Part shown: in pieces, positions 1-64,000 of the stretch
Layout: each line of letters opens with the position of its first letter
How positions within the stretch are numbered: position 1 is the stretch's first letter
From: Fragilariopsis cylindrus CCMP1102
Taxonomy: Eukaryota; Bacillariophyta; Bacillariophyceae; Bacillariales; Bacillariaceae
Assembly: GCA_900095095.1 (NCBI GenBank)
Contig: FMBT01000290.1
Location: forward strand, 1 to 64,000
Direction of reading: 5' to 3'
Length of the DNA: 64,000 nucleotides
Notes under the pieces: generated by a model
Database searches by the model: none
What the model was told of the DNA's origin: nothing
What the model saw: only the letters and a program-made list of their open reading frames with translations
Translations under genes and position numbers: made by a program

Positions 1-949
1 ATAAAATATACTTATATGCCTTATATATATTTATGAGTATCTCATCATATATATATACATATATTTATACTACATAGTAAATCAAATGAGTTAAATTAAA
101 TTAAGGGGACCATAACATATCTACTGTTGATATACGTTCTGATCTGACACTACTAAGTTATATTCATTCCAAGCCTGACTGGGGGGGATTAAGATCCTTC
201 TCTCCTACAAACCCAACGTTATAGCTTTCGCTTATACAACCTATCAGTTATGTGGTATTAAACTTTGAAGGGCAGCATAAAATTGAATTTTATACTGCTT
301 AAGAATATACATTGTCGCAAAGTGGACAAATATGAATCATTTGAAGTGCCCTTGCACCATGATGTCATGTCTTGCCATATTCAGTTGAGCAGAAACCACC
401 TCACTCCCTATCTTCTAGCAATGTTCAGCAGATTCTTTGATAGTAGGTAGCAGGCAAGATCAGGTAGCAAAACGTTTATTGATTATTGTGGCGCTAGGCA
501 TTTCAATGTCCAGATTGGCTGTTGTACCCTTGGGGCAAAGCAGCCAAACTGAATGTGAGATGCAAAAGGATATGTCTAATGAAGCAAGTGGTTTGTCCTG
601 CTTTTCTAGCGGTTTCACGTCTAGGAAATTAATACCGGAGTGCAAGTGTTCAGTGAAGCTTTACATAAGAACGAAACAAAAAGTTGATTATATAGTACTA
701 TTATTGTGCAAACTACTTCACCCTTGGATGCTGTTAGTTCTTTTCTTTTCGCATGGAATTCTTTCATCTTATTATTTATATTTGTCTTGTTGAAATTGTC
801 GTTGTTGATAGTGGTTTCAAGATAAGATGCAAACTACACACACTATGAATATGCGGCCATGACAAAATACGACTGAAAAATTTAGAATTCCAAAAGTCCT
901 ATTATATTAGTTACATGTTTCATAATCCAGTCTCAAAACACAGAATATG
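1..949. other. Intergenic, no gene seen
   Basis: AT-rich sequence downstream of the glycosyltransferase gene. Short open frames on both strands (for example 437-793) have no recognisable domain or codon pattern. A G run sits near 181-187. I see nothing else to annotate. Confidence 0.6.
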
Positions 950-2885
950 CTAGTTTGCTTTTCCATATGGAGCTTCAATCGGCAAGTAAGCTCCTTCATT
1001 ACAATATCCCATATAGTGTTTTGGATTTAGATTTCCTATTCCTTTACCAGTCCGTCCCCAGGATACCTCTAATTGACTACGATATGTATACCATAAATGG
1101 TTCATTTCACGACACAATCGAAAGTCGGGGTTCTGGCTTTTATATGATAAGCACTTCCATGGCTTTTGACAGATTGTAAAATGAAAAGTAGCAACATCTG
1201 TCATGTTTTTATACCGACAATCTTCGCACACCTTTTCATTGGTTCGACATATCTTCATTTTATTATCTCTTTCAAGAAATGGTTTGTCACTCATATTATT
1301 ATAGATGCATCGATTCAACTCTACAGATGTACCGGGATGAAGATATTCATAAAACCAAGGAAACCTGTAAGTTGAGCAAACAAGACAGGACAGAAGAAAA
1401 AAAAATTGAGGATTCATTTTTCTGGAATATATACAAACATGTTTTTGATATTCCCAGGTCAAACAAATCAAAACAAGGTAAAAGTTTTTCAAAAGAGTAC
1501 TACAATTGTACATAACTTACAGTCCCTGTATCGTCATGCCTCCATGGAACGGTCCAACTTTGTTTCCCCAACCTTTTTTGATGTCATAATCACCTGATCG
1601 AACAATATTAATGAATTCATTATACGTATCAAGATTTGGTTTTATCATAAAGAATCCACCCTGAAATGGTTTATCAGAACGTTTTGGTGCAACTACATTA
1701 TAATCCTTTGTGAATAGTAACGATATATCATCAGGGATGATTTTGTCCGTTTTATTGGGCCACATAATTGGTATCTTAGCAAGCAATTCAGGAGACTCTT
1801 TGAACCGTTTTGGATTTAACATGAAATCTAATACATCATCCATGGGATTGCTTATTATTACATCTAAATCTAAATGAATAACGATGGGGTATTGTGTTAA
1901 TCGAAAGGATTCCAATTTGATCAATTCTTTCTATTAATTTTATTTTTTTGTATTATCAAAAGATGAAAATTTGTCGTTCGTTCGTTCGTTCGTTTGTTTG
2001 TTTGTTCGTTCGACCGATATGATATGATTGGATTGAATTCATCAATAGTAAGTAGCGAAGAAGAAGAAGTAGTAGCAGATGGCTGTGGTGTTAGTGCATC
2101 TTGCCGTATTAAAGTTATTGGGAAATCGAAAAAACAAAACGCAATGCTGTATGATCTTCACTATCATATATAATACAATATACAACAGTTAAGCGTAGCA
2201 TAGAATTTTAAGAAATAGGAAAAAAGCATTAGCTACTTACCTCTCCACAACAACCAGTTACACCGATTCGCTCTCGTAGTCCACCATCACCCTGGATTTC
2301 ATCTATATTAATAGGAGTCGGTCGTTCTAATAATATGAAACCTAAATTCTTTAATGGTAAAACACATTCAGTTGCATTAGGATGATATAATATTATATTA
2401 TCATATATATATTTCGATTTGAATTTGCTGTTTTTCTTGTTATTATTATTTTTGGCACTGTGTATATCAAGTGAATACTTTAAGACAGCAGCCCCATCAA
2501 TGAATGGATCTGATCCACATTGTGTAACCGTCGATGCGACACCGATCGTTATTATATTTTCATCACTGCCCCTGCCATAGTCGTTGTTGTTGTTGTTGGC
2601 TTTCCCAATTGCAACCATCTTATTTTTTTCGTCGTCGTCGTCGTCATCATCATTCTGACTACTACTGTCCTTTCTTCTTATTATTTCTGACTTTATGGTC
2701 GTTCTTTCTGATGATTCTTTCGAATTTATCAATGAAAAAAGAATCACAAGATATGCATTAACAATTAGAGCCAAGAAACAAACCAAAGACCGTGTGGTAC
2801 ATCTCAAAAACGATCGTCGTTGTTGCAGTTGTTGTTTTTGTGTTAATAGGCTACTTCGTTTCCGTCCTTTCGTTATACCTTCCAT
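950..2885 (-). CDS. GT8-type (glycogenin-like) glycosyltransferase, type II membrane protein, 3 exons
   Basis: Predicted exons are 2885-2241, 1930-1521 and 1364-950. Donors are GTAAGT in both introns, acceptors end in AG, and the joined frame is 489 codons plus stop. Near residues 30-50 there is a single hydrophobic signal-anchor after a basic N-terminus, typical of a Golgi type II enzyme. A disordered Asn/Asp stretch follows, then a GT-A fold: ITIGVAST near the start, the metal-binding DxD as HLDLDVI, GGFFMIKPN, and HGGMTIQG spanning the exon 2/3 junction. These are GT8 landmarks; such enzymes transfer a sugar from a nucleotide donor. The C-terminal part is Cys-rich (CRTNEKVCEDCRYKN and further Cys), suggesting a lumenal disulfide domain. 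Exon 2 begins at AAAGAATTG after the AG, giving GEKELIKLESFRLTQYPIV, which is continuous with the family. Acceptor substrate is unknown. Confidence 0.85.
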
Positions 2886-3946
2886 CCTCTTATGTTACTG
2901 CTGTAGTGATCGATGACCATTGCCGTATTCTGTTTTTATTTTATCACGCAATTATCGACAAACGCATGCCTCATAATACAAGCATACTGTAATCGTCGAA
3001 TGGCGATTAGTATTCGCACGGAGGAAGTAGGACTGTTTCAGCCCCATACTATGTTTTAGTACAGTAGCTAATTCATAGGTAGTTATAGCACAACTCAAAC
3101 AGAGTTCCATTTTTTGATGATCAATGTATATACTATTACAATTCTTTGCTCAAATATGCTTAGCCAACAAATAAATCCTTGTTGATTACACGTGTAGTAG
3201 TGAGTAGTTAGCCACCAGTAGTAACCCACTTTTAAACTTTGCAAGATGGATCCAGCTCCCTGATGCAGACAACCAAGTTCTCCAGTCAGTCTAGTTCAGT
3301 TTCTAGTTCTAGTTCTAGTTCCAGCACTCAATTCCAATTCCAAGAACAATGACAATGTCAGACCTTCATAGCTCATAGTGGCATCTACTACTACAGTATT
3401 GTTATTATGTCAGCCATCTTGTTATAGAAGTGGTTAAGCTACCGTAAGAAGAAAAAAATACCCCAACCCAATGACAAAGATAGCCGACTATTTACTAGCA
3501 CTCCAATAAAAACTAAAAGTACATTCAGTATACACTAATAAAACAATTAACTCATATCCATAAGATTGATAGCTATGTAACATCCAATACACAGTTATAT
3601 TATTAACATTAGTTTGGTTTGTGTGCTGGTATTCGCATTATTACAACTAGCTAGTGTAGAGAATATTACCAGCACAATCTCCGCTTGGGACTTCTTGCTA
3701 CAGTTAATTATTATAAAGGTATGCTTACCAATGCTTCTTCTTTATCATGACAGTCGTCTTCGTTTGGGCATGTGGTTGTCGTATTGTTACTTATAATTGC
3801 GATTGATGCTGGTTTTTTCTGTTTGTCAACTTACTTTTATCGTTGAAGTTGGAAGACTCTCATTACGTAGACTCCAACAATATGAGTATGACACAGTGAG
3901 GAAATCACTAATAGCTTCCAAAACATCTGATCCGGATACGATTGGC
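2886..3946. other. Intergenic, no confident gene
   Basis: Upstream of the glycosyltransferase start. It contains short T/A-rich repeats and a TAGTTC/CAGTTC word series around 3290-3330. A plus-strand frame at 3797-4087 is rich in charged residues but has no domain I recognise and lies antisense to the weak reading region at 3947-4590. No promoter motif is clear. Confidence 0.5.
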
Positions 3947-4590
3947 TTAACGGAACAAAAGAAGAAGTCCATAAATGAATACGTCTCGTCGTTTGAGAGA
4001 GAAAGAAACAAGAGATATTGCCGCGCCGGAAGCCATATCACAAAAAATACCGCAATGATTCGGCCAAAGTATACTGTATATGACTAGCTCTCTAAATCTT
4101 TCATTATACTTAGATGGTAGTATATTATAGCACCAAATAAGAATGCACAAGCAACACAAGAAAATAATCGGTATTCCTGCCGTTACTATAATAATTAGTA
4201 AAATTTCTAGGGGATGAATTTGTTTAGTTTGAAATGTAGGACAAAGGTGAGCAGTGCAAAAGCATACACTACTATTGCCTAGAACATTACTTTGCAAAGA
4301 CTTAGTGGACTCACTTTCCTTCTTTGCTTCGAATTTTGTGATGAATCAAATACCTCGTAGGCGTCCACGGAATTCGAGGGCAAATGAGCTTTCAAGTGGG
4401 GATATCTCACATAAACGTGTCACCATCTCCTCCAGCGACGATGACATCACCAGAATAATCATAGGGTATAAAATCCATTGGCATAAACTTTTTGGGTTCT
4501 CGTTTGCTCTTTGCTTCGTCGAGTGAGACGCAGTCAACATGAAAGATGGAATGTTTGATTGATTTCCATTCGTCGGTCGCTCGTCAAATT
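3947..4590 (-). pseudogene. Possible remnant of a single-pass membrane protein gene
   Basis: Three minus-strand frames each carry protein-like sequence that does not join. One frame reads KSKREPKKFMPMDFIPYDYS then GDVIVAGGDGDTF near 4515-4425. A second continues in another frame with NSVDAYEVFDSSQNSKQRRK near 4375-4320. A third, near 4230-4110, gives one strong membrane helix, EILLIIIVTAGIPIIFLCCL, followed by a short charged tail. The order ectodomain, helix, tail is what a type I membrane protein would show. I cannot find splice sites that join all parts, so decay, an indel in the sequence or a missed intron are all possible. Family unknown. Confidence 0.28.
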
Positions 4591-4641
4591 CAACTAGTAT
4601 TTGAATACTAGTCGTTTATTGCTGGTTTTTTGTTTGCTCAA

Positions 4642-5241
4642 TCAAGAACAACTAGGTGTTTTGAGATATATGCCTGCTGTCAGATCGTCTACTCCTACAT
4701 TATTACTATTTTTATCATCATCATCCTCATCGTCGTTGTCATCGTCGGGTGGAATGATCTCCCAATTTGAGTGTTCGTGTTCGTGCGTATTTCTCCTTTC
4801 TATTTCTACTTCTATCTCTATTTCTGTTCCTGTTCCTGTTTTTGTTTGTAGTTGTATTTTACCACATTCATGACATAAATCATAGTCACATTCTTTACAA
4901 TGATATCGTTCACCAAAAATTATTTTAATAGAGCATCCATCACATTCGTATACATCTAATTCAATAGGTTTCCGATCATAATCATCTGCCAAATAAATTC
5001 TATTCCTTTGCTTCGGTGAAAATCGAACAACTGACCTGCTACGTTTCTTCTTCTTCTTCTTTTTCTTCTTCTTCCTCCTGTTATCATTATCATCGGGCGT
5101 AGTATCTTTCGATATCAAAGGATGTGGTGTTGGTGGTTGTGAAGACGAGGTATCAACAATGTTTGACTGGCATGTTACCTCTCGTTTTTTGCAATGGGGG
5201 TGATTCCATGAGGACTCGTTCATGTTCATGTTCATATTCAT
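4642..5241 (-). CDS. ZZ-type zinc-finger protein, 199 aa
   Basis: The start is ATG at 5241, giving a (MN)4 N-terminus. A poly-Lys tract near residues 57-66 is followed by RSVVRFSPKQRNRIYLADDY, a short conserved-looking basic/aromatic block. The ZZ finger lies at about residues 96-126: ECDGCSIKIIFGERYHCKEC then DYDLCHEC, with C-x2-C, C-x2-C and C-x2-C pairs as in ZZ domains. These bind zinc and dock protein tails. The rest is acidic and low-complexity (TGTGTEIEIEVEIE, DDDNDDEDDDDK). No catalytic domain is present, so it is probably an adaptor or nuclear protein. The Lys tract could serve as a nuclear signal. The single exon is intact. Confidence 0.75.
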   Translation of the reverse strand: MNMNMNMNESSWNHPHCKKREVTCQSNIVDTSSSQPPTPHPLISKDTTPDDNDNRRKKKKKKKKKKRSRSVVRFSPKQRNRIYLADDYDRKPIELDVYECDGCSIKIIFGERYHCKECDYDLCHECGKIQLQTKTGTGTEIEIEVEIERRNTHEHEHSNWEIIPPDDDNDDEDDDDKNSNNVGVDDLTAGIYLKTPSCS

Positions 5242-5996
5242 GCTGCTGCTGTTGTTGTTGTTGTTGCTGTTGCTGTTGTTGTTGCTGCTGTTTGATGTTA
5301 ACGTCGTCGGTCGTCGGTCTTCCGTCTTAATGGCTAAGCAAAAACATCCAATCCGCTGCTGTAGATTATAATGCGATAGAAGTCGCCGAGATACTATTCA
5401 TGCATCTGTACTTCGAAGTACATAAAATGTACTGGTTCTGTTGCTGTAAACGTTACTACTAATACCGTAGCTGCTATTAATAGAGTATTGAAATATTAGG
5501 TCTCGTGATGATGTCTGTGTAAAATAGTTTTTTGCGCAATACGCGCCCTTTTATACCGATCAAAGATCAATAAAATAATAATAATATTGTACAGTACAGT
5601 ACTGTAGGACTACACTAGCCTAAGTTACTTCTACTAACTTAGTATCAATTCGATCGAGCACAGCAAAATTTCATGCTAAGCTTCAAGCTACTTATTATAT
5701 TGAAGGGAGCAGAAACAATATTGTTGGTCGTCACAAATAACGCTTTCTAAAACAACAGTACCGCCACAATTTAAAAAGACGAAAATCTCATTGATAATTT
5801 TCCTAGACTTGGCAACAAATTGTCTGAATATTTAGAACTACTTTCCTGATCGAACACTCAAGGCAATCCGAACACGTTCTTCCAAAGGTTTTGCCCGCAG
5901 TATTCCTGTTCCCGAGGAGGCAACTGCTTACTACTATAACAACGAGAACGAGAAGAACGACCACCGACACCACGTAGCATCAATAATAGCGCATCT
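5242..5996. other. Intergenic between divergent genes, with a decayed tandem duplication
   Basis: Holds CTG/TTG triplet repeats at about 5240-5292 beside the ZZ gene start. At about 5905-6010 there is a degraded copy of the sequence found at about 6058-6150, at the start of the neighbouring plus-strand gene. The first copy is out of frame and includes a TAA at 5937-5939, so the coding start is placed at 5997. No clear TATA-like element was recognised. Confidence 0.5.
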
Positions 5997-7808
5997 ATGA
6001 ACAACGGTGATTCCAGTAGTAGTGTCGTCGTCGGTTCAGGTGGTAGCATTATTCCATTTCCCGATGAGGTAAATGCTACTAGTATAACAACGACCACCGA
6101 CACCACCGACAACAATAATAGCGCTTCTATTAACAACGGTGACAATAGTAACATCATCAACAGTAATATGAATACGCCTGATACGCTTTTTGGACCTAAT
6201 AACGACATTGATATGACTAATAGTTCTACTGCTGCTACTGCTACTGCCATTCCTACTCCTACCGTTAATAGGAACAGTAATAATAATAGTGCTAGTAGTC
6301 ATCATGCGGCATTATTGCAACAGAATTTTGCTATTATGCAACAAAATGCTAAAGCATTACAGCATTTACAACAAACGAATATTTTTTTGGCAGCGAATCC
6401 TACGGCAGCAACAACAACCATACTTGCATTGAATCCAACACTACTCGCTCCTCCTATTGGTTGTGCTGCTATCGGAGCTGCTTCTATCAATAATAACTCT
6501 ATTATATCAACAATATCTGATGATGATAATATTAATAAAAACAAGAACATTGATGTCAACATCACTGAATCAGCTACAATAACAGATCAGCAGCAGCAGC
6601 AGCAGCAGCAGCAGTCGTCCGAAAAACAACAACAACAACAACAGCAGCACCAATCGACGCCACTTATTTCGATTGGAGGTGCACCACTGGGAGATGAAAC
6701 TTCACAACTGCAAGCAGACGGAGATACCACCAATAGTACCAACATCAACAACATCATCAGCGAAAACAATAATAATAATAATAATAATAACAACACTGCT
6801 AACATCTTACAGACAGCAACGATGCTGCAGAGCGATATGGACAGTAAAAATAGCAATAACAATGGTGTAATAGCGGAGGGGAATGGTGATAGTGATGGTG
6901 CTGTAGCAGCTGCCAACGCTGCCGCATCTATGTTACCCTTGCCAGTAATGAATATGGATGATAATAATATGTTGTCGTCGTCGTTATCTTCTTCCTTTCC
7001 AATGATTGGAGAACATTCCAATATTTTCAATTCTCCAAACAAAACAATCATCTTTGGAAATAATAGCCATAATATCAGCCATAACAACTTCTACAATAGC
7101 GCCGCTGCCGCTGCTGCTGTAGCAGCTTCAATGAATTCAGGACTTATATCGCTTCGGCAACAACAGCAACAACAGCAACAGCAGCAAACACTCCAACAGC
7201 AACAGCAACAGCAACACGTCCGATCTATGGTACATTTACAGCACCAACCACCGTCATCATTGAGTAACAGTGTTGATATTTCATTCGACCAGAAGCAGCA
7301 GAAACACCACCACCAACAACAAAAACAAAAAAGCAAATCGCTTCTTTCACGTCCGTTATATTTGGAACACGATTCTAGCTGTTTAACGGCCTACCAATGC
7401 TTTCTTCGAAAACAAATCGAACTATTCGAGGCAGGACACGAAGAATTGAATGGAACTGCACAGGGCCGGAACACGCCACTAAAATATGGACAAGTTGGTA
7501 TTCGTTGTCGACATTGTTCACATTTGCCTAAACCCTTAAGAGCGAGAGGAAGTGTCTATTTTTCAAGAACTATTGATGGTGTTTATCAAGTGTCACAAAA
7601 TATGTCGAAAATACATTTTTTGCAGGCTTGTACCTTAGTCCCCGAGCATACCAAGGACCAACTCAAGTCCTTACAAAGTGTTAGTAGTCGTGCGTCTGGT
7701 GGAAAAGAATATTGGGCGGAAGGACTACGAGTATTAGGTATTATAGAAGAAGGCGGGATATTGAGGTTCGCATCAAATTCTACAATAAACGAAGATGATG
7801 ATCATTAG
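5997..7808 (+). CDS. Poly-Q/N protein with conserved C-terminal Cys/His domain, 603 aa
   Basis: Residues 1-455 are low-complexity: runs of Asn, Gln, Ser and Ala, with Q tracts near residues 197-217, 388-404 and 435-445. The conserved part is about 455-600: SRPLYLEHDSSCLTAYQCFL, RKQIELFEAGHEEL, KYGQVGIRCRHCSHLP, GSVYFSRTIDGVYQVSQNMS and HFLQACTLVPE. The RCRHC pair plus a later HFLQAC suggests a small metal-binding fold. From general knowledge this domain recurs in many diatom proteins with long disordered leaders, but its function is not known to me. An in-frame TAA at 5937 limits the start to ATG 5997. The regulatory-looking architecture (Q/N tract plus zinc-like domain) suggests a nuclear role, which is inference. 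Confidence 0.8.
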   Translation: MNNGDSSSSVVVGSGGSIIPFPDEVNATSITTTTDTTDNNNSASINNGDNSNIINSNMNTPDTLFGPNNDIDMTNSSTAATATAIPTPTVNRNSNNNSASSHHAALLQQNFAIMQQNAKALQHLQQTNIFLAANPTAATTTILALNPTLLAPPIGCAAIGAASINNNSIISTISDDDNINKNKNIDVNITESATITDQQQQQQQQQSSEKQQQQQQQHQSTPLISIGGAPLGDETSQLQADGDTTNSTNINNIISENNNNNNNNNNTANILQTATMLQSDMDSKNSNNNGVIAEGNGDSDGAVAAANAAASMLPLPVMNMDDNNMLSSSLSSSFPMIGEHSNIFNSPNKTIIFGNNSHNISHNNFYNSAAAAAAVAASMNSGLISLRQQQQQQQQQQTLQQQQQQQHVRSMVHLQHQPPSSLSNSVDISFDQKQQKHHHQQQKQKSKSLLSRPLYLEHDSSCLTAYQCFLRKQIELFEAGHEELNGTAQGRNTPLKYGQVGIRCRHCSHLPKPLRARGSVYFSRTIDGVYQVSQNMSKIHFLQACTLVPEHTKDQLKSLQSVSSRASGGKEYWAEGLRVLGIIEEGGILRFASNSTINEDDDH

Positions 7809-8246
7809 CACTAGCTAGTATATGAAATACGGCAATACATACCATGGGTATTATTCCAATAAATGTAAATTATGGACTGAAATAAGAAAAAGAAAACTTT
7901 TCTATCCTCGGTATCAATGAGGGATGTTGCATAAAGACAAGTTGAGATCTTCTCTTATATACTGTATTGTAAGCATAAATAGATGTTTGATTTGATTTGA
8001 TTTGATTTGTTCATTCATTAGTCTATATTTTTACGATTTATATGTTAGATAATAAATTGTGCCGTATCGGTAACTGCGTGTATTAGCTATTCAATGCGTA
8101 TTGAATACAATACATGTACATAACTACCTTACATTTCTGAGAGCCTTTTGATAATGTACATATATTTGTAGAATAATATTGAGTTGAAAGACTGTTGCTT
8201 TTTTGAGTTTAATTTTTTAGGTTTATTGAGTTTCCTTTTCTTTTCT
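7809..8246. other. Convergent 3' intergenic region
   Basis: Lies between the ends of the 5997 (+) and 8247 (-) genes. It contains a short TTTGA tandem at about 7985-8008 and a repeated ATTGAATACAATACATGTA-like stretch, and no reading frame of note. Confidence 0.6.
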
Positions 8247-10088
8247 TCATACTGTAGCCTCTTTTACCTTCCATGTACGTTCCTCCTTCTTCCCTGATGA
8301 TCCCAACCACTCATCCACTCTAGAAGTACCTGTAGAACTTGGAGTACCATATCTCTTCTTGGCACGTTCTTTTGACTTACGAGTATTGGAGAATGGATCT
8401 GTCCCAGGTAAGTAATCATCTGGTCTCGAGGTAGTTCCCTGGCGCTGGTGTGTGCTTGCGAAGTAGGTTGCAACTTCATTTAAATTCGTAGTATTACTAT
8501 CATTATTATCTCCTCCTTCTGTCAACGATTCTGTTATTGTTTTGTTGTTGTTGTTATTGTTGTTGTTGTCCTTTGGCTTTTGCACTGTTTCTAGTTTGGC
8601 AGGCTTCTCTGTCTTCTTAAGTGATTCAATCCCTATAACTTCTCTCTTGGTCTCGTTTGCTGCTGCTGCTGTTGCTTCTGCTTGTTTAGGAAATTTTTTG
8701 TTATATGAATCCCTGATACTTGACGACTGTACGACTGTATTGCTATTTTTGTTAATATTATCATTATTTGATTTTTTGGTGGAGTCTTTCGTATACGATG
8801 TTGCCCTAGTTAATGCCTGTATACCAACTTTCTCACTACCGATTGTTTTAGAATTTTGCTGCTGTTGAGAATGTGAGGAAGTTGATTTCATCCTTCTGAA
8901 TGCTGGAGGGACCACCATCTTATCCTTTGAAGGTGGCATCCATCTACGAGTCACTCTGGGTGATTGAGAACTATCTGAAATACTATCACTTCGAGATGAT
9001 GAAGATGTCGTTGTAGATTTCGAACTCTTTGACGACCGACTTGAAGTGGGTGATGGATAACTTTTTTCGGTAACTTCTTCTTCTTCTTTGTTGTCATTTT
9101 CAAGATCAACACTAATACTGATATCAATTTCATCATCGTTGTCATCGTCGTCATCATCAGCATCATCAAAGGAGCCATAACTGCTACTCCCACCACCACT
9201 CCTCTTACTGTTACTACTATAATTGGACGAACGTGATACTGGTTTCGTTGGCAAACTCCTACTAAATTTCACACCACGTCCGTTCGTACCAGAACGATTC
9301 TTGCTCTTACTCTTACTATAATTATCACTATGAGAGGAGGAACTGACATCTGCCGATGATGTGTATCGTTCAATTTCTAAATCATGTGCCGACGCGCTTC
9401 TGCTGCTTTTTCCATATTTTGCCGCCAACGGTGGAGGTCTCGTCAAGAGAGATGCGCGTAAGTCTGATGCAGATGAAGTAGATGATTTCGAACTAACATC
9501 ATCTTCTTGGATCTTCATCATTGGTTTCGACGGTACAGCAGCTTTTGCTGTTTGTGCTCTATGTCGAGCAATTGCACGACGTGCCGCATTCGGACGGACC
9601 TGACTTACTTTATCTTTTGTTTTCCCTCCTCCTGTTGCTGTTGCTGTTGCTGTTGATGGGGGTGGTGGAAGTACACCATCGTCATACGATTTCGTACCGA
9701 TCTGTTGAATTGGTGGGATATTTACATTCTTAGCAGCAGCAGGACTACTACCATTACGACCACTTTTACGAACTTCAGGATAAAATTCTTCTTCGGGGAC
9801 CGGTTGTCTCGTCATAACAGTCGGTGTCGTCATTTCACTCATAACAGAAACATCGTCAGAATGGCCACAACCAATAGTAGGATAGTTCGGTTCCGGTTTT
9901 GGTTCCCATACAGGTGGTAGTGGTTGATCCTGCTGCTTGGTTATTTCCCCCTTCTCTGATGAAGCCAAGGCCGCCAACGCTAATAGTTCAGGATTGTTAA
10001 GTGCATCAACTAGTTCTGGTGACTCCGCCAGCATCAGTTGAAGTTTCCGGAATTTCGCCAACGTTGCTGAATCGAAATTATCGGCCAT
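8247..10088 (-). CDS. Disordered protein with conserved N-terminus and C-terminal RxDxW motif, 613 aa
   Basis: No known enzyme domain. Residues 1-48 form a helical, hydrophobic block (TLAKFRKLQLMLAESPELVD, ALNNPELLALAALAS). The middle 50-530 is Ser/Lys/Asp-rich and disordered, with basic clusters and an acidic tract DDADDDDDDNDDEIDISISV. The tail has RPDDYLPGTDPFSNTRKSKE and ends RVDEWLGSSGKKEERTWKVK. That last motif (R-x-D-x-W, Gly, then R-[ST]-W-[KR]-V-K) also occurs twice in the 22095-23318 protein, so it is a defined short module. The single exon starts at ATG 10088. A helical N-terminus plus short repeated peptides suggests a scaffold or cytoskeletal adaptor; function unknown. Confidence 0.75.
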   Translation of the reverse strand: MADNFDSATLAKFRKLQLMLAESPELVDALNNPELLALAALASSEKGEITKQQDQPLPPVWEPKPEPNYPTIGCGHSDDVSVMSEMTTPTVMTRQPVPEEEFYPEVRKSGRNGSSPAAAKNVNIPPIQQIGTKSYDDGVLPPPPSTATATATGGGKTKDKVSQVRPNAARRAIARHRAQTAKAAVPSKPMMKIQEDDVSSKSSTSSASDLRASLLTRPPPLAAKYGKSSRSASAHDLEIERYTSSADVSSSSHSDNYSKSKSKNRSGTNGRGVKFSRSLPTKPVSRSSNYSSNSKRSGGGSSSYGSFDDADDDDDDNDDEIDISISVDLENDNKEEEEVTEKSYPSPTSSRSSKSSKSTTTSSSSRSDSISDSSQSPRVTRRWMPPSKDKMVVPPAFRRMKSTSSHSQQQQNSKTIGSEKVGIQALTRATSYTKDSTKKSNNDNINKNSNTVVQSSSIRDSYNKKFPKQAEATAAAANETKREVIGIESLKKTEKPAKLETVQKPKDNNNNNNNNKTITESLTEGGDNNDSNTTNLNEVATYFASTHQRQGTTSRPDDYLPGTDPFSNTRKSKERAKKRYGTPSSTGTSRVDEWLGSSGKKEERTWKVKEATV

Positions 10089-10523
10089 GGTGACGGCTTT
10101 CTTTCTGTTACCCTATCCTATATTATTGGGCTGATTGGGCTGATTGGGCTGATTGGGCTGATTGGCCTGTATTTTTAGTTTATTATGTTAAACTTAGACA
10201 CGGTATGTAAGTTATTCATTACTCTTTTCCACTGTGTTATAACACTTATTGCTTCACATCAAAAGAAGGAAGGCTAGTTGTTTTTCGCCTTTGACACGAC
10301 AGCGATCAAAAGAAGAAGTTGAATCAAAGTAAGATATTATTTCTTAGTTACTACCGTAGCACGTGCGAACAAATAGTTAGGACCTACACCATAACAAGAC
10401 ACTGTTATGCTGTGAGCAGGGGAGTCAGTGTGTCGTGGATACGCGCAATGACTTTCACTAATTCAAATTATTTAACAAGGAAGTCATCAGAAAGTCATTA
10501 ATCGTTACTCCAAGATAGTATCA
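10089..10523. other. Upstream region with 9-bp tandem repeat
   Basis: Five copies of a 9-bp unit (ATTGGGCTG, the last ATTGGCCTG) lie at 10125-10169, about 40 bp upstream of the start codon of the minus-strand gene at 10088, so probably in its 5' UTR or promoter. No gene seen in the rest. Confidence 0.6.
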
Positions 10524-10919
10524 TAATTTGGACACTCAATAATATATTAGACGCACTATTATGATAACAAGATAATGTACAGTAGTATCATTGTTAAATA
10601 ATTATTTGATTTGTATCTCTTCTAATTTGGACACTCAATAATATATTAGACGCACTATTATGATAACAAGATAATGTACAGTAGTATCATTGTTAAATAA
10701 TTATTTGATTTGTATCTCTTCTAATTTGGACACTCAATAATATATTAGACGCACTATTATGATAACAAGATAATGTACAGTAGTATCATTGTTAAATAAT
10801 TATTTGATTTGTATCTCTTCTAATTTGGACACTCAATAATATATTAGACGCACTATTATGATAACAAGATAATGTACAGTAGTATCATTGTTAAATAATT
10901 ATTTGATTTGTATCTCTTC
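10524..10919. repeat. 99-bp tandem satellite, four copies
   Basis: Copies start at 10524, 10623, 10722 and 10821 with an exact 99-bp period and no differences that I could see between units. Each begins TAATTTGGACACTCAATAAT and ends in ATTTGTATCTCTTC. A CT dinucleotide run (about 10914-10931) follows the last copy. Near-identity implies recent expansion or homogenisation. There are no spacers between units and no reading frame across it. Confidence 0.95.
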
Positions 10920-11541
10920 TCTCTCTCTCTCTTGTGCACTACGTGGATTATTCCCAAACTATGTTCTAGTACTGGTAGGGGGAAATGGTATACCATCAAG
11001 TGAAAGTTGATTCAGAGATTGTAGTAGTTATCTTTGATACGATATGGTTTCCTAATTATAGCTTGTCTGATTATATAAATATAGTATATATATTATATAC
11101 TAGTAGATCAATATATTCCCTTCAGTTCTATCTGGATTTGAATATTGCCATCGTGTCATGTCAATACAGCTGATGACTTCTAATAAGACTTAATGTGTAC
11201 GGGTGTTTGTATCAAAAATTAAATCATAAATACATTCATTTAGCTGTCATAATTCTAGAAGACCTCTTTTAGTTAGGCAATAGTCCAGACCCAACAGACC
11301 AGTTGTTCATACAGTAGCGACATGAATAATGTTGGACTTTTCGCATGCCAAAAAAAATATCCTTTCACTCTCGCCTACTATTGAACATAAGATATATTTT
11401 ACTACAAATCTAAAAATCGGAAAAATCAACGTTTAGTAATAAAACCATTACAGTATTATATAAATATGTCTGGATACCACTATACTTTGGAAGATATTAT
11501 TCATATAGGTATAGCAGTCACTGACTGTTACCCAAACATGC
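10920..11541. other. Intergenic, no gene seen
   Basis: Begins with the CT run and continues as AT-rich DNA to the 3' end of the large minus-strand gene. Short frames on the plus strand (10985-11173, 11466-11675) have no recognisable content; the second overlaps the coding end of the minus gene. Confidence 0.6.
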
Positions 11542-14500
11542 TCAGAAGCATCGAAGGTACTGCTGTTTCTTTTCCTGACCAGTTGACGACGATCGGAGCG
11601 CCGCCGACGTGGAAGAAAATCCTCTTCTATAAGGCAGTGGAGACTGTGGATCAGAAAGAGCAGAGGCAGTACTGACTCGTTTGAGCAAGTTAGATGGCCG
11701 AACAACGGACTCGCTGCTATAGCTAGCAGAAGAGCTTCGGGCAGAATCCATACTTCGCCGAGCTTTCATGACGTCTTCGAACGATAAGGAGCTTTTGCGA
11801 GACGATATGGTACTTTTGCGAGGTTTATTTTCTACGGTTGACTCTCCAACTGAGGAACGTTTACCTCTATCAGCTGGATTCATTGGTTTTGATTCAAAAA
11901 CATTTCGTCTCGCTTTGAGCGATGCAGACACCTTGCGTAGTTCTGATGCAGTGTTGTTGGCACTGTGAGCTTCCTCTCTCTTTTCAAGGTTATATTTGTT
12001 CCCGACTTTTGACTGGAAGATGTCATGCCTCGCCTTAAGCGACGAGGACACCTTCGGTCGATGAATTTCTGCTTTTGAATTGTTGTTGTTGTCTTCTGCT
12101 TCTTGAGTTTTTCCCTTTTCCATATCGGATATTTCTTGCTTCTGCGACTTCTGAATAACTTCCGACGTCGCTTTCCTTTCCAGACAACGCCTGTACTGCT
12201 GAGAAGTAGTGATTTCGTTCGTTCCTTTTGATTCGTATCGATGCATTATTGTTTTTGACAGCTGCTTTCTCCATTTCGAATCATAATCATTGACTTCCGT
12301 AGTAGCATTGTTCAGCGTCGACGACAATGATATCTTCGGAACTTTCTTCCCGTCGTCAGAAGACATTAATGCCATAGCTTTACGAGATACTGAAAGCAGC
12401 AGAGCGTCTGGAGGCTTACAGACTACTGATCGGTTTTCAGAGGCACTAAGACATGTGCTTATATTATCCTTAAGCATGAAATCTTCCTCAACAGTTACAA
12501 ACATAGGGGGACCGTCGGTTTCACAGAGATTTTCGCTATAGGGAGATGGAGCCTCCTCCAATTCTTCGGGAGATGTCGCATTCGTAGGGACTACCTCATT
12601 TTGTTTGACAAGAGGTCTAGAAAGATGTGGTTTCTCTCTACTTGCACCCCCCAAGTTTTCGAAGAAATGTCTACGAGCTGAATGTCCCACTCTTCTCCCT
12701 GGGGACGGAGGCGGAAGCTGTTTAGAAGCTTTCTGCTTGTAGAAGCCTATATCTGTGCCATTATTTTCCATGCGGGAATATGTTTTTAGTGTCATGCGCC
12801 TATTGTCATTTCTATCGTAATTAGCGACGTCGTCGTCATCCTCGTACTCATTATTCGTAGGAATGCTGCTAGTCAAGATTTCCGACTCTGACAGAATCTT
12901 CAATCTATCATCATCTCCTGGTTGAATCTTACTGATAGTACTTCTTCGTTTTGTAGACACCGTTGGATCTTCGCTTGGAAGCGATCCAGATGATTTGATA
13001 CTCTTTGGAGATTCACCGGAAAAGTGATCGGTATCGTCTCTTTCTTCACGACGATTAGAAGCAAGGGCCTTTTTCTGGATTATATCTTTTCTTGACTGCA
13101 TTGGATTTGCGTAGTTAGAGGTTTTTGCTCGTTCAAACATTTTCATACGCTCAGAAATAGAAATAGACTTCAATTGTTTCCGTGGTGAGACAAGTTCTAC
13201 TCTGGGATCAAGAATGTGGTGTAATTTGGGACTGGGAGAATCAACTCCTTCGATATCGTGCTGCTTGGAAGGCGAATGGAACTTTTTTGACTTTATACGA
13301 TAACCCAGGTGACCTGCAGAAGAAATAGACCGCGAGTTGACGCGGGGCTGTCCTAACTCTGTTCTTTCCTCCTTTATCTTCTCAGGATTGGTTTCTTCTT
13401 CTACATTTTTATCGACAGTAACGTTCTCTGGTTTTGCAGCAGCCGACTGATTCATATCGTTTTGATCATGGATATTTCCAGATGATCCGACGGCTGCTGC
13501 AGTAGAGCCGGTGTTAACAGCAACCAGTTTCACGTTAAAATTTCGTCGCTTCGCCAGAGTTACACCAAATTTACTCGCCCTTTGCTGAACATCACTAGTA
13601 CGGAGACTTTCGCTACAATCCAGATTTTTCGTTGCGTTTAACGATACTTGAATGTCTGGATCTATCTCCTCTGAATCCAACGATTTCCTACCAACTGCAC
13701 TATCAGTAATATCCTCATTTTTCGCCGAAGATGACCCCAATTCACGACGGGTCTCCTTTATGGAAGAAGGTCTGGTGGTAGCTCCAGATTCCATATTGAT
13801 CACGGAATCTCTGTTATCTGATGCTATTCTACTCTCTAGTGAGATATTCCTTGCTTTGATACCACTCCGCTTCAAGCTAGTGCTTCCAAATTTACTGGCA
13901 TTATTTTGCACTATATTCGTCTCCAGAGAATTATTATTTATTGTAGGAGTTGGATTCGAGGTTGCATCTGTTCCCAGTAAAGCACTGCTACCATTAGATC
14001 TTATATTAGTCGCGTGCTCCTTATCTTCTGATGTTTTGTTCTCTATCGAAGCTGCTCTTCCTTCGAAACCACGCCGTTTCCAAGTGTTGTTACCTAATTT
14101 GTAGGACTGATTTTGAACGATGTCCACGTTCGCTATCTTCTTCTGTGACTCCAACGATGCGACTTTATTAGCCCTGACCTTTGGAGCGGCTATCAACTCA
14201 GCCTCTGCATTTTTAAATAACTGGATATCCGCATTTATAGTTTCTAATTTCTCACCTGCACAGCCTTCGAGAAATTCCTGGTCAATGTTCGCCAAGCTCC
14301 CCATAGAATCTATTTTCCTGTTCTTGGATGACTTGCAAGATCTTTCGAGATCATGGATAATTTCCTTCGATTCTGATTCTACTGAGACTTCATCAGCCAC
14401 TGGAGTGGTTAGTTCTTTCATTGCACTTGGATTAACTGTTTTCAGTATGGAATCGCTAGCTTCAATAGAGCCTTCACTTTCCACAAGGTCGTTAGTTTTG

Positions 14501-16575
14501 GGAGTTTCTGTTTTGCTGGTAACTTTTCCTTGATACCTCTCTCGTTTCTTAAGGGTTACACCGAATACGTTGGCTCTCTGATGGATACTCCCAGAGGATT
14601 GGAAGCTATTGCTTTCTGAATGCAATTCAATTTTTGACGTTTTCGATTTGGCCTGAAGGTGATTGGTTTCTGGTTCGTTTTTTGATTCTGTGGATGCTCT
14701 TACAACCACCACAGTCGTATTATCTTTAATCTCAGTAGTTGCTGTGTATAAATTTTGTTCGCTATCGATTCCATCGCCCTCGCCCTCGCCATGTACTTCA
14801 TCCTCACGAAATTTGTTAGCAGCAGAACCTTCGGCTTCGGAGCCGAGAGTTCTTGAAACGACTCCACCGAATCTATTTCCACTACGACGAAAGCGTCTCC
14901 CAGCTAAGATTTTAGAGCTATCATTAGAAGGACGTTCCCCCTTCAATGAGTCAGAGGCTATATAAGAAGCATTCGTGTCTATCTTCGTTGGTGATTCCAC
15001 GGAACTTGGCTGTTCGGCTCTTGTAGTATCTACCTCTCTTTCCAAGTCCAGGTCTCGCCGATCTTCTCTCCTACTATTCGTCGATCTAGAGAGAGAGTAT
15101 TTGGGTTCTACGTTGGTACATATGTCATTATTAACACCGAATATACCGTCTTTAATGCCGACATTACGTGGCATTGCTTTTGTTGACGTATGGATTAGGT
15201 GACCAGTAACCGCTGTATCAGAGGGTTTCTCGCTGATTTCTTCCAATCCTGACTCCACCAAAATCGCATTTCTTGGGCTACAAAGATTAAGAAAAGTATC
15301 GAAGGCCGAATCAACATGATCTGATATACTTCCTCCGTCCAGAGAAAGTTGGGCGGAGGAAGTAGGTAGCTTCAAATTATTCGTCTCATGAGCGTCCCAT
15401 TTCTTACTTTGACTTGGATGTTGAACTGGTTGAGCTGGAGGGCTTGTTGTTTTGGATTGGTAGAACTTCAACCGATCCGAAAACGATGTTACGTTTGCTT
15501 CAATTGCAATGGATGCGGGCTCAGCGTTTGGAACTTCTTCTACGGTTTGTTGTTGAACTTCCTCGCCACTGTGATTGCTCATAGTAATATCATGTGCAGC
15601 CCATAGGTCATCATCGTTTTCTACGAAATCTTTGTTTGAATGATCCCAGTTACTACTAGTAGGATCGGCGTCAAGAAGTTTATCAAAGGGTAGAAACCGT
15701 ACTCCACGAATACTATCAGAAATAACAGAATCCTCGGAAAGAGAAGAGAGAATAGGTCCATGATCTTGGTAGAGGTCCCCACTATAGAGCGTGTTTTGAA
15801 GCAAATTTTCTTTGCCAAAGATAGCATCCTTTTCCCTTCCTTCCTCCTCCTTTGTTGTTGGATTTATCACATCATCTACTGTTTCATACTTGTTCTTTGG
15901 CGATTCTCTTAGAAGTGTTGGACTCTCATTAAATATATTGTTCTCGCTGATTGATTTGAAAACTTCATCATCCGACTCATCTTTATTTACTCGTTCACTA
16001 GACATACGACCTTCACTGATTTTACTCCTACTATCTTTTCGCTTTGTTGGAGTCGGAGTAATGAACATTTTTGGATTTAATATCGTGCTCTCCTTCAAAA
16101 TTCTCGAAGCTTCCGAATTGGTAGTAACTGTTCCATTAGCACCATCACCAACACCAACACCTACACCACGACTGGATAATCCTCTAAAATCGAGAAAGGG
16201 AATTATATCCTTGGCCTCATCGAAGTCACTAAGTGGAATCGAGCCTGTTGTTTCGAAAGATTCTCGATCTTTGACATAATTTCCTTTTCTTGTCGTCGTC
16301 TTTTGGACTGCCGGGCTGCTGTCATCGAAGTTGTTCTCATCGAAGAACCCGTCATGGTGGCTCTTCCTACCGGATCTACTTTTTGATTTCCTTCGACTTC
16401 TTCTAGGTTTTCGCCACAGAGACGTAAAATTAAAGTCGCTTCTTTTCTTATGCTTACTTTCGCATTGCGGATCAATTTCTCTCTCGATCGAATCGAATGG
16501 ATGGTCATTCATCATCGCTGTGTCGTTCGATATCTCGTCCAATAATAATGGCCCGTCGATGTCTTCGGACATCAT
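11542..16575 (-). CDS. Large disordered protein with two families of short repeats, 1677 aa
   Basis: A single uninterrupted exon from ATG 16575. Composition is Ser/Lys/Glu/Asn-rich with no globular enzyme domain that I recognise. Family 1, four copies around residues 667, 828, 898 and 1003: RANVFGVTLKKRERYQGKV, YKLGNNTWKRRGFEGRA, SKFGSTSLKRSGIKARN and SKFGVTLAKRRNFNVKL, each preceded by a Gln/Asn-rich helix start. Family 2, around residues 370, 1148, 1518 and 1552: SFSDRLKFYQSK, ISISERMKMFERAK, SSSLKARHDIFQSK and SASLKARRNVFESK. Basic residues dominate the N-terminus (KPRRSRRKSKSRSGRKSHH), possibly a nuclear signal. Repeated basic-aromatic peptides in a disordered chain suggest a multivalent scaffold binding filaments or nucleic acid. 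That is inference; the protein is otherwise unrecognised. Confidence 0.75.
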   Translation of the reverse strand: MMSEDIDGPLLLDEISNDTAMMNDHPFDSIEREIDPQCESKHKKRSDFNFTSLWRKPRRSRRKSKSRSGRKSHHDGFFDENNFDDSSPAVQKTTTRKGNYVKDRESFETTGSIPLSDFDEAKDIIPFLDFRGLSSRGVGVGVGDGANGTVTTNSEASRILKESTILNPKMFITPTPTKRKDSRSKISEGRMSSERVNKDESDDEVFKSISENNIFNESPTLLRESPKNKYETVDDVINPTTKEEEGREKDAIFGKENLLQNTLYSGDLYQDHGPILSSLSEDSVISDSIRGVRFLPFDKLLDADPTSSNWDHSNKDFVENDDDLWAAHDITMSNHSGEEVQQQTVEEVPNAEPASIAIEANVTSFSDRLKFYQSKTTSPPAQPVQHPSQSKKWDAHETNNLKLPTSSAQLSLDGGSISDHVDSAFDTFLNLCSPRNAILVESGLEEISEKPSDTAVTGHLIHTSTKAMPRNVGIKDGIFGVNNDICTNVEPKYSLSRSTNSRREDRRDLDLEREVDTTRAEQPSSVESPTKIDTNASYIASDSLKGERPSNDSSKILAGRRFRRSGNRFGGVVSRTLGSEAEGSAANKFREDEVHGEGEGDGIDSEQNLYTATTEIKDNTTVVVVRASTESKNEPETNHLQAKSKTSKIELHSESNSFQSSGSIHQRANVFGVTLKKRERYQGKVTSKTETPKTNDLVESEGSIEASDSILKTVNPSAMKELTTPVADEVSVESESKEIIHDLERSCKSSKNRKIDSMGSLANIDQEFLEGCAGEKLETINADIQLFKNAEAELIAAPKVRANKVASLESQKKIANVDIVQNQSYKLGNNTWKRRGFEGRAASIENKTSEDKEHATNIRSNGSSALLGTDATSNPTPTINNNSLETNIVQNNASKFGSTSLKRSGIKARNISLESRIASDNRDSVINMESGATTRPSSIKETRRELGSSSAKNEDITDSAVGRKSLDSEEIDPDIQVSLNATKNLDCSESLRTSDVQQRASKFGVTLAKRRNFNVKLVAVNTGSTAAAVGSSGNIHDQNDMNQSAAAKPENVTVDKNVEEETNPEKIKEERTELGQPRVNSRSISSAGHLGYRIKSKKFHSPSKQHDIEGVDSPSPKLHHILDPRVELVSPRKQLKSISISERMKMFERAKTSNYANPMQSRKDIIQKKALASNRREERDDTDHFSGESPKSIKSSGSLPSEDPTVSTKRRSTISKIQPGDDDRLKILSESEILTSSIPTNNEYEDDDDVANYDRNDNRRMTLKTYSRMENNGTDIGFYKQKASKQLPPPSPGRRVGHSARRHFFENLGGASREKPHLSRPLVKQNEVVPTNATSPEELEEAPSPYSENLCETDGPPMFVTVEEDFMLKDNISTCLSASENRSVVCKPPDALLLSVSRKAMALMSSDDGKKVPKISLSSTLNNATTEVNDYDSKWRKQLSKTIMHRYESKGTNEITTSQQYRRCLERKATSEVIQKSQKQEISDMEKGKTQEAEDNNNNSKAEIHRPKVSSSLKARHDIFQSKVGNKYNLEKREEAHSANNTASELRKVSASLKARRNVFESKPMNPADRGKRSSVGESTVENKPRKSTISSRKSSLSFEDVMKARRSMDSARSSSASYSSESVVRPSNLLKRVSTASALSDPQSPLPYRRGFSSTSAALRSSSTGQEKKQQYLRCF

Positions 16576-17222
16576 TTTGGGATGTAATATCCTTGATCAA
16601 TGAGAGAATGAGATGTACCGGTATCTATCTTTAATCAAGGAAGTCACAGTCCTCAATTGCTTTGTACGGGTATGCTTCTATTATTATTATTATTCACTCA
16701 GATTTATCGCAGTCCTAGCAACAACAATTCTCAAATTTTGTGCTATATTTTGAAAATTACTTATTTGTGAGCGATGATGATCCATTAGCATCAGTCGTCG
16801 AGTCGTGCTAACCGTACTTAGCACCGAAGAAGAAGGACCGTTTTTTTCCACGCGCCCCCCGGCCTACGATTGAATCAATCGAATGAATCTTTATCGTTAA
16901 AAACATCGTGTCAACTCACGCTAAAACCTTAAAATATTAAGATCTACTCACAAAATGGAGGGTTAAGGTCGCCACTTTTAACCGCTGCTGAGGCATCAAA
17001 AACAAAGATAATGATGAATCGAGAAGGTAATTATAGATAAATATAGTTACGATTAAATCATATTATATGCTATAGCATCATTGAGCATCTTCGACTCTTT
17101 TCTGCTTAGAGAAAAACCTTAGGTAGGGGTTTTCAGTACAAAAGCTACACTACATGGATAATTTTGCATTATTGTTGACTATTGTCATTGTTATTGAACA
17201 TTGTATGTGTGTATTATTTTAT
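16576..17222. other. Intergenic, no gene seen
   Basis: Upstream of the 16575 start and beyond the end of the esterase remnant at 17223. ATT repeats near 16680-16693 and a C-rich stretch near 16852-16862 are the only local features. It probably holds the promoter of the large minus-strand gene. Confidence 0.6.
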
Positions 17223-18408
17223 CTAAACAAGAGTATTTGCTAGATCAAGAAGATGGGAATAGAAAAAATGTACCCACCAATCAGAGGGACCAGGATGAGC
17301 CCAATGGGAGCAGTCATCAAAACCAATGTGTCCATCCCGTCTAAGAATAGAACTTCTGAAAATATTGAGCCAATGTATGGGCGTTACTGATGTTTTATTT
17401 GCTTGTACTTCATCATCCCATGGCAATGACGATGATGATGACAATGACATCAGGGACAGTGCAGTTCGGTTTTTCAATATTTATTTGGCATATGTATTGT
17501 ACTTGATAGTGTCATTCCATTTATATTTGTCCATGTCGAATCTACCAAAGGTTGAATTTGCTACAAAACTAAGGTACGCTTTGTAGTTTTGATGTGGTTT
17601 TTGGTAAATTGGGGTTGACCAATTATATGCGTCTATTTGAGTTATGTTGTTGTAATCCATGTTGCCCATTGGAAGACCATCTTCGTGGCCAGGTATGGTA
17701 GGTCTGTAGAAAACAAGCAAGTTCTTCTTTATTGTGCCAGGAAATGAATCAATCCAGTTCAGAAATGCATGAAATGAACTAGTGTAATCATTCATACTTT
17801 TCATCCAACCTCCCATATTGGCAATGATTGCATTTTGATGATCATGGTTGTTCAGTACAAAATTTCTTTGTGAATTGGCTATCTTTCCCTCACTATCAGC
17901 CTCTTGCTGAATATAGACCCAATCAGAAGGTGGAGATCTTCTATAAATCAACATTGTGATATCAAATTGTTTTGTTGCCTTTGCTTTTGATACATTGTGA
18001 TTATCATTTATTTCTTCGTCATATTGATTGCTGCTGTCAGAAATTGTACAAGGAATTGTAAAAGGCCTGGAAATTCTGTTAAAAAAAGTGACGGTGGTGG
18101 TTGGCCCAATAATGATGTTAATGATACTCCAAACTGAACCCCTTTTGAATCTCCTATTACCAAAATACGTGTCAAGTTCAATCTTGATGCCAATAAACAG
18201 AAATTTGCCATTGTTGCCTCGCTCACTGGACATTTTTCATCCTCCCACTTCCATCCTGTGGCAAAACGAAAAGGCTGCTCCGGTGTTGCCTGAAATTTTT
18301 GTTCTTGAATATGCCATGTAGTATATGTTGGTCCAATTTTATAGCTGGTTCTGTTTGCATACTCCCAGTCATGTGTCCATTTTCCAATTAACTTAAGCGC
18401 ATCGCACC
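17223..18408 (-). pseudogene. PC-esterase/TBL-like acyl esterase, frameshifted and missing 5' exon
   Basis: The parts of a PC-esterase (trichome-birefringence-like, PF13839 type) are present but in three frames. The first block, from an AG acceptor at 18409-18410, reads FRFATGWKWEDEKCPV and then the catalytic GDS region RILVIGDSKGVQFGVSLTSL. Near 18110 the good sequence moves to another frame (FFNRISRPFTIPC, FDITMLIYRRSPPSDWVYIQ). That frame ends at a TAA at 17481-17483, and the last block, in a third frame, holds the second catalytic motif: RRDGHIGFDDCSHWAHPG with the DxxH. No intron that I can place restores one frame at either switch, and no N-terminal exon is visible upstream. The family O-acetylates or deacetylates polysaccharides in the secretory pathway. 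A recent pseudogene or base-call errors are the two explanations. Confidence 0.7.
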
Positions 18409-18686
18409 CTGTAGCAATACTGAAGACTCATATAAACTTTCAATATTCACTAACTATTTAACTATCTGTCCCGCTGAGGAAATAGGTGAACACAAATCAA
18501 TTGCTACAGATTTTCATCTTTAATGGAGAAGATCCTGCTCAGGCCTCGGTCATCAAAAAATATTTGGTAAGGATATAAACATACTAGTAGAGAATTCTTG
18601 CATTTCCGATGCACCTTTCGTTTCATTACTGGTATAGTAAACCTAAAGAAGAAGATACAACATTTTCTACAATTTTATTCAAAACA

Positions 18687-19503
18687 TTAACTCTCCAAAT
18701 TTTCACACCCTACCTGATCCAGTAATAGAGTTGTCTGTGCATGTTGACGCCATTTTTCTCCTACCGAAACATTAATCTGAAACGACATAGCAAGACCACG
18801 CAGAAGCAAAGAGGCCCTATATACCATTGATAGCTCGTTCGGGAAGTATACAACCTGATCTTCTTCATGTAACGATTTATGCCAGTCTCTTTTTAGGTAT
18901 TCATTCCGAAATTTGCCAAACATTAGTCGAGCGAAGCTCGATAGGAATCGTGTGGAATCATTCTTTGTGATGATGCCAAGATCACGAAAATTAGATGCGA
19001 TTTGCTCATCTGATTCGTCATCGGCAACACTAACGATAAGTTTGGCAACCCTCCGACGCTCATCAAGATTAAGTCGTTTGCACTGTCCGTAATCGATCAG
19101 TCCCAGTTTGCGATTTGTATTCCGCTTCTTCTTATTATTATTATTATTGTCGTCGTCGTCGTCGTTCTGAATGATTAGAATATTTCCTGGATGTGCATCA
19201 GCATTGAACAGTCCTTGATTAAAGATTTGGTATCCATGAATATCAAATAATGCATCGATAGCATCATTCGTCCATTCTAACATATCTGCTTGCGAAGCAG
19301 CATTTTCATGATTCTTTGCCCATTCCAACCATGCTGGCGAAACAATCATCGTCGACGTGTTTGAAGCAATTTGAATACCTCGCACGGCGGCAGCTGTTGA
19401 CCATAGTAAGGCTTTTCGTGCCAAACGGATTAATGAAAGGATGTTATCAACTCCTACGAAGGTTCCCATATTTTCAGTAAATTTCATCATCCAAGAAGTC
19501 TTC

Positions 19504-19534
<31 letters not shown>

Positions 19535-20777
19535 CAAATGAGCCTACTAGAGATTTGTTCGACGATCGACGTGAAGGAAAGTCGGATTCTTCTTCGTTTT
19601 TTGTTTCTTCACGGATTATAGATCGTACACCACGACTTGTATTAATACCCAATGATTCCAGTTGCTTACGAGCTTCTTCCTCAAATTTAGGACCGGGCAG
19701 ATACGACATAGTAATAACTTGACTTGTGCATAACTCTGGAAAGACTTTTGGTATCTCAACACCTCGTTTGATGTACGGTGCATCTTTATCTAAACTACTT
19801 TCGTAAACTTCCTGTAGATTTTGCCGTTCCATTTTATAATCAAGTTCAGCTAAAAATTGTCTTGAAAATTCTTCATATGATAGCTTCGAAGACGATTCAT
19901 CAACTACACCAAAGTACACACACAGTTGTAAGAAGTCCCCAACGCATTGTACATCCGCCGGTACTTGCCATTTCGCATCTGGGTATTGTACTTTGATAAC
20001 AACATCTCGTATTGTAGTTCCGCTATTATTACTACTACTATTAGCAACAGAATCAGAATCAGAATCAGTATCAGAGTCAGTATTATCATCGGTGGATTGT
20101 TGTGGTAACAATAATTTAGCTCTATGTGCCTGACCGATCGATGCAGCACCACATGGTATCTCTTCAATTGATTCAAATATTTTTTCAATTGGTCTACCAA
20201 ATTCTCTTTCTAATGTTGGTTTTATAACGGTTTCAAATTCTGAATGTCCTGGAACACTTGATTGTAATTGACGAAATTTTTCACGATATTGAGAAGGAAC
20301 AGGTAAAGCAGTCACCGAAAGAACTTGTCCAAGTTTGATGTATAAACTACCAAGATCAATCATAATCGATAAAATTTTCGGTGCATTACGATTGTGAAGT
20401 TTATTGTACATGACCTTTTGGGCCTCATTCTTGTACTCTTCGTGATGATCATCATTCTCTTCATTCGTTGTTATGTTGTTGTTGTTATTCGCTGCTGCCT
20501 CTACCGTATTTTCTAGAATATCTTTTGCATAAACGTCGTCGACATCATCATTATAAAAGTCCTGCAGCTTCACGAATGGACTCGAGGAAGAGATATGCCA
20601 CCAGTAATCAAATACGATTGGAACAATCCTAGACCAAAATCGAATCTCCCGACGCAATCCAAGACCTTTTTCTGTATATGTGTATGCTGTTATTGCTGTA
20701 CCTCCTGCTATGGTTAGTCCTCCAAGTCCATATGCTGTACGACGAGCGATTTTGGTAATGACAGGACGGAACGACAT
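18687..20777 (-). CDS. ABC1/ADCK/UbiB-family atypical protein kinase
   Basis: I place the start at ATG 20777 (MSFRPVITKIARRTAYGLGG); an upstream in-frame ATG at 20885 would add 36 residues of poor quality. An N-terminal segment with a possible membrane helix (GLGGLTIAGGTAITAYTY) fits an organelle membrane protein. Family motifs are all there: KxGQ as YIKLGQVLS, the Ala-rich loop as CGAASIGQAHRA, the VIKVQYP lysine strand, catalytic FNADAHPGNIL, and the metal-binding LGLIDYGQCKRL. Inserts rich in Asn/Asp/Ser (such as a poly-Ser after SLVGSFASS) interrupt the fold, as is common in this genome. ABC1 kinases act in quinone biosynthesis or plastid lipid droplets. Whether this one is mitochondrial or plastid is not decided by the sequence. 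Intact single exon. Confidence 0.92.
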
Positions 20778-22022
20778 TGTTATCAGCAAAAGTATATTGA
20801 TCGAGACAACGTTGATATTATGTAAACAGTTGATCTGCGTGATGGTACAGTAATCACAGGTTTCGATCAGAGTTCTGAACATCATCCTCGAACAAATAAA
20901 TAATAAAGGAGGTACTACGTAGTATGCCGATGACGCAGAATGTTTAAGTCGTGTTTGGTTTTAATCGATGAATCTAATAATTATAAATTGAATTTTTTAT
21001 TTTATATAATTATTACTTTCACGACTACTGTAGTTAGATTATATCAATACCAAGTCACCGACCATAATGATATATATTTAGTGAGTAATATTATATATCT
21101 GGACTGTTAGTTGGCACAACAAGCAACAATGATACAGTTTTGGAGTTATCATGACATGTGGACACAATGGAAGCAATCATGTAACTTTTTCATCGTCGAA
21201 TTAAGATGACTACTCTGTTAGCTTGCTTGTTTGCTTGTCAAAGTGTTCTGCTTTTGACAATTTCCGGACCTCTTACGAGAAGTAATCATCAGATCAACCA
21301 TATCATATGGTATAGCACTGTAAGCACAAGTGAGTTCTTAGCATTGTGAACAAGAGTACAAAATATATCCCTCAAAGAAAAAGCATGCACACCACCCACC
21401 GCACCCTTCCAAATCAAATTCCATCTTCTTTCAGACAATTAGTAAGCAAGCACTACAGGTTATACATAGACACATATGTATGTTGTGACGTAGGATATGT
21501 TATATCTATGTATGTATGTTTATGCATGTGCAGCAACAATATCTGTCCATACCACACAGAATGTAGAAAGTAAATGTTGTATGTCATGTATAATATGACT
21601 ATCATCATAATATAATATTATAATGTTGTAGTAAGTTATGTTGTCTGTACAGTATGTTGTATTTTTAATTATTATCAATATATTTTATCATTTTGATTAA
21701 TATCTAAGACTTACGTCGTAAGCAGTCATATCTACTCGTGAAGGAATAAAAAAATATTATGCCTTGTAACATCGCAGCCCGAATTTTGAATTGCCATTTC
21801 TTTTTACTTAGGTGCAAGCAATTTTTTGTAAATTATGTATCCCGTTTAAATGTTTTATATAACAATGCTCAAGAGAGAGCCACGAAACGTAACACGAACT
21901 GTTTGTTCTCTCTTGTACTCAACGCTTACTGCGTTTCCCCCTTCATGTCACACCCTTCGCTCTTTCCATGCTCTGATAAAAGTTGTATTATTTCTATATT
22001 GAAACAAAACAATTGAACTTCA

Positions 22023-22024
<2 letters not shown>
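20778..22024. other. Divergent intergenic region, no gene seen
   Basis: 1.2 kb between the starts of the ABC1 kinase (-) and the 22095 (+) gene. AT-rich, with TATG/TGTA alternations around 21475-21525. It probably holds both promoters; no specific element recognised. Confidence 0.6.
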
Positions 22025-22055
<31 letters not shown>

Positions 22056-22084
22056 CAGTAGCAGCAGTAGCAGTAGTAGTAGTA
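22025..22084. repeat. TAG/CAG trinucleotide repeat directly upstream of a start codon
   Basis: About 20 units of AGT with a few CAG interruptions, ending 10 bp before the ATG at 22095, so almost certainly in the 5' UTR. In two reading frames it encodes no protein because TAG recurs. Confidence 0.9.
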
Positions 22085-22094
22085 TAGTGACACC

Positions 22095-23318
22095 ATGAAT
22101 TCCTCCAGCGGAAGAATAATAATTCCAAACGAATCTCCATCTGTTCAATCGTCGTCGTCATCAAAATCGCGTGGATTTGGTCGACCAGATAATTGGATAC
22201 ACGGAAAGAAAGCGGAAAGATCATGGAGAGTGAAATCATCTACTAGCACAAAAGAAAGAACAAATTCAAAAGAAGAAAATAATAAAAGTAACAATGATAT
22301 CATCTGTAAACATAGTATTCGTTCTGCGCCGACCGTGATGTTTCAGGACGATCCACTACATCAACGTCAACAAGAGCACGACGAAAACGATGGAAACGAC
22401 GACGACGACGAAGAAGAAGAAGATGAACATGATGGTTCTATCTTCAATAGTTCTATGAATATTGGTGACTATTTTATCTCAACAACGAAAAATAAAAAGT
22501 ATGCTGGTATGGATTCAAGTATGCATTCGCTATTAACCGAAGGAGATGAATCTAAGTCACGATTTTCGGACGCAATGGGTTTGTGGCAGAGTATTAGTTC
22601 GATTGACATGGCAACTAATAATAATAGTAAAAATGGCAATAATAATAGTAAGACAATATCACCCGAATTATTATTTGAAGAGAGCTTTGTTACAGCCATC
22701 GAAGAAGAACAAGACTATCGCAAGACATTGCGTGATAAGAAGATCGAATATGATATGACGTCGAAATGTTTTGAAGAAGATCTTAATCTTTCTAATCATC
22801 GTCCAAACACTATGCTTCCGATGCAGCCAGAAACTCCACCTCGTCCTCGTCAAAAGAGTTGTCTCACCTCATCGATTCAAAGGCGTGCTTCGATGAGTAA
22901 TCATGCTACTCGTGCTCACAATCGACCAGACGTGTGGATAGGTGGATCATCTCCATATAAACCAGCAAAACGTAGCTGGAAAGTAAAAAAGGTTGTTGAT
23001 CTTGAAAAAGGTGAAGAAGAATCGGTATCGGAAACAGATACCATGTGGCATAGTACTAGATCATTTGGTACTACTGCTACTGCTACCAGTGGTAGTGTTG
23101 CTTCTAATGTTCATCCAAGAAGGCATAGAAGTGAGGAGGGTGCAAGTACGAGTAACAAAGATGACATTGACAGTAAAATGAGCAGCAGCAAGAATTCTAT
23201 TCCAAATCTTACGTCGGAATCACTTCATTCATTGACTATTTCATCTAGTTCTGAGCGAGAAACCGAATTCCAGAGCATGCTGAAGAGTTTGAATTCTATC
23301 AAACATACTACTAGGTAG
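22095..23318 (+). CDS. Disordered protein with two RPDxW motifs, 407 aa
   Basis: Start ATG 22095 (MNSSSGRIIIPNESPSVQSS). Motif copy 1 is at residues about 27-47: RGFGRPDNWIHGKKAERSWR followed by VK. Copy 2 is at about 276-300: HNRPDVWIGGSSPYKPAKRS followed by WKVKK. The two copies share R-P-D-x-W-I-x-G and R-S-W-[KR]-V-K. The same module ends the 8247-10088 protein. Between the copies there is an acidic tract (DGNDDDDEEEEDEHDG) and Ser/Asn-rich disorder. A short helical stretch (SFVTAIEEEQDYRKTLRDKK) sits at about 197-216. No catalytic domain. Probably an adaptor whose tryptophan motifs dock to a common partner; that is inference. Intact single exon. Confidence 0.78.
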   Translation: MNSSSGRIIIPNESPSVQSSSSSKSRGFGRPDNWIHGKKAERSWRVKSSTSTKERTNSKEENNKSNNDIICKHSIRSAPTVMFQDDPLHQRQQEHDENDGNDDDDEEEEDEHDGSIFNSSMNIGDYFISTTKNKKYAGMDSSMHSLLTEGDESKSRFSDAMGLWQSISSIDMATNNNSKNGNNNSKTISPELLFEESFVTAIEEEQDYRKTLRDKKIEYDMTSKCFEEDLNLSNHRPNTMLPMQPETPPRPRQKSCLTSSIQRRASMSNHATRAHNRPDVWIGGSSPYKPAKRSWKVKKVVDLEKGEEESVSETDTMWHSTRSFGTTATATSGSVASNVHPRRHRSEEGASTSNKDDIDSKMSSSKNSIPNLTSESLHSLTISSSSERETEFQSMLKSLNSIKHTTR

Positions 23319-24476
23319 TAATATATCTCATACGAGCAATCAATTCGTGGTCCTACAATAAAGAAGATACTTGATTGTTAGTTTGCTTCAGTATCTCTTC
23401 TTGTAAATAATGAATGTAATCACATCACAGCACAGCAACACTAGCAGATCAATCGGCAGTTGGGCGTTATCACGAGTGGTTCGTCCTCCATTTGCATAAG
23501 ATTTTTTGTGGACGATATGCACACAAGTCTTGTCATCAAAACACACTGTAATACCGGACTATGAAATTCAAATTAGATTGCTTGCACTTTTTTCAATCTG
23601 AATAGAAAATTTGGTCCGTTCGCAAAAAATAGTTTATCTCGCCATAATGCTGGCCTGTTTAATATAAAAAAGAAGATATTCCCATCTCTATTATCCTAAC
23701 GGTTACAGTACTACTTTAGTTGATATAATATACAATTAAGTAGATTTTTACTTGCTCAACGACCTATGTGCATTTCTCCACTCTTGATGATGCTGTATCT
23801 TTAGCAAGGCTTACTTTTGGTCACTGGTCTAGAAGACAAAAAATTACTCGAAATCAGAGCTATTGGCAATTGACTAATTAGATGTGCTATTTTTTTCTAG
23901 CTCGTGGACTCATTTAATTTGTTCATTCAAGAGTTAAAATTACTAACTTACAGGCATATGCAACAGGGTCGAGTTCCCACACGTTATGCTTATACGTAGC
24001 TGTGGCTTAGCACGGCCAAGTGAATTGGATTAAATACCTCAAGTACATACATGATTGTTGTTCCTATGTGATGTTTGTATTTCTTATCGCTTTATCTATA
24101 ATACTTCTTAGTAGTAGTACTAGTACTTCTGAAGTAGTAGTAGTCGAGATTCAGAATATTGCATCCATTAGTTTGCTTGTTTCGATTTGAAATTTAGGTC
24201 TAATATATAAATTCTATCTACGTCAAAATAAAAATACAGAGCCTTTTATATTCTCATTCAAAATTAACCTGCATTTTACTATAAGTTTATACTATATCTA
24301 CTACGTTTACCATACTTCCTATTACTGATGATGTCATCGTCTTAATTCTTTATTCATTACAATAATTAGGGAAGAAAACCGTTTACTTTGACAAGTATTA
24401 TATGCATCCATAAAAGGCGTCATCTACCTACCTTTATCTTTACTTGTTGACTGATTTGATTAATCAGATTAATTAA
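23319..24476. other. Convergent intergenic region, no gene seen
   Basis: 1.16 kb between two 3' ends. It holds palindromic TAGTACTAGTACT words near 24112-24130 and a repeated AAGTAGTAGTAG stretch. No open frame with protein-like content on either strand. Confidence 0.6.
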
Positions 24477-24989
24477 TCATACTTGCCTCATCGCATCTCG
24501 AATGTTTGTGATAGGCATTGCCAAGTCCTCTCCAGCTTTTGCTGCCTCACCAACATCACTTCTTCTTAAATTTTGAGGATTTGCAACATAATTTGTATGA
24601 TCTTCATTCTTATATGGTGTATACGTTACAGGTGCTGCTAGGTCCTGTCCGGCTTTTGCTGCCTCCCCAACCTCACTTTGTCGCAACCGTCCCTGATTTG
24701 CAAGTTTATTTGTACCTTCATTAATCATCATCTCCTCTCGGATGTGTGTTATAGGACAAGCAAGATTTTCTCCACTCTTAACGGCATCACCGACATCAGA
24801 TTGTCGTAGCCGTTCTTGATTTGCTACCTTATTCGAATGATCTTCATTCTTATATGGTGTGAATGTAATTGCAGCTGCTAGATTACCAGTATTTTTCATT
24901 GCATCACTTCGACCAGTTTTCTTGAGCTTGACACCACCCTTAGCCCAAGATGGCCTTTCCCATAATCCGTCGTCCTCATTATCCGTCAT
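24477..24989 (-). CDS. Small protein of four 38-residue repeats, 170 aa
   Basis: After MTDNEDDGLWERPSWAKGGV the protein is four tandem repeats. Consensus core: L-R-x-S-[DE]-V-G-[DE]-A-x-K-x-G-x-[ND]-L-A-x-P-[IV]-T. Repeats 1 and 3 continue with TPYKNEDH, while 2 and 4 continue with HIREEM or NIRDAM, so the protein arose by duplication of a two-repeat unit. Repeat 1 is the most diverged (KTGRSDAMKNTGNLAAAIT). Charged and amphipathic, no signal peptide or membrane helix. Length and composition resemble a soluble, possibly disordered or beta-rich, abundant protein. I do not recognise a family. A GTATGA follows the last Gln and could be a donor, but no plausible downstream exon was seen. Divergent, 174 bp from the IMPACT homologue. 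Confidence 0.75.
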   Translation of the reverse strand: MTDNEDDGLWERPSWAKGGVKLKKTGRSDAMKNTGNLAAAITFTPYKNEDHSNKVANQERLRQSDVGDAVKSGENLACPITHIREEMMINEGTNKLANQGRLRQSEVGEAAKAGQDLAAPVTYTPYKNEDHTNYVANPQNLRRSDVGEAAKAGEDLAMPITNIRDAMRQV

Positions 24990-25163
24990 CGTATTAATTT
25001 CAATGGTTTTGCACTGTATGTGTTGTTACTTGACCCAACAATGCAATATTATGTCTAGAATTATATATTTGTAACATTCTCACAGTATTTGATAATTGTA
25101 CCGTATTAGTTATTTGCGTTCGATCTTCTTTTGACACGTAGTGTCATACTGTTTTAATCTTGT

Positions 25164-26423
25164 ATGGGGACTTTCAACTTTGGTCATTATTTCTCTCAGT
25201 CACGATGCCAATTTACTCACTTCCACGTGGAATGTTTGAGTTTTCCGATGAATCGGAAAACTCGAAGAATGAATCTTCATTCTTCAGGTGACATGAGAAT
25301 GACACATTTTGACAAGGACATACGCGGACATGAACACAAAACCAAGATGAACGACAACGACGACGATGATGAACAAGAAGAAGCGGGAGAAGCATCAATA
25401 GAAAGAGCCAGAGCCGATTTAGAAATTATCCAATCATGTTATCCTGATGAAATTGATAATGATTCGTCGTTTTCAACTTCAAATAATACGTTTCCATTCC
25501 AATTTACGCTTCAATTATTGAATCATGTTAGTACAAGTATCACAATGAAATTGGATCCAGGTTACCCCGTATTAACAGGAGTTCAGATTGCTACGTATCA
25601 AACTGATAAAGCACAATATAAAGCCCGATTAGAAGCAGTCGTTCGTGCTGTTCGAAAGGTATCATTAGAATGTCAAGAAGAAGGTATAGAGGGATGTATT
25701 ATGTGTTGTGCTATTGCTTTAGAAACATGGAATGATTATTGTGACAGTGACAGTGACAGCAACATCAATAGTAATAGCAATAATAATGGTAATGATAATA
25801 ACAACGACAACGATGAAACTGATAATGAATCATCACCGTCAACTTTGGCAGAATACGACGATAATAATAACAACAACAACAACAACAACAAACAGCATTC
25901 CGATGACGAGGACAAGGACAAGGACCACACTACTATTAGAGTCTACGAATGGATATCTGGAGAACCTTTACTAGACAAAAAATCTGCATTCCAAGCACAT
26001 CTATGTAAAGTCTATTCAGAAAGCGATGTCAAAGATTCACTACATCAATTACTAACGAGTAGTTCGAAAATACAACGTGCGTCTCATAATATGTATGCAT
26101 GGAGGATTACCGACACTACTAGTAGGGAAGATGGACGTATCATCATTAAACATGATAATGACGATGATGGTGAGGATGCTGCTGGGAACAAATTAGCATT
26201 TTTACTTGATATGAGGAAAGATGAAAATGTATTGGTTGTAGTTTCTCGATGGTTTGGTGGTATTCATCTTGGACCAAAACGATTCGCACATATCGTGAAC
26301 GTATCTCGAAAGTTATTGGTAGAATATAACAGCAACAATAACACTGCTGATAGTATTGGTGGTGGTAGTGGCATTGGCAATAACAATAAAAACAAGAACA
26401 AGAATAAGAACAATCATAGATAG
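25164..26423 (+). CDS. IMPACT: IMPACT/YIH1 homologue (RWD plus UPF0029 domains), 419 aa
   Basis: The RWD domain is at about residues 78-195: ERARADLEIIQSCYPDEI, FQFTLQLLN, MKLDPGYPVLTGVQIATYQT, then AIALETWNDY. An Asn/Asp spacer of about 70 residues follows. The UPF0029/IMPACT domain is at about 270-390: EWISGEPLLDKKSAFQAHLC, KIQRASHNMYAWRI, VVVSRWFGGIHLGPKRFAHI. This order is that of IMPACT/YIH1, which binds GCN1 and actin and restrains the GCN2 eIF2-alpha kinase during amino-acid stress. The first 60 residues are not conserved; internal Mets (MRMTHFDKD and MNDNDDDD) are alternative starts. The coding frame is intact. The start at 25164 is only 174 bp from the divergent gene at 24989. Confidence 0.9.
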   Translation: MGTFNFGHYFSQSRCQFTHFHVECLSFPMNRKTRRMNLHSSGDMRMTHFDKDIRGHEHKTKMNDNDDDDEQEEAGEASIERARADLEIIQSCYPDEIDNDSSFSTSNNTFPFQFTLQLLNHVSTSITMKLDPGYPVLTGVQIATYQTDKAQYKARLEAVVRAVRKVSLECQEEGIEGCIMCCAIALETWNDYCDSDSDSNINSNSNNNGNDNNNDNDETDNESSPSTLAEYDDNNNNNNNNNKQHSDDEDKDKDHTTIRVYEWISGEPLLDKKSAFQAHLCKVYSESDVKDSLHQLLTSSSKIQRASHNMYAWRITDTTSREDGRIIIKHDNDDDGEDAAGNKLAFLLDMRKDENVLVVVSRWFGGIHLGPKRFAHIVNVSRKLLVEYNSNNNTADSIGGGSGIGNNNKNKNKNKNNHR

Positions 26424-27614
26424 CACTACCAAAAAGTGATATGTATATTGTGAAAGAAAGAAAAACAAAATTCAATCCATCCGAAAAATGTTCACCCATC
26501 TTTCGTCAGTCAAATTCGGTATGGGACTACGTTATAGGAAGAAAGAATGATCCATCCCAGGACGTGCACTGTAGCGTCTTGTCTTGCTATACTAGTAAGA
26601 TATTTACCAGGAACGAATGGCTTGCACTATTGTTATAATCTGATTCCACCGTGTTGGACAGATATAATCAATTTCTTTCGAAGTTTATTCAACAGTGCTA
26701 ATTCAATGCGAATTCAATGCAAATTCAATGCGAATTCAATGCAAATTCAGTGATGACATCATGAACGTTCATCAAGTATGGTTTATGTCTTCCATTTCCT
26801 GTTGATACTTTAATTCTAACCAGTTTTTTTTAAAATTGGAATACGGCACCTTGTCACAATAGAAAAGAAACTCTATATTTTCGGGCACAGTTTCCTAGCG
26901 TAGTAGTAGCAGCTTCTAAAGTCTACTTAAGTCAACTTATTTTTCGTCTATACGATCTTTCAATAGCTAAATACCGGTAGAGACTATTGTATACAAAGAA
27001 AATTGTATACACAGTAATATGATGATATTTTTGGTTTAACTTCACCATGCATACAGTGTTTCAACTCAAGATCACACCCACGGCGAAAAATAATACTAGT
27101 AACCTCTTAAGTGATGCTGCTGTTTTTATTATTGTGGTAGAGAATATTGTAGGTTTGATTCTTGAGCTTCTTTAGGATTGGAGAGTCATGGAAAAAACTC
27201 AATATTTTTTGTTTATTATTTGTGTGTGAGGGAGATTTGATTCGGCGATCGGGAGAGCCGATTATTTCGATTTTATTTTTCGTTCAATTTTTGTATCTCT
27301 CGGGATAAAAGTTAACTGCATTAAAAAGGTAAAAACGGTACATAATAACGTTTTAATTTGAATTTTCTAAACGTAATTGCATGAAACGTTATCAATGTTC
27401 TAATCAAATCGTGCATCACGCGAATAAACATCTTGACAATCGATATCGATATAGAGGAATCATATAATGGACTACATGTACTGCTAGATAGAACAGAAGT
27501 TCAGTAACAGAAAATACCACATTGTTCTCGACGCTTTCACTCAGGGCCGAGGAACAACAGCAATAGATCAAAGTTTCCCAAAAGTTAGTACAGTATAGTA
27601 GTAGTCGAAATTCT
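26424..27614. other. Intergenic with 11-bp tandem repeat, no gene seen
   Basis: Contains about 4.5 copies of an 11-bp unit (ATTCAATGCGA/ATTCAATGCAA alternating) at 26700-26750. The alternation suggests a 22-bp higher-order unit. The rest, including the 5' flank of the PX-SYLF gene, has no clear features. Confidence 0.7.
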
Positions 27615-29504
27615 TTGAATATGACATCATCTCCAGATAATCCTTTTGCAAGCCCGGCCGGTAAAACATTATCCTCGGAAAGTAGTAGCATTATGATGGA
27701 CAGCCCTTATCCTATACCAATGGATCAATATCAATTCACCAGTCCACGACCAACACTGCGGCAAGAGGCGGATATGCGACGACGGGGAAGTCAACAGTCG
27801 CAGCAGCAGCAGCAGCAGCAACAATCTACTTTTATCGCTGGTAATATTAATGGTGGAAAAGGTTCACCAAAATTAGAAATGGAAGCAGCAGCTGCATTAA
27901 ATATAACTCCGTGGCAGAGGAAGCATCCCCTGGTAGTGCATTCCGCTGCAAGACTGCAACCCCATGGTGGTAATTCAACAATAGATAATGAAACAATTTC
28001 TTCTCCTGAATTATTAGTCCATTCGGCTCGGAAAGAATGGAAACAACACGGGAGTGCCCTAACACAAGATTTGGAGGAGATCCGACGTCGTGATGAAGAA
28101 CGACCTGGGACGATAACAGTACGATTAGTTTCGGCAGAAAATCGTAAGGATGTGACGAGTAGAAAATATACAGCGTATATCCTTCGTGTGAAACTACCTA
28201 ATAACCAAGTCTTACAACTCGAACACCGATATTCTGAATTTGTTAAACTGAACGATAGTTTCAGAAATCAATGCGTACATTTAAATGCAGTTTTTCCGCC
28301 GAAACATCTAGCTGGACGTCTCGGAAATTGGACACCATCAATGACGTGGGCACCGGATCAATTTGAGGAACTTGTTCAATATAGAACAGTACAATTGGAT
28401 GTTTGGTTAGTAGCCGTTGCTGCTAAATACAATCTTGGTGATTTACCCCATTCGTTAGCTCGATCTGTTTATGACTTCTTAACACTTTCGGACCGATCAC
28501 CCTGTGACTTAGAAAATAGTATGGCTATGTCTGGGTCGTTGTCATCATTATCATTATCAACAACAAATTATACCGACAGCAGTAGCAGCAGCAACAGCAA
28601 CAGCAGTATGTTCCGTTGGAATAATCCAGTAAGCTTTACGTTGGGAAGTAGCATTCGTCAAGCTTGTCGAATTGTTGAGGAACTGTGTATGCCGTCAGTA
28701 GGTACAGCAATAAATAGTAACAATAATAATAATAAGCTGACCTTGAAGGATACAGATCAGAGTATACCACTCGATTTGCTACATTGCGCAAAGGGTTTAA
28801 TATTTCTAACTGTCGTCAAGGCCGGTTTAATGGTATCTGGACGGATCGGAACGGGGTTACTAATTGCTCGGGTCGACGAACCACAACGTTGGTCAGCACC
28901 TGTTGCATTGGGAACGATTGGTATGGGATGGGGGTTGTTAGGGGGAGGGGACATCACTAGATATCTAGTGGTCTTGACAACAGAAGAAGCAGTAGAATCG
29001 ATGCTAAGTGGGACAGTACAATTGGGCACTGAATTGGGAATTGCGATTGGACCAGTGGGGAGAACGACGCATGTTTCTGCATCGGCATCCAACACGGAAT
29101 GGACAGTCCATCCTGCTTATTCCTACGCCCATAGTAAGGGATTATTTATGGGAGTGAGCTTGGAGGGTTCGATTTTGAGTATGCGAAACGACGTCAATTC
29201 AAAATTCTATGGCCGGTTGGGTCTCACCGGTGATCAAATCATGGATCTGTCACTACCGAAAGCGGCAGAGCCTTTATACGCTGTACTCGATCGAGCGCTG
29301 GCAACAGAGATACCAGAAGACGGTTTCCGACCTAGTCAATTACTGTATGACTCCGACGACTCCAAAGGACATCATCATAGTAACAATAATACCGAAAACA
29401 TTTCATCGTCTGGGCCTGGGGGCTCTTTTTTCATACAAAATGGGAGACTGAATATAACGTCAGATTTACCGTCACAGGATTTCTATAGGCCCTCTTCTAC
29501 GTGA
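27615..29504 (+). CDS. PX-SYLF protein, phosphoinositide and membrane binding, 629 aa
   Basis: Start ATG 27615. A disordered leader includes a short Q tract. The PX domain is at about residues 158-295: TITVRLVSAENR, SRKYTAYILRVKL, EHRYSEFVKLNDSFR (the R-Y-[ST]-E-F signature that contacts PI3P), VFPPKHLAGR and WLVAVAAKY. After a Ser/Asn linker, the SYLF (Ysc84/SH3YL1, DUF500) domain is at about 350-560: IPLDLLHCAKGLIFLTVVKA, SGRIGTGLLIARVD, WSAPVALGTIGMGWGLLGGG, GTELGIAIGPVGR, YSYAHSKGLFMGVSLEG. SYLF binds phosphoinositides and, in yeast, actin. The pairing suggests endosomal membrane recruitment coupled to actin or membrane remodelling. No SH3 or FYVE domain is present. Frame intact. Confidence 0.93.
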   Translation: MNMTSSPDNPFASPAGKTLSSESSSIMMDSPYPIPMDQYQFTSPRPTLRQEADMRRRGSQQSQQQQQQQQSTFIAGNINGGKGSPKLEMEAAAALNITPWQRKHPLVVHSAARLQPHGGNSTIDNETISSPELLVHSARKEWKQHGSALTQDLEEIRRRDEERPGTITVRLVSAENRKDVTSRKYTAYILRVKLPNNQVLQLEHRYSEFVKLNDSFRNQCVHLNAVFPPKHLAGRLGNWTPSMTWAPDQFEELVQYRTVQLDVWLVAVAAKYNLGDLPHSLARSVYDFLTLSDRSPCDLENSMAMSGSLSSLSLSTTNYTDSSSSSNSNSSMFRWNNPVSFTLGSSIRQACRIVEELCMPSVGTAINSNNNNNKLTLKDTDQSIPLDLLHCAKGLIFLTVVKAGLMVSGRIGTGLLIARVDEPQRWSAPVALGTIGMGWGLLGGGDITRYLVVLTTEEAVESMLSGTVQLGTELGIAIGPVGRTTHVSASASNTEWTVHPAYSYAHSKGLFMGVSLEGSILSMRNDVNSKFYGRLGLTGDQIMDLSLPKAAEPLYAVLDRALATEIPEDGFRPSQLLYDSDDSKGHHHSNNNTENISSSGPGGSFFIQNGRLNITSDLPSQDFYRPSST

Positions 29505-29929
29505 AATATCAGAAGAAAATATCTTCTTGATAGTAAATTTCACACTTATTAGAAAGCAAACCTTAGCATTGTAAATCAAGCTGAAAAGTACATTCATAAT
29601 AGATCATATAGATTCTCTCAAAGTCTAAATACGATTACTACTTTATGGTGAAATTTGTTGAAAACAACAATTGGTTCTTCGTGCGTGAATCTCGTCAGAT
29701 TGATCTTCTGATCGCTTAGTCTCTTCCCGAAATTCGTTTGCCAATAAGAATATCTGTTTCAACGAACTTACAGCATCCATGTTGACTGGTATCGTGCTGA
29801 TTCGAAAAGTACTTGATTTCCAATACAATCATAAACAACTAGCGACAATTTTCCATCCCATGATTATTATTATATCAATACTATCATCAAATGGGCTTCC
29901 AGATATCCAAACTCTCAAAGTCTCTTCTA
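29505..29929. other. Convergent 3' intergenic region
   Basis: Between the PX-SYLF and sulfatase ends. A short minus-strand frame at 29643-29828 reads AVSSLKQIFLLANEFREETK and looks helical, but it is too short to judge and has no context. It is not called. Confidence 0.5.
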
Positions 29930-32542
29930 TTATTGACAATGGCCACAACTTTGTGGGCAATAAAGTTCCCCGACGTTGAATATAGGTCCGTCCTCCTCCT
30001 CAGTACTAACCTTGGTGCAATGATCATTCTCCACAACCCAGCGACAGTCATGGCCTTCTTCTCTGTAATACAGATATTGTGGATCGTCGTAGCAATCGGG
30101 CGCTACAGTTAGATTTTCCCAGAGATCGTTTGCTACTGTTAGATTTTCCCAAAGATCGTTCCAAGCAGAAATCGACCGAGACGTGGGCCGTAGCGATGAA
30201 ATCGATCGAGACGTGGGCCGTAGCGATGGCGTTGTGGTCGATGGCGAAGCAACTGGCGCTTTTGTTTTTGGAGTCGAAGGAAGAGGTCGAGATGGATCAT
30301 CCAACAAAGAGCCACTAATGGGAATGGAACTTTGACCAGCACTTGTTGCAGAACTTGGCACAAAACTAGGCACATCACTTGGGATTGAACTTGGTGCTGA
30401 AATTGGTGCATCTGGCCTAATGCTGATCTTGTCAACGTTTGGTCCTTGCATTTGGGATGCAAGGATCTTCAGATTTTGGTCTTCTCCAGTGGCAGTAATA
30501 TATACTTTGATCGTTTCAATATCCCATTCATCCCAATCATCTGCAACTTTTTCAATTTCAAAGCTACCTAGCTTGATGTTGTTTACGATCAGATCCAAGG
30601 GACCACGATCAGCGATGGAGGCGTACCGTATGGCTACGTCGTAGAATCCAGTAGTTGGAATATCGACCGACCACGACACGGATGTCCCAACGTCGCCGAA
30701 GTCGACGAAACCTTCACCTCCCGTGTATCCATCGTTATTGTTAGCCATCTTGATTCCATCCCCATCAAGAATACCATCGTTTGCGTCATATGTGACCTCG
30801 CTATTCGGAACTCTAGCTGTGGTAGCACCAGACGTAGGACTATAACTCGGTGGTCCTTGAAGAGGGAGACCGCACTCTCTGCTGTAATCGGGATCGGTGG
30901 AGGGATCTGTAATATCCTTGAGACAATCAACCTTAAGCTCGAGCTCATTCTTTAACGAGTCACTGAGACTGGTAGAACCCCTCTCCATCTCGGGTGAAGC
31001 GACATACCTCCCGGTCTCGTCACAGAGATTGTAGTAGTTGTCCCTATTAAGATCAAGTCGTAAATCACTAGCAGTACGTACAGTATTTCCATTCCCGGTG
31101 TTATCAATTGACATGTATTTGTAACATCCGCATCGTATAGAGCGGTCTTTACCTTGCTCAACGAACACACACCTATCTTGGTCGCCGTTGTCCCAATCGT
31201 CTAAGCCAGTAACCACTTCAGGCATCCACGATCTTCCATCCATACCATAACGATTACTCCTGGCAATACCAGCAATATCTATAATTGTCGGTGCGATGTC
31301 AATTGTCGATACCACTCCTTGAAATGATGATCCTTCGACGATACGATCAGTATAACGCACGAACTGAACAATGCGACTTCCTCCCTCGTAGAGTGAGCCT
31401 TTGGCAGCCTCACCTTGTACGGGATTCAAAAAAGAAGAATGAAAATAAAATCAGTTGGGTAAGAGACTCAAAAAAAAGAAGGGGGGGGGGGGGATGCTTT
31501 ACTATATGCACCACTACAACTCACCATGATCTAGTTGAAAGAGTATAAATGTGTTGTCTAGAATCTCTAAACTTTCGAGGGTTTGGATCAATGAACCAAC
31601 CGCATCATCCACCCACACAGCCCCAACCATTTGGTCATCATTGCGGCCACCCCTTTCCAATACATTTTGGCGGTAACTGCGGCAATCTCCATTAAAATCG
31701 GCAGTCATCCCGAATGGAATATCGGGAGGTTTTGAGAGTGTTCCTTCCACGGTGACTTTACAATCTGAATACTCAAGAGCGTCTGTCACATCACTAGAGG
31801 AGTGCGGTACTGTCGGATTGAAATACAAAAAGAAAGGAGATTGATCTTCTTCCGCATTTTGGATAAATTTTATTCCTTCAGAAGTTATGTGTTCCATATT
31901 ATGCGTTGCGTGATTGTCTGCATTCCAACCACCCCACATATTTTCCTTGTATATCGCTTCGGCGAAATCAAATCCACAATCTTTAATATCATCTCTGATT
32001 CTGTCGTAATCGTATCCTGAATTATCACGATCATTAGACAAATGCCATTTCCCTACCATACCTGTGTTGTATCCATTCCGTTTCAGTAATGCTGCGAGAT
32101 TGTTGTCGGAACAATCGTTGGGGTCGTCAACTCCTTGGACGTCCTCTAACTTTGTTAAAGGAATTTTGACATCCCGTACACTGGAACGTCTATCCTGGTA
32201 TCTACCATAAGAAGATCTTGACGGATACCGTCCCGTAATTGTTGAATATCGCGACGTTCCACACATAGTAGATGCACTATAGGCACTTTTCATTTCGACA
32301 CCTTCGTTTTTTATACGATTTATATTTGGCAATCCATTTGAGTTGGGGGGGAATGATTTGTTTGGATCGCCATCGAGCCGTGGAGGAGGACCCCATTCCT
32401 CAAAAAAGTAATGATCATCAGGTTGTATCACAATGAAATTCGGTTGCCTCCTCGTCGATTCATCGGCATTGGAATCAACAGCAATGGTAACGACCATCGT
32501 GCCGACGAGGACAACCAATCGATAAAAGGACATGGTAGCCAT
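29930..32542 (-). CDS. Secreted sulfatase with CBM6/35-like and C-terminal Cys-rich domains, 2 exons
   Basis: Exons 32542-31525 and 31413-29930; donor GTGAGT, acceptor CAAG, joined frame 833 codons plus stop. The 111-nt intron contains a 13-base G run on the plus strand. A signal peptide (YRLVVLVGTMVVTIAVDS) leads. The S1 sulfatase domain begins RRQPNFIVIQPDDHYFF. Its active-site core is TMCGTSRYSTITGR, where the Cys would become formylglycine; the usual Pro/Ala after C-x is Thr. GMVGKWHLS and QLDHG then EAAKGSLYEGGSRI follow the family. After about residue 550 a CBM6/35-like beta domain (GFVDFGDVGTSVSWSVDIPT, GFYDVAIRYAS) is followed by a Pro/Ser/Thr linker with duplicated SLRPTSRSIS and NDLWENLTVA units. 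A Cys-rich tail ending LYCPQSCGHCQ resembles ShK-like modules. Likely acts on sulfated extracellular polysaccharide. Confidence 0.88.
31481..31493. repeat. 13-base G homopolymer in sulfatase intron
   Basis: A run of 13 G on the plus strand (C on the coding strand) in the middle of the 111-nt intron, preceded by A runs. A likely site of length variation or miscalling; it does not affect the coding frame. Confidence 0.9.
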
Positions 32543-32709
32543 AGTAGAGATGATTTATATGCGTATCTATCATGCAGGTGGGATGAGGAGAGTGATGAGC
32601 AAGGGAGAGAAGATGAGCATGTATTATTATGTGTGGAACAACAAATTAAATAAATGAAGTTCATTAATAGTCGACCGAGCTACATTATGATTTGAATTCA
32701 AATACTCAC
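32543..32709. other. Sulfatase upstream flank, interrupted by the LINE
   Basis: Only 167 bp lie between the sulfatase start codon and the LINE insertion, so the element sits within what was probably the sulfatase promoter region. No defined element was recognised. Confidence 0.6.
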
Positions 32710-32719
32710 TAAAACCGTA
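32710..32719. repeat. LINE target-site duplication, left copy
   Basis: TAAAACCGTA, identical to 36446-36455 on the other side of the LINE. Confidence 0.85.
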
Positions 32720-35700
32720 GAGAGAGAGAGAGAGGTAATGCATGCCTAAGTATATTTGTGTTTAATCTACCTATTTTCTAGCCTATGCTCCCGGGTCTAC
32801 CATTTTCTGAGTTTCAGAGGTACGTAAGATTTAGGTACAAGATTTAGAGCTATTTCAATGCGATTGGCCCATTTCTTTGGTTCTAATTTTGCTTCTAGCA
32901 TCCAGTCATTCATTTTGTCTGAATCGAAGTGCAAGCTGTCTGTAAGTGTAATACTTAAACTAGTTCTAATATGTTGTTGTTGACCACCTTGTTTTCTTGG
33001 TTTATTATAAATCCATGAACGAAGTGCATTTTTTGGTCCTCTGTTGCAACCCATTAGTGCTAATTTTTCCAGCCATCTCGCCCTTCTCATTTCTAGTGAT
33101 TGGTGAAATGTATAACAATTGTTAAGTTCCTCTCTAACTTGTTCGTTTGAGATGTGATTATCTTTTACATCATAGATTGTAATACCTATCATTTTCCTTA
33201 GAAATCTGTGGTGACAGACTTCAAGCTTCCTCCTTAGTTCTTCTGTTAATGCCCAACTTTCACATCCCCATAGGAGAATGTTGGTTACTGTAGCATTATA
33301 TAGTCGAATTCGTAGTGTCGCTGGTATATCTTTGTTACATAAGACACGTTTCATCGTAGCGAATGCACCATTGGCTTGATTAATACGGCGTTGAATGTCT
33401 AAATCATCTTTTAAGGATGGCGTAAAGATAGTACCAAGATATTTGAATTTATTGCAATATGAAAAGAATTCAAATTCATTGATTAATATGTCTGCTGTGT
33501 CCGTTGTTGTTGCTGTTTTCCCTGGTGGAGGGATGTACATTGCCTCAGTCTTCGAGTTTCCATCGCTTCTTCTGTCACCACAGTGGACGGTGAGTCCAAA
33601 TCTAGTGAAGTGAGATTTGATGAGTTTCGAAGCATCTTCAATGTCTTTCCGTGACAGAAACACGTATGCAGCATCGTCTACATAGTAAGATTTCCAGAAA
33701 GAGAATGCTTTACCAGCTGTTGAGATTGGTATTTTCTTTTTCAGACTTGGATTGTATTTGATACTACCGTCCTTCTTGAGCTCATGCTTTCGAAAGTCGG
33801 GAGTGTCAAAGGTCCATTTCTTATCTAGTGTTGATGCGACAGCTTGGACTAGTAGAATAAATAATATCGGACCAAGATTATCACCTTGTTTTACACCTAC
33901 GGTTCCTTCAATTTCGACTTCTTCTTCCCCTACTTTCATAATATAAGTAATATTAGTATGTAGTTTCTTGAGGATGACAATGAGACTATCCGGAATCCCG
34001 TATAGTTTCAGTATCTTCCACAGAAGTTCGCGATTGACAGAGTCAAATGCTTTAACAAGGTCTACAAATAATACGTGGGCTTCCAGTTGGTGTTCTCGTA
34101 TTGTTTGTAGTGATGATTTCAGTGTGAATGTTGCGTCGGCACTTCCTTTCCCAAATAAGCATCCACATTGTTCATCAATACCAAAAGTATTGATGTGCAT
34201 GGTTAGTCTTGTTGCTATAATTGAAGATATTAATTTAGCAATAATATTACCAAGCGCAATGCCGCGCCATTTATTTGGGTTCGAAAGGTCTCCTGTTTTT
34301 GGCAGGATACATAGACCTAGGCGTGTGAACACTTCGGGGTTGTATTGGTTGTCAGTCCAATACTTTCGAATTGTATCTCGTAGTAGTAACATACCATAGT
34401 TGTCTAAATTTTTGAATGCTTCCGTCGGTATACCGTTTGGACCTGGACTTTTCTCGTATGCCATCTTGGAGAGTGCACGTTGAATTTCCTTGTCTGTTGG
34501 AAGGGCTCCTAATATAGGTTTTTCAGGTTGTTCATCTATTTCATTCAGTATTGATTCATCAAATTTGGTTCCTTCATGATTGTTATAAAGTTTGAGATAG
34601 AAATTTTTGAAGACCTCGGCGTTTTCGAGATCATTGGTACAATATTCTCCATTGGGCTTCTTCATCTTCATTGATGCTGTATTTTTGTGGTGACCGTATA
34701 GTCCTCCAGCTATTTCTTTCGTAGCTTTCCAGGCTGAACGTGGGTCGATGTCCATACAGCTTTCTAACTCTGATACTTTACTTGCTATCCATAATATTTT
34801 GGCTTCTTCTTTCTTTTTCTTGAGATTGGATCTGCTATTTTTTAGTATTGTCAAATTACTGATTGATTTGTCCTTGGAGTATTTTCCAAAGGATTTGTTC
34901 CGTGCATTGATTTTTTCTAATAAAGCTTTCTGTGAAAGTTCGAACCATGGTTTCCTTTTTCTGACGTTATCATCTCCATCAAATAACTCTTCTGCTGTTA
35001 TTTTAATACATTCTGATAGTTGATCGTAAGGATCAATATTATTATTAATACTAAATGATATTATTATTACTATTATTATCATCACTATCTTCATAATTGT
35101 GTTGATATTATTACTATTAATATTATTGTTATCGGTATCAATAATTATATTGTTCGTGTTGTTGTTGGGATTGGGTGTTGATTTAGAATCTGTTATGTTT
35201 TTGTACAATAAATCTTTAAAATCGTCTGGACGTTCTAAGATTTTATACCATTCTATTTTCTTCTTCTTCTTCTTCTCCTCCGTAACAATCGATTGATGGG
35301 TTCTATTGTTCTTCGTCTTACTATTTTTCTTTCGTGGGATGTGTTCTGCCAATCGTATGGTATTATCAATTGAATGATGATCGCTCATAACACCAGCAGT
35401 GTCTCCTGTTTCACAATTTATTACTCTTTTCTTGTCTTCTTTTCTAATAAAAATATGATCTATCTGTTTTGGATTTTCTTCATTACCACACCAGCTATAC
35501 GTATTATAATTATTTTTCTTAAAGAATGTAGAAGTAGAACATAAATTGTTCATTATTAAGAAAGTTCGTAAGGTTTCTCCTCTGTCATTTCTATAAGGAT
35601 TGCCGAATGTGCCGGTAGTACCATTAATATCATTATCGTTAATATCATTGTCGTTGATATTGTTGATGTCATTGACTCCTATACTAGCATTGAAGTCTCC

Positions 35701-36445
35701 GCCTATGATTGGTATTGCATCTTTTGGGCATTGATTGATAATATTTTGAAGTTGTTCTAAAGTTTCATCGAATTCATTATCATCGTACGTACTGCATGGT
35801 AAGTATGTTGATATTACAAATAATTTGATTATTTTCTTCTTTGAGTCTAAAAAATGTAGTTCTAGTCCGATGTTTCTTGCTGTCTTTGCTACTCTGCCAG
35901 GTCTGATTGGATCAGGTTGCCCTGCTCTTTTCCAAGCTTTTTGCGCTGACTTTGATAGTGCTATGCTAACACCACCATTTTTTGCACGAGTTTCGTCGGG
36001 TTCTTTTTCACATCCATATGATATGAAAAGAACGTCATCAATTAATGTTTCTCCTTTTTCTTCTGACATCCATGTCTCTTGAATAAGATATATAGTGGGA
36101 GTTTTCCGATTATTAATCATATTAGCAATATGGTCAAGTTTATCAGCTTGTTTTCCACTACAACCTTTAACATTATGTGTCGCAACATTCATGTACGACC
36201 ATATTGGTCGTTTGAATTTAAATAATCTCTCTTCTTTATTTTTCTTCCGTTCTTGTTTCCAAGAATTGTTTCTAAAATTAAGAGAGGGATTCCGTCTTTG
36301 GGATAGTCTCGGGTCAGTCAATTGATTTCTAGTTTTCCTCATCTTGCTTGATGATGATGAATTAGTCGTCAATACTGGATTAAAATATAATTTCAATGAT
36401 GAAATTGTGATCGAATTAATTCTCTGCCTGAATTTCAATCTCTAA
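32720..36445 (-). mobile_element. LINE (non-LTR) retrotransposon, apparently full-length and recent
   Basis: The 3726-bp element is bounded by a 10-bp direct repeat TAAAACCGTA. In its own orientation it has about 100 bp of 5' leader, one long coding frame, about 77 bp of 3' UTR and a CT-dinucleotide tail (CT)n at 32720-32735 in place of poly-A. Intact coding and a perfect target-site duplication indicate a recent insertion. The 5' end may be slightly truncated; the leader is short and an in-frame stop lies just before the junction. Clade is not assigned; the single APE-plus-RT frame is compatible with several algal LINE groups. Confidence 0.9.
32797..36342 (-). CDS. LINE polyprotein: APE-type endonuclease plus reverse transcriptase
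   Basis: First ATG of the frame is at 36342 (MRKTRNQLTDPRLSQRRN), giving 1181 aa; the frame is open slightly further upstream without an ATG. N-terminal endonuclease/exonuclease/phosphatase domain: NVATHNVKGCSGK, LIQETWMSEEKGE with the catalytic Glu, IIGGDFNASIGV, and VMSDHHSIDN with the SDH pair. An Asn/Ile-rich region from AAT repeats near 35030-35170 separates it from the reverse transcriptase: SPGPNGIPTEAFK, FVDLVKAFDSVNRELLWKIL, GVKQGDNLGPILFILLVQAV and the catalytic SYYVDDAAYVF. A C-terminal region has ILLWGCESWALTEELRRKLE and CHHRFLRKMIGI, usual for LINE RTs. All catalytic motifs are intact, so the copy may be functional. No separate ORF1 is present in the element. Confidence 0.92.
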   Translation of the reverse strand: MRKTRNQLTDPRLSQRRNPSLNFRNNSWKQERKKNKEERLFKFKRPIWSYMNVATHNVKGCSGKQADKLDHIANMINNRKTPTIYLIQETWMSEEKGETLIDDVLFISYGCEKEPDETRAKNGGVSIALSKSAQKAWKRAGQPDPIRPGRVAKTARNIGLELHFLDSKKKIIKLFVISTYLPCSTYDDNEFDETLEQLQNIINQCPKDAIPIIGGDFNASIGVNDINNINDNDINDNDINGTTGTFGNPYRNDRGETLRTFLIMNNLCSTSTFFKKNNYNTYSWCGNEENPKQIDHIFIRKEDKKRVINCETGDTAGVMSDHHSIDNTIRLAEHIPRKKNSKTKNNRTHQSIVTEEKKKKKKIEWYKILERPDDFKDLLYKNITDSKSTPNPNNNTNNIIIDTDNNNINSNNINTIMKIVMIIIVIIISFSINNNIDPYDQLSECIKITAEELFDGDDNVRKRKPWFELSQKALLEKINARNKSFGKYSKDKSISNLTILKNSRSNLKKKKEEAKILWIASKVSELESCMDIDPRSAWKATKEIAGGLYGHHKNTASMKMKKPNGEYCTNDLENAEVFKNFYLKLYNNHEGTKFDESILNEIDEQPEKPILGALPTDKEIQRALSKMAYEKSPGPNGIPTEAFKNLDNYGMLLLRDTIRKYWTDNQYNPEVFTRLGLCILPKTGDLSNPNKWRGIALGNIIAKLISSIIATRLTMHINTFGIDEQCGCLFGKGSADATFTLKSSLQTIREHQLEAHVLFVDLVKAFDSVNRELLWKILKLYGIPDSLIVILKKLHTNITYIMKVGEEEVEIEGTVGVKQGDNLGPILFILLVQAVASTLDKKWTFDTPDFRKHELKKDGSIKYNPSLKKKIPISTAGKAFSFWKSYYVDDAAYVFLSRKDIEDASKLIKSHFTRFGLTVHCGDRRSDGNSKTEAMYIPPPGKTATTTDTADILINEFEFFSYCNKFKYLGTIFTPSLKDDLDIQRRINQANGAFATMKRVLCNKDIPATLRIRLYNATVTNILLWGCESWALTEELRRKLEVCHHRFLRKMIGITIYDVKDNHISNEQVREELNNCYTFHQSLEMRRARWLEKLALMGCNRGPKNALRSWIYNKPRKQGGQQQHIRTSLSITLTDSLHFDSDKMNDWMLEAKLEPKKWANRIEIALNLVPKSYVPLKLRKW

Positions 36446-36455
36446 TAAAACCGTA
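36446..36455. repeat. LINE target-site duplication, right copy
   Basis: TAAAACCGTA, matching 32710-32719. It marks the 5' boundary of the minus-strand LINE. Confidence 0.85.
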
Positions 36456-36767
36456 AGTATTTGTTGTATTTGAATTATCCTAGTATCAAGTTCCAGAGAA
36501 TCTTAAGAACTCTCTATATAAGCCCTACTATATCTACATCGCTCTGGACAAAAATAAAAAATAACATTTATGCCGATACCAACTGAACTCGCTCGGGAGC
36601 GCGCAACAACACGACGAACGGAAAAGATTTTTCAAAATGTAGCTTTTTATTTTCTTGGATAAATCAGTCAAAGAAGCCTTATTGCGGCACTAATAATTTT
36701 TTGGGGCTGCTAGCTAGAAACTAAATAATTTTATTTTTTGAGCGTGTTGGCATACACGCTTTTGCAT
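36456..36767. other. Intergenic, no gene seen
   Basis: Flank between the LINE 5' end and the inverted-repeat element. AT-rich with no reading frame. Confidence 0.6.
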
Positions 36768-37202
36768 CCAGGAAGGAAACGTATCAAGTCTTAATCACGG
36801 ATAGCCGGCGACTTAACGTTTTTAAAATATAACGGTCGTGGCTGAATCGCGGCTGAACCATGGCGGAATCATGGCTGAATCGATTCAGCCATTATTCAGC
36901 CATAAAAAATGATATACTTTTTATACACAACTAATTATTTTTTAACTGTTACAGTTATATTTATAAAAGCAAAAAAACGTGTTACCGCCGCGTCGCGCCG
37001 GACGGATATAACGGTCATATAACGTTTTACAGCTTAATCGAAAAAAAAATATATTAATTTTATATTATTTATGGCTGAATAATGGCTGAATCGATTCAGC
37101 CATGATTCCGCCATGGTTCAGCCGCGATTCAGCCACGACCGTTATATTTAAAACAGCAAGTCGCCGAAATAACGATTAAGTCTTGGTACGTTTCCTTCCA
37201 GG
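36768..37202. mobile_element. Palindromic inverted-repeat (foldback/MITE-like) element
   Basis: An 82-bp arm at 36825-36906 is exactly the reverse complement of 37068-37149, with a 161-bp spacer. Beyond the perfect arms the symmetry continues imperfectly outward to CCAGGAAGGAAACGTA at 36768 and its complement TACGTTTCCTTCCAGG ending at 37202. Each arm is itself built from GGCTGAAT words in direct and inverted orientation, including the palindrome GGCTGAATCGATTCAGCC. The spacer is AT-rich except for a CG-rich patch near 36985-37010. No coding capacity. This fits a non-autonomous DNA element or foldback; I could not find a convincing target-site duplication. Confidence 0.8.
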
Positions 37203-38182
37203 GGTACCACGCATATTACATGCTTTGCATGAACGCTTCGTAAAAAAGAATGTACTGTACCCCTTATTAGCGGTTAAGTAAAAAGGTTGATCTAAAATAA
37301 TAATAAAAATTGCTCTCTGGCACTACTGTACATTGAAAAACTTACTTTATGCAGTCCTATGGTCACATGTACAGTGTGAAAACCTACTGCTTTAGTATAA
37401 TATGTTCGATGTCACTACCTGCATCAGACATTACTTTGAATTGCCATTAGCAATCACTAGATGACCAATTGGGAGAGTATTAGTAATGTTTGGAATAAGA
37501 CCAACCTCCATTGATGGTACCAAGAGAATTCAAATGTACAAAATCAAGCTCTATCATCAGAAAAGAAACAAACCCAATTAATACCATTAGATTCCATATT
37601 CAAAGGAGAAGTAAGGTAGTTCAACAAATTGATGCCAATTCCCAAGCAAGAAATCATTTTGAAGGAGATGATAAGAGGATGTGTGAAGGTAGTTTATATA
37701 TATAGTTCGTGTATACCACCGTACCATGCCAATGAAGATACTATCCTACTAGTCAAGTGTTTCTGAGCTGCTGCTGTGGCGAATTGTGTACCTAATGATG
37801 CACCACTAATAATGAAACTTACGACTAATATTTTCCTTTTTTAATGTTAGCAATAAGTCTGTTTTAGGCCATTCAAGTATTAGAATTTTATAATGAGGGA
37901 GAGAGAGTTATTACGATTGCTTTTGACGTTGTCCTCGTGGAATATACTTAATTATCTCGAAAGATTTAAACTTGAGAAACTGGCAAAAGTTGCAGAATAC
38001 AACAATTCAGAACCCTATATGTGCTTAGTATCTCTCCAATTCTTCTATATAATCCACGTGCGTATATGCGAACCAAAGTTAGTTATACTGCTCCGTTGTT
38101 CCGCTCCACGAAAGAAAGAAGAGTATTCTCGTTATACATACGCAAAGAGCTACCTTTATTTGACTCCTTCTCATTCATATGT
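37203..38182. other. Intergenic, no confident gene
   Basis: Plus-strand frames at 37511-37705 and 37893-38186 lack conserved content and are not called. A GAGAGAGAG patch lies near 37897. Nothing else stands out up to the 3' end of the gene at 38183. Confidence 0.55.
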
Positions 38183-39622
38183 TTAAGGTGGCCAGACTAG
38201 TAGAGCGGCTAACTCTGTGTTGGGGTGAAGTCTGACTTGAGGATATGCATCCGCAACCGAAGCGAGCTGGTTCGTATTGCTGTTGCTCTTGTTCTTCGAC
38301 CGAAGTATATCAATAAAAGTCCAGAAAGAATCTTCGTCATTGTCATCAATATTGTTACATTGCATGTTGCGTCGAATGGCATACGCTAGGGCGTTGTCAC
38401 CACAGTACCGCACATTATATTCGATATCCTTTTCGGATAAAGCCCAATGCCAAATGGTGGTACCAGCATTGTCATTTTCTTTCCCAGTAGTAGTACTAGT
38501 ATCCGTGGTAGTGTATCGTTCCATAAGACCATTCCACAGCATCTTTAGGGAACCTGCTTGAGTATCCATTGGCCAGATATACTCTCTAGCTGAAGTCAAG
38601 GCCAACATCACAAAACCTTCGTGCCAAAAATTCCGATTCCGATTTAGACCCAAATATGTTTGAGAGTTTGGTAAGTTGTTGTATCCAAATCCATCCTTAT
38701 CATCGAGTAAATCGTTACAGGTTGTTTGGATGAGATGAATAATTCGGTCCATCTCATCTTTGTTTTCGCTTTCGTTTTCTTTACTATCCAGTAGTTGCAA
38801 GTGCTGCAAGCATGCTAGAACCGCTAAGGCCTGATCGACTGCTCGGTAGTATGTTGTGTTTGTTGATGAAGATTCTGTGGTTCGCGTTGTAGCACCGCTG
38901 CTGGCTGATGGACGAAGTAATGTTCCGTAACCCTGGGTGCGGCTGATTGTCGTCCATCGATGCCCATTCCAAAATTCATCCACGAATTGTTTCGCAATAG
39001 TAGATTGCTGAGAACGAATTTTCGAACTATTTTCCTTAACGTTATTGTCGTCTTGCTGCGCTAGTATGGACCAAAATACCAGTGCAATGGCGTGTTGTAC
39101 GCATCGATGTTCCGGTGATTCCTTGTAATAGTTAGCTTGTACTATATCGGTGTCTGGTAGTTGTAGTCGAGAATGGTCCCAATTCCCACTCCATATTCTT
39201 CGACGAAATGAAGTACCATCCCATGAGTATCGAAATAAGGAATCGGCAATACGAATCGCGTCATCATAAAGATGCTGATTTTGATTCACACGATGTACAC
39301 GTAGTCCAGCGATGCCTGCCATACAATTATGCCAAACGCCTTCTGAGTACAAGCCTGTACTGTCGTCATAAAAATCAGTTTCAAGATCGAGGAGATGAGA
39401 AGTAGAAGAAGAAGTACCGGTATCAGTATTAGCATTGGCACTACTGCTAGAAGACTGAAGACCTTCCAAAATTTCTTGTGACACCCTAACCCGATACGCG
39501 TTTCTTGATGATGACGATGCGTGTTGCAACGCGTCTACTCTGGTCACCAACAAAACAAGGCTGATTCCACTTGCCAACCATCCGAGTCGTCGAAGATAGA
39601 CGCGTTTCTCTATACAATACAT
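38183..39622 (-). CDS. Secreted conserved protein, probable alpha/alpha-toroid fold, 479 aa
   Basis: An N-terminal signal segment (RRLGWLASGISLVLLVTRVD, then ALQHASSSS) is followed by a Ser/Thr-rich spacer and a helical domain of about 380 residues. Repeated helix-pair signatures with aromatic residues suggest an (alpha/alpha)n barrel as in several glycoside hydrolase families and epimerases: EGVWHNCMAGIAGLRVHRVN, RIADSLFRYSWDG, CVQHAIALVFWSILA, RAVDQALAVLACLQHLQLL, RNFWHEGFVMLALTSAREYI, WHWALSEKDIEYNVRYCGDN, ALAYAIRRNM. I cannot assign a family or catalytic residues. Conserved-looking WHNC, VDQAL and WHEGF motifs lie where a toroid pocket would be. The start ATG 39622 gives the signal peptide directly. 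The presequence has no clear F at the cleavage site, so secretion rather than plastid import is favoured. Intact single exon. Confidence 0.65.
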   Translation of the reverse strand: MYCIEKRVYLRRLGWLASGISLVLLVTRVDALQHASSSSRNAYRVRVSQEILEGLQSSSSSANANTDTGTSSSTSHLLDLETDFYDDSTGLYSEGVWHNCMAGIAGLRVHRVNQNQHLYDDAIRIADSLFRYSWDGTSFRRRIWSGNWDHSRLQLPDTDIVQANYYKESPEHRCVQHAIALVFWSILAQQDDNNVKENSSKIRSQQSTIAKQFVDEFWNGHRWTTISRTQGYGTLLRPSASSGATTRTTESSSTNTTYYRAVDQALAVLACLQHLQLLDSKENESENKDEMDRIIHLIQTTCNDLLDDKDGFGYNNLPNSQTYLGLNRNRNFWHEGFVMLALTSAREYIWPMDTQAGSLKMLWNGLMERYTTTDTSTTTGKENDNAGTTIWHWALSEKDIEYNVRYCGDNALAYAIRRNMQCNNIDDNDEDSFWTFIDILRSKNKSNSNTNQLASVADAYPQVRLHPNTELAALLVWPP

Positions 39623-40190
39623 TGTGTTGTAGCATCAAGTAAACAGATGTTGTGACTAGCTTCTTGGTACTGAATACTGATAGTAATAGAATAATACTTG
39701 TTATTATACTCTTGTGTTGCTAGATTCAAGATTCAAGATATCGTATTCAAGATTGAAGATTGAAGATTATGTACCAGTACGATGACATCCGTGACTAGAA
39801 AAAAGTCGAGTCGTGCTCAAGTACATGCAAATAATGCACACGTTTTTTTTTTAAATCATATATAATTAATATGTTGTCTATACTGTACTAATATATTATA
39901 ATGGCATTGTTTAGTAGTCATGGAAATGTACGAATCGTCTGTATCGTCGACATCATTATGCAATCAAGAAATAAGATAGTAAAATACTATAATTCTTTGA
40001 CAACAAAACGGTGCGTCATTCTGCATACTTTTCACAAAATCAATGAATAATCAATGCGGTCGGTTAATACAACAACATATCCGAAATTAACTGAATAAAA
40101 ATAGGTAAAATATGAAATTCTTCACATTCACAAATATTATATATCCGATATATACCATACATACATCCTTCCTCTGTTTATATTCTGGAT
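39623..40190. other. Intergenic, 3' flank of the TGA-containing gene
   Basis: Holds degenerate ATTCAAGATT/GATTGAAGATT repeats at about 39722-39767 and a T run at 39843-39852. Its 40190-to-39700 direction is where a SECIS element would be expected for the minus-strand gene at 40191-41285. No convincing SECIS core was found by eye. Confidence 0.5.
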
Positions 40191-41285
40191 TTATAGGATA
40201 GACCATCCCAAACTAGTCATTGATAATACTAATAAAGACAAAGTATTGGAAAAAGAGTTAAAATTGGAAGAGGAAACATAGCTACCCACATTCTCACTAA
40301 CGATTGGCACTGGAGCAGTTGCCATAGGAGGGGCAGGATCAGAATCTTCTGGAGTAGCAATAGTAGTATTGCTGTCATCAGGAAGAGATGGTTCTACCAA
40401 ACTAGTAGTTACATTGCCTGTTTCATCATCTTCAACTTCAACTACTTCTACTTCTACTTCTTCTGTAACTGATAACATTTCACGAATGGTATCGTCAAAT
40501 TCAGCATTGTTTGTATTCATCGAATAGCGACAATAATATTCCCAATTATCATCGTCGTTCTTTATGTAAAAATAAACATCCCTCTGGTTTGCACCCCAAG
40601 ACGTCCACCACGGACTAAGGGCTTCGTCGTGACATGTAGCAAAACCTTTACAAAAATTCGAGTCTAAGTCACTGAAACTCTCCATTCCAACGGAAAGTAG
40701 GAAGACTCTGTCTTGTTCTTCCTCCGTAAGACCGTTGTATGCGCTGGCTATAATTCGATTCAAAATCCAAAAATTGTTTTGGGTTAGAAAACAAGTCCGA
40801 GAATTTTCTCAAAAATTCCATCTACAATTTGTAAAATGTAACACTTACCCATGATACCCACCATGCCAACGCACCCTAATGAGAAAGAAAAATAGGAATA
40901 GTTGATAAAATATTGTTAGTACAATATATTTGCAATTAATGCATAGCATATATTTCTCTTGACAGCGCCCATTCTCAGCAAGTATGTGATTGCACGACTA
41001 ACCTCCTCAGTTTTGATGTCCAAAATATAAAGCAGCCACGTCATATTTACTGGCTTCAACATCGTTTGTTAAAACACCTGGACCGACTAATCCTGCTGGA
41101 CCGTCGGCGCAAGAATTTTGGCAGGTAAAATCGAATGGTGGCGCATCGATTTCAAGGGTTGTGGGACACGACGGAGAATCGGCATTCACTACGCCAGCTT
41201 TCGTCGACTGTTGAATTACAAAAAGTGAGGCCGTTAACAACAGCGCTGCAATAGCACTATCACCGCATTTACTAGTCACCTTCAT
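40191..41285 (-). CDS. Secreted, possibly GPI-anchored protein, 3 exons, with in-frame TGA (candidate selenoprotein)
   Basis: Exons 41285-41003, 40875-40849 and 40747-40191; donors GTTAGT and GTAAGT, both acceptors AG. The joined frame is 289 codons with one internal TGA at codon 93 (41009-41007). A signal peptide (AIAALLLTASLFVIQQS) leads, then a Cys-containing lumenal domain (SPSCPTTLEIDAPPFDFTCQ, NSCADGPAGLVGPG). Around the TGA the sequence is YFGHQN-TGA-GGCVGMVGIMASAYNGL, with the codon set as U-x-x-C. Conserved-looking sequence continues beyond it: SDLDSNFCKGFATCHDEALS, PWWTSWGANQRDVYFYI. The C-terminus is a Thr/Pro/Glu-rich spacer plus a hydrophobic tail (FSNTLSLLVLSMTSLGWSIL), as in GPI anchoring. 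Alternatives: TGA in place of an ancestral Trp codon, or an earlier donor (A|GTAAAT at 41050) that would skip it in phase. Confidence 0.7.
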
Positions 41286-41823
41286 CGTGCTGATCGAGAG
41301 CGAAAGGATACTTTGAATGAAAATAATAATATTCCTTCTAAAATTTGTATTATTTTGTCTTTTGACTGAAGTTATTGAAAATTAGAGCAAACAGCGATAC
41401 TGGCAGCACGTGCCATACTTAACGGATATATCAAGCGAAAAACGGTACGATCGAGGAAAAACGTTTTTCGCTCGAGCTGGTGGCAAAGTTTCTTTCACCC
41501 CAAAATAAATATTTACCCCCAAATAAGCTTGCTAAGTACGTAGTCTGAACTCCTTTGTTATAATGTTCGGTTTTCTGTTGAATGCAGGGATGAAGAACAA
41601 CAATCAACCTTCCTCAATCAACCACTGATAACACGAAGAAGCTCAAGCGAAGGGTAACAATGATCGTAAAAAAAGGAAAGAAGGTACAAAGAATACGCAT
41701 CATTAAGATTTGAACCAATGCAATATTAACGCTTTCGTGCAAAATGCAAAGAGTCGATATTTATGCAACTCTAATATCTCGCCAGTAATTCGAGTTCGAC
41801 AAAATAAATAGATAAATAAAATA
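41286..41823. other. Divergent promoter region, no gene seen
   Basis: 538 bp between the start of the TGA-containing gene (-) and the NAD kinase (+). AT-rich; no element recognised. Confidence 0.6.
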
Positions 41824-43781
41824 ATGATGAGAGTGTTATTCGAAATACCACTGCAGTTGGTGCTATTGTTGGTTGTAGTGTTCCAGCCTATTATCGTTCG
41901 AGCATTCTCCCCACAAAGTGGGCGGTATGTGATACCGAACTTCTCCTACCTGAAAGCTGGCGGCGATGAAAACAACAATATTAATGGGGATAAAATTTCG
42001 ACGGAAATCAACAACGTTCACAACGATGACGACGACGACGACGACGATGTCGATGACAATAAAAACATCAACGATGATAAAAGTCTGCTAGATCAACTAT
42101 CATTCGCTGCTTCACTTATAAACAAAAACAAATCAAAGTTATCGACTCCCTATAATAAGAAACAAATTCCTCTATCGGCAATACCGGACCAAAAGGTCAA
42201 ATTTAATCGTCTTAGCAGTGGTGAAGACGATGAGAATAAACGCAAAATGGATCTTTTGTGGTGTCAAAGTGACAGGTGTCAGGAGTCGGTAAGAGAAAGG
42301 GTGGTTGGGGATCACAACACCATCATATTTAACGGACCTGCTACGGGGCAGATTGCATATAGATGGAATCGAAAGGCTCATCCTATCGACCGCGAGGAGT
42401 CATCTACATCGTCGGCAAGGAATAACGAGGAAAAAACTACTACTACTTCAGGTACGGGACCATTGCCATTGTCTAGGATAGCATCCGTTCTACTTTTAGT
42501 GAAACGTGACGATGAAGATTTACTAGAAATTGCTGCTAGAAACGTCCCTAAACTTACTGAGGTTGGAATCGATGTGCTGTTATCGCCTGACTTGGCGGCT
42601 AAACTGAAACATTATTACGGTGTAGACGATGAACGAATATCTCTCTTTGAACAGCCAAGAGATCCCAATGAGGATGAATGGAGAATACGACACGTCGATG
42701 ACGAAGAGGAAGCTTGGGTTCAAGATATGAATTACGTAGAACCTTTCCCTGATTTGGTTGTTACGTTAGGCGGTGACGGGTTGCTAATATATGCATCGAT
42801 GCTCTTTCAGGGACCAATACCACCACTGTTGGCAATAAGTGGTGGGAGTTTGGGATTCTTGACATCTTTTTCTGACCTTGAGATGACAGATGCAATCAAA
42901 GTAGCGTTGGGTATGGTAACATCGTCGTCGGAGAATGGTGAAAGTTCCGACGAATCGTTCGAGGAGGAGCAGGAGAATAATGCACTACAAGTGTTTCCAC
43001 CAAACATGCCATATAAACTACCTTATATAGACGTCGGTGATTCAACGCCACGATCTACTTTTGGTTTTGAAGACTTTATTTGTATGACAATTCGGATGAG
43101 ATTAGATTGTAGAGTCGTCAATCGAGAAGGGGTAGTCCGTGCTCGATACAATGTATTGAACGAAGTTGTCATCGATCGGGGCAGTAGTCCGTACCTATGC
43201 GCATTAGAATGTTTCTGCGATGATGTGCATTTAACAACAGTTCAGGCGGATGGAGTGATATTTGCAACGTAAGTCACTAGCTAACCTTAGCGAGGTAGCG
43301 AAGAAGAGAAGAAACTATGTTATATCTTGTGTCTCTTTCTCACCGCGGTCCATTGTTCCTCTTTTTTTCTGCTACCATTTGTTCTGTTTTCGACTGAAAA
43401 AAAAACAGGCCATCGGGATCCACTGCGTATAGTATGGCAGCTGGTGGATCTGTGGTCCACCCTGCCGTTCCTTGTATTTTAGTAACACCGATTTGTCCAC
43501 ACGTATTAAGTTTCCGTTCTATGGTCTTTCCAGATCACGTCGTATTGAGATGCTTCGTTCCTGATGATGCCCGATCTACTGCCTCGGTGGCTTTTGATGG
43601 CAAACAACGATGTGAATTGCAGCGAGGTGATAGCGTTCAAATTCAGATGAGTGCATATCCCGTTCCGACGATCAATAAAGGAGACCACTCGTCGGATTGG
43701 TTAGAGAGCTTGAAACGAAGCTTTAATTTCAACACAAGACCGAGACAAAAACCTCTACCGAAACAAAAACCTCTATCATAG
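41824..43781 (+). CDS. NADK: NAD kinase, plastid-targeted, 2 exons, 605 aa
   Basis: Exons 41824-43268 and 43409-43781; donor GTAAGT, acceptor AACAG, joined frame divisible by three. The first 27 residues are a signal peptide (FEIPLQLVLLLVVVFQPIIV) that ends RAF|SPQSGRY. A Phe at the predicted cleavage site followed by a Ser/Arg-rich transit stretch is the bipartite plastid presequence of diatoms. A disordered Asp/Asn region runs to about residue 100. The NAD kinase domain holds the GGDG nucleotide-binding motif as VVTLGGDGLLIYAS, LLAISGGSLGFLTSFS, VLNEVVIDRGSSPYL, and, across the exon junction, GVIFATPSGSTAYSMAAGGS then PICPHVLSFRSMVFPD. The enzyme phosphorylates NAD to NADP using ATP, supplying NADP to photosynthetic electron transport. 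All core motifs are intact. Confidence 0.93.
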
Positions 43782-43938
43782 ACTATCTTTTAAGAATCAT
43801 TTATTCTTTTCTATTTCTTCTTTCTCTTTAATTACAGAGAAAACCTCCATTAGATTATAAGAAAAGACATAGTGCGTAATTGCACTAATTTTATTGAGAA
43901 GAAAAACTGCTACTATTATTAGTTAAGTTAAATAAGAT

Positions 43939-44103
43939 CTACATAACTTGATATTGAGGACCTCCTCCTCCTTCGGGTACGGTCCAATCAATATATTCGT
44001 CAGGCATTTTAATACTGCAGCATTTGCAATGAACACAATTCTGAGCGTTGATTACCAATTCTTTTTCTGGACTGTCGTTTTCTGCGTTGTCAACATATTC
44101 ATA
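43939..44103 (-). pseudogene. ETFDH: Orphan C-terminal fragment of ETF-ubiquinone oxidoreductase
   Basis: A 54-residue frame ending in a stop matches the end of ETF-QO: YEYVDNAENDSPEKELVINA, NCVHCKCCSIKMPDEYIDW, TVPEGGGGPQYQVM. The C-x2-C-x2-C iron-sulfur motif and the invariant C-terminal PEGGGGP are unmistakable. The upstream part of the enzyme (FAD and quinone domains and the first iron-sulfur Cys, normally in CPA just before the YEY) is absent; instead an ATC/GAT microsatellite abuts the fragment at about 44107-44131. The remaining upstream DNA is occupied by another gene on the plus strand. It therefore looks like a duplicated or relocated last-exon fragment, not a working gene. A last exon of a gene with a very long intron is the less likely alternative. 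Confidence 0.85.
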
Positions 44104-45094
44104 TAGTGATGATGATGATGATGATGATGATGTTGATGACGTAGTTATTGCTACCGGTCCACTAGTACCACTTCCAAAAACAACAGATAACGACAAAGTG
44201 CTATCCCCAGTCAATCTACAACCACGTACACACACAGACATATCCATCCACAGAACGAAGAAGAAGGCGACTACAACAGCAGCAGCATCAGCAGCTTCGG
44301 TAAACGATCTACCAGCGTTTCTAAAACAGACTAAAGTACGCACGGATCTGATTCCACTCAAAACCGATGTAGAGAAAAAAGCGAAGACAGATGCTGAAAA
44401 GTATCACCATGGCGGGGGCAAGGAGGCAAGTCATGCCCGGTATCACCATGGCGGGGGCAAGGAGAAACGAGCTGAAAATGAAAACACGGTCGGTTGGAAG
44501 GAGGCAAACAAGATAAGAAGAGATAAATACAATGAAACTGAAAAGGGCCACATGATGCGGGAAAAACGTAATGCAACGAGAAGAGCCAAAACACCGGCAG
44601 CTAAGCGTCGTCGTCGTCCTACAACAACGGAAGCTCGTGGTCGTCGTCGTCCTAATTCAAACCCCTTCTCAACTAATCCTCCTGTTGTCAAATCATCGGT
44701 AGCTCGTCGTCGTCGTGGTAATAGTGATGAGGTCGCGATGATGGACGAAGATGGTGGCGATTATGGTGATACTACTACTTCCACATGTAATATTAACGAA
44801 TCAAATAATGAAATCATTGATCTGATAAACGAGACTACACCTTCCAATTCAGTGGTGGGTCGAGTGAATGACACCCTCACCGCCTCAAACAATAATAGTT
44901 ACGATGATAATTACGAAGATGATAGAAAGCTACCAGCACGGGAAACCAACACTGCCAATACCAGTACCAATACCACTAATAGTAACATCGATAGTGATGA
45001 TGATAACCAATGGGACTGTCCTAAGTGTACCCTTCTGAATCCTACAACTAAATCTCGTTGCGAGGCCTGTCAATACAGTAATCTTAGCATTAAT

Positions 45095-45128
<34 letters not shown>

Positions 45129-46822
45129 ATAGTTTGAATCAGACGCTATTTTTGTCATCTTCGTCATCAGGCGATGCAGTCAACGTCAACGACGTCGCGG
45201 ACGTTGACGAAGACTCATCAGGCGATACAGTCTCATCTACTACGACGCCCAACCCTACCACGAAAACTAAAAGCAATCATTTCTTATCTAATAATCGAAA
45301 ACATTCGCTGAAGGATGTGTTTTTGAAAAATGTCAAGTATGGCAAGAGAAAATTATATCCTTTAGCTTGTGGTGGTAGTGTGTATATTCCATCGGTCGGT
45401 GATTGTACTAACAAATTGTCAATGAAACTAATCAAGGAACTTACATACTTAGTGGGAGAGAAGCTTCGTCATCAGAATAGTCAAGATGCTTGGCTTGTAA
45501 CTGCAGTAAATCTTAAAAGACGCATTAATGATGGTGAACATACTTACATTCAATTGATCTTAAAAGGTAGCGGAGCAGATAAGATTCTTCATCATTACAA
45601 AGACGAATGTCCGACTATTTGTTTACTAATAAAAATCTGGAAAAACGATCCAGATTTATCACCCGGTGATAAGTTACTGGCATATCCAACTAAAGGGGAA
45701 ACTGACATACATAATGACCAGAAAAAAATGCTCCGAACGAATCTTCATTTTGGAAAAGGGAAAGCGCTCGTATTATATAAGGGCAGCGGCAAACAATCGG
45801 CGCCTGTGGTATGTGACAAAATTATTTGTGAAACTAACCTTCAACATCATATATATGAAGGGACCGACAAGATGTTCTGTGATAAAACCATTTGTTCGCA
45901 TCAAGGTATGTTAACTGGAAAATCCGCTGGTTTTACAATTGTAACTAATCCAACAAATAAGGAGAATGCACGAGACCGTCCTACACTTCTTTCAGTAATT
46001 TTTCGCAAACTTATTGCATTTGCTGATTCTAAGGATGCGGAACTTGTATCCCAATCTGATATCGAAGACGCCAGCCAACATTTAAAGACTTTGCAAGATG
46101 AATTTTTGGATGGAGTAATAGTTACAACTAAACGGAAGCGGACGTCTGACCAAACCGATGAAGACAGGACTAAACGGAAGCTTACGTCTGACCAAACCGA
46201 TGGGGAACTTGTATCCCAATCTGATATCGAAGACGCCAGCCAACATTTAAAGACTTTGCAAGATGAATATTTGGATGGAGTACCAGCTACAACTAAACGG
46301 AAGCGGACGTCTGACCAAACCGATGAAGATAGAACTAAACGGAAGCTTACGTCTGACCAAACCGATGAAGACAAACGTAAAAAAAAATTAGCATCCGATA
46401 ACGATAGAAAATGGAAATGGAAGGCCAAACAGATACTTCCGACACTTCCAAGGTTGGATGTGAAAAAACCCAACACAGACTATGTATCAGACCCATCACC
46501 AAATGATGTAGTATTTGGAGTTGGGGGGCGTTCACAAGCAGGTAAAAAGTATACTGCTTTGATAGAAACTAGTGTATTAAAGCATCTAACACTCAAAAAT
46601 AATATTATGGTAGACAAAAACACTGGAAAGCAACAATCAAATGCTCAAAGAAGACAGATGACAGACGAAATTATAACTAAAATTTCTAATAATGGTGGAC
46701 AATTTTTACGTAGATATAATATGGCCGAAGAAATGATATACGAAGTTCAAGACTATGATGCTAAAAAAGCATGTGTGCAGCAATCAATTAAAAACAATGT
46801 ACGAAGGCAAAAGAAAAAGTAA
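44048..46822 (+). CDS. RanBP2-type zinc finger plus DUF6824-like domain protein, 924 aa
   Basis: From ATG 44048 the first 19 codons are antisense to the ETF-QO fragment, so the true start may be later (for example MMREKRNATRR). N-terminus: a duplicated YHHGGGKE unit, then a basic tract (KTPAAKRRRRP). A RanBP2-type zinc finger is at about residues 320-345: QWDCPKCTLLNPTTKSRCEA followed by C, with W-x-C-x2-C and C-x2-C. An unrecognised globular region of about 200 residues follows (LYPLACGGSVYIPSVGDCTN, NSQDAWLVTAVNLKRRIN, LLIKIWKNDPDLSPGDKLLA, HFGKGKALVLYKGSG). Then two tandem copies of a 53-residue repeat (SQSDIEDASQHLKTLQDE, TKRKRTSDQTDED) at about 46039-46360. The C-terminus is DUF6824-like: SPNDVVFGVGGRSQAGKKYT, NGGQFLRR, EVQDYDAKKACVQQSIK. 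From the basic tracts and zinc finger, probably nuclear. Confidence 0.8.
46039..46360 (+). repeat. In-frame tandem duplication, about 160 bp x 2
   Basis: GAACTTGTATCCCAATCTGA begins each copy (46039 and 46205). The copies differ at few positions (E-F versus E-Y, V-I-V versus V-P-A), so the duplication is recent. Each copy ends with paired KRKRTSDQTDED and KRKLTSDQTD units, themselves a smaller duplication. Confidence 0.9.
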
Positions 46823-47043
46823 CTCTTATCGAAATTTTGAAACGAGCCATCAGTATCCACCTTGTTGGTTTATTAGAAAATATATGTTAGTTGTAATATA
46901 ATACTCATTTTATACATACTACACTATTGGTTACTGTACAATGTATTAAATCATCCTATAGACTCGATTAGTAGTAGTATGTAATGCTTATAGAAAACTA
47001 ATTAGTTTATTATTCCTATATTATGTGTTGTTACGTTTGTTTT

Positions 47044-47850
47044 TTATTGTTTCTTGCTGCTGCTGCTCGTTGATGACAGCCAATGCTTAGATGTGTGTGT
47101 AGATATCTCAAAGATAAAATTTTCCCCTTCTACTCTTCTGTCACCTGTTCTGTTGTAAATTGAAGGTATATACTTGTATAATCTCCAACCAGGACCAGGA
47201 GACACACAATCGCTGTTTTGACAATAATCATAATACGTCTCATTCAGCTTATCGTACTGCATAACGGATAACTTGGTATCGCAATAAGAGACTAACCCCT
47301 GCAATCCAAAAAAGTTCGCATCTGCGCGAAGTCTTCGGAGAAGTGCTTCGTCGTCATTATTCTTATCGTTGGATTGTAAATCCACCATGACATGACCAGC
47401 ATCACGGGGGTAAATCAAGAATGCAAACCAAATGCTATCGGATTTACGATCCCAAAAAGATTTCTCCATCGATCTTGATCGGTTGTGCAAAATTAGAATC
47501 AGAACGAAACATTTTCTCAAGTAGAGATCCTTCGACTTGCACAAAAGTGTCGTTCGTGTTGTTATAAAATGTTGACCACCAACATTCAATCATATAATAT
47601 CATTGCTGTTAGATGCAACCATTGGTATCATGTGTTATACTATTTGGCATCTGTGAACAATCATACACAAGATTGTCAACTTGATCCCTTCCTCCTTGCC
47701 TCCCTCTCAGATGCTTCAAACTTTCCACTTGGTTGATTATCTTCCCACAGTACAACAAAGGCGGAACAATCTCATCCAACTCCAATTTACGTAAAGCAAC
47801 TTCTGTATACCTCATTGTTACAAGAACCAGATGTGTATACTGCAATTAAA
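47044..47850 (-). pseudogene. BTB/POZ (K-channel T1-type) gene, broken by a stop and frameshifts
   Basis: The region starts with a coiled-coil-like part (TEVALRKLELDE; in another frame KFEASEREARRKGSS). Then MVASNSNDII is followed by an in-frame TGA at 47592-47590 and the BTB domain LNVGGQHFITTRTTLLCKSK. Right after SKD the family sequence continues in a different frame (LLEKMFRSDSNFAQPIKIDG then EIFL), and then returns to the first frame with DRKSDSIWFAFLIYPRDAGH, DANFFGLQGLVSYCDTKL. So a one-base loss near 47540 and a one-base gain near 47465 compensate each other and leave about 25 scrambled residues. The C-terminal part is open to 47044. With one stop and at least three shifts this is most likely a young pseudogene. 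BTB_2 domains mediate oligomerisation and E3-ligase adaptor binding. Confidence 0.75.
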
Positions 47851-48378
47851 ATAACATATAATCTCCCAACAGCTTATTAAACTAGTCGTCAACAGTCCCA
47901 CTGGCAAGTTATGTTATAATGAAGGTTGCAGTAACAGTATGGATCCGTATATAATGAAGGTTGCAGTAACAGTATGGATCGTATATAATGAAGGTTGCGG
48001 TAACGATACGTAATGGATGGTTGAAAAGTGAAAATAAAGAGTTTAATCTTCACTCGGGAAAGTAAAATAGTGTCATGTAAGAAAAATTAAAATTAAAAAT
48101 TAAATAAAAATGAGTGGCTTTACGGTAAGTTAGTTGAGTCCCAGTCAAACACTCTCCACGAATCAAAAGTGAAAAAACGCTATGAAAACATCGACATCAT
48201 CACCCCAGAAAAATAGATTCCAAAATTCGTAACAGCATATCAGCATTAACGTTACTCGCACACACAAGATCTCTGAAACCTCGTATCTACACTTCTTGCT
48301 TTTTCGTTGTTTTATCAATAGGAGCACTCTCAGTAAGTCTAGAGCTACGAAACGTGTAAAACAAAACAAAAAACCATC
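47851..48378. other. Intergenic with 34/35-bp tandem repeats
   Basis: Three copies of a 34/35-bp unit (TATAATGAAGGTTGCAGTAA...GGATC) start at 47915, 47950 and 47984 and end near 48010. The third is the most diverged. An AAATTAAA tandem follows near 48080-48110. This is the 5' flank of the ACBP gene; a promoter role for the repeats is possible but not shown. Confidence 0.8.
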
Positions 48379-49536
48379 ATGACATCTGGAGACAGCACTA
48401 CTAGTACCGGCAGCGACAGTAATAATTTAGTTGGTGCATTTCGTGAAAAGGTTAAATTAATGCAAACATGGAAACCTGGTAGTACACCATCCAATCGTGA
48501 CCGACTTGAATTGTATGCCTATCATAAGGTTGCTGTTAGTGGTGATGCACCATCGTCATTGTCCAATGCTGCTAATGCAGCTGAACGAGCAAAGTACCAA
48601 GCATGGAGATCCAAATCAGGAAAATCACAAGAAGATTCTATGAGACTATACGTACAAGAAGCTGATCGTCAATTACGTGTGTATGGATCTGCTGCTGTAC
48701 CGATCCCCCATAGTAATACTTATCATACTAATCAAGAATCGATGTCACCCAATGTTAATAGTAGAACTCCTCAAACTACCCCAGCAAATAATAATGCTGG
48801 TGAATCGTCATCTGTTTCAAACATACCTCGAGGAATTGCTGCTATACCATTATTATGTGCTGCAGTTGCTGAATCTCGAAAGGCATATTTAAGACGTTTA
48901 GGACAAACATCAATTGAAACAGCATGGTGGAAACGGCAAGAATCATTATGTGCCCCACCAGGAAGTTTAACAGCATTACCTGAATCATTCTTATTATCAA
49001 TTGCACGATTTATTGAACATATAACATTAACACCACCTGGTCATGGTGGAGGAGGAGTAATGCTTGGGGGAGGAGGTGTCAATGTACGAAATTTAATTGC
49101 ATCATTCTGTTGGCCGCTACATAAATGTTTACTGGTATGTTGGATGTTAATTATATTATATATAACAACTTTTCGAAGTGCATTGAACACATGCGGAATT
49201 ATTGTATGGGGGTCTAGAAGAACTGGATTAAGTTTGAACCGTGAATGGATCGAAATCATTCCACTGGTTGGACATTCTATTCAAATCATGTGTGAATCAC
49301 ATCAACCATTAACATGTCGACTTGTTGGTTTAATGCTGTTACCATTCTCATCATTGGTATCATTTATTAATCGAACAATTACTAATATTACATTAGCAAG
49401 CTCATCTATGATTTTAATTCTTTGTGTTACATGGTGGTATTGGCTATTAACGATCCCATTCTTGATGGGTACATTACTATGTACAGCATTCTCGGTTGGA
49501 TTTTGTTTTGTTTTGATTGAATTTGCTGGTGTGTAA
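48379..49536 (+). CDS. Acyl-CoA-binding protein with C-terminal membrane segments, 385 aa
   Basis: ATG at 48379. ACBP domain at about residues 18-105: LVGAFREKVKLMQTWKPGST, RDRLELYAYHKVAVSGDAPS, AERAKYQAWRSKSGKSQEDS, MRLYVQEADRQLRVYG. The Y-A-Y-H-K (family Y-x-x-[FY]-K) and K-Y-x-A-W-R segments are the acyl-CoA pocket landmarks. After a Ser/Asn linker, residues about 255-385 hold several hydrophobic segments (LLVCWMLIILYITT, FLMGTLLCTAFSVGFCFVLI), so the protein is anchored by its C-terminus with more than one helix. Membrane-bound ACBPs (ACBD5-like) tether the ER to peroxisomes or shuttle acyl-CoA; which applies here is inference. The N-terminus is a Ser/Thr/Gly stretch, not a signal peptide. 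Single intact exon. Confidence 0.9.
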   Translation: MTSGDSTTSTGSDSNNLVGAFREKVKLMQTWKPGSTPSNRDRLELYAYHKVAVSGDAPSSLSNAANAAERAKYQAWRSKSGKSQEDSMRLYVQEADRQLRVYGSAAVPIPHSNTYHTNQESMSPNVNSRTPQTTPANNNAGESSSVSNIPRGIAAIPLLCAAVAESRKAYLRRLGQTSIETAWWKRQESLCAPPGSLTALPESFLLSIARFIEHITLTPPGHGGGGVMLGGGGVNVRNLIASFCWPLHKCLLVCWMLIILYITTFRSALNTCGIIVWGSRRTGLSLNREWIEIIPLVGHSIQIMCESHQPLTCRLVGLMLLPFSSLVSFINRTITNITLASSSMILILCVTWWYWLLTIPFLMGTLLCTAFSVGFCFVLIEFAGV

Positions 49537-50082
49537 AAACAAGAAGAAGAAATAATATTCATTCATAATCATTGATAACTGTCGAAAGGCTCGATATGTA
49601 TCTAGTAGGAAAGAACAGCACACAATATTCATGACTTTACTGTAGGGCAACAAAAAAGACGAAGAAAACAGTTCTTTGTAATGCCGTATACGCCGATTTG
49701 TATTTATATTAATTATTGATTAAAAGAAGATGACATCATTAAATAATTATCATTTTTTGTTGTTATTAAAATATAGTGGTCGATAGTTTTCTTCTTCCCA
49801 ATCACAACAGTATAATAGGAATAAATCAACGAATATCACAGTCATTTTCCTTCACTATATTATAATGTTTTGAATAGTTTGATTATTTATTTGTTGCCTT
49901 TCTATAGGAACAAATAATGCTGGGGATGTAGATACTAGTTATGGTATATGATTTCTGTCTTGGATATGACGACAATAAGTGCGAAACAAAACTATTCCTC
50001 ACTTTTTCTGTTTTTCGTTTTTCTCAACAAATGGTATCAACAAATGGTACATCCTATTTACATTATATATGTACATGTACAG
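49537..50082. other. Intergenic, no gene seen
   Basis: Between the ACBP stop and the NDK fragment. I looked for the NDK N-terminal half (KPDG-type sequence) on the plus strand here and found none. AT-rich otherwise. Confidence 0.55.
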
Positions 50083-50286
50083 ACCCAACCACTGGCGTCG
50101 CAACTCGGTACCATCCGTGGGGACTATGCCATTGATCTTGGACGAGGTGTCATCAACGGAAGTGACAGCCCCGAAGGTGCGGAACACGAACTCAAGATGT
50201 GGTTCCCAGTGGGAGTCAACAACTGGGCGAAGACTATGGACTTGCATCTGTACGAACCAGGAAGGTGTAATGAAAACTTCGAATGA
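50083..50286 (+). pseudogene. Orphan last exon of nucleoside diphosphate kinase, catalytic His replaced
   Basis: A 67-residue open stretch begins just after a good acceptor (TACATGTACAG) and matches the C-terminal third of NDK: PLASQLGTIRGDYAIDLGRG, VINGSDSPEGAEHELKMWFP, then NNWAKTMDLHLYE. In working NDKs the phosphorylated His stands directly before GSDS (I-H-G-S-D); here the codon is AAC (Asn). The N-terminal two thirds, with the KPDG motif, are not present in the preceding 550 bp. Loss of the catalytic residue plus missing exons argue for a non-functional gene copy. A catalytically dead NDK-like protein is possible only if its other exons lie elsewhere or have very long introns. Confidence 0.8.
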
Positions 50287-51041
50287 TAACACCATTTGAA
50301 ATCAATCCGCTGCCAACTTTGGTGGTGGAAGCTGTGTCTATACTATCATAGTCATGCTGTGGTGAGGGGAAAAATAATCGGGAAACAATTCATATTAATT
50401 CAATAACTAGTAGTATCAATAGGCATAGACGAGTTTAAGAGTATGGTTAAATAATCGTTCCAATAGTAGAGACGGTATTCAGTATCCAATCTTTTTTATT
50501 CGGAACGATTGCTTGTGAAGAAGTTGTATATTTTCCATCCAATCGCTTTACTTTAGCACGCATCGTGTCGAACTCGCCGGCTATTGTTGTTGGCTACTAC
50601 CTTGTACTGTATGTAAACAGTTGGATCTATAGTAGATTGAAGTTGAAATTGAAAAAGCAGCAGCACCACCCATTTTAATATGCGGCATTTGGAGCTTGTA
50701 GTGCTTTTTTCTTTTTCTAAGACTAGTTTTTCCTGATCTCTCAAACGAAGACTGTTTTAATAATCCGCCAGCACCGACACATACCGTACATCTTCTTCCA
50801 AGATCGAACTCATCCCTGACCTTATTATCGAGGTCATAAAGAAAAAAAAATCTCGAATGAATGCGATGCCAGCAGATATTATGTTGGCTGTGTCTGGCGG
50901 TTTTGAGCGCTACCAATAAAACCGATACTGTAGAATGTTGACGGTGACGAATAAAAACGTAAGCGGAATTAGCTCGTACAAAATGACCTCCGATGTAGTT
51001 GTAGCTGTGTAACAAATTATCTTGGATATTTCTACATCAAG
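50287..51041. other. Intergenic, possible minus-strand exon not resolved
   Basis: A minus-strand frame at 50581-51015 includes RCTVCVGAGGLLKQSSFERS, which looks somewhat protein-like and could be a downstream exon of the 51371 frame. I found no donor/acceptor pair that joins them convincingly, so it is not called as a gene. Confidence 0.35.
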
Positions 51042-51371
51042 TTATTCATCTGGTGAGAATATCCGAAAGAGATTGCTTTCTTCCATTTCTATTTCTTGAC
51101 AAAAGTAGACCCCAGTATTCTTCTGTAGTATTCTTTCTGAGAATATTTTGTCTTCGAGGCATCGTTCTAATCCTCGACCACCCCCACCGCTATTTCCATC
51201 AAGTTTTTTTATAGAGTATCCGCGAACATTTGACGACGATGATGACGATAATAAAGTGGCTGTCGTCGAAGATGGTAGCAGCATCGACATCGTAGTAAAC
51301 AAGATTACTCGTAGCGGAAACATTGCTATCCACGCCAGCAGCAGGGTTAATAACGTTGCTGCTATTGCCAT
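51042..51371 (-). CDS. Hypothetical protein with N-terminal hydrophobic segment, 109 aa or first exon
   Basis: ATG 51371 opens with a hydrophobic signal-like stretch (IAATLLTLLLAWIAMFPLRV, then ILFTTMSMLLP). A Ser-rich spacer, a Gly run (GNSGGGGRGLERC) and a charged helix (EDKIFSERILQK) follow; the frame ends at 51042. It could be a short secreted or membrane-anchored protein, or the first exon of a gene continuing into 50581-51015. No family recognised. It lies divergent to the INTS2-like gene with about 430 bp between the starts, which is compatible with a real gene. Confidence 0.4.
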   Translation of the reverse strand: MAIAATLLTLLLAWIAMFPLRVILFTTMSMLLPSSTTATLLSSSSSSNVRGYSIKKLDGNSGGGGRGLERCLEDKIFSERILQKNTGVYFCQEIEMEESNLFRIFSPDE

Positions 51372-51801
51372 TTTGAAGAGTCCCTATTGCCAACTGCCTA
51401 ATACTACCATTCGGTTTCAGTGAAATGCGATTGAGTAACTGACTCTAAACAATGGTGTAACTCGCAATTAACTCATCGTACTAGCTAGCTAGTCACAACA
51501 AAGTATGAAGTACCGGTATGAAGTATGAAGTTGAGTAAAATTCCCAAATCCAACGCTCTATCGCGCACGTTCACGAGATTTAATTTGTGAGAGACTTAGT
51601 AAGTTCTGAGTACTAATACGTAGATAGCTTACCATAGATACATATGATCTTAGCTAGTAAATCTTGATTTGAAGTAGGCAAATAAGTAGCAGAAATAGCG
51701 GCGATGTGGCAATGAAGGATGAAGGCAATGGCAATGGGTAAAAGATACAGTTTAATAATGCACAAAACTATTGGGTCGAGCCACTAACTCTCTGAATTGT
51801 C
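51372..51801. other. Intergenic upstream of the INTS2-like gene
   Basis: AT-rich with short CTAGCTAG and GAAGTATGAAGT repeats near 51482-51530. No gene seen. Confidence 0.6.
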
Positions 51802-52255
51802 ATGGACGAAGATGACCCCAAAAGATATATCGAGGACGATGATGTCACGATGGAGGAAGTAAAGCAACGAGAAAACGATACATCATCATCAACGACAACG
51901 ACGACGCCTGATGTCAACGTCGAATCTGATCCGATGGAAGATGATGACGTCAACAGTGAAGGTTCTGTAACAGCAGATAATACGAAGGAAACCGACGTTG
52001 GTCTGATGGAGGAGGAAATGAAACGACGAGAAACAGATCCAACAACAATGACTGATCCCGAAGTCGAATTCAAAAAGATGGCAACAACAACTAAGAAATT
52101 AGATACCGCCGAAACAGCAGCAAGTACGACGTCGACGATGCAATCAGTAGCTAATTATGTTGTCTCTTCGTCATCGTTGTCGCTACACGATTGTTTGTCT
52201 CTTGGTGAGATAAATCTTGGATTGGAAAAACGATACGAAGTTAATGACACTGATG

Positions 52256-52287
<32 letters not shown>

Positions 52288-55200
52288 GATGATCAACAAC
52301 AAAAGAAGCAGTATCTACGATCCGTTGAAGAAATTAGGAGACTTCCGTACTTGTTACGAATATTGTCTAGAACTCGTCCTTTAGCGTCAATACAATCCTT
52401 TACAACGATGAAGAAATCGAATTCGAAAACAGATGATGATGATAATGATGAAGAAGGGGAGACAACATCTGTAAAAAGTAATGAAAATACTAATAAAGAT
52501 GACGACGTTGATCGTCTAGTCGATTGTCTCGAGGATGTAACAGCAACTTATTCGGTTGCTGAAGGTATAGATGTTATTACGAATCACTTGGCTCCGTCAG
52601 TAGCGAAAACACTTTCGAGATTGCCCCCACTTATCTGGAAGAGAAACAACAATAGTACTAGCAGCAGCAACATCAACAACAACGAAGATGGATATGCTTA
52701 TGTTGCTGATGATGATTTCGCTCATGGTTACTGGGATACTGAAGATTTGGCTTCGATTGCTCGTGATCCTATCTCAAAACGACGACGACGAAGTAAAAAT
52801 TCATCTTCTTCTAATAAAAAAATAAAGCTTGGTCACGGTGAAAAGAATGAGTCTGAAGGAGGAGGAGGAGATAACACTGGTACTTCGGGAGATGATCTAG
52901 TGACGTTATCGACAGACGATGATGGGGAAGAGGACATCGCGATGACGTCAGCAATTGAGATAGAAGACGATACAGTTGCAGGGGCTGGTAGACGATTTTC
53001 ACTTCACCGCAGAGACTCGATGAAAGTAGCGGCGGAAGATTCACAAGAATCTACCGTTATCAAAACTTTATCTGAGCTTGCCTCATTAGTTGTTGCCTCA
53101 CTTGAACCATCATCACCATTGGATGCTCCAAATCAGGAAGAAGATAATCATCACAAGCATCGTCAGGATGTTAAAGGTGAAGGCGAAGGCGAAGATGATC
53201 AACAACAACGGCATTCCCGAAGTGAAAGAAGAGCATCCTCGACATTGGCCCTGAACTCGGACGATTCAATCTTGAGTGAAAAAAAGGCTGGAAATAGTGG
53301 TGTCTCTTCGAAAAACAATGGAAACTTCCCAGTGGGAGCAGCAGAAACAGGAGGTGTTATGGAGGGGAATAGTGATTTATGTTCGACCATCGTCGCTATT
53401 ATGCACCACGCTCCGATCCTACAGTCGAGGCACGTTGCCAACTCATTCTGTCGAGCGTCTGTTCCTCAAACGGGAGACTTGATGTCGCAGTTGGCAGCCA
53501 ACTGTCCAGCATCGGTACAGTCCTTATTACTAGGATGTATAGAGGCGTACACCATGTCGATCCAATACCACAATCGATTGTGCGATAGTGATGACGACAA
53601 TAGTAAAGGCTATAGTATCAATGACGGAAAAATCTCTTCGTCTTCATGCACCGTCGTCGCTGCCGCGAAAGTGGGTGTCGTGGCTCTAGCACGATTGTCG
53701 GCAACGGAGTCCGCTCGAGTACGAAGTAAGCTCCAATCCTTGGGTGTTATGTTAGACGTGCAAATGAAACTCGCGGTGGAAACGGCAACAAACGATATTG
53801 TTCCTGTCGCATGTTTGCTCATGGAACATATGTCGTTTCCAAAAAAACACGAAACGGCAATTGCTACGATAATTGAGGAGCAGCCGTCGGGTGATACTAA
53901 TGCCACTGACGATTTTGCCCTAACCTATGCAATGGCCTGCTCGGAAGGTGCGGAGCCGTCGTTGTTATTCCATTTCGTCAAAAATCCGGACCTATATACA
54001 CAAACTCTTGATTATTTCTCTGAAACGATGAATCTCGGTGCGACATTGCCATCAGGAAGCAGCATTAATAAATCTACAGGGAAATGGATTCTCGTCCTGA
54101 AAGCATATATACTGCTGATGTTGGTTCCTTTGACTAGATCAAGTAGCTCCAGTAGTACCTTGCGCGCAGCGTATAAGTCTTCGGTAAAAGCATTTGAGGA
54201 GCTTTTACGAAGCCTAGATTGTGGTAGTGACAAAGATCGACCCGAAAAGTCGGATATGGACACTCTCGTTAGTGTCGTCTTATCGTGTGCCGCTCTATTA
54301 ATATCGCGAGCCCTCGTGATCACAGAAGGAGGAGGAACGAAAGACGAGGAAAATATGACATATGTTCGAATGATGCAAAATATTTTCAAGATATGCCGGT
54401 CAACTTCAGAGAAATCCAATATGATACGGCTCAGCTTCGAGTCTGAAATGAAGAAGGAAGACCATTGGGGATTGTTCAAAAGCGCTTTGTATCCTGTAGA
54501 AACTATATCCCATATGGAAGAGAGAGATACAAGAAACTCCTACCATTCTATGCAAATTGGATTGAATAGATTTTGTGATATAATGCAGCCAGTATTGGGT
54601 GGAAAGGAAGGCGAAGTGAAATTGAATATTGCTTACAGAATTGCAACTCAACTACGGGCCTTGAGGAGTTGTTCGGAATCTGCCAATGAATATTTAGTGG
54701 TTGTAGAGGAAACGAAAGGAGTTCTCGACCATTTGCTCGGAATGGACAACGAAGTTGATGCTTTGTCCCTCATGGACAACATCGAAAGTGTGCAATTTGT
54801 CATAAAAGCCACAAGATTTCTTGTTAAAGCAAAAAGTTCTGAAGTTCCTTCAGTATTACCTACGCACCTTGATATGGCGTGGTCAAAGATAGCATCTAGA
54901 TGGATGCTCTCAGACACAAAATCTGTCGATGATCGCAAGTGCATTTTTCTTTTCCGTTTTCTTTATGCATTCGTCTTCCTAGACATTGTCCCAAAGTCTC
55001 CGTTTGCATTCGATCCAAGGTCATCACCGATCAAGGAATCTCTGGCAATGGTCAAAAAGCTCTCGTCGAAATCAACACGCGACTATCTGCTATCTAAACT
55101 ACAAATCTTGATACAGAAACACTGTCCCGAATTGGTTTTTAATCGATCCGAACAAGAGCTGGACCTTTGGGTCTCTCCTCCTTTTGTTACGATGGACCGC

Positions 55201-56232
55201 AAAAGTCTTCTGGATGCCCTCTCAAACTCCATCCAAGCAAGTTTATATACTGATAACGCAAAAATTTGCGAAAACAATGCGGTAGAGCAGCTGTTTCTGC
55301 ACGCTAAAGGTAGAGTATGCGGTGCTAGTGTATATTGCACAGTTACAAACGCTTTCCTGTCTTCACCTGATAATCCGCCACCAAATTTTAGCTACCATCT
55401 TTTATGCCGAGATCCACTAGTGTGCTTAAAATTCCCGCTCTTTGTTTGGAAATGTAAAAGTCTACGAAGGATTGCATTGTCAGTTTTGGAAACTTTGCTT
55501 CGATCAAACGACGCTATTACACTGGAGGAATCAAAGATTCACGACTCAGCATTGGAGCTCCTTGTGGCTCGAGATGTTGTGGTGGTCCGCTGCCTCCTCG
55601 CTGCTTTGCATGGAGGAGACTCAAAAAATACGATTTTTTGCTCTATGACAACTAGTTTTATTCGCTGGTTGATCCGGAGCCGTTCTGGACTCGTTGCGCT
55701 TCTTGTGAAACAAGGCATTCAAGAAAGAGATCTTGATTGGCTCGTCGAGAATGTTCCCGAAACAATGAACGATTCACGATATCTGTTGCAGATCTTTTCA
55801 GAACGGAATTCTTTGACATCTGCAGAGCGTCTGATTGCATCAGATGCGTGTATCCGAATCGCAATCGTGCACGGTCAATCTAATGAGACGGAAGCTGCCC
55901 AATTAATAGTAAATGCTGTCTCTCAGTTGGTAGAGTCGTTTTATCTTATCCTTGGCCCTGTTGGTCTCTTCCCTGTTGACGCTTTATTCAATGCTGAATC
56001 TGGGTCTGGTACACCAATTACACAGCTATCACAGAAAGCAGCCTTCCGAATACTCAAATCATTGACTAAGGTAAGAGGGATAAGAACCCATAATACTCGT
56101 AGAGAGTGCGGTATGGTCCTTCAAAAACTCATTAACCTCTGCAAAGGAGAGCTGCAGGGTGGAACAGTTACGGGGAGACGGAAACAGCTGCTAAAGGAAC
56201 TTTATGACGCAGCCACGAAAGCAGAAAAGTAA
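51802..56232 (+). CDS. Large alpha-helical-repeat protein, possible Integrator complex subunit 2 (INTS2), 1476 aa
   Basis: ATG 51802. The N-terminal 90 residues are acidic and disordered. From about residue 125 the chain is helical-repeat-like (LHDCLSLGEINLGLEKRYEV, EIRRLPYLLRILSRTRPLAS), with an Asp/Asn/Ser insert at about 280-510. It then continues to the end as HEAT/ARM-type helices (HHAPILQSRHVANSFCRASV, LAANCPASVQSLLLGCIEAY, VALARLSATESARVRSKLQS, GVMLDVQMKLAVE, LLCRDPLVCLKFPLFVWKCK). From memory, human INTS2 has similarly placed segments: a visceral VANVPDSF-type helix pair, an ALRFLCKM...VRGMVV block followed by LGVALTLDH, and DPLIVLRCD. I therefore propose INTS2, which helps scaffold RNA polymerase II termination and cleavage. 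The match is by eye and weak in places. Single exon of 4.4 kb, intact. Confidence 0.7.
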
Positions 56233-56519
56233 AACAACTTAACTTCCATCCTTCTATCAAAAGGCTGACCTTTCCAAGACCATAGCTTGTTGACAAACTT
56301 CTGGTATTTCACATGGATGCAAACTACAGCAGGTGTGGAAATAAATGGTGGAGATTTGCTGATGAAGAATACTACTGATAGATGTCTTGATTAGTAAATT
56401 AGTTTTTCATTTTTCTATCGAAAAAACAAAAATTAAGAATATTCGAATAATTTTTATGGCGAAAACTAAATTATAGCTACACGTGTGTACCCACCCTCCC
56501 CCTTTCCTTTTGAGAAATC

Positions 56520-59500
56520 TCATTTCTTCTTAGATTTATACTTTTTCTTGTCAACTTGGTTGTAAATGATGGATTTATCAAGTAAGGTAATTCTTATAGC
56601 GAGAGATGATGGGGATGCTTCTTCAAGAGCCTTCATTCTCAATGGTAAGCCCGAACGTATGTTACCAATATCGGGATGAACCCAATCCTCGTTAATACTC
56701 TCTTCAAAAAGAATTACGCATCGCATAAGATCCCATGGCCCTTTCGCATGCAAGCAATTCAATCGCCACTGACTGGCGAGTTCAGGTCTCCACTGTCCTT
56801 TAGCTGTATTGTTAACTGACCCAATCGGAAGTGAAGCCTCTATTGCCAGCAAAGCCGCCTTCATTTTTTGGAATGTTTTTTCGTTTTCAGTAGCATGCGG
56901 TGTAGTTTCCATAATTTGAGTAAATGGAGGAAGCGGTAGCAATCCTCTCACACGATCCTTTGAGTTAAGATAAGAATTTGCTCCCAAATCCTCAAGCTCT
57001 GTTGGAAGACCATACCGACGCGAGATTTCATCTTCCAACATTTCTGCTTGTACTTCTTTATTGTTTTCACTAGGTTCTACTACTCGGTCCCCAGACACCC
57101 ATTCATTAAATCGACTGCTCCAGGACTTGTATGAAACTAGATAGGACACATCTTTGGGTTTGTTGCTATCGCCACTCTTTGCTACGCCAATAATCTTTGC
57201 ATCCCATAATCTGCTACCACAAGTTGATTCAACAAGAACATTTTCTCCTTCGTCGTAAGGCTCTTCCTCATCGCTAGAATGTTGTACATCCTCATTGTTT
57301 GCAGGTTTTTGTGGTTCCTCCACTTCCATTTCGGTATCTGTGGAATCGTCCTTCAACGTTGGCACTTTGAAAAACCGCTTCATTAAAAGATCAGACCAGG
57401 ATTTATTGCGTATCAATTTGACAGAGTTCGGAAATGTATTTTTAAGTTCTTGAACGATTGGATCTTTCAAATTAGAAAGAGAGATAATAATACTGCTAAT
57501 AGTTTCAGGTTCTGAAAATTTCTGCCATTTGGCATTCCCTTTTGAATCATGTTCACATACATGAAGGGATTCAAGATCGTCGTAAAAATGCCAGTACGAT
57601 CTACCTGAACTGTCTGTACCCAACTCCAATGTTCGTCCACAACTTATACCTGCCTCTCTTTCTGCGACAGCGTATTGCTTTTCCTTGAATCTTTCAATCA
57701 CTTTCGTCTTTCTTGCAGTGTGCGCAGCATTTGCACATCCTTCGTGGGCTGTCATGGAACCCGAAACAAACGGTAGTCCAGAATTATAACGAAACAATAA
57801 TTCATCCTGGAAACCATCAGGATTACGAGGGAGAAATTCCAGCATTCCTCCGTCTTTTAAACCAGTAAATAAGGCCTCGTCAGGTTCGTCGGAAATCAAA
57901 TCATCGCCAATTCGAACAGATAATTTCAACAATTTCTTATTACTGCGACTTTTCAGTTGAAGTGTTTGAGAGTTTTCATCTCGAAGATCTGCGAGTAGAT
58001 GTGTTCGCCGGGATCTAGAAGCGTGCTGTATCAAATCATCCCACTCTTTCTGATTGGGCATTCGGACTAAATTTGTTCCTAATGCTGTGTCTGATAGCCC
58101 ACATAAGTCACAAAGCTTTCCCCTTGAACGTGTTGACCCAAAAGATAATCCGGGTTGCTTCGATACCATGCAAGAATCAATTGCTTGAGAGACATTATCT
58201 TCTTCAAATGAAGCAACCGTCGATTTCAATTGGTTCTTGATGCAAAAGCTCGCAATGCCATCTTCCCTCGCTCTTTGCCTCTTAGCCTTATCCCGTAAAG
58301 ACGACGTCCGTGCTTTCTTCAAAATTTCCTCTTCCGTAAGCGGTTTTTCGGCCTCAACAACAACCACATCCGGGTTGCTCGGTTCTCCGTCCACTTCCAT
58401 GGCAACCACTTGAACAGCGTTTTCTCCAACCACAACAACAGGAACTGCCTCGTCTTTTTTCTCTGTAGAGGAGACTACCGCAGCAGGTTTAGATTCCTCT
58501 GCTTTTACTTCCTTCACATTTTCTGTCGCCACGACCACCGCCGAAGCTGTAGACTTGTTTTTGTCAGTGCAACTTTTTTCATCTTCTTCTACCTCCTCCT
58601 CCTTATCTTCCTCTTTCTGTTCCTTTTCGTCATCGCCGTCGTCGTCAGCTTCAGCTTCCATTTCATCATCCTCGTCCTCAGCTTCGGCCTGAGTCGCAGC
58701 CTCGTCCTCGTCCTCATCCTCGATCTCATCCTCGATTTCGTCGTCAATTTGAAAGGGCAATGCAAATAAAGCCTTTTTAAAAGGAGAAAGCTTTGACGTG
58801 GAATCCTTTTCTTTCATCATTTTTATTTGCTTAGCCATGTTCTCAGCAGATTCACTTTCCATTTTGCTTGCGAATGCTTGAAATAGCTCACTTGATGAGC
58901 ATCTCATCATCAAAAGTGTTAAAAGTCTAAGCCACTCGTTTGCTGTCATTTCCTCGCTATCATTTATCATTAATGTTGCAGCAGTCGAGACGGAATCCCG
59001 GAATACAGAGCTGGAAAGAACAACCTGCGCTGCGCCATCTGAGATGTTGGGATTGAGTAGGACTGGCACGAGATCAGAACGGTAACCGTTATCAACGCCA
59101 GCGCCGTAACCAGTACTTTCCGTTACTGCCTCGAAACAACGGATTCTAGGCGGCGGATCATCGGTTTTACTAAGAGCTGCATCGATTATTTCTAAAGGCA
59201 ACATCTTTGTCTCGCCATTCGTTGTTTTTATCTGGTAGATGAAAGATCGGCCTTCACCTTTCGTTTCTGGATGTGAAAATTTGCATTTCTGTATTTCTCC
59301 CGTTATTGACCCATTCTCGTCTTCTAGGGTCAAGGTCTTCCCTATTCGAGGGTCCTCATCACCCCACCATCTCCCACTAAGACATCTTGGGCAATACCAG
59401 TCGCCTTTGGGAACGTCGTATAGAGGAGGACTTAATCTATCGATGTTGTAGTTGCCTTCACATGCATCACAAAGCAGCACAGTGGATTCCACGTCTGATG

Positions 59501-62500
59501 AATGAGGCTCAACACAAAGATCGTCATCAAGCATAGTAATGACTGGAAGTTTATCTTCCGGAAGGAGAACCCAATCGAATAGCAACCGCTCGAAGACTCG
59601 AAGCATCTCAGCACCAGCACTAACAATCATCGGACCAGCATTAGCATATGAAAGTGTGTTTTTCACAATCAAACGGACATTCCTCGCGAATTCTGATACA
59701 ACTTTCTCTACAAATTGATATGCTTTCTCTCCTTCTAGTCTCTTGGATCTCTTCGCAGCAGCTTTGAGTTTGAGACCAGACTCCCTCAAACACATAGGAC
59801 GAACCAACACATCGTAGTAACCAGGATTTGTATGCGGATCAACTGGTAGTATAAATGGTTCAGCGGGACCACTTTGTACCAGTGCTCTTAGTACAGCAAG
59901 ACATCGTCGAATGAGCTCTGGGGCTTCAGGTATATCACCACAAAAATCGTCGTGTTCGGTCTCTTTCCCGATCTTGATTGGTCCTGAAGGTTCTGCTTTT
60001 TCGACATCCATATGGTTTTCTCCCGTTCCACCATCACATGCATCCTTCTTTTCTTCTTCCGCTGCAACCTTTTCATCTTTTATTGGCGTTACGTTGCTCT
60101 TATTGTTCTCTTCTGTCGTATCAGTCGTTCCATCTTTAGTTGAAGCTCCGTTGCTCTTATTGTTCTCTTCTTCTGTTGTGTCAGCTGTTCCATTTTTTGT
60201 TGACGATTCATCGCTCCTGTTGTTGTTTCCTGTCTTAACAGCTGTTTCATCTTTTGTTGGCGCTTCATCGCTCTTATTGCTGTTGTCGTCTCCTGTTGAC
60301 TTCATACTTTCAGGCTTCTTGCCATTTTCTATAACATCGTCTTCTTCATCGTCATCATCATCATCATCATCGTCATCATCATCGATATCCTCCCCTGCTT
60401 TTTTCAACTCTTGACGCTTCATCTCTTCTTTCAACGTGAGCGCATCGGACATGTACTCTTCACGAATGTGAACCAAATCTTTCATCCCAGACTCTGAAAA
60501 TTCTAACAGCTCTAGTTCACCCATTTTGCTTCGTTGACATGATCTCTCAAGCACCAATTCCAAGCCTTGTGACTTCACACTTGATCGATTGACCTTATCT
60601 TTATCCACAACGGCACCGATTCGATCTCGGGAGTAAACTTCTCCTGTGACTAGATCCATTAACTCCAGAGTTATTTCCCTTGCTTTCTTCCCATCTAAAG
60701 GATCGGTGTTTCCAATTTTCACTGTCACCAACGAAAGACTTTTCTCTAGTGTTGATACAAATTTATCCATCGAATTATCGACATTTTTCTTCTTCAAAAG
60801 CTCTAGAGCCTTTTTCAAATTTCTCCTTATCTTAGTTATGTCTTTTGCCTTTAATGACTTAACATTATGGAGGTAAAATATCCAATCGGAAGGGTCACTT
60901 CGTGGTCTCGACGGAGTTGAAACTCTAACAATCTTGTGTGAAAAGGTACCGTCGTCTGTTTCGCGAAAATCTGTAATGTTTTGTTTCAATAACGCGATGT
61001 CCATGTCCTGCACTTTGCCAAGACGTTTGGCTTCCTTTGAGTTTGGGTGACCTGTGCTTCGATACCCACGTAGATAATGTGCAACTTCCTGTCGAGAATA
61101 ACCTAATTCACCAAGGGCGTCGGCCAAGAGAGCCGATCGAGCGATTTCCGTCCACGTCATATTATTAACAGGAACAAGAACATCTGATGTAAATGCTGTC
61201 TCTACCTCGCCGTCGCCCTCGTTGTTTTTTATATCTCCTTCTTCCGTCCAGAAAGCGGCATTAAATTTTTTCTGTAAAGCAGGGTTCAACGCAATAAGAC
61301 TTGCGAAGATCATACGGGACAAACCAGCCGCAAGAGGCTTACAAAGGGACACTGCAAGCTCCGTTACAAACTTCGTCGCTTCGGCTTTGCTCGGTCCTTC
61401 CTTCGTCGTGGAAGTTATTCCACGCAAAGCATTGATATTGGTCTGCAGAGAATCAAGAGAGGGAGAATCCCTGAAGTATTTGCGATCAATGAAGAATTTT
61501 TTAAATACATTTAAAAAGTCCCACATTCGTAATATATCTTCGTCGTAGGATTTGCCTAGAGGTGGTAAATCTGATAGCGTAGATGGTAAAGTTGGTGCTA
61601 TAGCTTTGGTTTCGGCCACAACTTGCCCTGCCACAGATTCGGCCGCCTTCCTTCGACGAGTCATTTCTTTGTTCAAATTCTTTGCCATAATGAGTATAAC
61701 CTTCTCTCGTTGGAAGCAAGCTTCTTTATTAAGCCGATCATCAACTTGTATGGAAAGCTTTGACATGCGTTCCTCGGCTCTTTTCTTCCTCATTTTTTCT
61801 TCCTCGTCCATTCTCTGTCGCTTTTTCTCGTCTCTCTCTTCTTGAACTTTCTTGCGTTTTATCTCCCTTTCAATGTTCTCTTTCTCTCTAGCCTTGGCTT
61901 CCTTCATTTGTTTAATACGCTTTGCTCTTTCCATTTCTCTCTCACGTTCAGCCTGTTCTACCCGTCTTCGTTGCTGTAATAGCTGGGACCTACTTTCCTT
62001 TCCATTATTGGGTTTTGCTTTTTGTTCCTTCTCTTTTTCACCGCGTCTCTTCAAATATACGTAATCAGTACAATATTCACTTCCAGGAAGTCCCTCGATC
62101 AACGGTTCAATATCCCCGTTAAAGAATGTGTCGTTCTTTCCAAGCAGGTCAGTAGGTAATACGATCTTCCGTTTGTTCCCGGTGCTTCCCATTTTCGTCT
62201 TTTCTTTTCGTACTGCTACTCCTATGAAAGATGCCTGGTTATCAATGCCTTTTGGCGTGTGTGGAAATGGATTACATGCCATCGGACCGATAAGAGCGAC
62301 CCTTGCGTCGATCAGGGCGGTTCCAGCTAGTTCGTCTTCATCGTGCACTGCTTCGTACTCTTTTTTCAAGGCTGATACTCGTTCTCGAAGAGCGATCTCT
62401 TCCTCCGTGTATGGTTCTGCGTTGGGATCAATTATTTCTTGTTCTTCGTTCTCTTTTGCTTCCAAAAGAGAATATAGATCCGTCTTTATTGCTTCTTCGT

Positions 62501-64000
62501 CGCCGCCTTTGTCTTTGTTTCGCTTTTTCTTGTTCCCCCGTCCACTTTCCTCATGCTGAACTTTATCTTTGCGGCTCGTATTCAAGGTTTCAAAAGCACG
62601 GGTGGCGACCTCTTCATCGATGAGACCCAACTGTGTCAAAGCCAGACCCCATGCGTCTAATGGATTTCGTCCAATAACTGTATGAACTGGCTTGTCATTC
62701 AACTCCGTTAACACATAACTCCCATTCTCGTCTACTTCGTCATCGTTGCCTGATTTGGTACGTTTATAGAGAAATTTATAATATAGTAGGAAACAGATAA
62801 GAGGTAAAATTAGAATACGAATCTAAAAAAAGAAAAACTTTGCATTAAAATGCTGCATTGCATAATATGCACATACCTGGCAAAACGAGACTAATATCTG
62901 GATCTGGAAAAATAGTCTCCTCCAAGGACCCGTCATCGTATTTGATTCCAATTTTGATATCAACCGGTTTTTTCTTCTTTCGCTTTTTACCTTTGCCAGA
63001 ATTATTGTTGATGTTCGAAGACGACGCCGCTGCCTCTTCTCCATTCTGTTCCGATACGGAAGTAATGGTCCCGTAATAGAATTTATCCTTATCGAATCGT
63101 GATTTAACTCTCATTCCTGGTGCCGGTGCAAGTTGACTAGCAGGTTGATATCCCGCTGAGGTGGGTATAGCAACAACAACATCATCATCTACGTCGCCAT
63201 CCCTACCACCCCCACGACCTGAACTAGTAATAGGTGCCGAGTTACTAAAGGGATCGTATGGGTATTCTACATCATTGTTTGTATCTTCATCGATTCCCTG
63301 TCCCCACATTATTCGAAACACTGGTCCGTCTTCGCCCATCCGAGTCCCATCGAGAATAGCGCATCGGAGTTTTAAAAATCGTCCATGTGTTGGAGAAAAT
63401 TCGACTCTATCACATGAAAATCCTACAGGAAAAAGAGAGGTCGGTGTACAGAATTTCGATGTAGTCGATTGATCACCGACCATTAATTGTCCAAAACTTC
63501 TAACGGTATACGTATCACCCTGATGCGTATTGACAGGAAATGGCATTTTCGGAACCATTTCGTACAACATTTCTCTTGCTGAATTGGCAGCACTCATTCG
63601 TTTCGAATCGATCCGAGCAAAATGCATTGTTTCTTCCGCCTTTGACTTGCTACCCTTTTTTCCTCGTTTGCCCTTATTGTTACCATTATTATTATTGGTC
63701 GATGCGGTCCTCTTTCCGGTAGAACCTTTCTTCGCAGCAGTAGTACCGGTAGGCTTCTTTTTCGCAGCCGCAGGAGACCTCTTAGCAGTCGCCTTACTAT
63801 TGGCCTTTGACTTGGTGGTGGTGGTCTTTGCTTTACTAGCCTTGCCCGAATTGGTCTTGACCTTTTTCGCAGGAGGTTGTTGTTCTTCTTCTTCTTCTTC
63901 GTCGTCAATGTTATCTTCTTCCACATCAACAGCAACAGCTACGGCCTCGGCTTCTACTTCTAAAACACCATCGACTTCCACTTCCATAACAACCACTTGC
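56520..64000 (-). CDS. Multidomain chromatin reader: FYRN/FYRC, DDT, bromodomain, PHD-like, WSD-like, chromo-like (5' partial)
   Basis: Exons >64000-62877 and 62749-56520; donor GTATGT, acceptor ATCAG, 127-nt intron, phase kept. The start is beyond or at the right edge. Order: acidic and Lys/Ala-rich AT-hook-like leader (KKVKTNSGKASKAKTTTTKS); FYRN/FYRC at about 63540-63270 (YTVRSFGQLMVGDQS, CTPTSLFPVGFSCDRVEFSP, GPVFRIMWGQG); a tudor-like stretch before the intron; a coiled coil (REREMERAKRIKQMKEAKAR); DDT at about 61560 (DEDILRMWDFLNVFKKFF); bromodomain-like at about 59930-59560 (PFILPVDPHTNPGYYDVLVR); PHD-like at about 59520-59360 (VLLCDACEGNY, VPKGDWYCPRC); long acidic tracts near 58560-58750; a WSD-like motif (RTLELGTDSSGRSYWHFYDD); and an MRG/chromo-like domain (VSYLVSYKSWSSRFNEWVSG). 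DDT-PHD-bromo proteins are accessory subunits of ISWI-type remodellers (BAZ/ACF1). Convergent, 287 bp from the INTS2-like gene. Confidence 0.85.
62750..62876 (-). other. Intron of the chromatin reader gene
   Basis: 127 nt, GTATGT donor and ATCAG acceptor in minus orientation. It joins SLVLPG to NDDEVDENGSYVLTELND in phase. This is why the gene spans two long frames. Confidence 0.85.

Follow-up and report, generated by a model that had tools for sequence, protein, structure and literature searches.

A candidate selenoprotein gene of Fragilariopsis cylindrus with homology to a prokaryotic TUGYCR-motif family

Introduction

Selenoproteins with a thioredoxin-like fold have been described in algae, and the accessible parts of two studies name them: Jiang et al. 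(2020, PMC7539508) distinguished 42 families in algal selenoproteomes, with 'TlpA' and 'Hypo' among them; a 'thioredoxin-fold protein' of the diatom T. pseudonana is included in the selenoproteins listed by Lobanov et al. (2007, PMC2375036). For prokaryotes, NCBIfam 20.0 holds the model NF053656 (redoxin_TUGYCR, 'TUGYCR motif thioredoxin fold (seleno)protein'), with a curated cut-off of 100 bits. The string 'TUGYCR' was not found in the literature collection searched, and a 2026 review that covers prokaryotic selenoproteins (PMC13188914) does not mention NF053656 in its accessible text. No description of the family studied here was found for algae in the accessible portions of PMC7539508, PMC13188914, PMC12013277 and PMC2375036.

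Here, we analysed a gene with an in-frame TGA in a 64,000-nt stretch of contig FMBT01000290.1 of Fragilariopsis cylindrus CCMP1102, referred to as the window. Gene structure, homology and register, the selenocysteine (Sec) genes of the genome and the fold of a bacterial relative were computed. With a probability of roughly 0.87, we consider the gene to encode a selenoprotein in which UGA at codon 93 is translated as Sec by the eukaryotic machinery with a SECIS element in the 3′ UTR, and which is a divergent relative of the prokaryotic TUGYCR-motif selenoproteins.

Gene structure and position of the TGA

Re-splicing of the minus-strand gene from its ATG at 41285 joined three exons into 867 nt, i.e., 288 residues plus a stop, with the TGA at codon 93 as the sole internal stop (Table 1). 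This confirms the three-exon, phase-consistent gene model of the preliminary description. The U-x-x-C setting proposed there also proved correct, as the TGA is followed by GGA, G|GG and TGC (U-G-G-C), the cysteine codon lying in the 27-nt exon. The most hydrophobic 15-residue window of the N-terminus encoded by exon 1 covers residues 10–24 (mean hydropathy 2.41), and residues 273–288 at the C-terminus reach 1.63. Only one copy of the gene was found in the assembly.

The alternative GTAAAT donor at 41050, likewise noted before, does exist, shares its phase with the donor at 41002 and gives an open frame when joined to exon 2; it matches CAG|GTAAGT at 6 of 9 positions vs 7 of 9 for 41002. In a sequence scan, the interval from 41033 to 41002 proved free of GT and GC, so no GT/GC donor can remove the TGA and yet retain the strand YFGHQN. 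Coding sequence is present on both sides of the in-frame TGA, as expected of a eukaryotic selenoprotein. That the placement of the stop is more than chance is supported by the alignments, in which homology backs the downstream coding part and, of all codons, it is the TGA that stands opposite the bacterial family's Sec.

The divergently oriented neighbour encodes an NAD kinase N-terminal domain (PF01513, E 2.7e-10), and an open frame directly downstream on the same strand as the target had no Pfam match at E 0.1. If the latter starts at 39622, the 3′ region of the target measures at most ~570 nt.

Table 1. Features of the target gene and its surroundings (window positions) and tRNA-Sec groups of the same genome (G000; contig and contig positions)
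Feature	Position	Strand	Remarks
Exon 1	41003–41285	−	Hydrophobic N-terminus (signal-peptide-like), Cys-bearing linker, strand YDVAALYFGHQN, proposed Sec codon, Gly
In-frame TGA, codon 93, read as Sec (proposed)	41007–41009	−	Opposite the U of TUGYCR in the alignment
Intron 1	40876–41002	−	Donor GTTAGT, acceptor ..CATTAG
Exon 2	40849–40875	−	27 nt; proposed resolving Cys96, TGC 40873–40871
Intron 2	40748–40848	−	Donor GTAAGT
Exon 3	40191–40747	−	Remaining thioredoxin-like domain (W-x4-RDV), acidic/Thr-rich stalk, hydrophobic C-terminus (GPI-like), stop 40193–40191
Candidate SECIS	39941–40028	−	AATGAC quartet at TGA 40018–40016, quartet GA 39948–39947, apical stem
Downstream open frame	38183–39622	−	479 codons
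Divergent neighbour	41824–43272	+	NAD kinase N-terminal domain
tRNA-Sec group	C69: 253984–254395
tRNA-Sec group	C547: 25383–25794
tRNA-Sec group	C56: 120323–120828
tRNA-Sec group	C138: 53536–54004

Relation to the TUGYCR family

With the TGA read as Cys, residues 81–194 of the protein matched NF053656 (E 3.9e-11, 43 bits), a significant homology that extends over most of the domain with the Sec in register. The register was examined by scoring a 161-residue fragment alongside nine variants. Cys at the TGA position scored 44.6 bits, Ser 37.5 and Trp 36.5, a cost of 7.1 and 8.1 bits, respectively; replacing the second cysteine (Cys96) by Ser likewise lowered the score by 7.1 to 37.5 bits. The motif TCGYCR raised it to 52.9 bits when substituted in register and gave 39.3 bits when shifted by one residue, and the product of the 41050 donor lost 24 bits (20.3 vs 44.6). 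These scores identify codon 93 as the Sec position of the family, disfavour Trp there and indicate that the 41050 donor would delete conserved sequence. At 43 of the required 100 bits, the match falls short of the curated cut-off and thus denotes homology, not formal membership. The exact TUGYCR motif is also absent, its place being taken by NUGGCV, and for both reasons we call the protein a divergent eukaryotic relative of NF053656. The preliminary description had not recognised this presumably secreted family as a known one, which holds in part, given this distant relation to a described prokaryotic (seleno)protein family.

Other searches were less informative. The whole protein had no Pfam match above cut-off, the sole match being Thioredoxin_8 with E 0.12. 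PDB sequence searches returned no relative (the matches listed in one of them were beta-lactamases with E 0.54 or more), and searches of viral contigs, genome contigs, phages and plasmids with the target gave no useful match. The N-terminal domain of Selenoprotein P (SelP_N, PF04592) matched the target neither in the search of its own genome nor in Pfam scans that allowed E values of up to 10; Thioredoxin/PDI (PF00085) had 79 matches in the genome, none of them at the target, and none in the Pfam scans. Both were rejected.

Relatives were sought with a DNA pattern for TUGYCR in which U is TGA, so that TGA is imposed on every relative and the counts are silent on how often relatives carry Cys instead. 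In prokaryotic genomes, the pattern matched at least 119 stretches; viral contigs yielded a further 34. Requiring at least 25 open codons upstream of the TGA and at least 70 downstream retained 26 of the 153 listed loci and removed 127. Among the matches listed, 22 of these 26 form one family; the remaining four (L091, L120, L184 and L187) were left out as unlike the others by eye, and no relative was among the 34 viral loci. The records of the 22 relatives are titled Planctomycetota, Myxococcota, Gemmatimonadetes, Verrucomicrobia and other bacteria, and their alignment has a mean column identity of 55%. Target and relatives are 20–28% identical; YF-x4-UG-x-C and W-x4-RD are common to the target and all 22, and the target retains 9 of the 19 residues that are invariant among them. 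A profile built from these relatives alone detected the target with 24.8 bits when the TGA residue was masked. At that position, it scored Cys with 31.3, Ser with 25.4 and Trp with 24.1 bits, and it gave the 41050-donor product 10.0 bits vs 31.3. In the relatives, the aligned position is one of Sec or Cys: the family profile favours Cys by 7–8 bits over Ser and Trp, and the 22 have TGA there, as imposed by the search.

Several of the relatives have lipobox-like N-termini by eye. Further observations concern single relatives. One of them (L198) carries an apparent upstream copy, in the same frame, of part of its TGA domain. Two planctomycete proteins (L104 and L155) have Asp-rich C-termini beyond the domain that look dockerin-like by eye. 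A TUGYCR gene on CAMAXZ010000001.1 (L157), titled as a Klebsiella pneumoniae MAG, a title that may be wrong, contains a long Thr/Asp repeat linker.

Selenocysteine decoding in the genome

This genome decodes Sec, as it contains both tRNA-Sec and other selenoprotein genes. Thirteen tRNA-Sec matches exceeded the Rfam cut-off. Twelve lie in four groups of three (Table 1), several at a spacing of 163 bp, and the thirteenth is on contig C678; some of the groups may be haplotype copies of one another. An in-frame TGA occupies the expected site in SPS2 (KG-U-ACK) and TrxR (GC-U-G), and also in SelT, MsrA, SELENOU and two GPX genes. Altogether, we count 10 TGA-bearing selenoprotein genes, with L013 and L014 taken apart and L019/L020 as one. 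Among them are a SELENOU (L024) with 'RRPG-TGA-VLC' and a GPX (L016) with 'NVASK-TGA-G' in exon 1.

A candidate SECIS element in the 3′ region

The 3′ region contains a SECIS-like hairpin; the distance between its TGA and the first nucleotide of the target stop codon is 175 nt. The putative helix II of the hairpin pairs GCACCGTTTTGTTGTC with GATTGCATAATGATGT with three mismatches and is followed by AA, and its helix I is weak (4 bp, GTAT/ATAC). It was evaluated with a scorer for AATGA, helix II, AA, helix I and GA, written from the 3′ flanks of known genes, the SECIS elements of which were our own picks. With the scorer anchored on AATGA, its weights and AA range having been fixed after the candidate had been seen, the target reached 29.4; nine of the 10 known genes scored at least 24.9, whereas TrxR failed with 18.8, and 2 of 38 non-Sec 3′ flanks also reached 24.9. 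With full weights, none of these 38 attained the target's score; in the five variants, no more than one did. Among 2000 random windows, which take in the target's own region, 0.5–1.0% did so with the anchor, and 5.3% did as well as the target once the AATGA anchor and the AA bonus were dropped. From an earlier set of 42 controls, L024, L016 and L017 had been excluded as they were found to lie in selenoprotein genes; L024 had been the best-scoring supposed control, and it was the scorer that exposed it and L016 as unrecognised Sec genes.

Several results limit the weight of the hairpin. For TrxR and SPS2, a different hairpin outscores the assigned one without the AATGA anchor. Three earlier SECIS scanners returned other hairpins or none for most known Sec genes. 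One of them placed a hairpin within the coding sequence (TGA 40440) above the candidate (18 vs 17) and, when its AA range was narrower, left the candidate unlisted. The 121-nt candidate stretch folds no better than its shuffles (z −0.20), the whole 3′ region folds worse (z +1.99), and the AA of the candidate is paired in the minimum-energy fold. A covariance model from arms with trimmed loops (R1) did not list the candidate either; of the 10 elements used to train it, just 4 are recovered in place.

Rfam SECIS models had no match at the target. In a search with a loose first look, Rfam SECIS_1 found none across the 67.9-Mb assembly, despite at least 10 TGA-bearing selenoprotein genes, and no Rfam SECIS was detected beside five known selenoprotein loci (L013, L014, L015, L019 and L021). 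The lack of an Rfam match at the target therefore weighs little. This suggests that the Rfam models miss the elements of this organism, and selenoprotein counts from such models alone could thus be too low. Overall, support for the candidate as a SECIS is moderate. The earlier statement that there is no clear SECIS stands as far as Rfam is concerned and is to be qualified by the candidate hairpin, which scores like those of known genes.

Alternative explanations

The chief rival to a Sec codon is a Cys-to-stop change, in which the TGC or TGT of the active site became TGA by mutation or through a sequencing error; the locus would then be a pseudogene or null allele, or else encode an ordinary Cys protein. 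A single substitution would be enough, and several loci are duplicated in the assembly (e.g., on contigs C90 and C597) while the target is single, which leaves no second allele for comparison. Against this, a random stop would have had to strike the one codon among 288 that is TGA in the bacterial relatives, and to be TGA itself; exon 3 is otherwise open, and a SECIS-like element is present in the 3′ flank. We regard this explanation as improbable.

Far less credit still is due to two further explanations, which the profiles do not favour; the preliminary description had raised the 41050 donor and the Trp-to-stop change. Use of the donor at 41050 would keep the TGA out of the mRNA altogether, and the shared phase and the close donor scores speak for it; its product, however, lacks the conserved strand and YF-x4-UG and loses most of the NF053656 match and of the bacterial-profile match, for which reason it was rejected. 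The TGA might also be a former Trp codon or the true stop of a 92-residue protein, as TGG to TGA is a common change and the 92-codon frame is intact. Yet Trp is disfavoured by the family profile, homology carries on through exons 2 and 3, and the 22 relatives read through a TGA, albeit one imposed by the search, in conserved frames; a Trp-to-stop change was therefore rejected as well. The Sec reading, in turn, gains support from the NF053656 register, from the (imposed) TGA of the relatives and from the SECIS-like hairpin. The alignment of homologues proposed as a check points in the same direction, with TGA at this site in the bacterial relatives (again set by the pattern) and a profile that argues against Trp.

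Proposed mechanism and comparison with known systems

For SECIS function, secretion, anchoring and redox activity, we infer the following. UGA at codon 93 would be decoded as Sec under the control of the candidate 3′ UTR hairpin. The Sec, as the N-terminal nucleophile of U-G-G-C, would attack a disulfide or peroxide with its selenolate, and Cys96 would resolve the resulting selenenylsulfide. Attack by Sec and resolution by Cys is the pattern of UxxC thioredoxin-fold proteins. The product would be an extracytosolic thioredoxin-fold oxidoreductase with thiols, disulfides or peroxides as substrates. Judging from the hydrophobic N-terminus and from the hydrophobic C-terminus that follows a Thr/acidic stalk, the protein is probably secreted and C-terminally anchored; given the lipobox-like starts of several bacterial relatives, both may share an extracytosolic location.

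We tentatively suggest, as a possibility that falls somewhat short of even odds, that the gene represents a eukaryotic branch of a family described from prokaryotes, in which Sec was retained while its insertion switched from an in-gene bacterial SECIS to a eukaryotic SECIS in the 3′ UTR, e.g., after transfer of a bacterial gene, and in which a GPI-like tail replaced the lipoprotein anchor. If the Sec assignment is true, algal selenium biology would gain a selenoprotein at the cell surface, and a selenoprotein family of prokaryotes would be linked with a gene of a eukaryote, providing a testable case of Sec outlasting a change of its insertion system.

Among known systems, the algal families of PMC7539508 and PMC2375036 resemble the target in being Sec-containing thioredoxin-like proteins, a comparison by description with the accessible text of both, and the target may already be listed under a name such as 'TlpA', 'Hypo' or 'thioredoxin-fold protein'. 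A possible likeness to thiol-disulfide oxidoreductases of the ResA and DsbE/CcmG type comes from a fold modelled for the bacterial relative L099 (16% identity to 3c73); the ResA-subgroup fold was seen for this relative only, with other subgroups tied or close. The closest counterparts are the NF053656 proteins, with which the target shares the thioredoxin-like domain, YF-x4-UG-x-C, W-x4-RD and probable export, and from which it differs by its introns, its 3′ SECIS-like element and a hydrophobic C-terminus in place of the lipobox.
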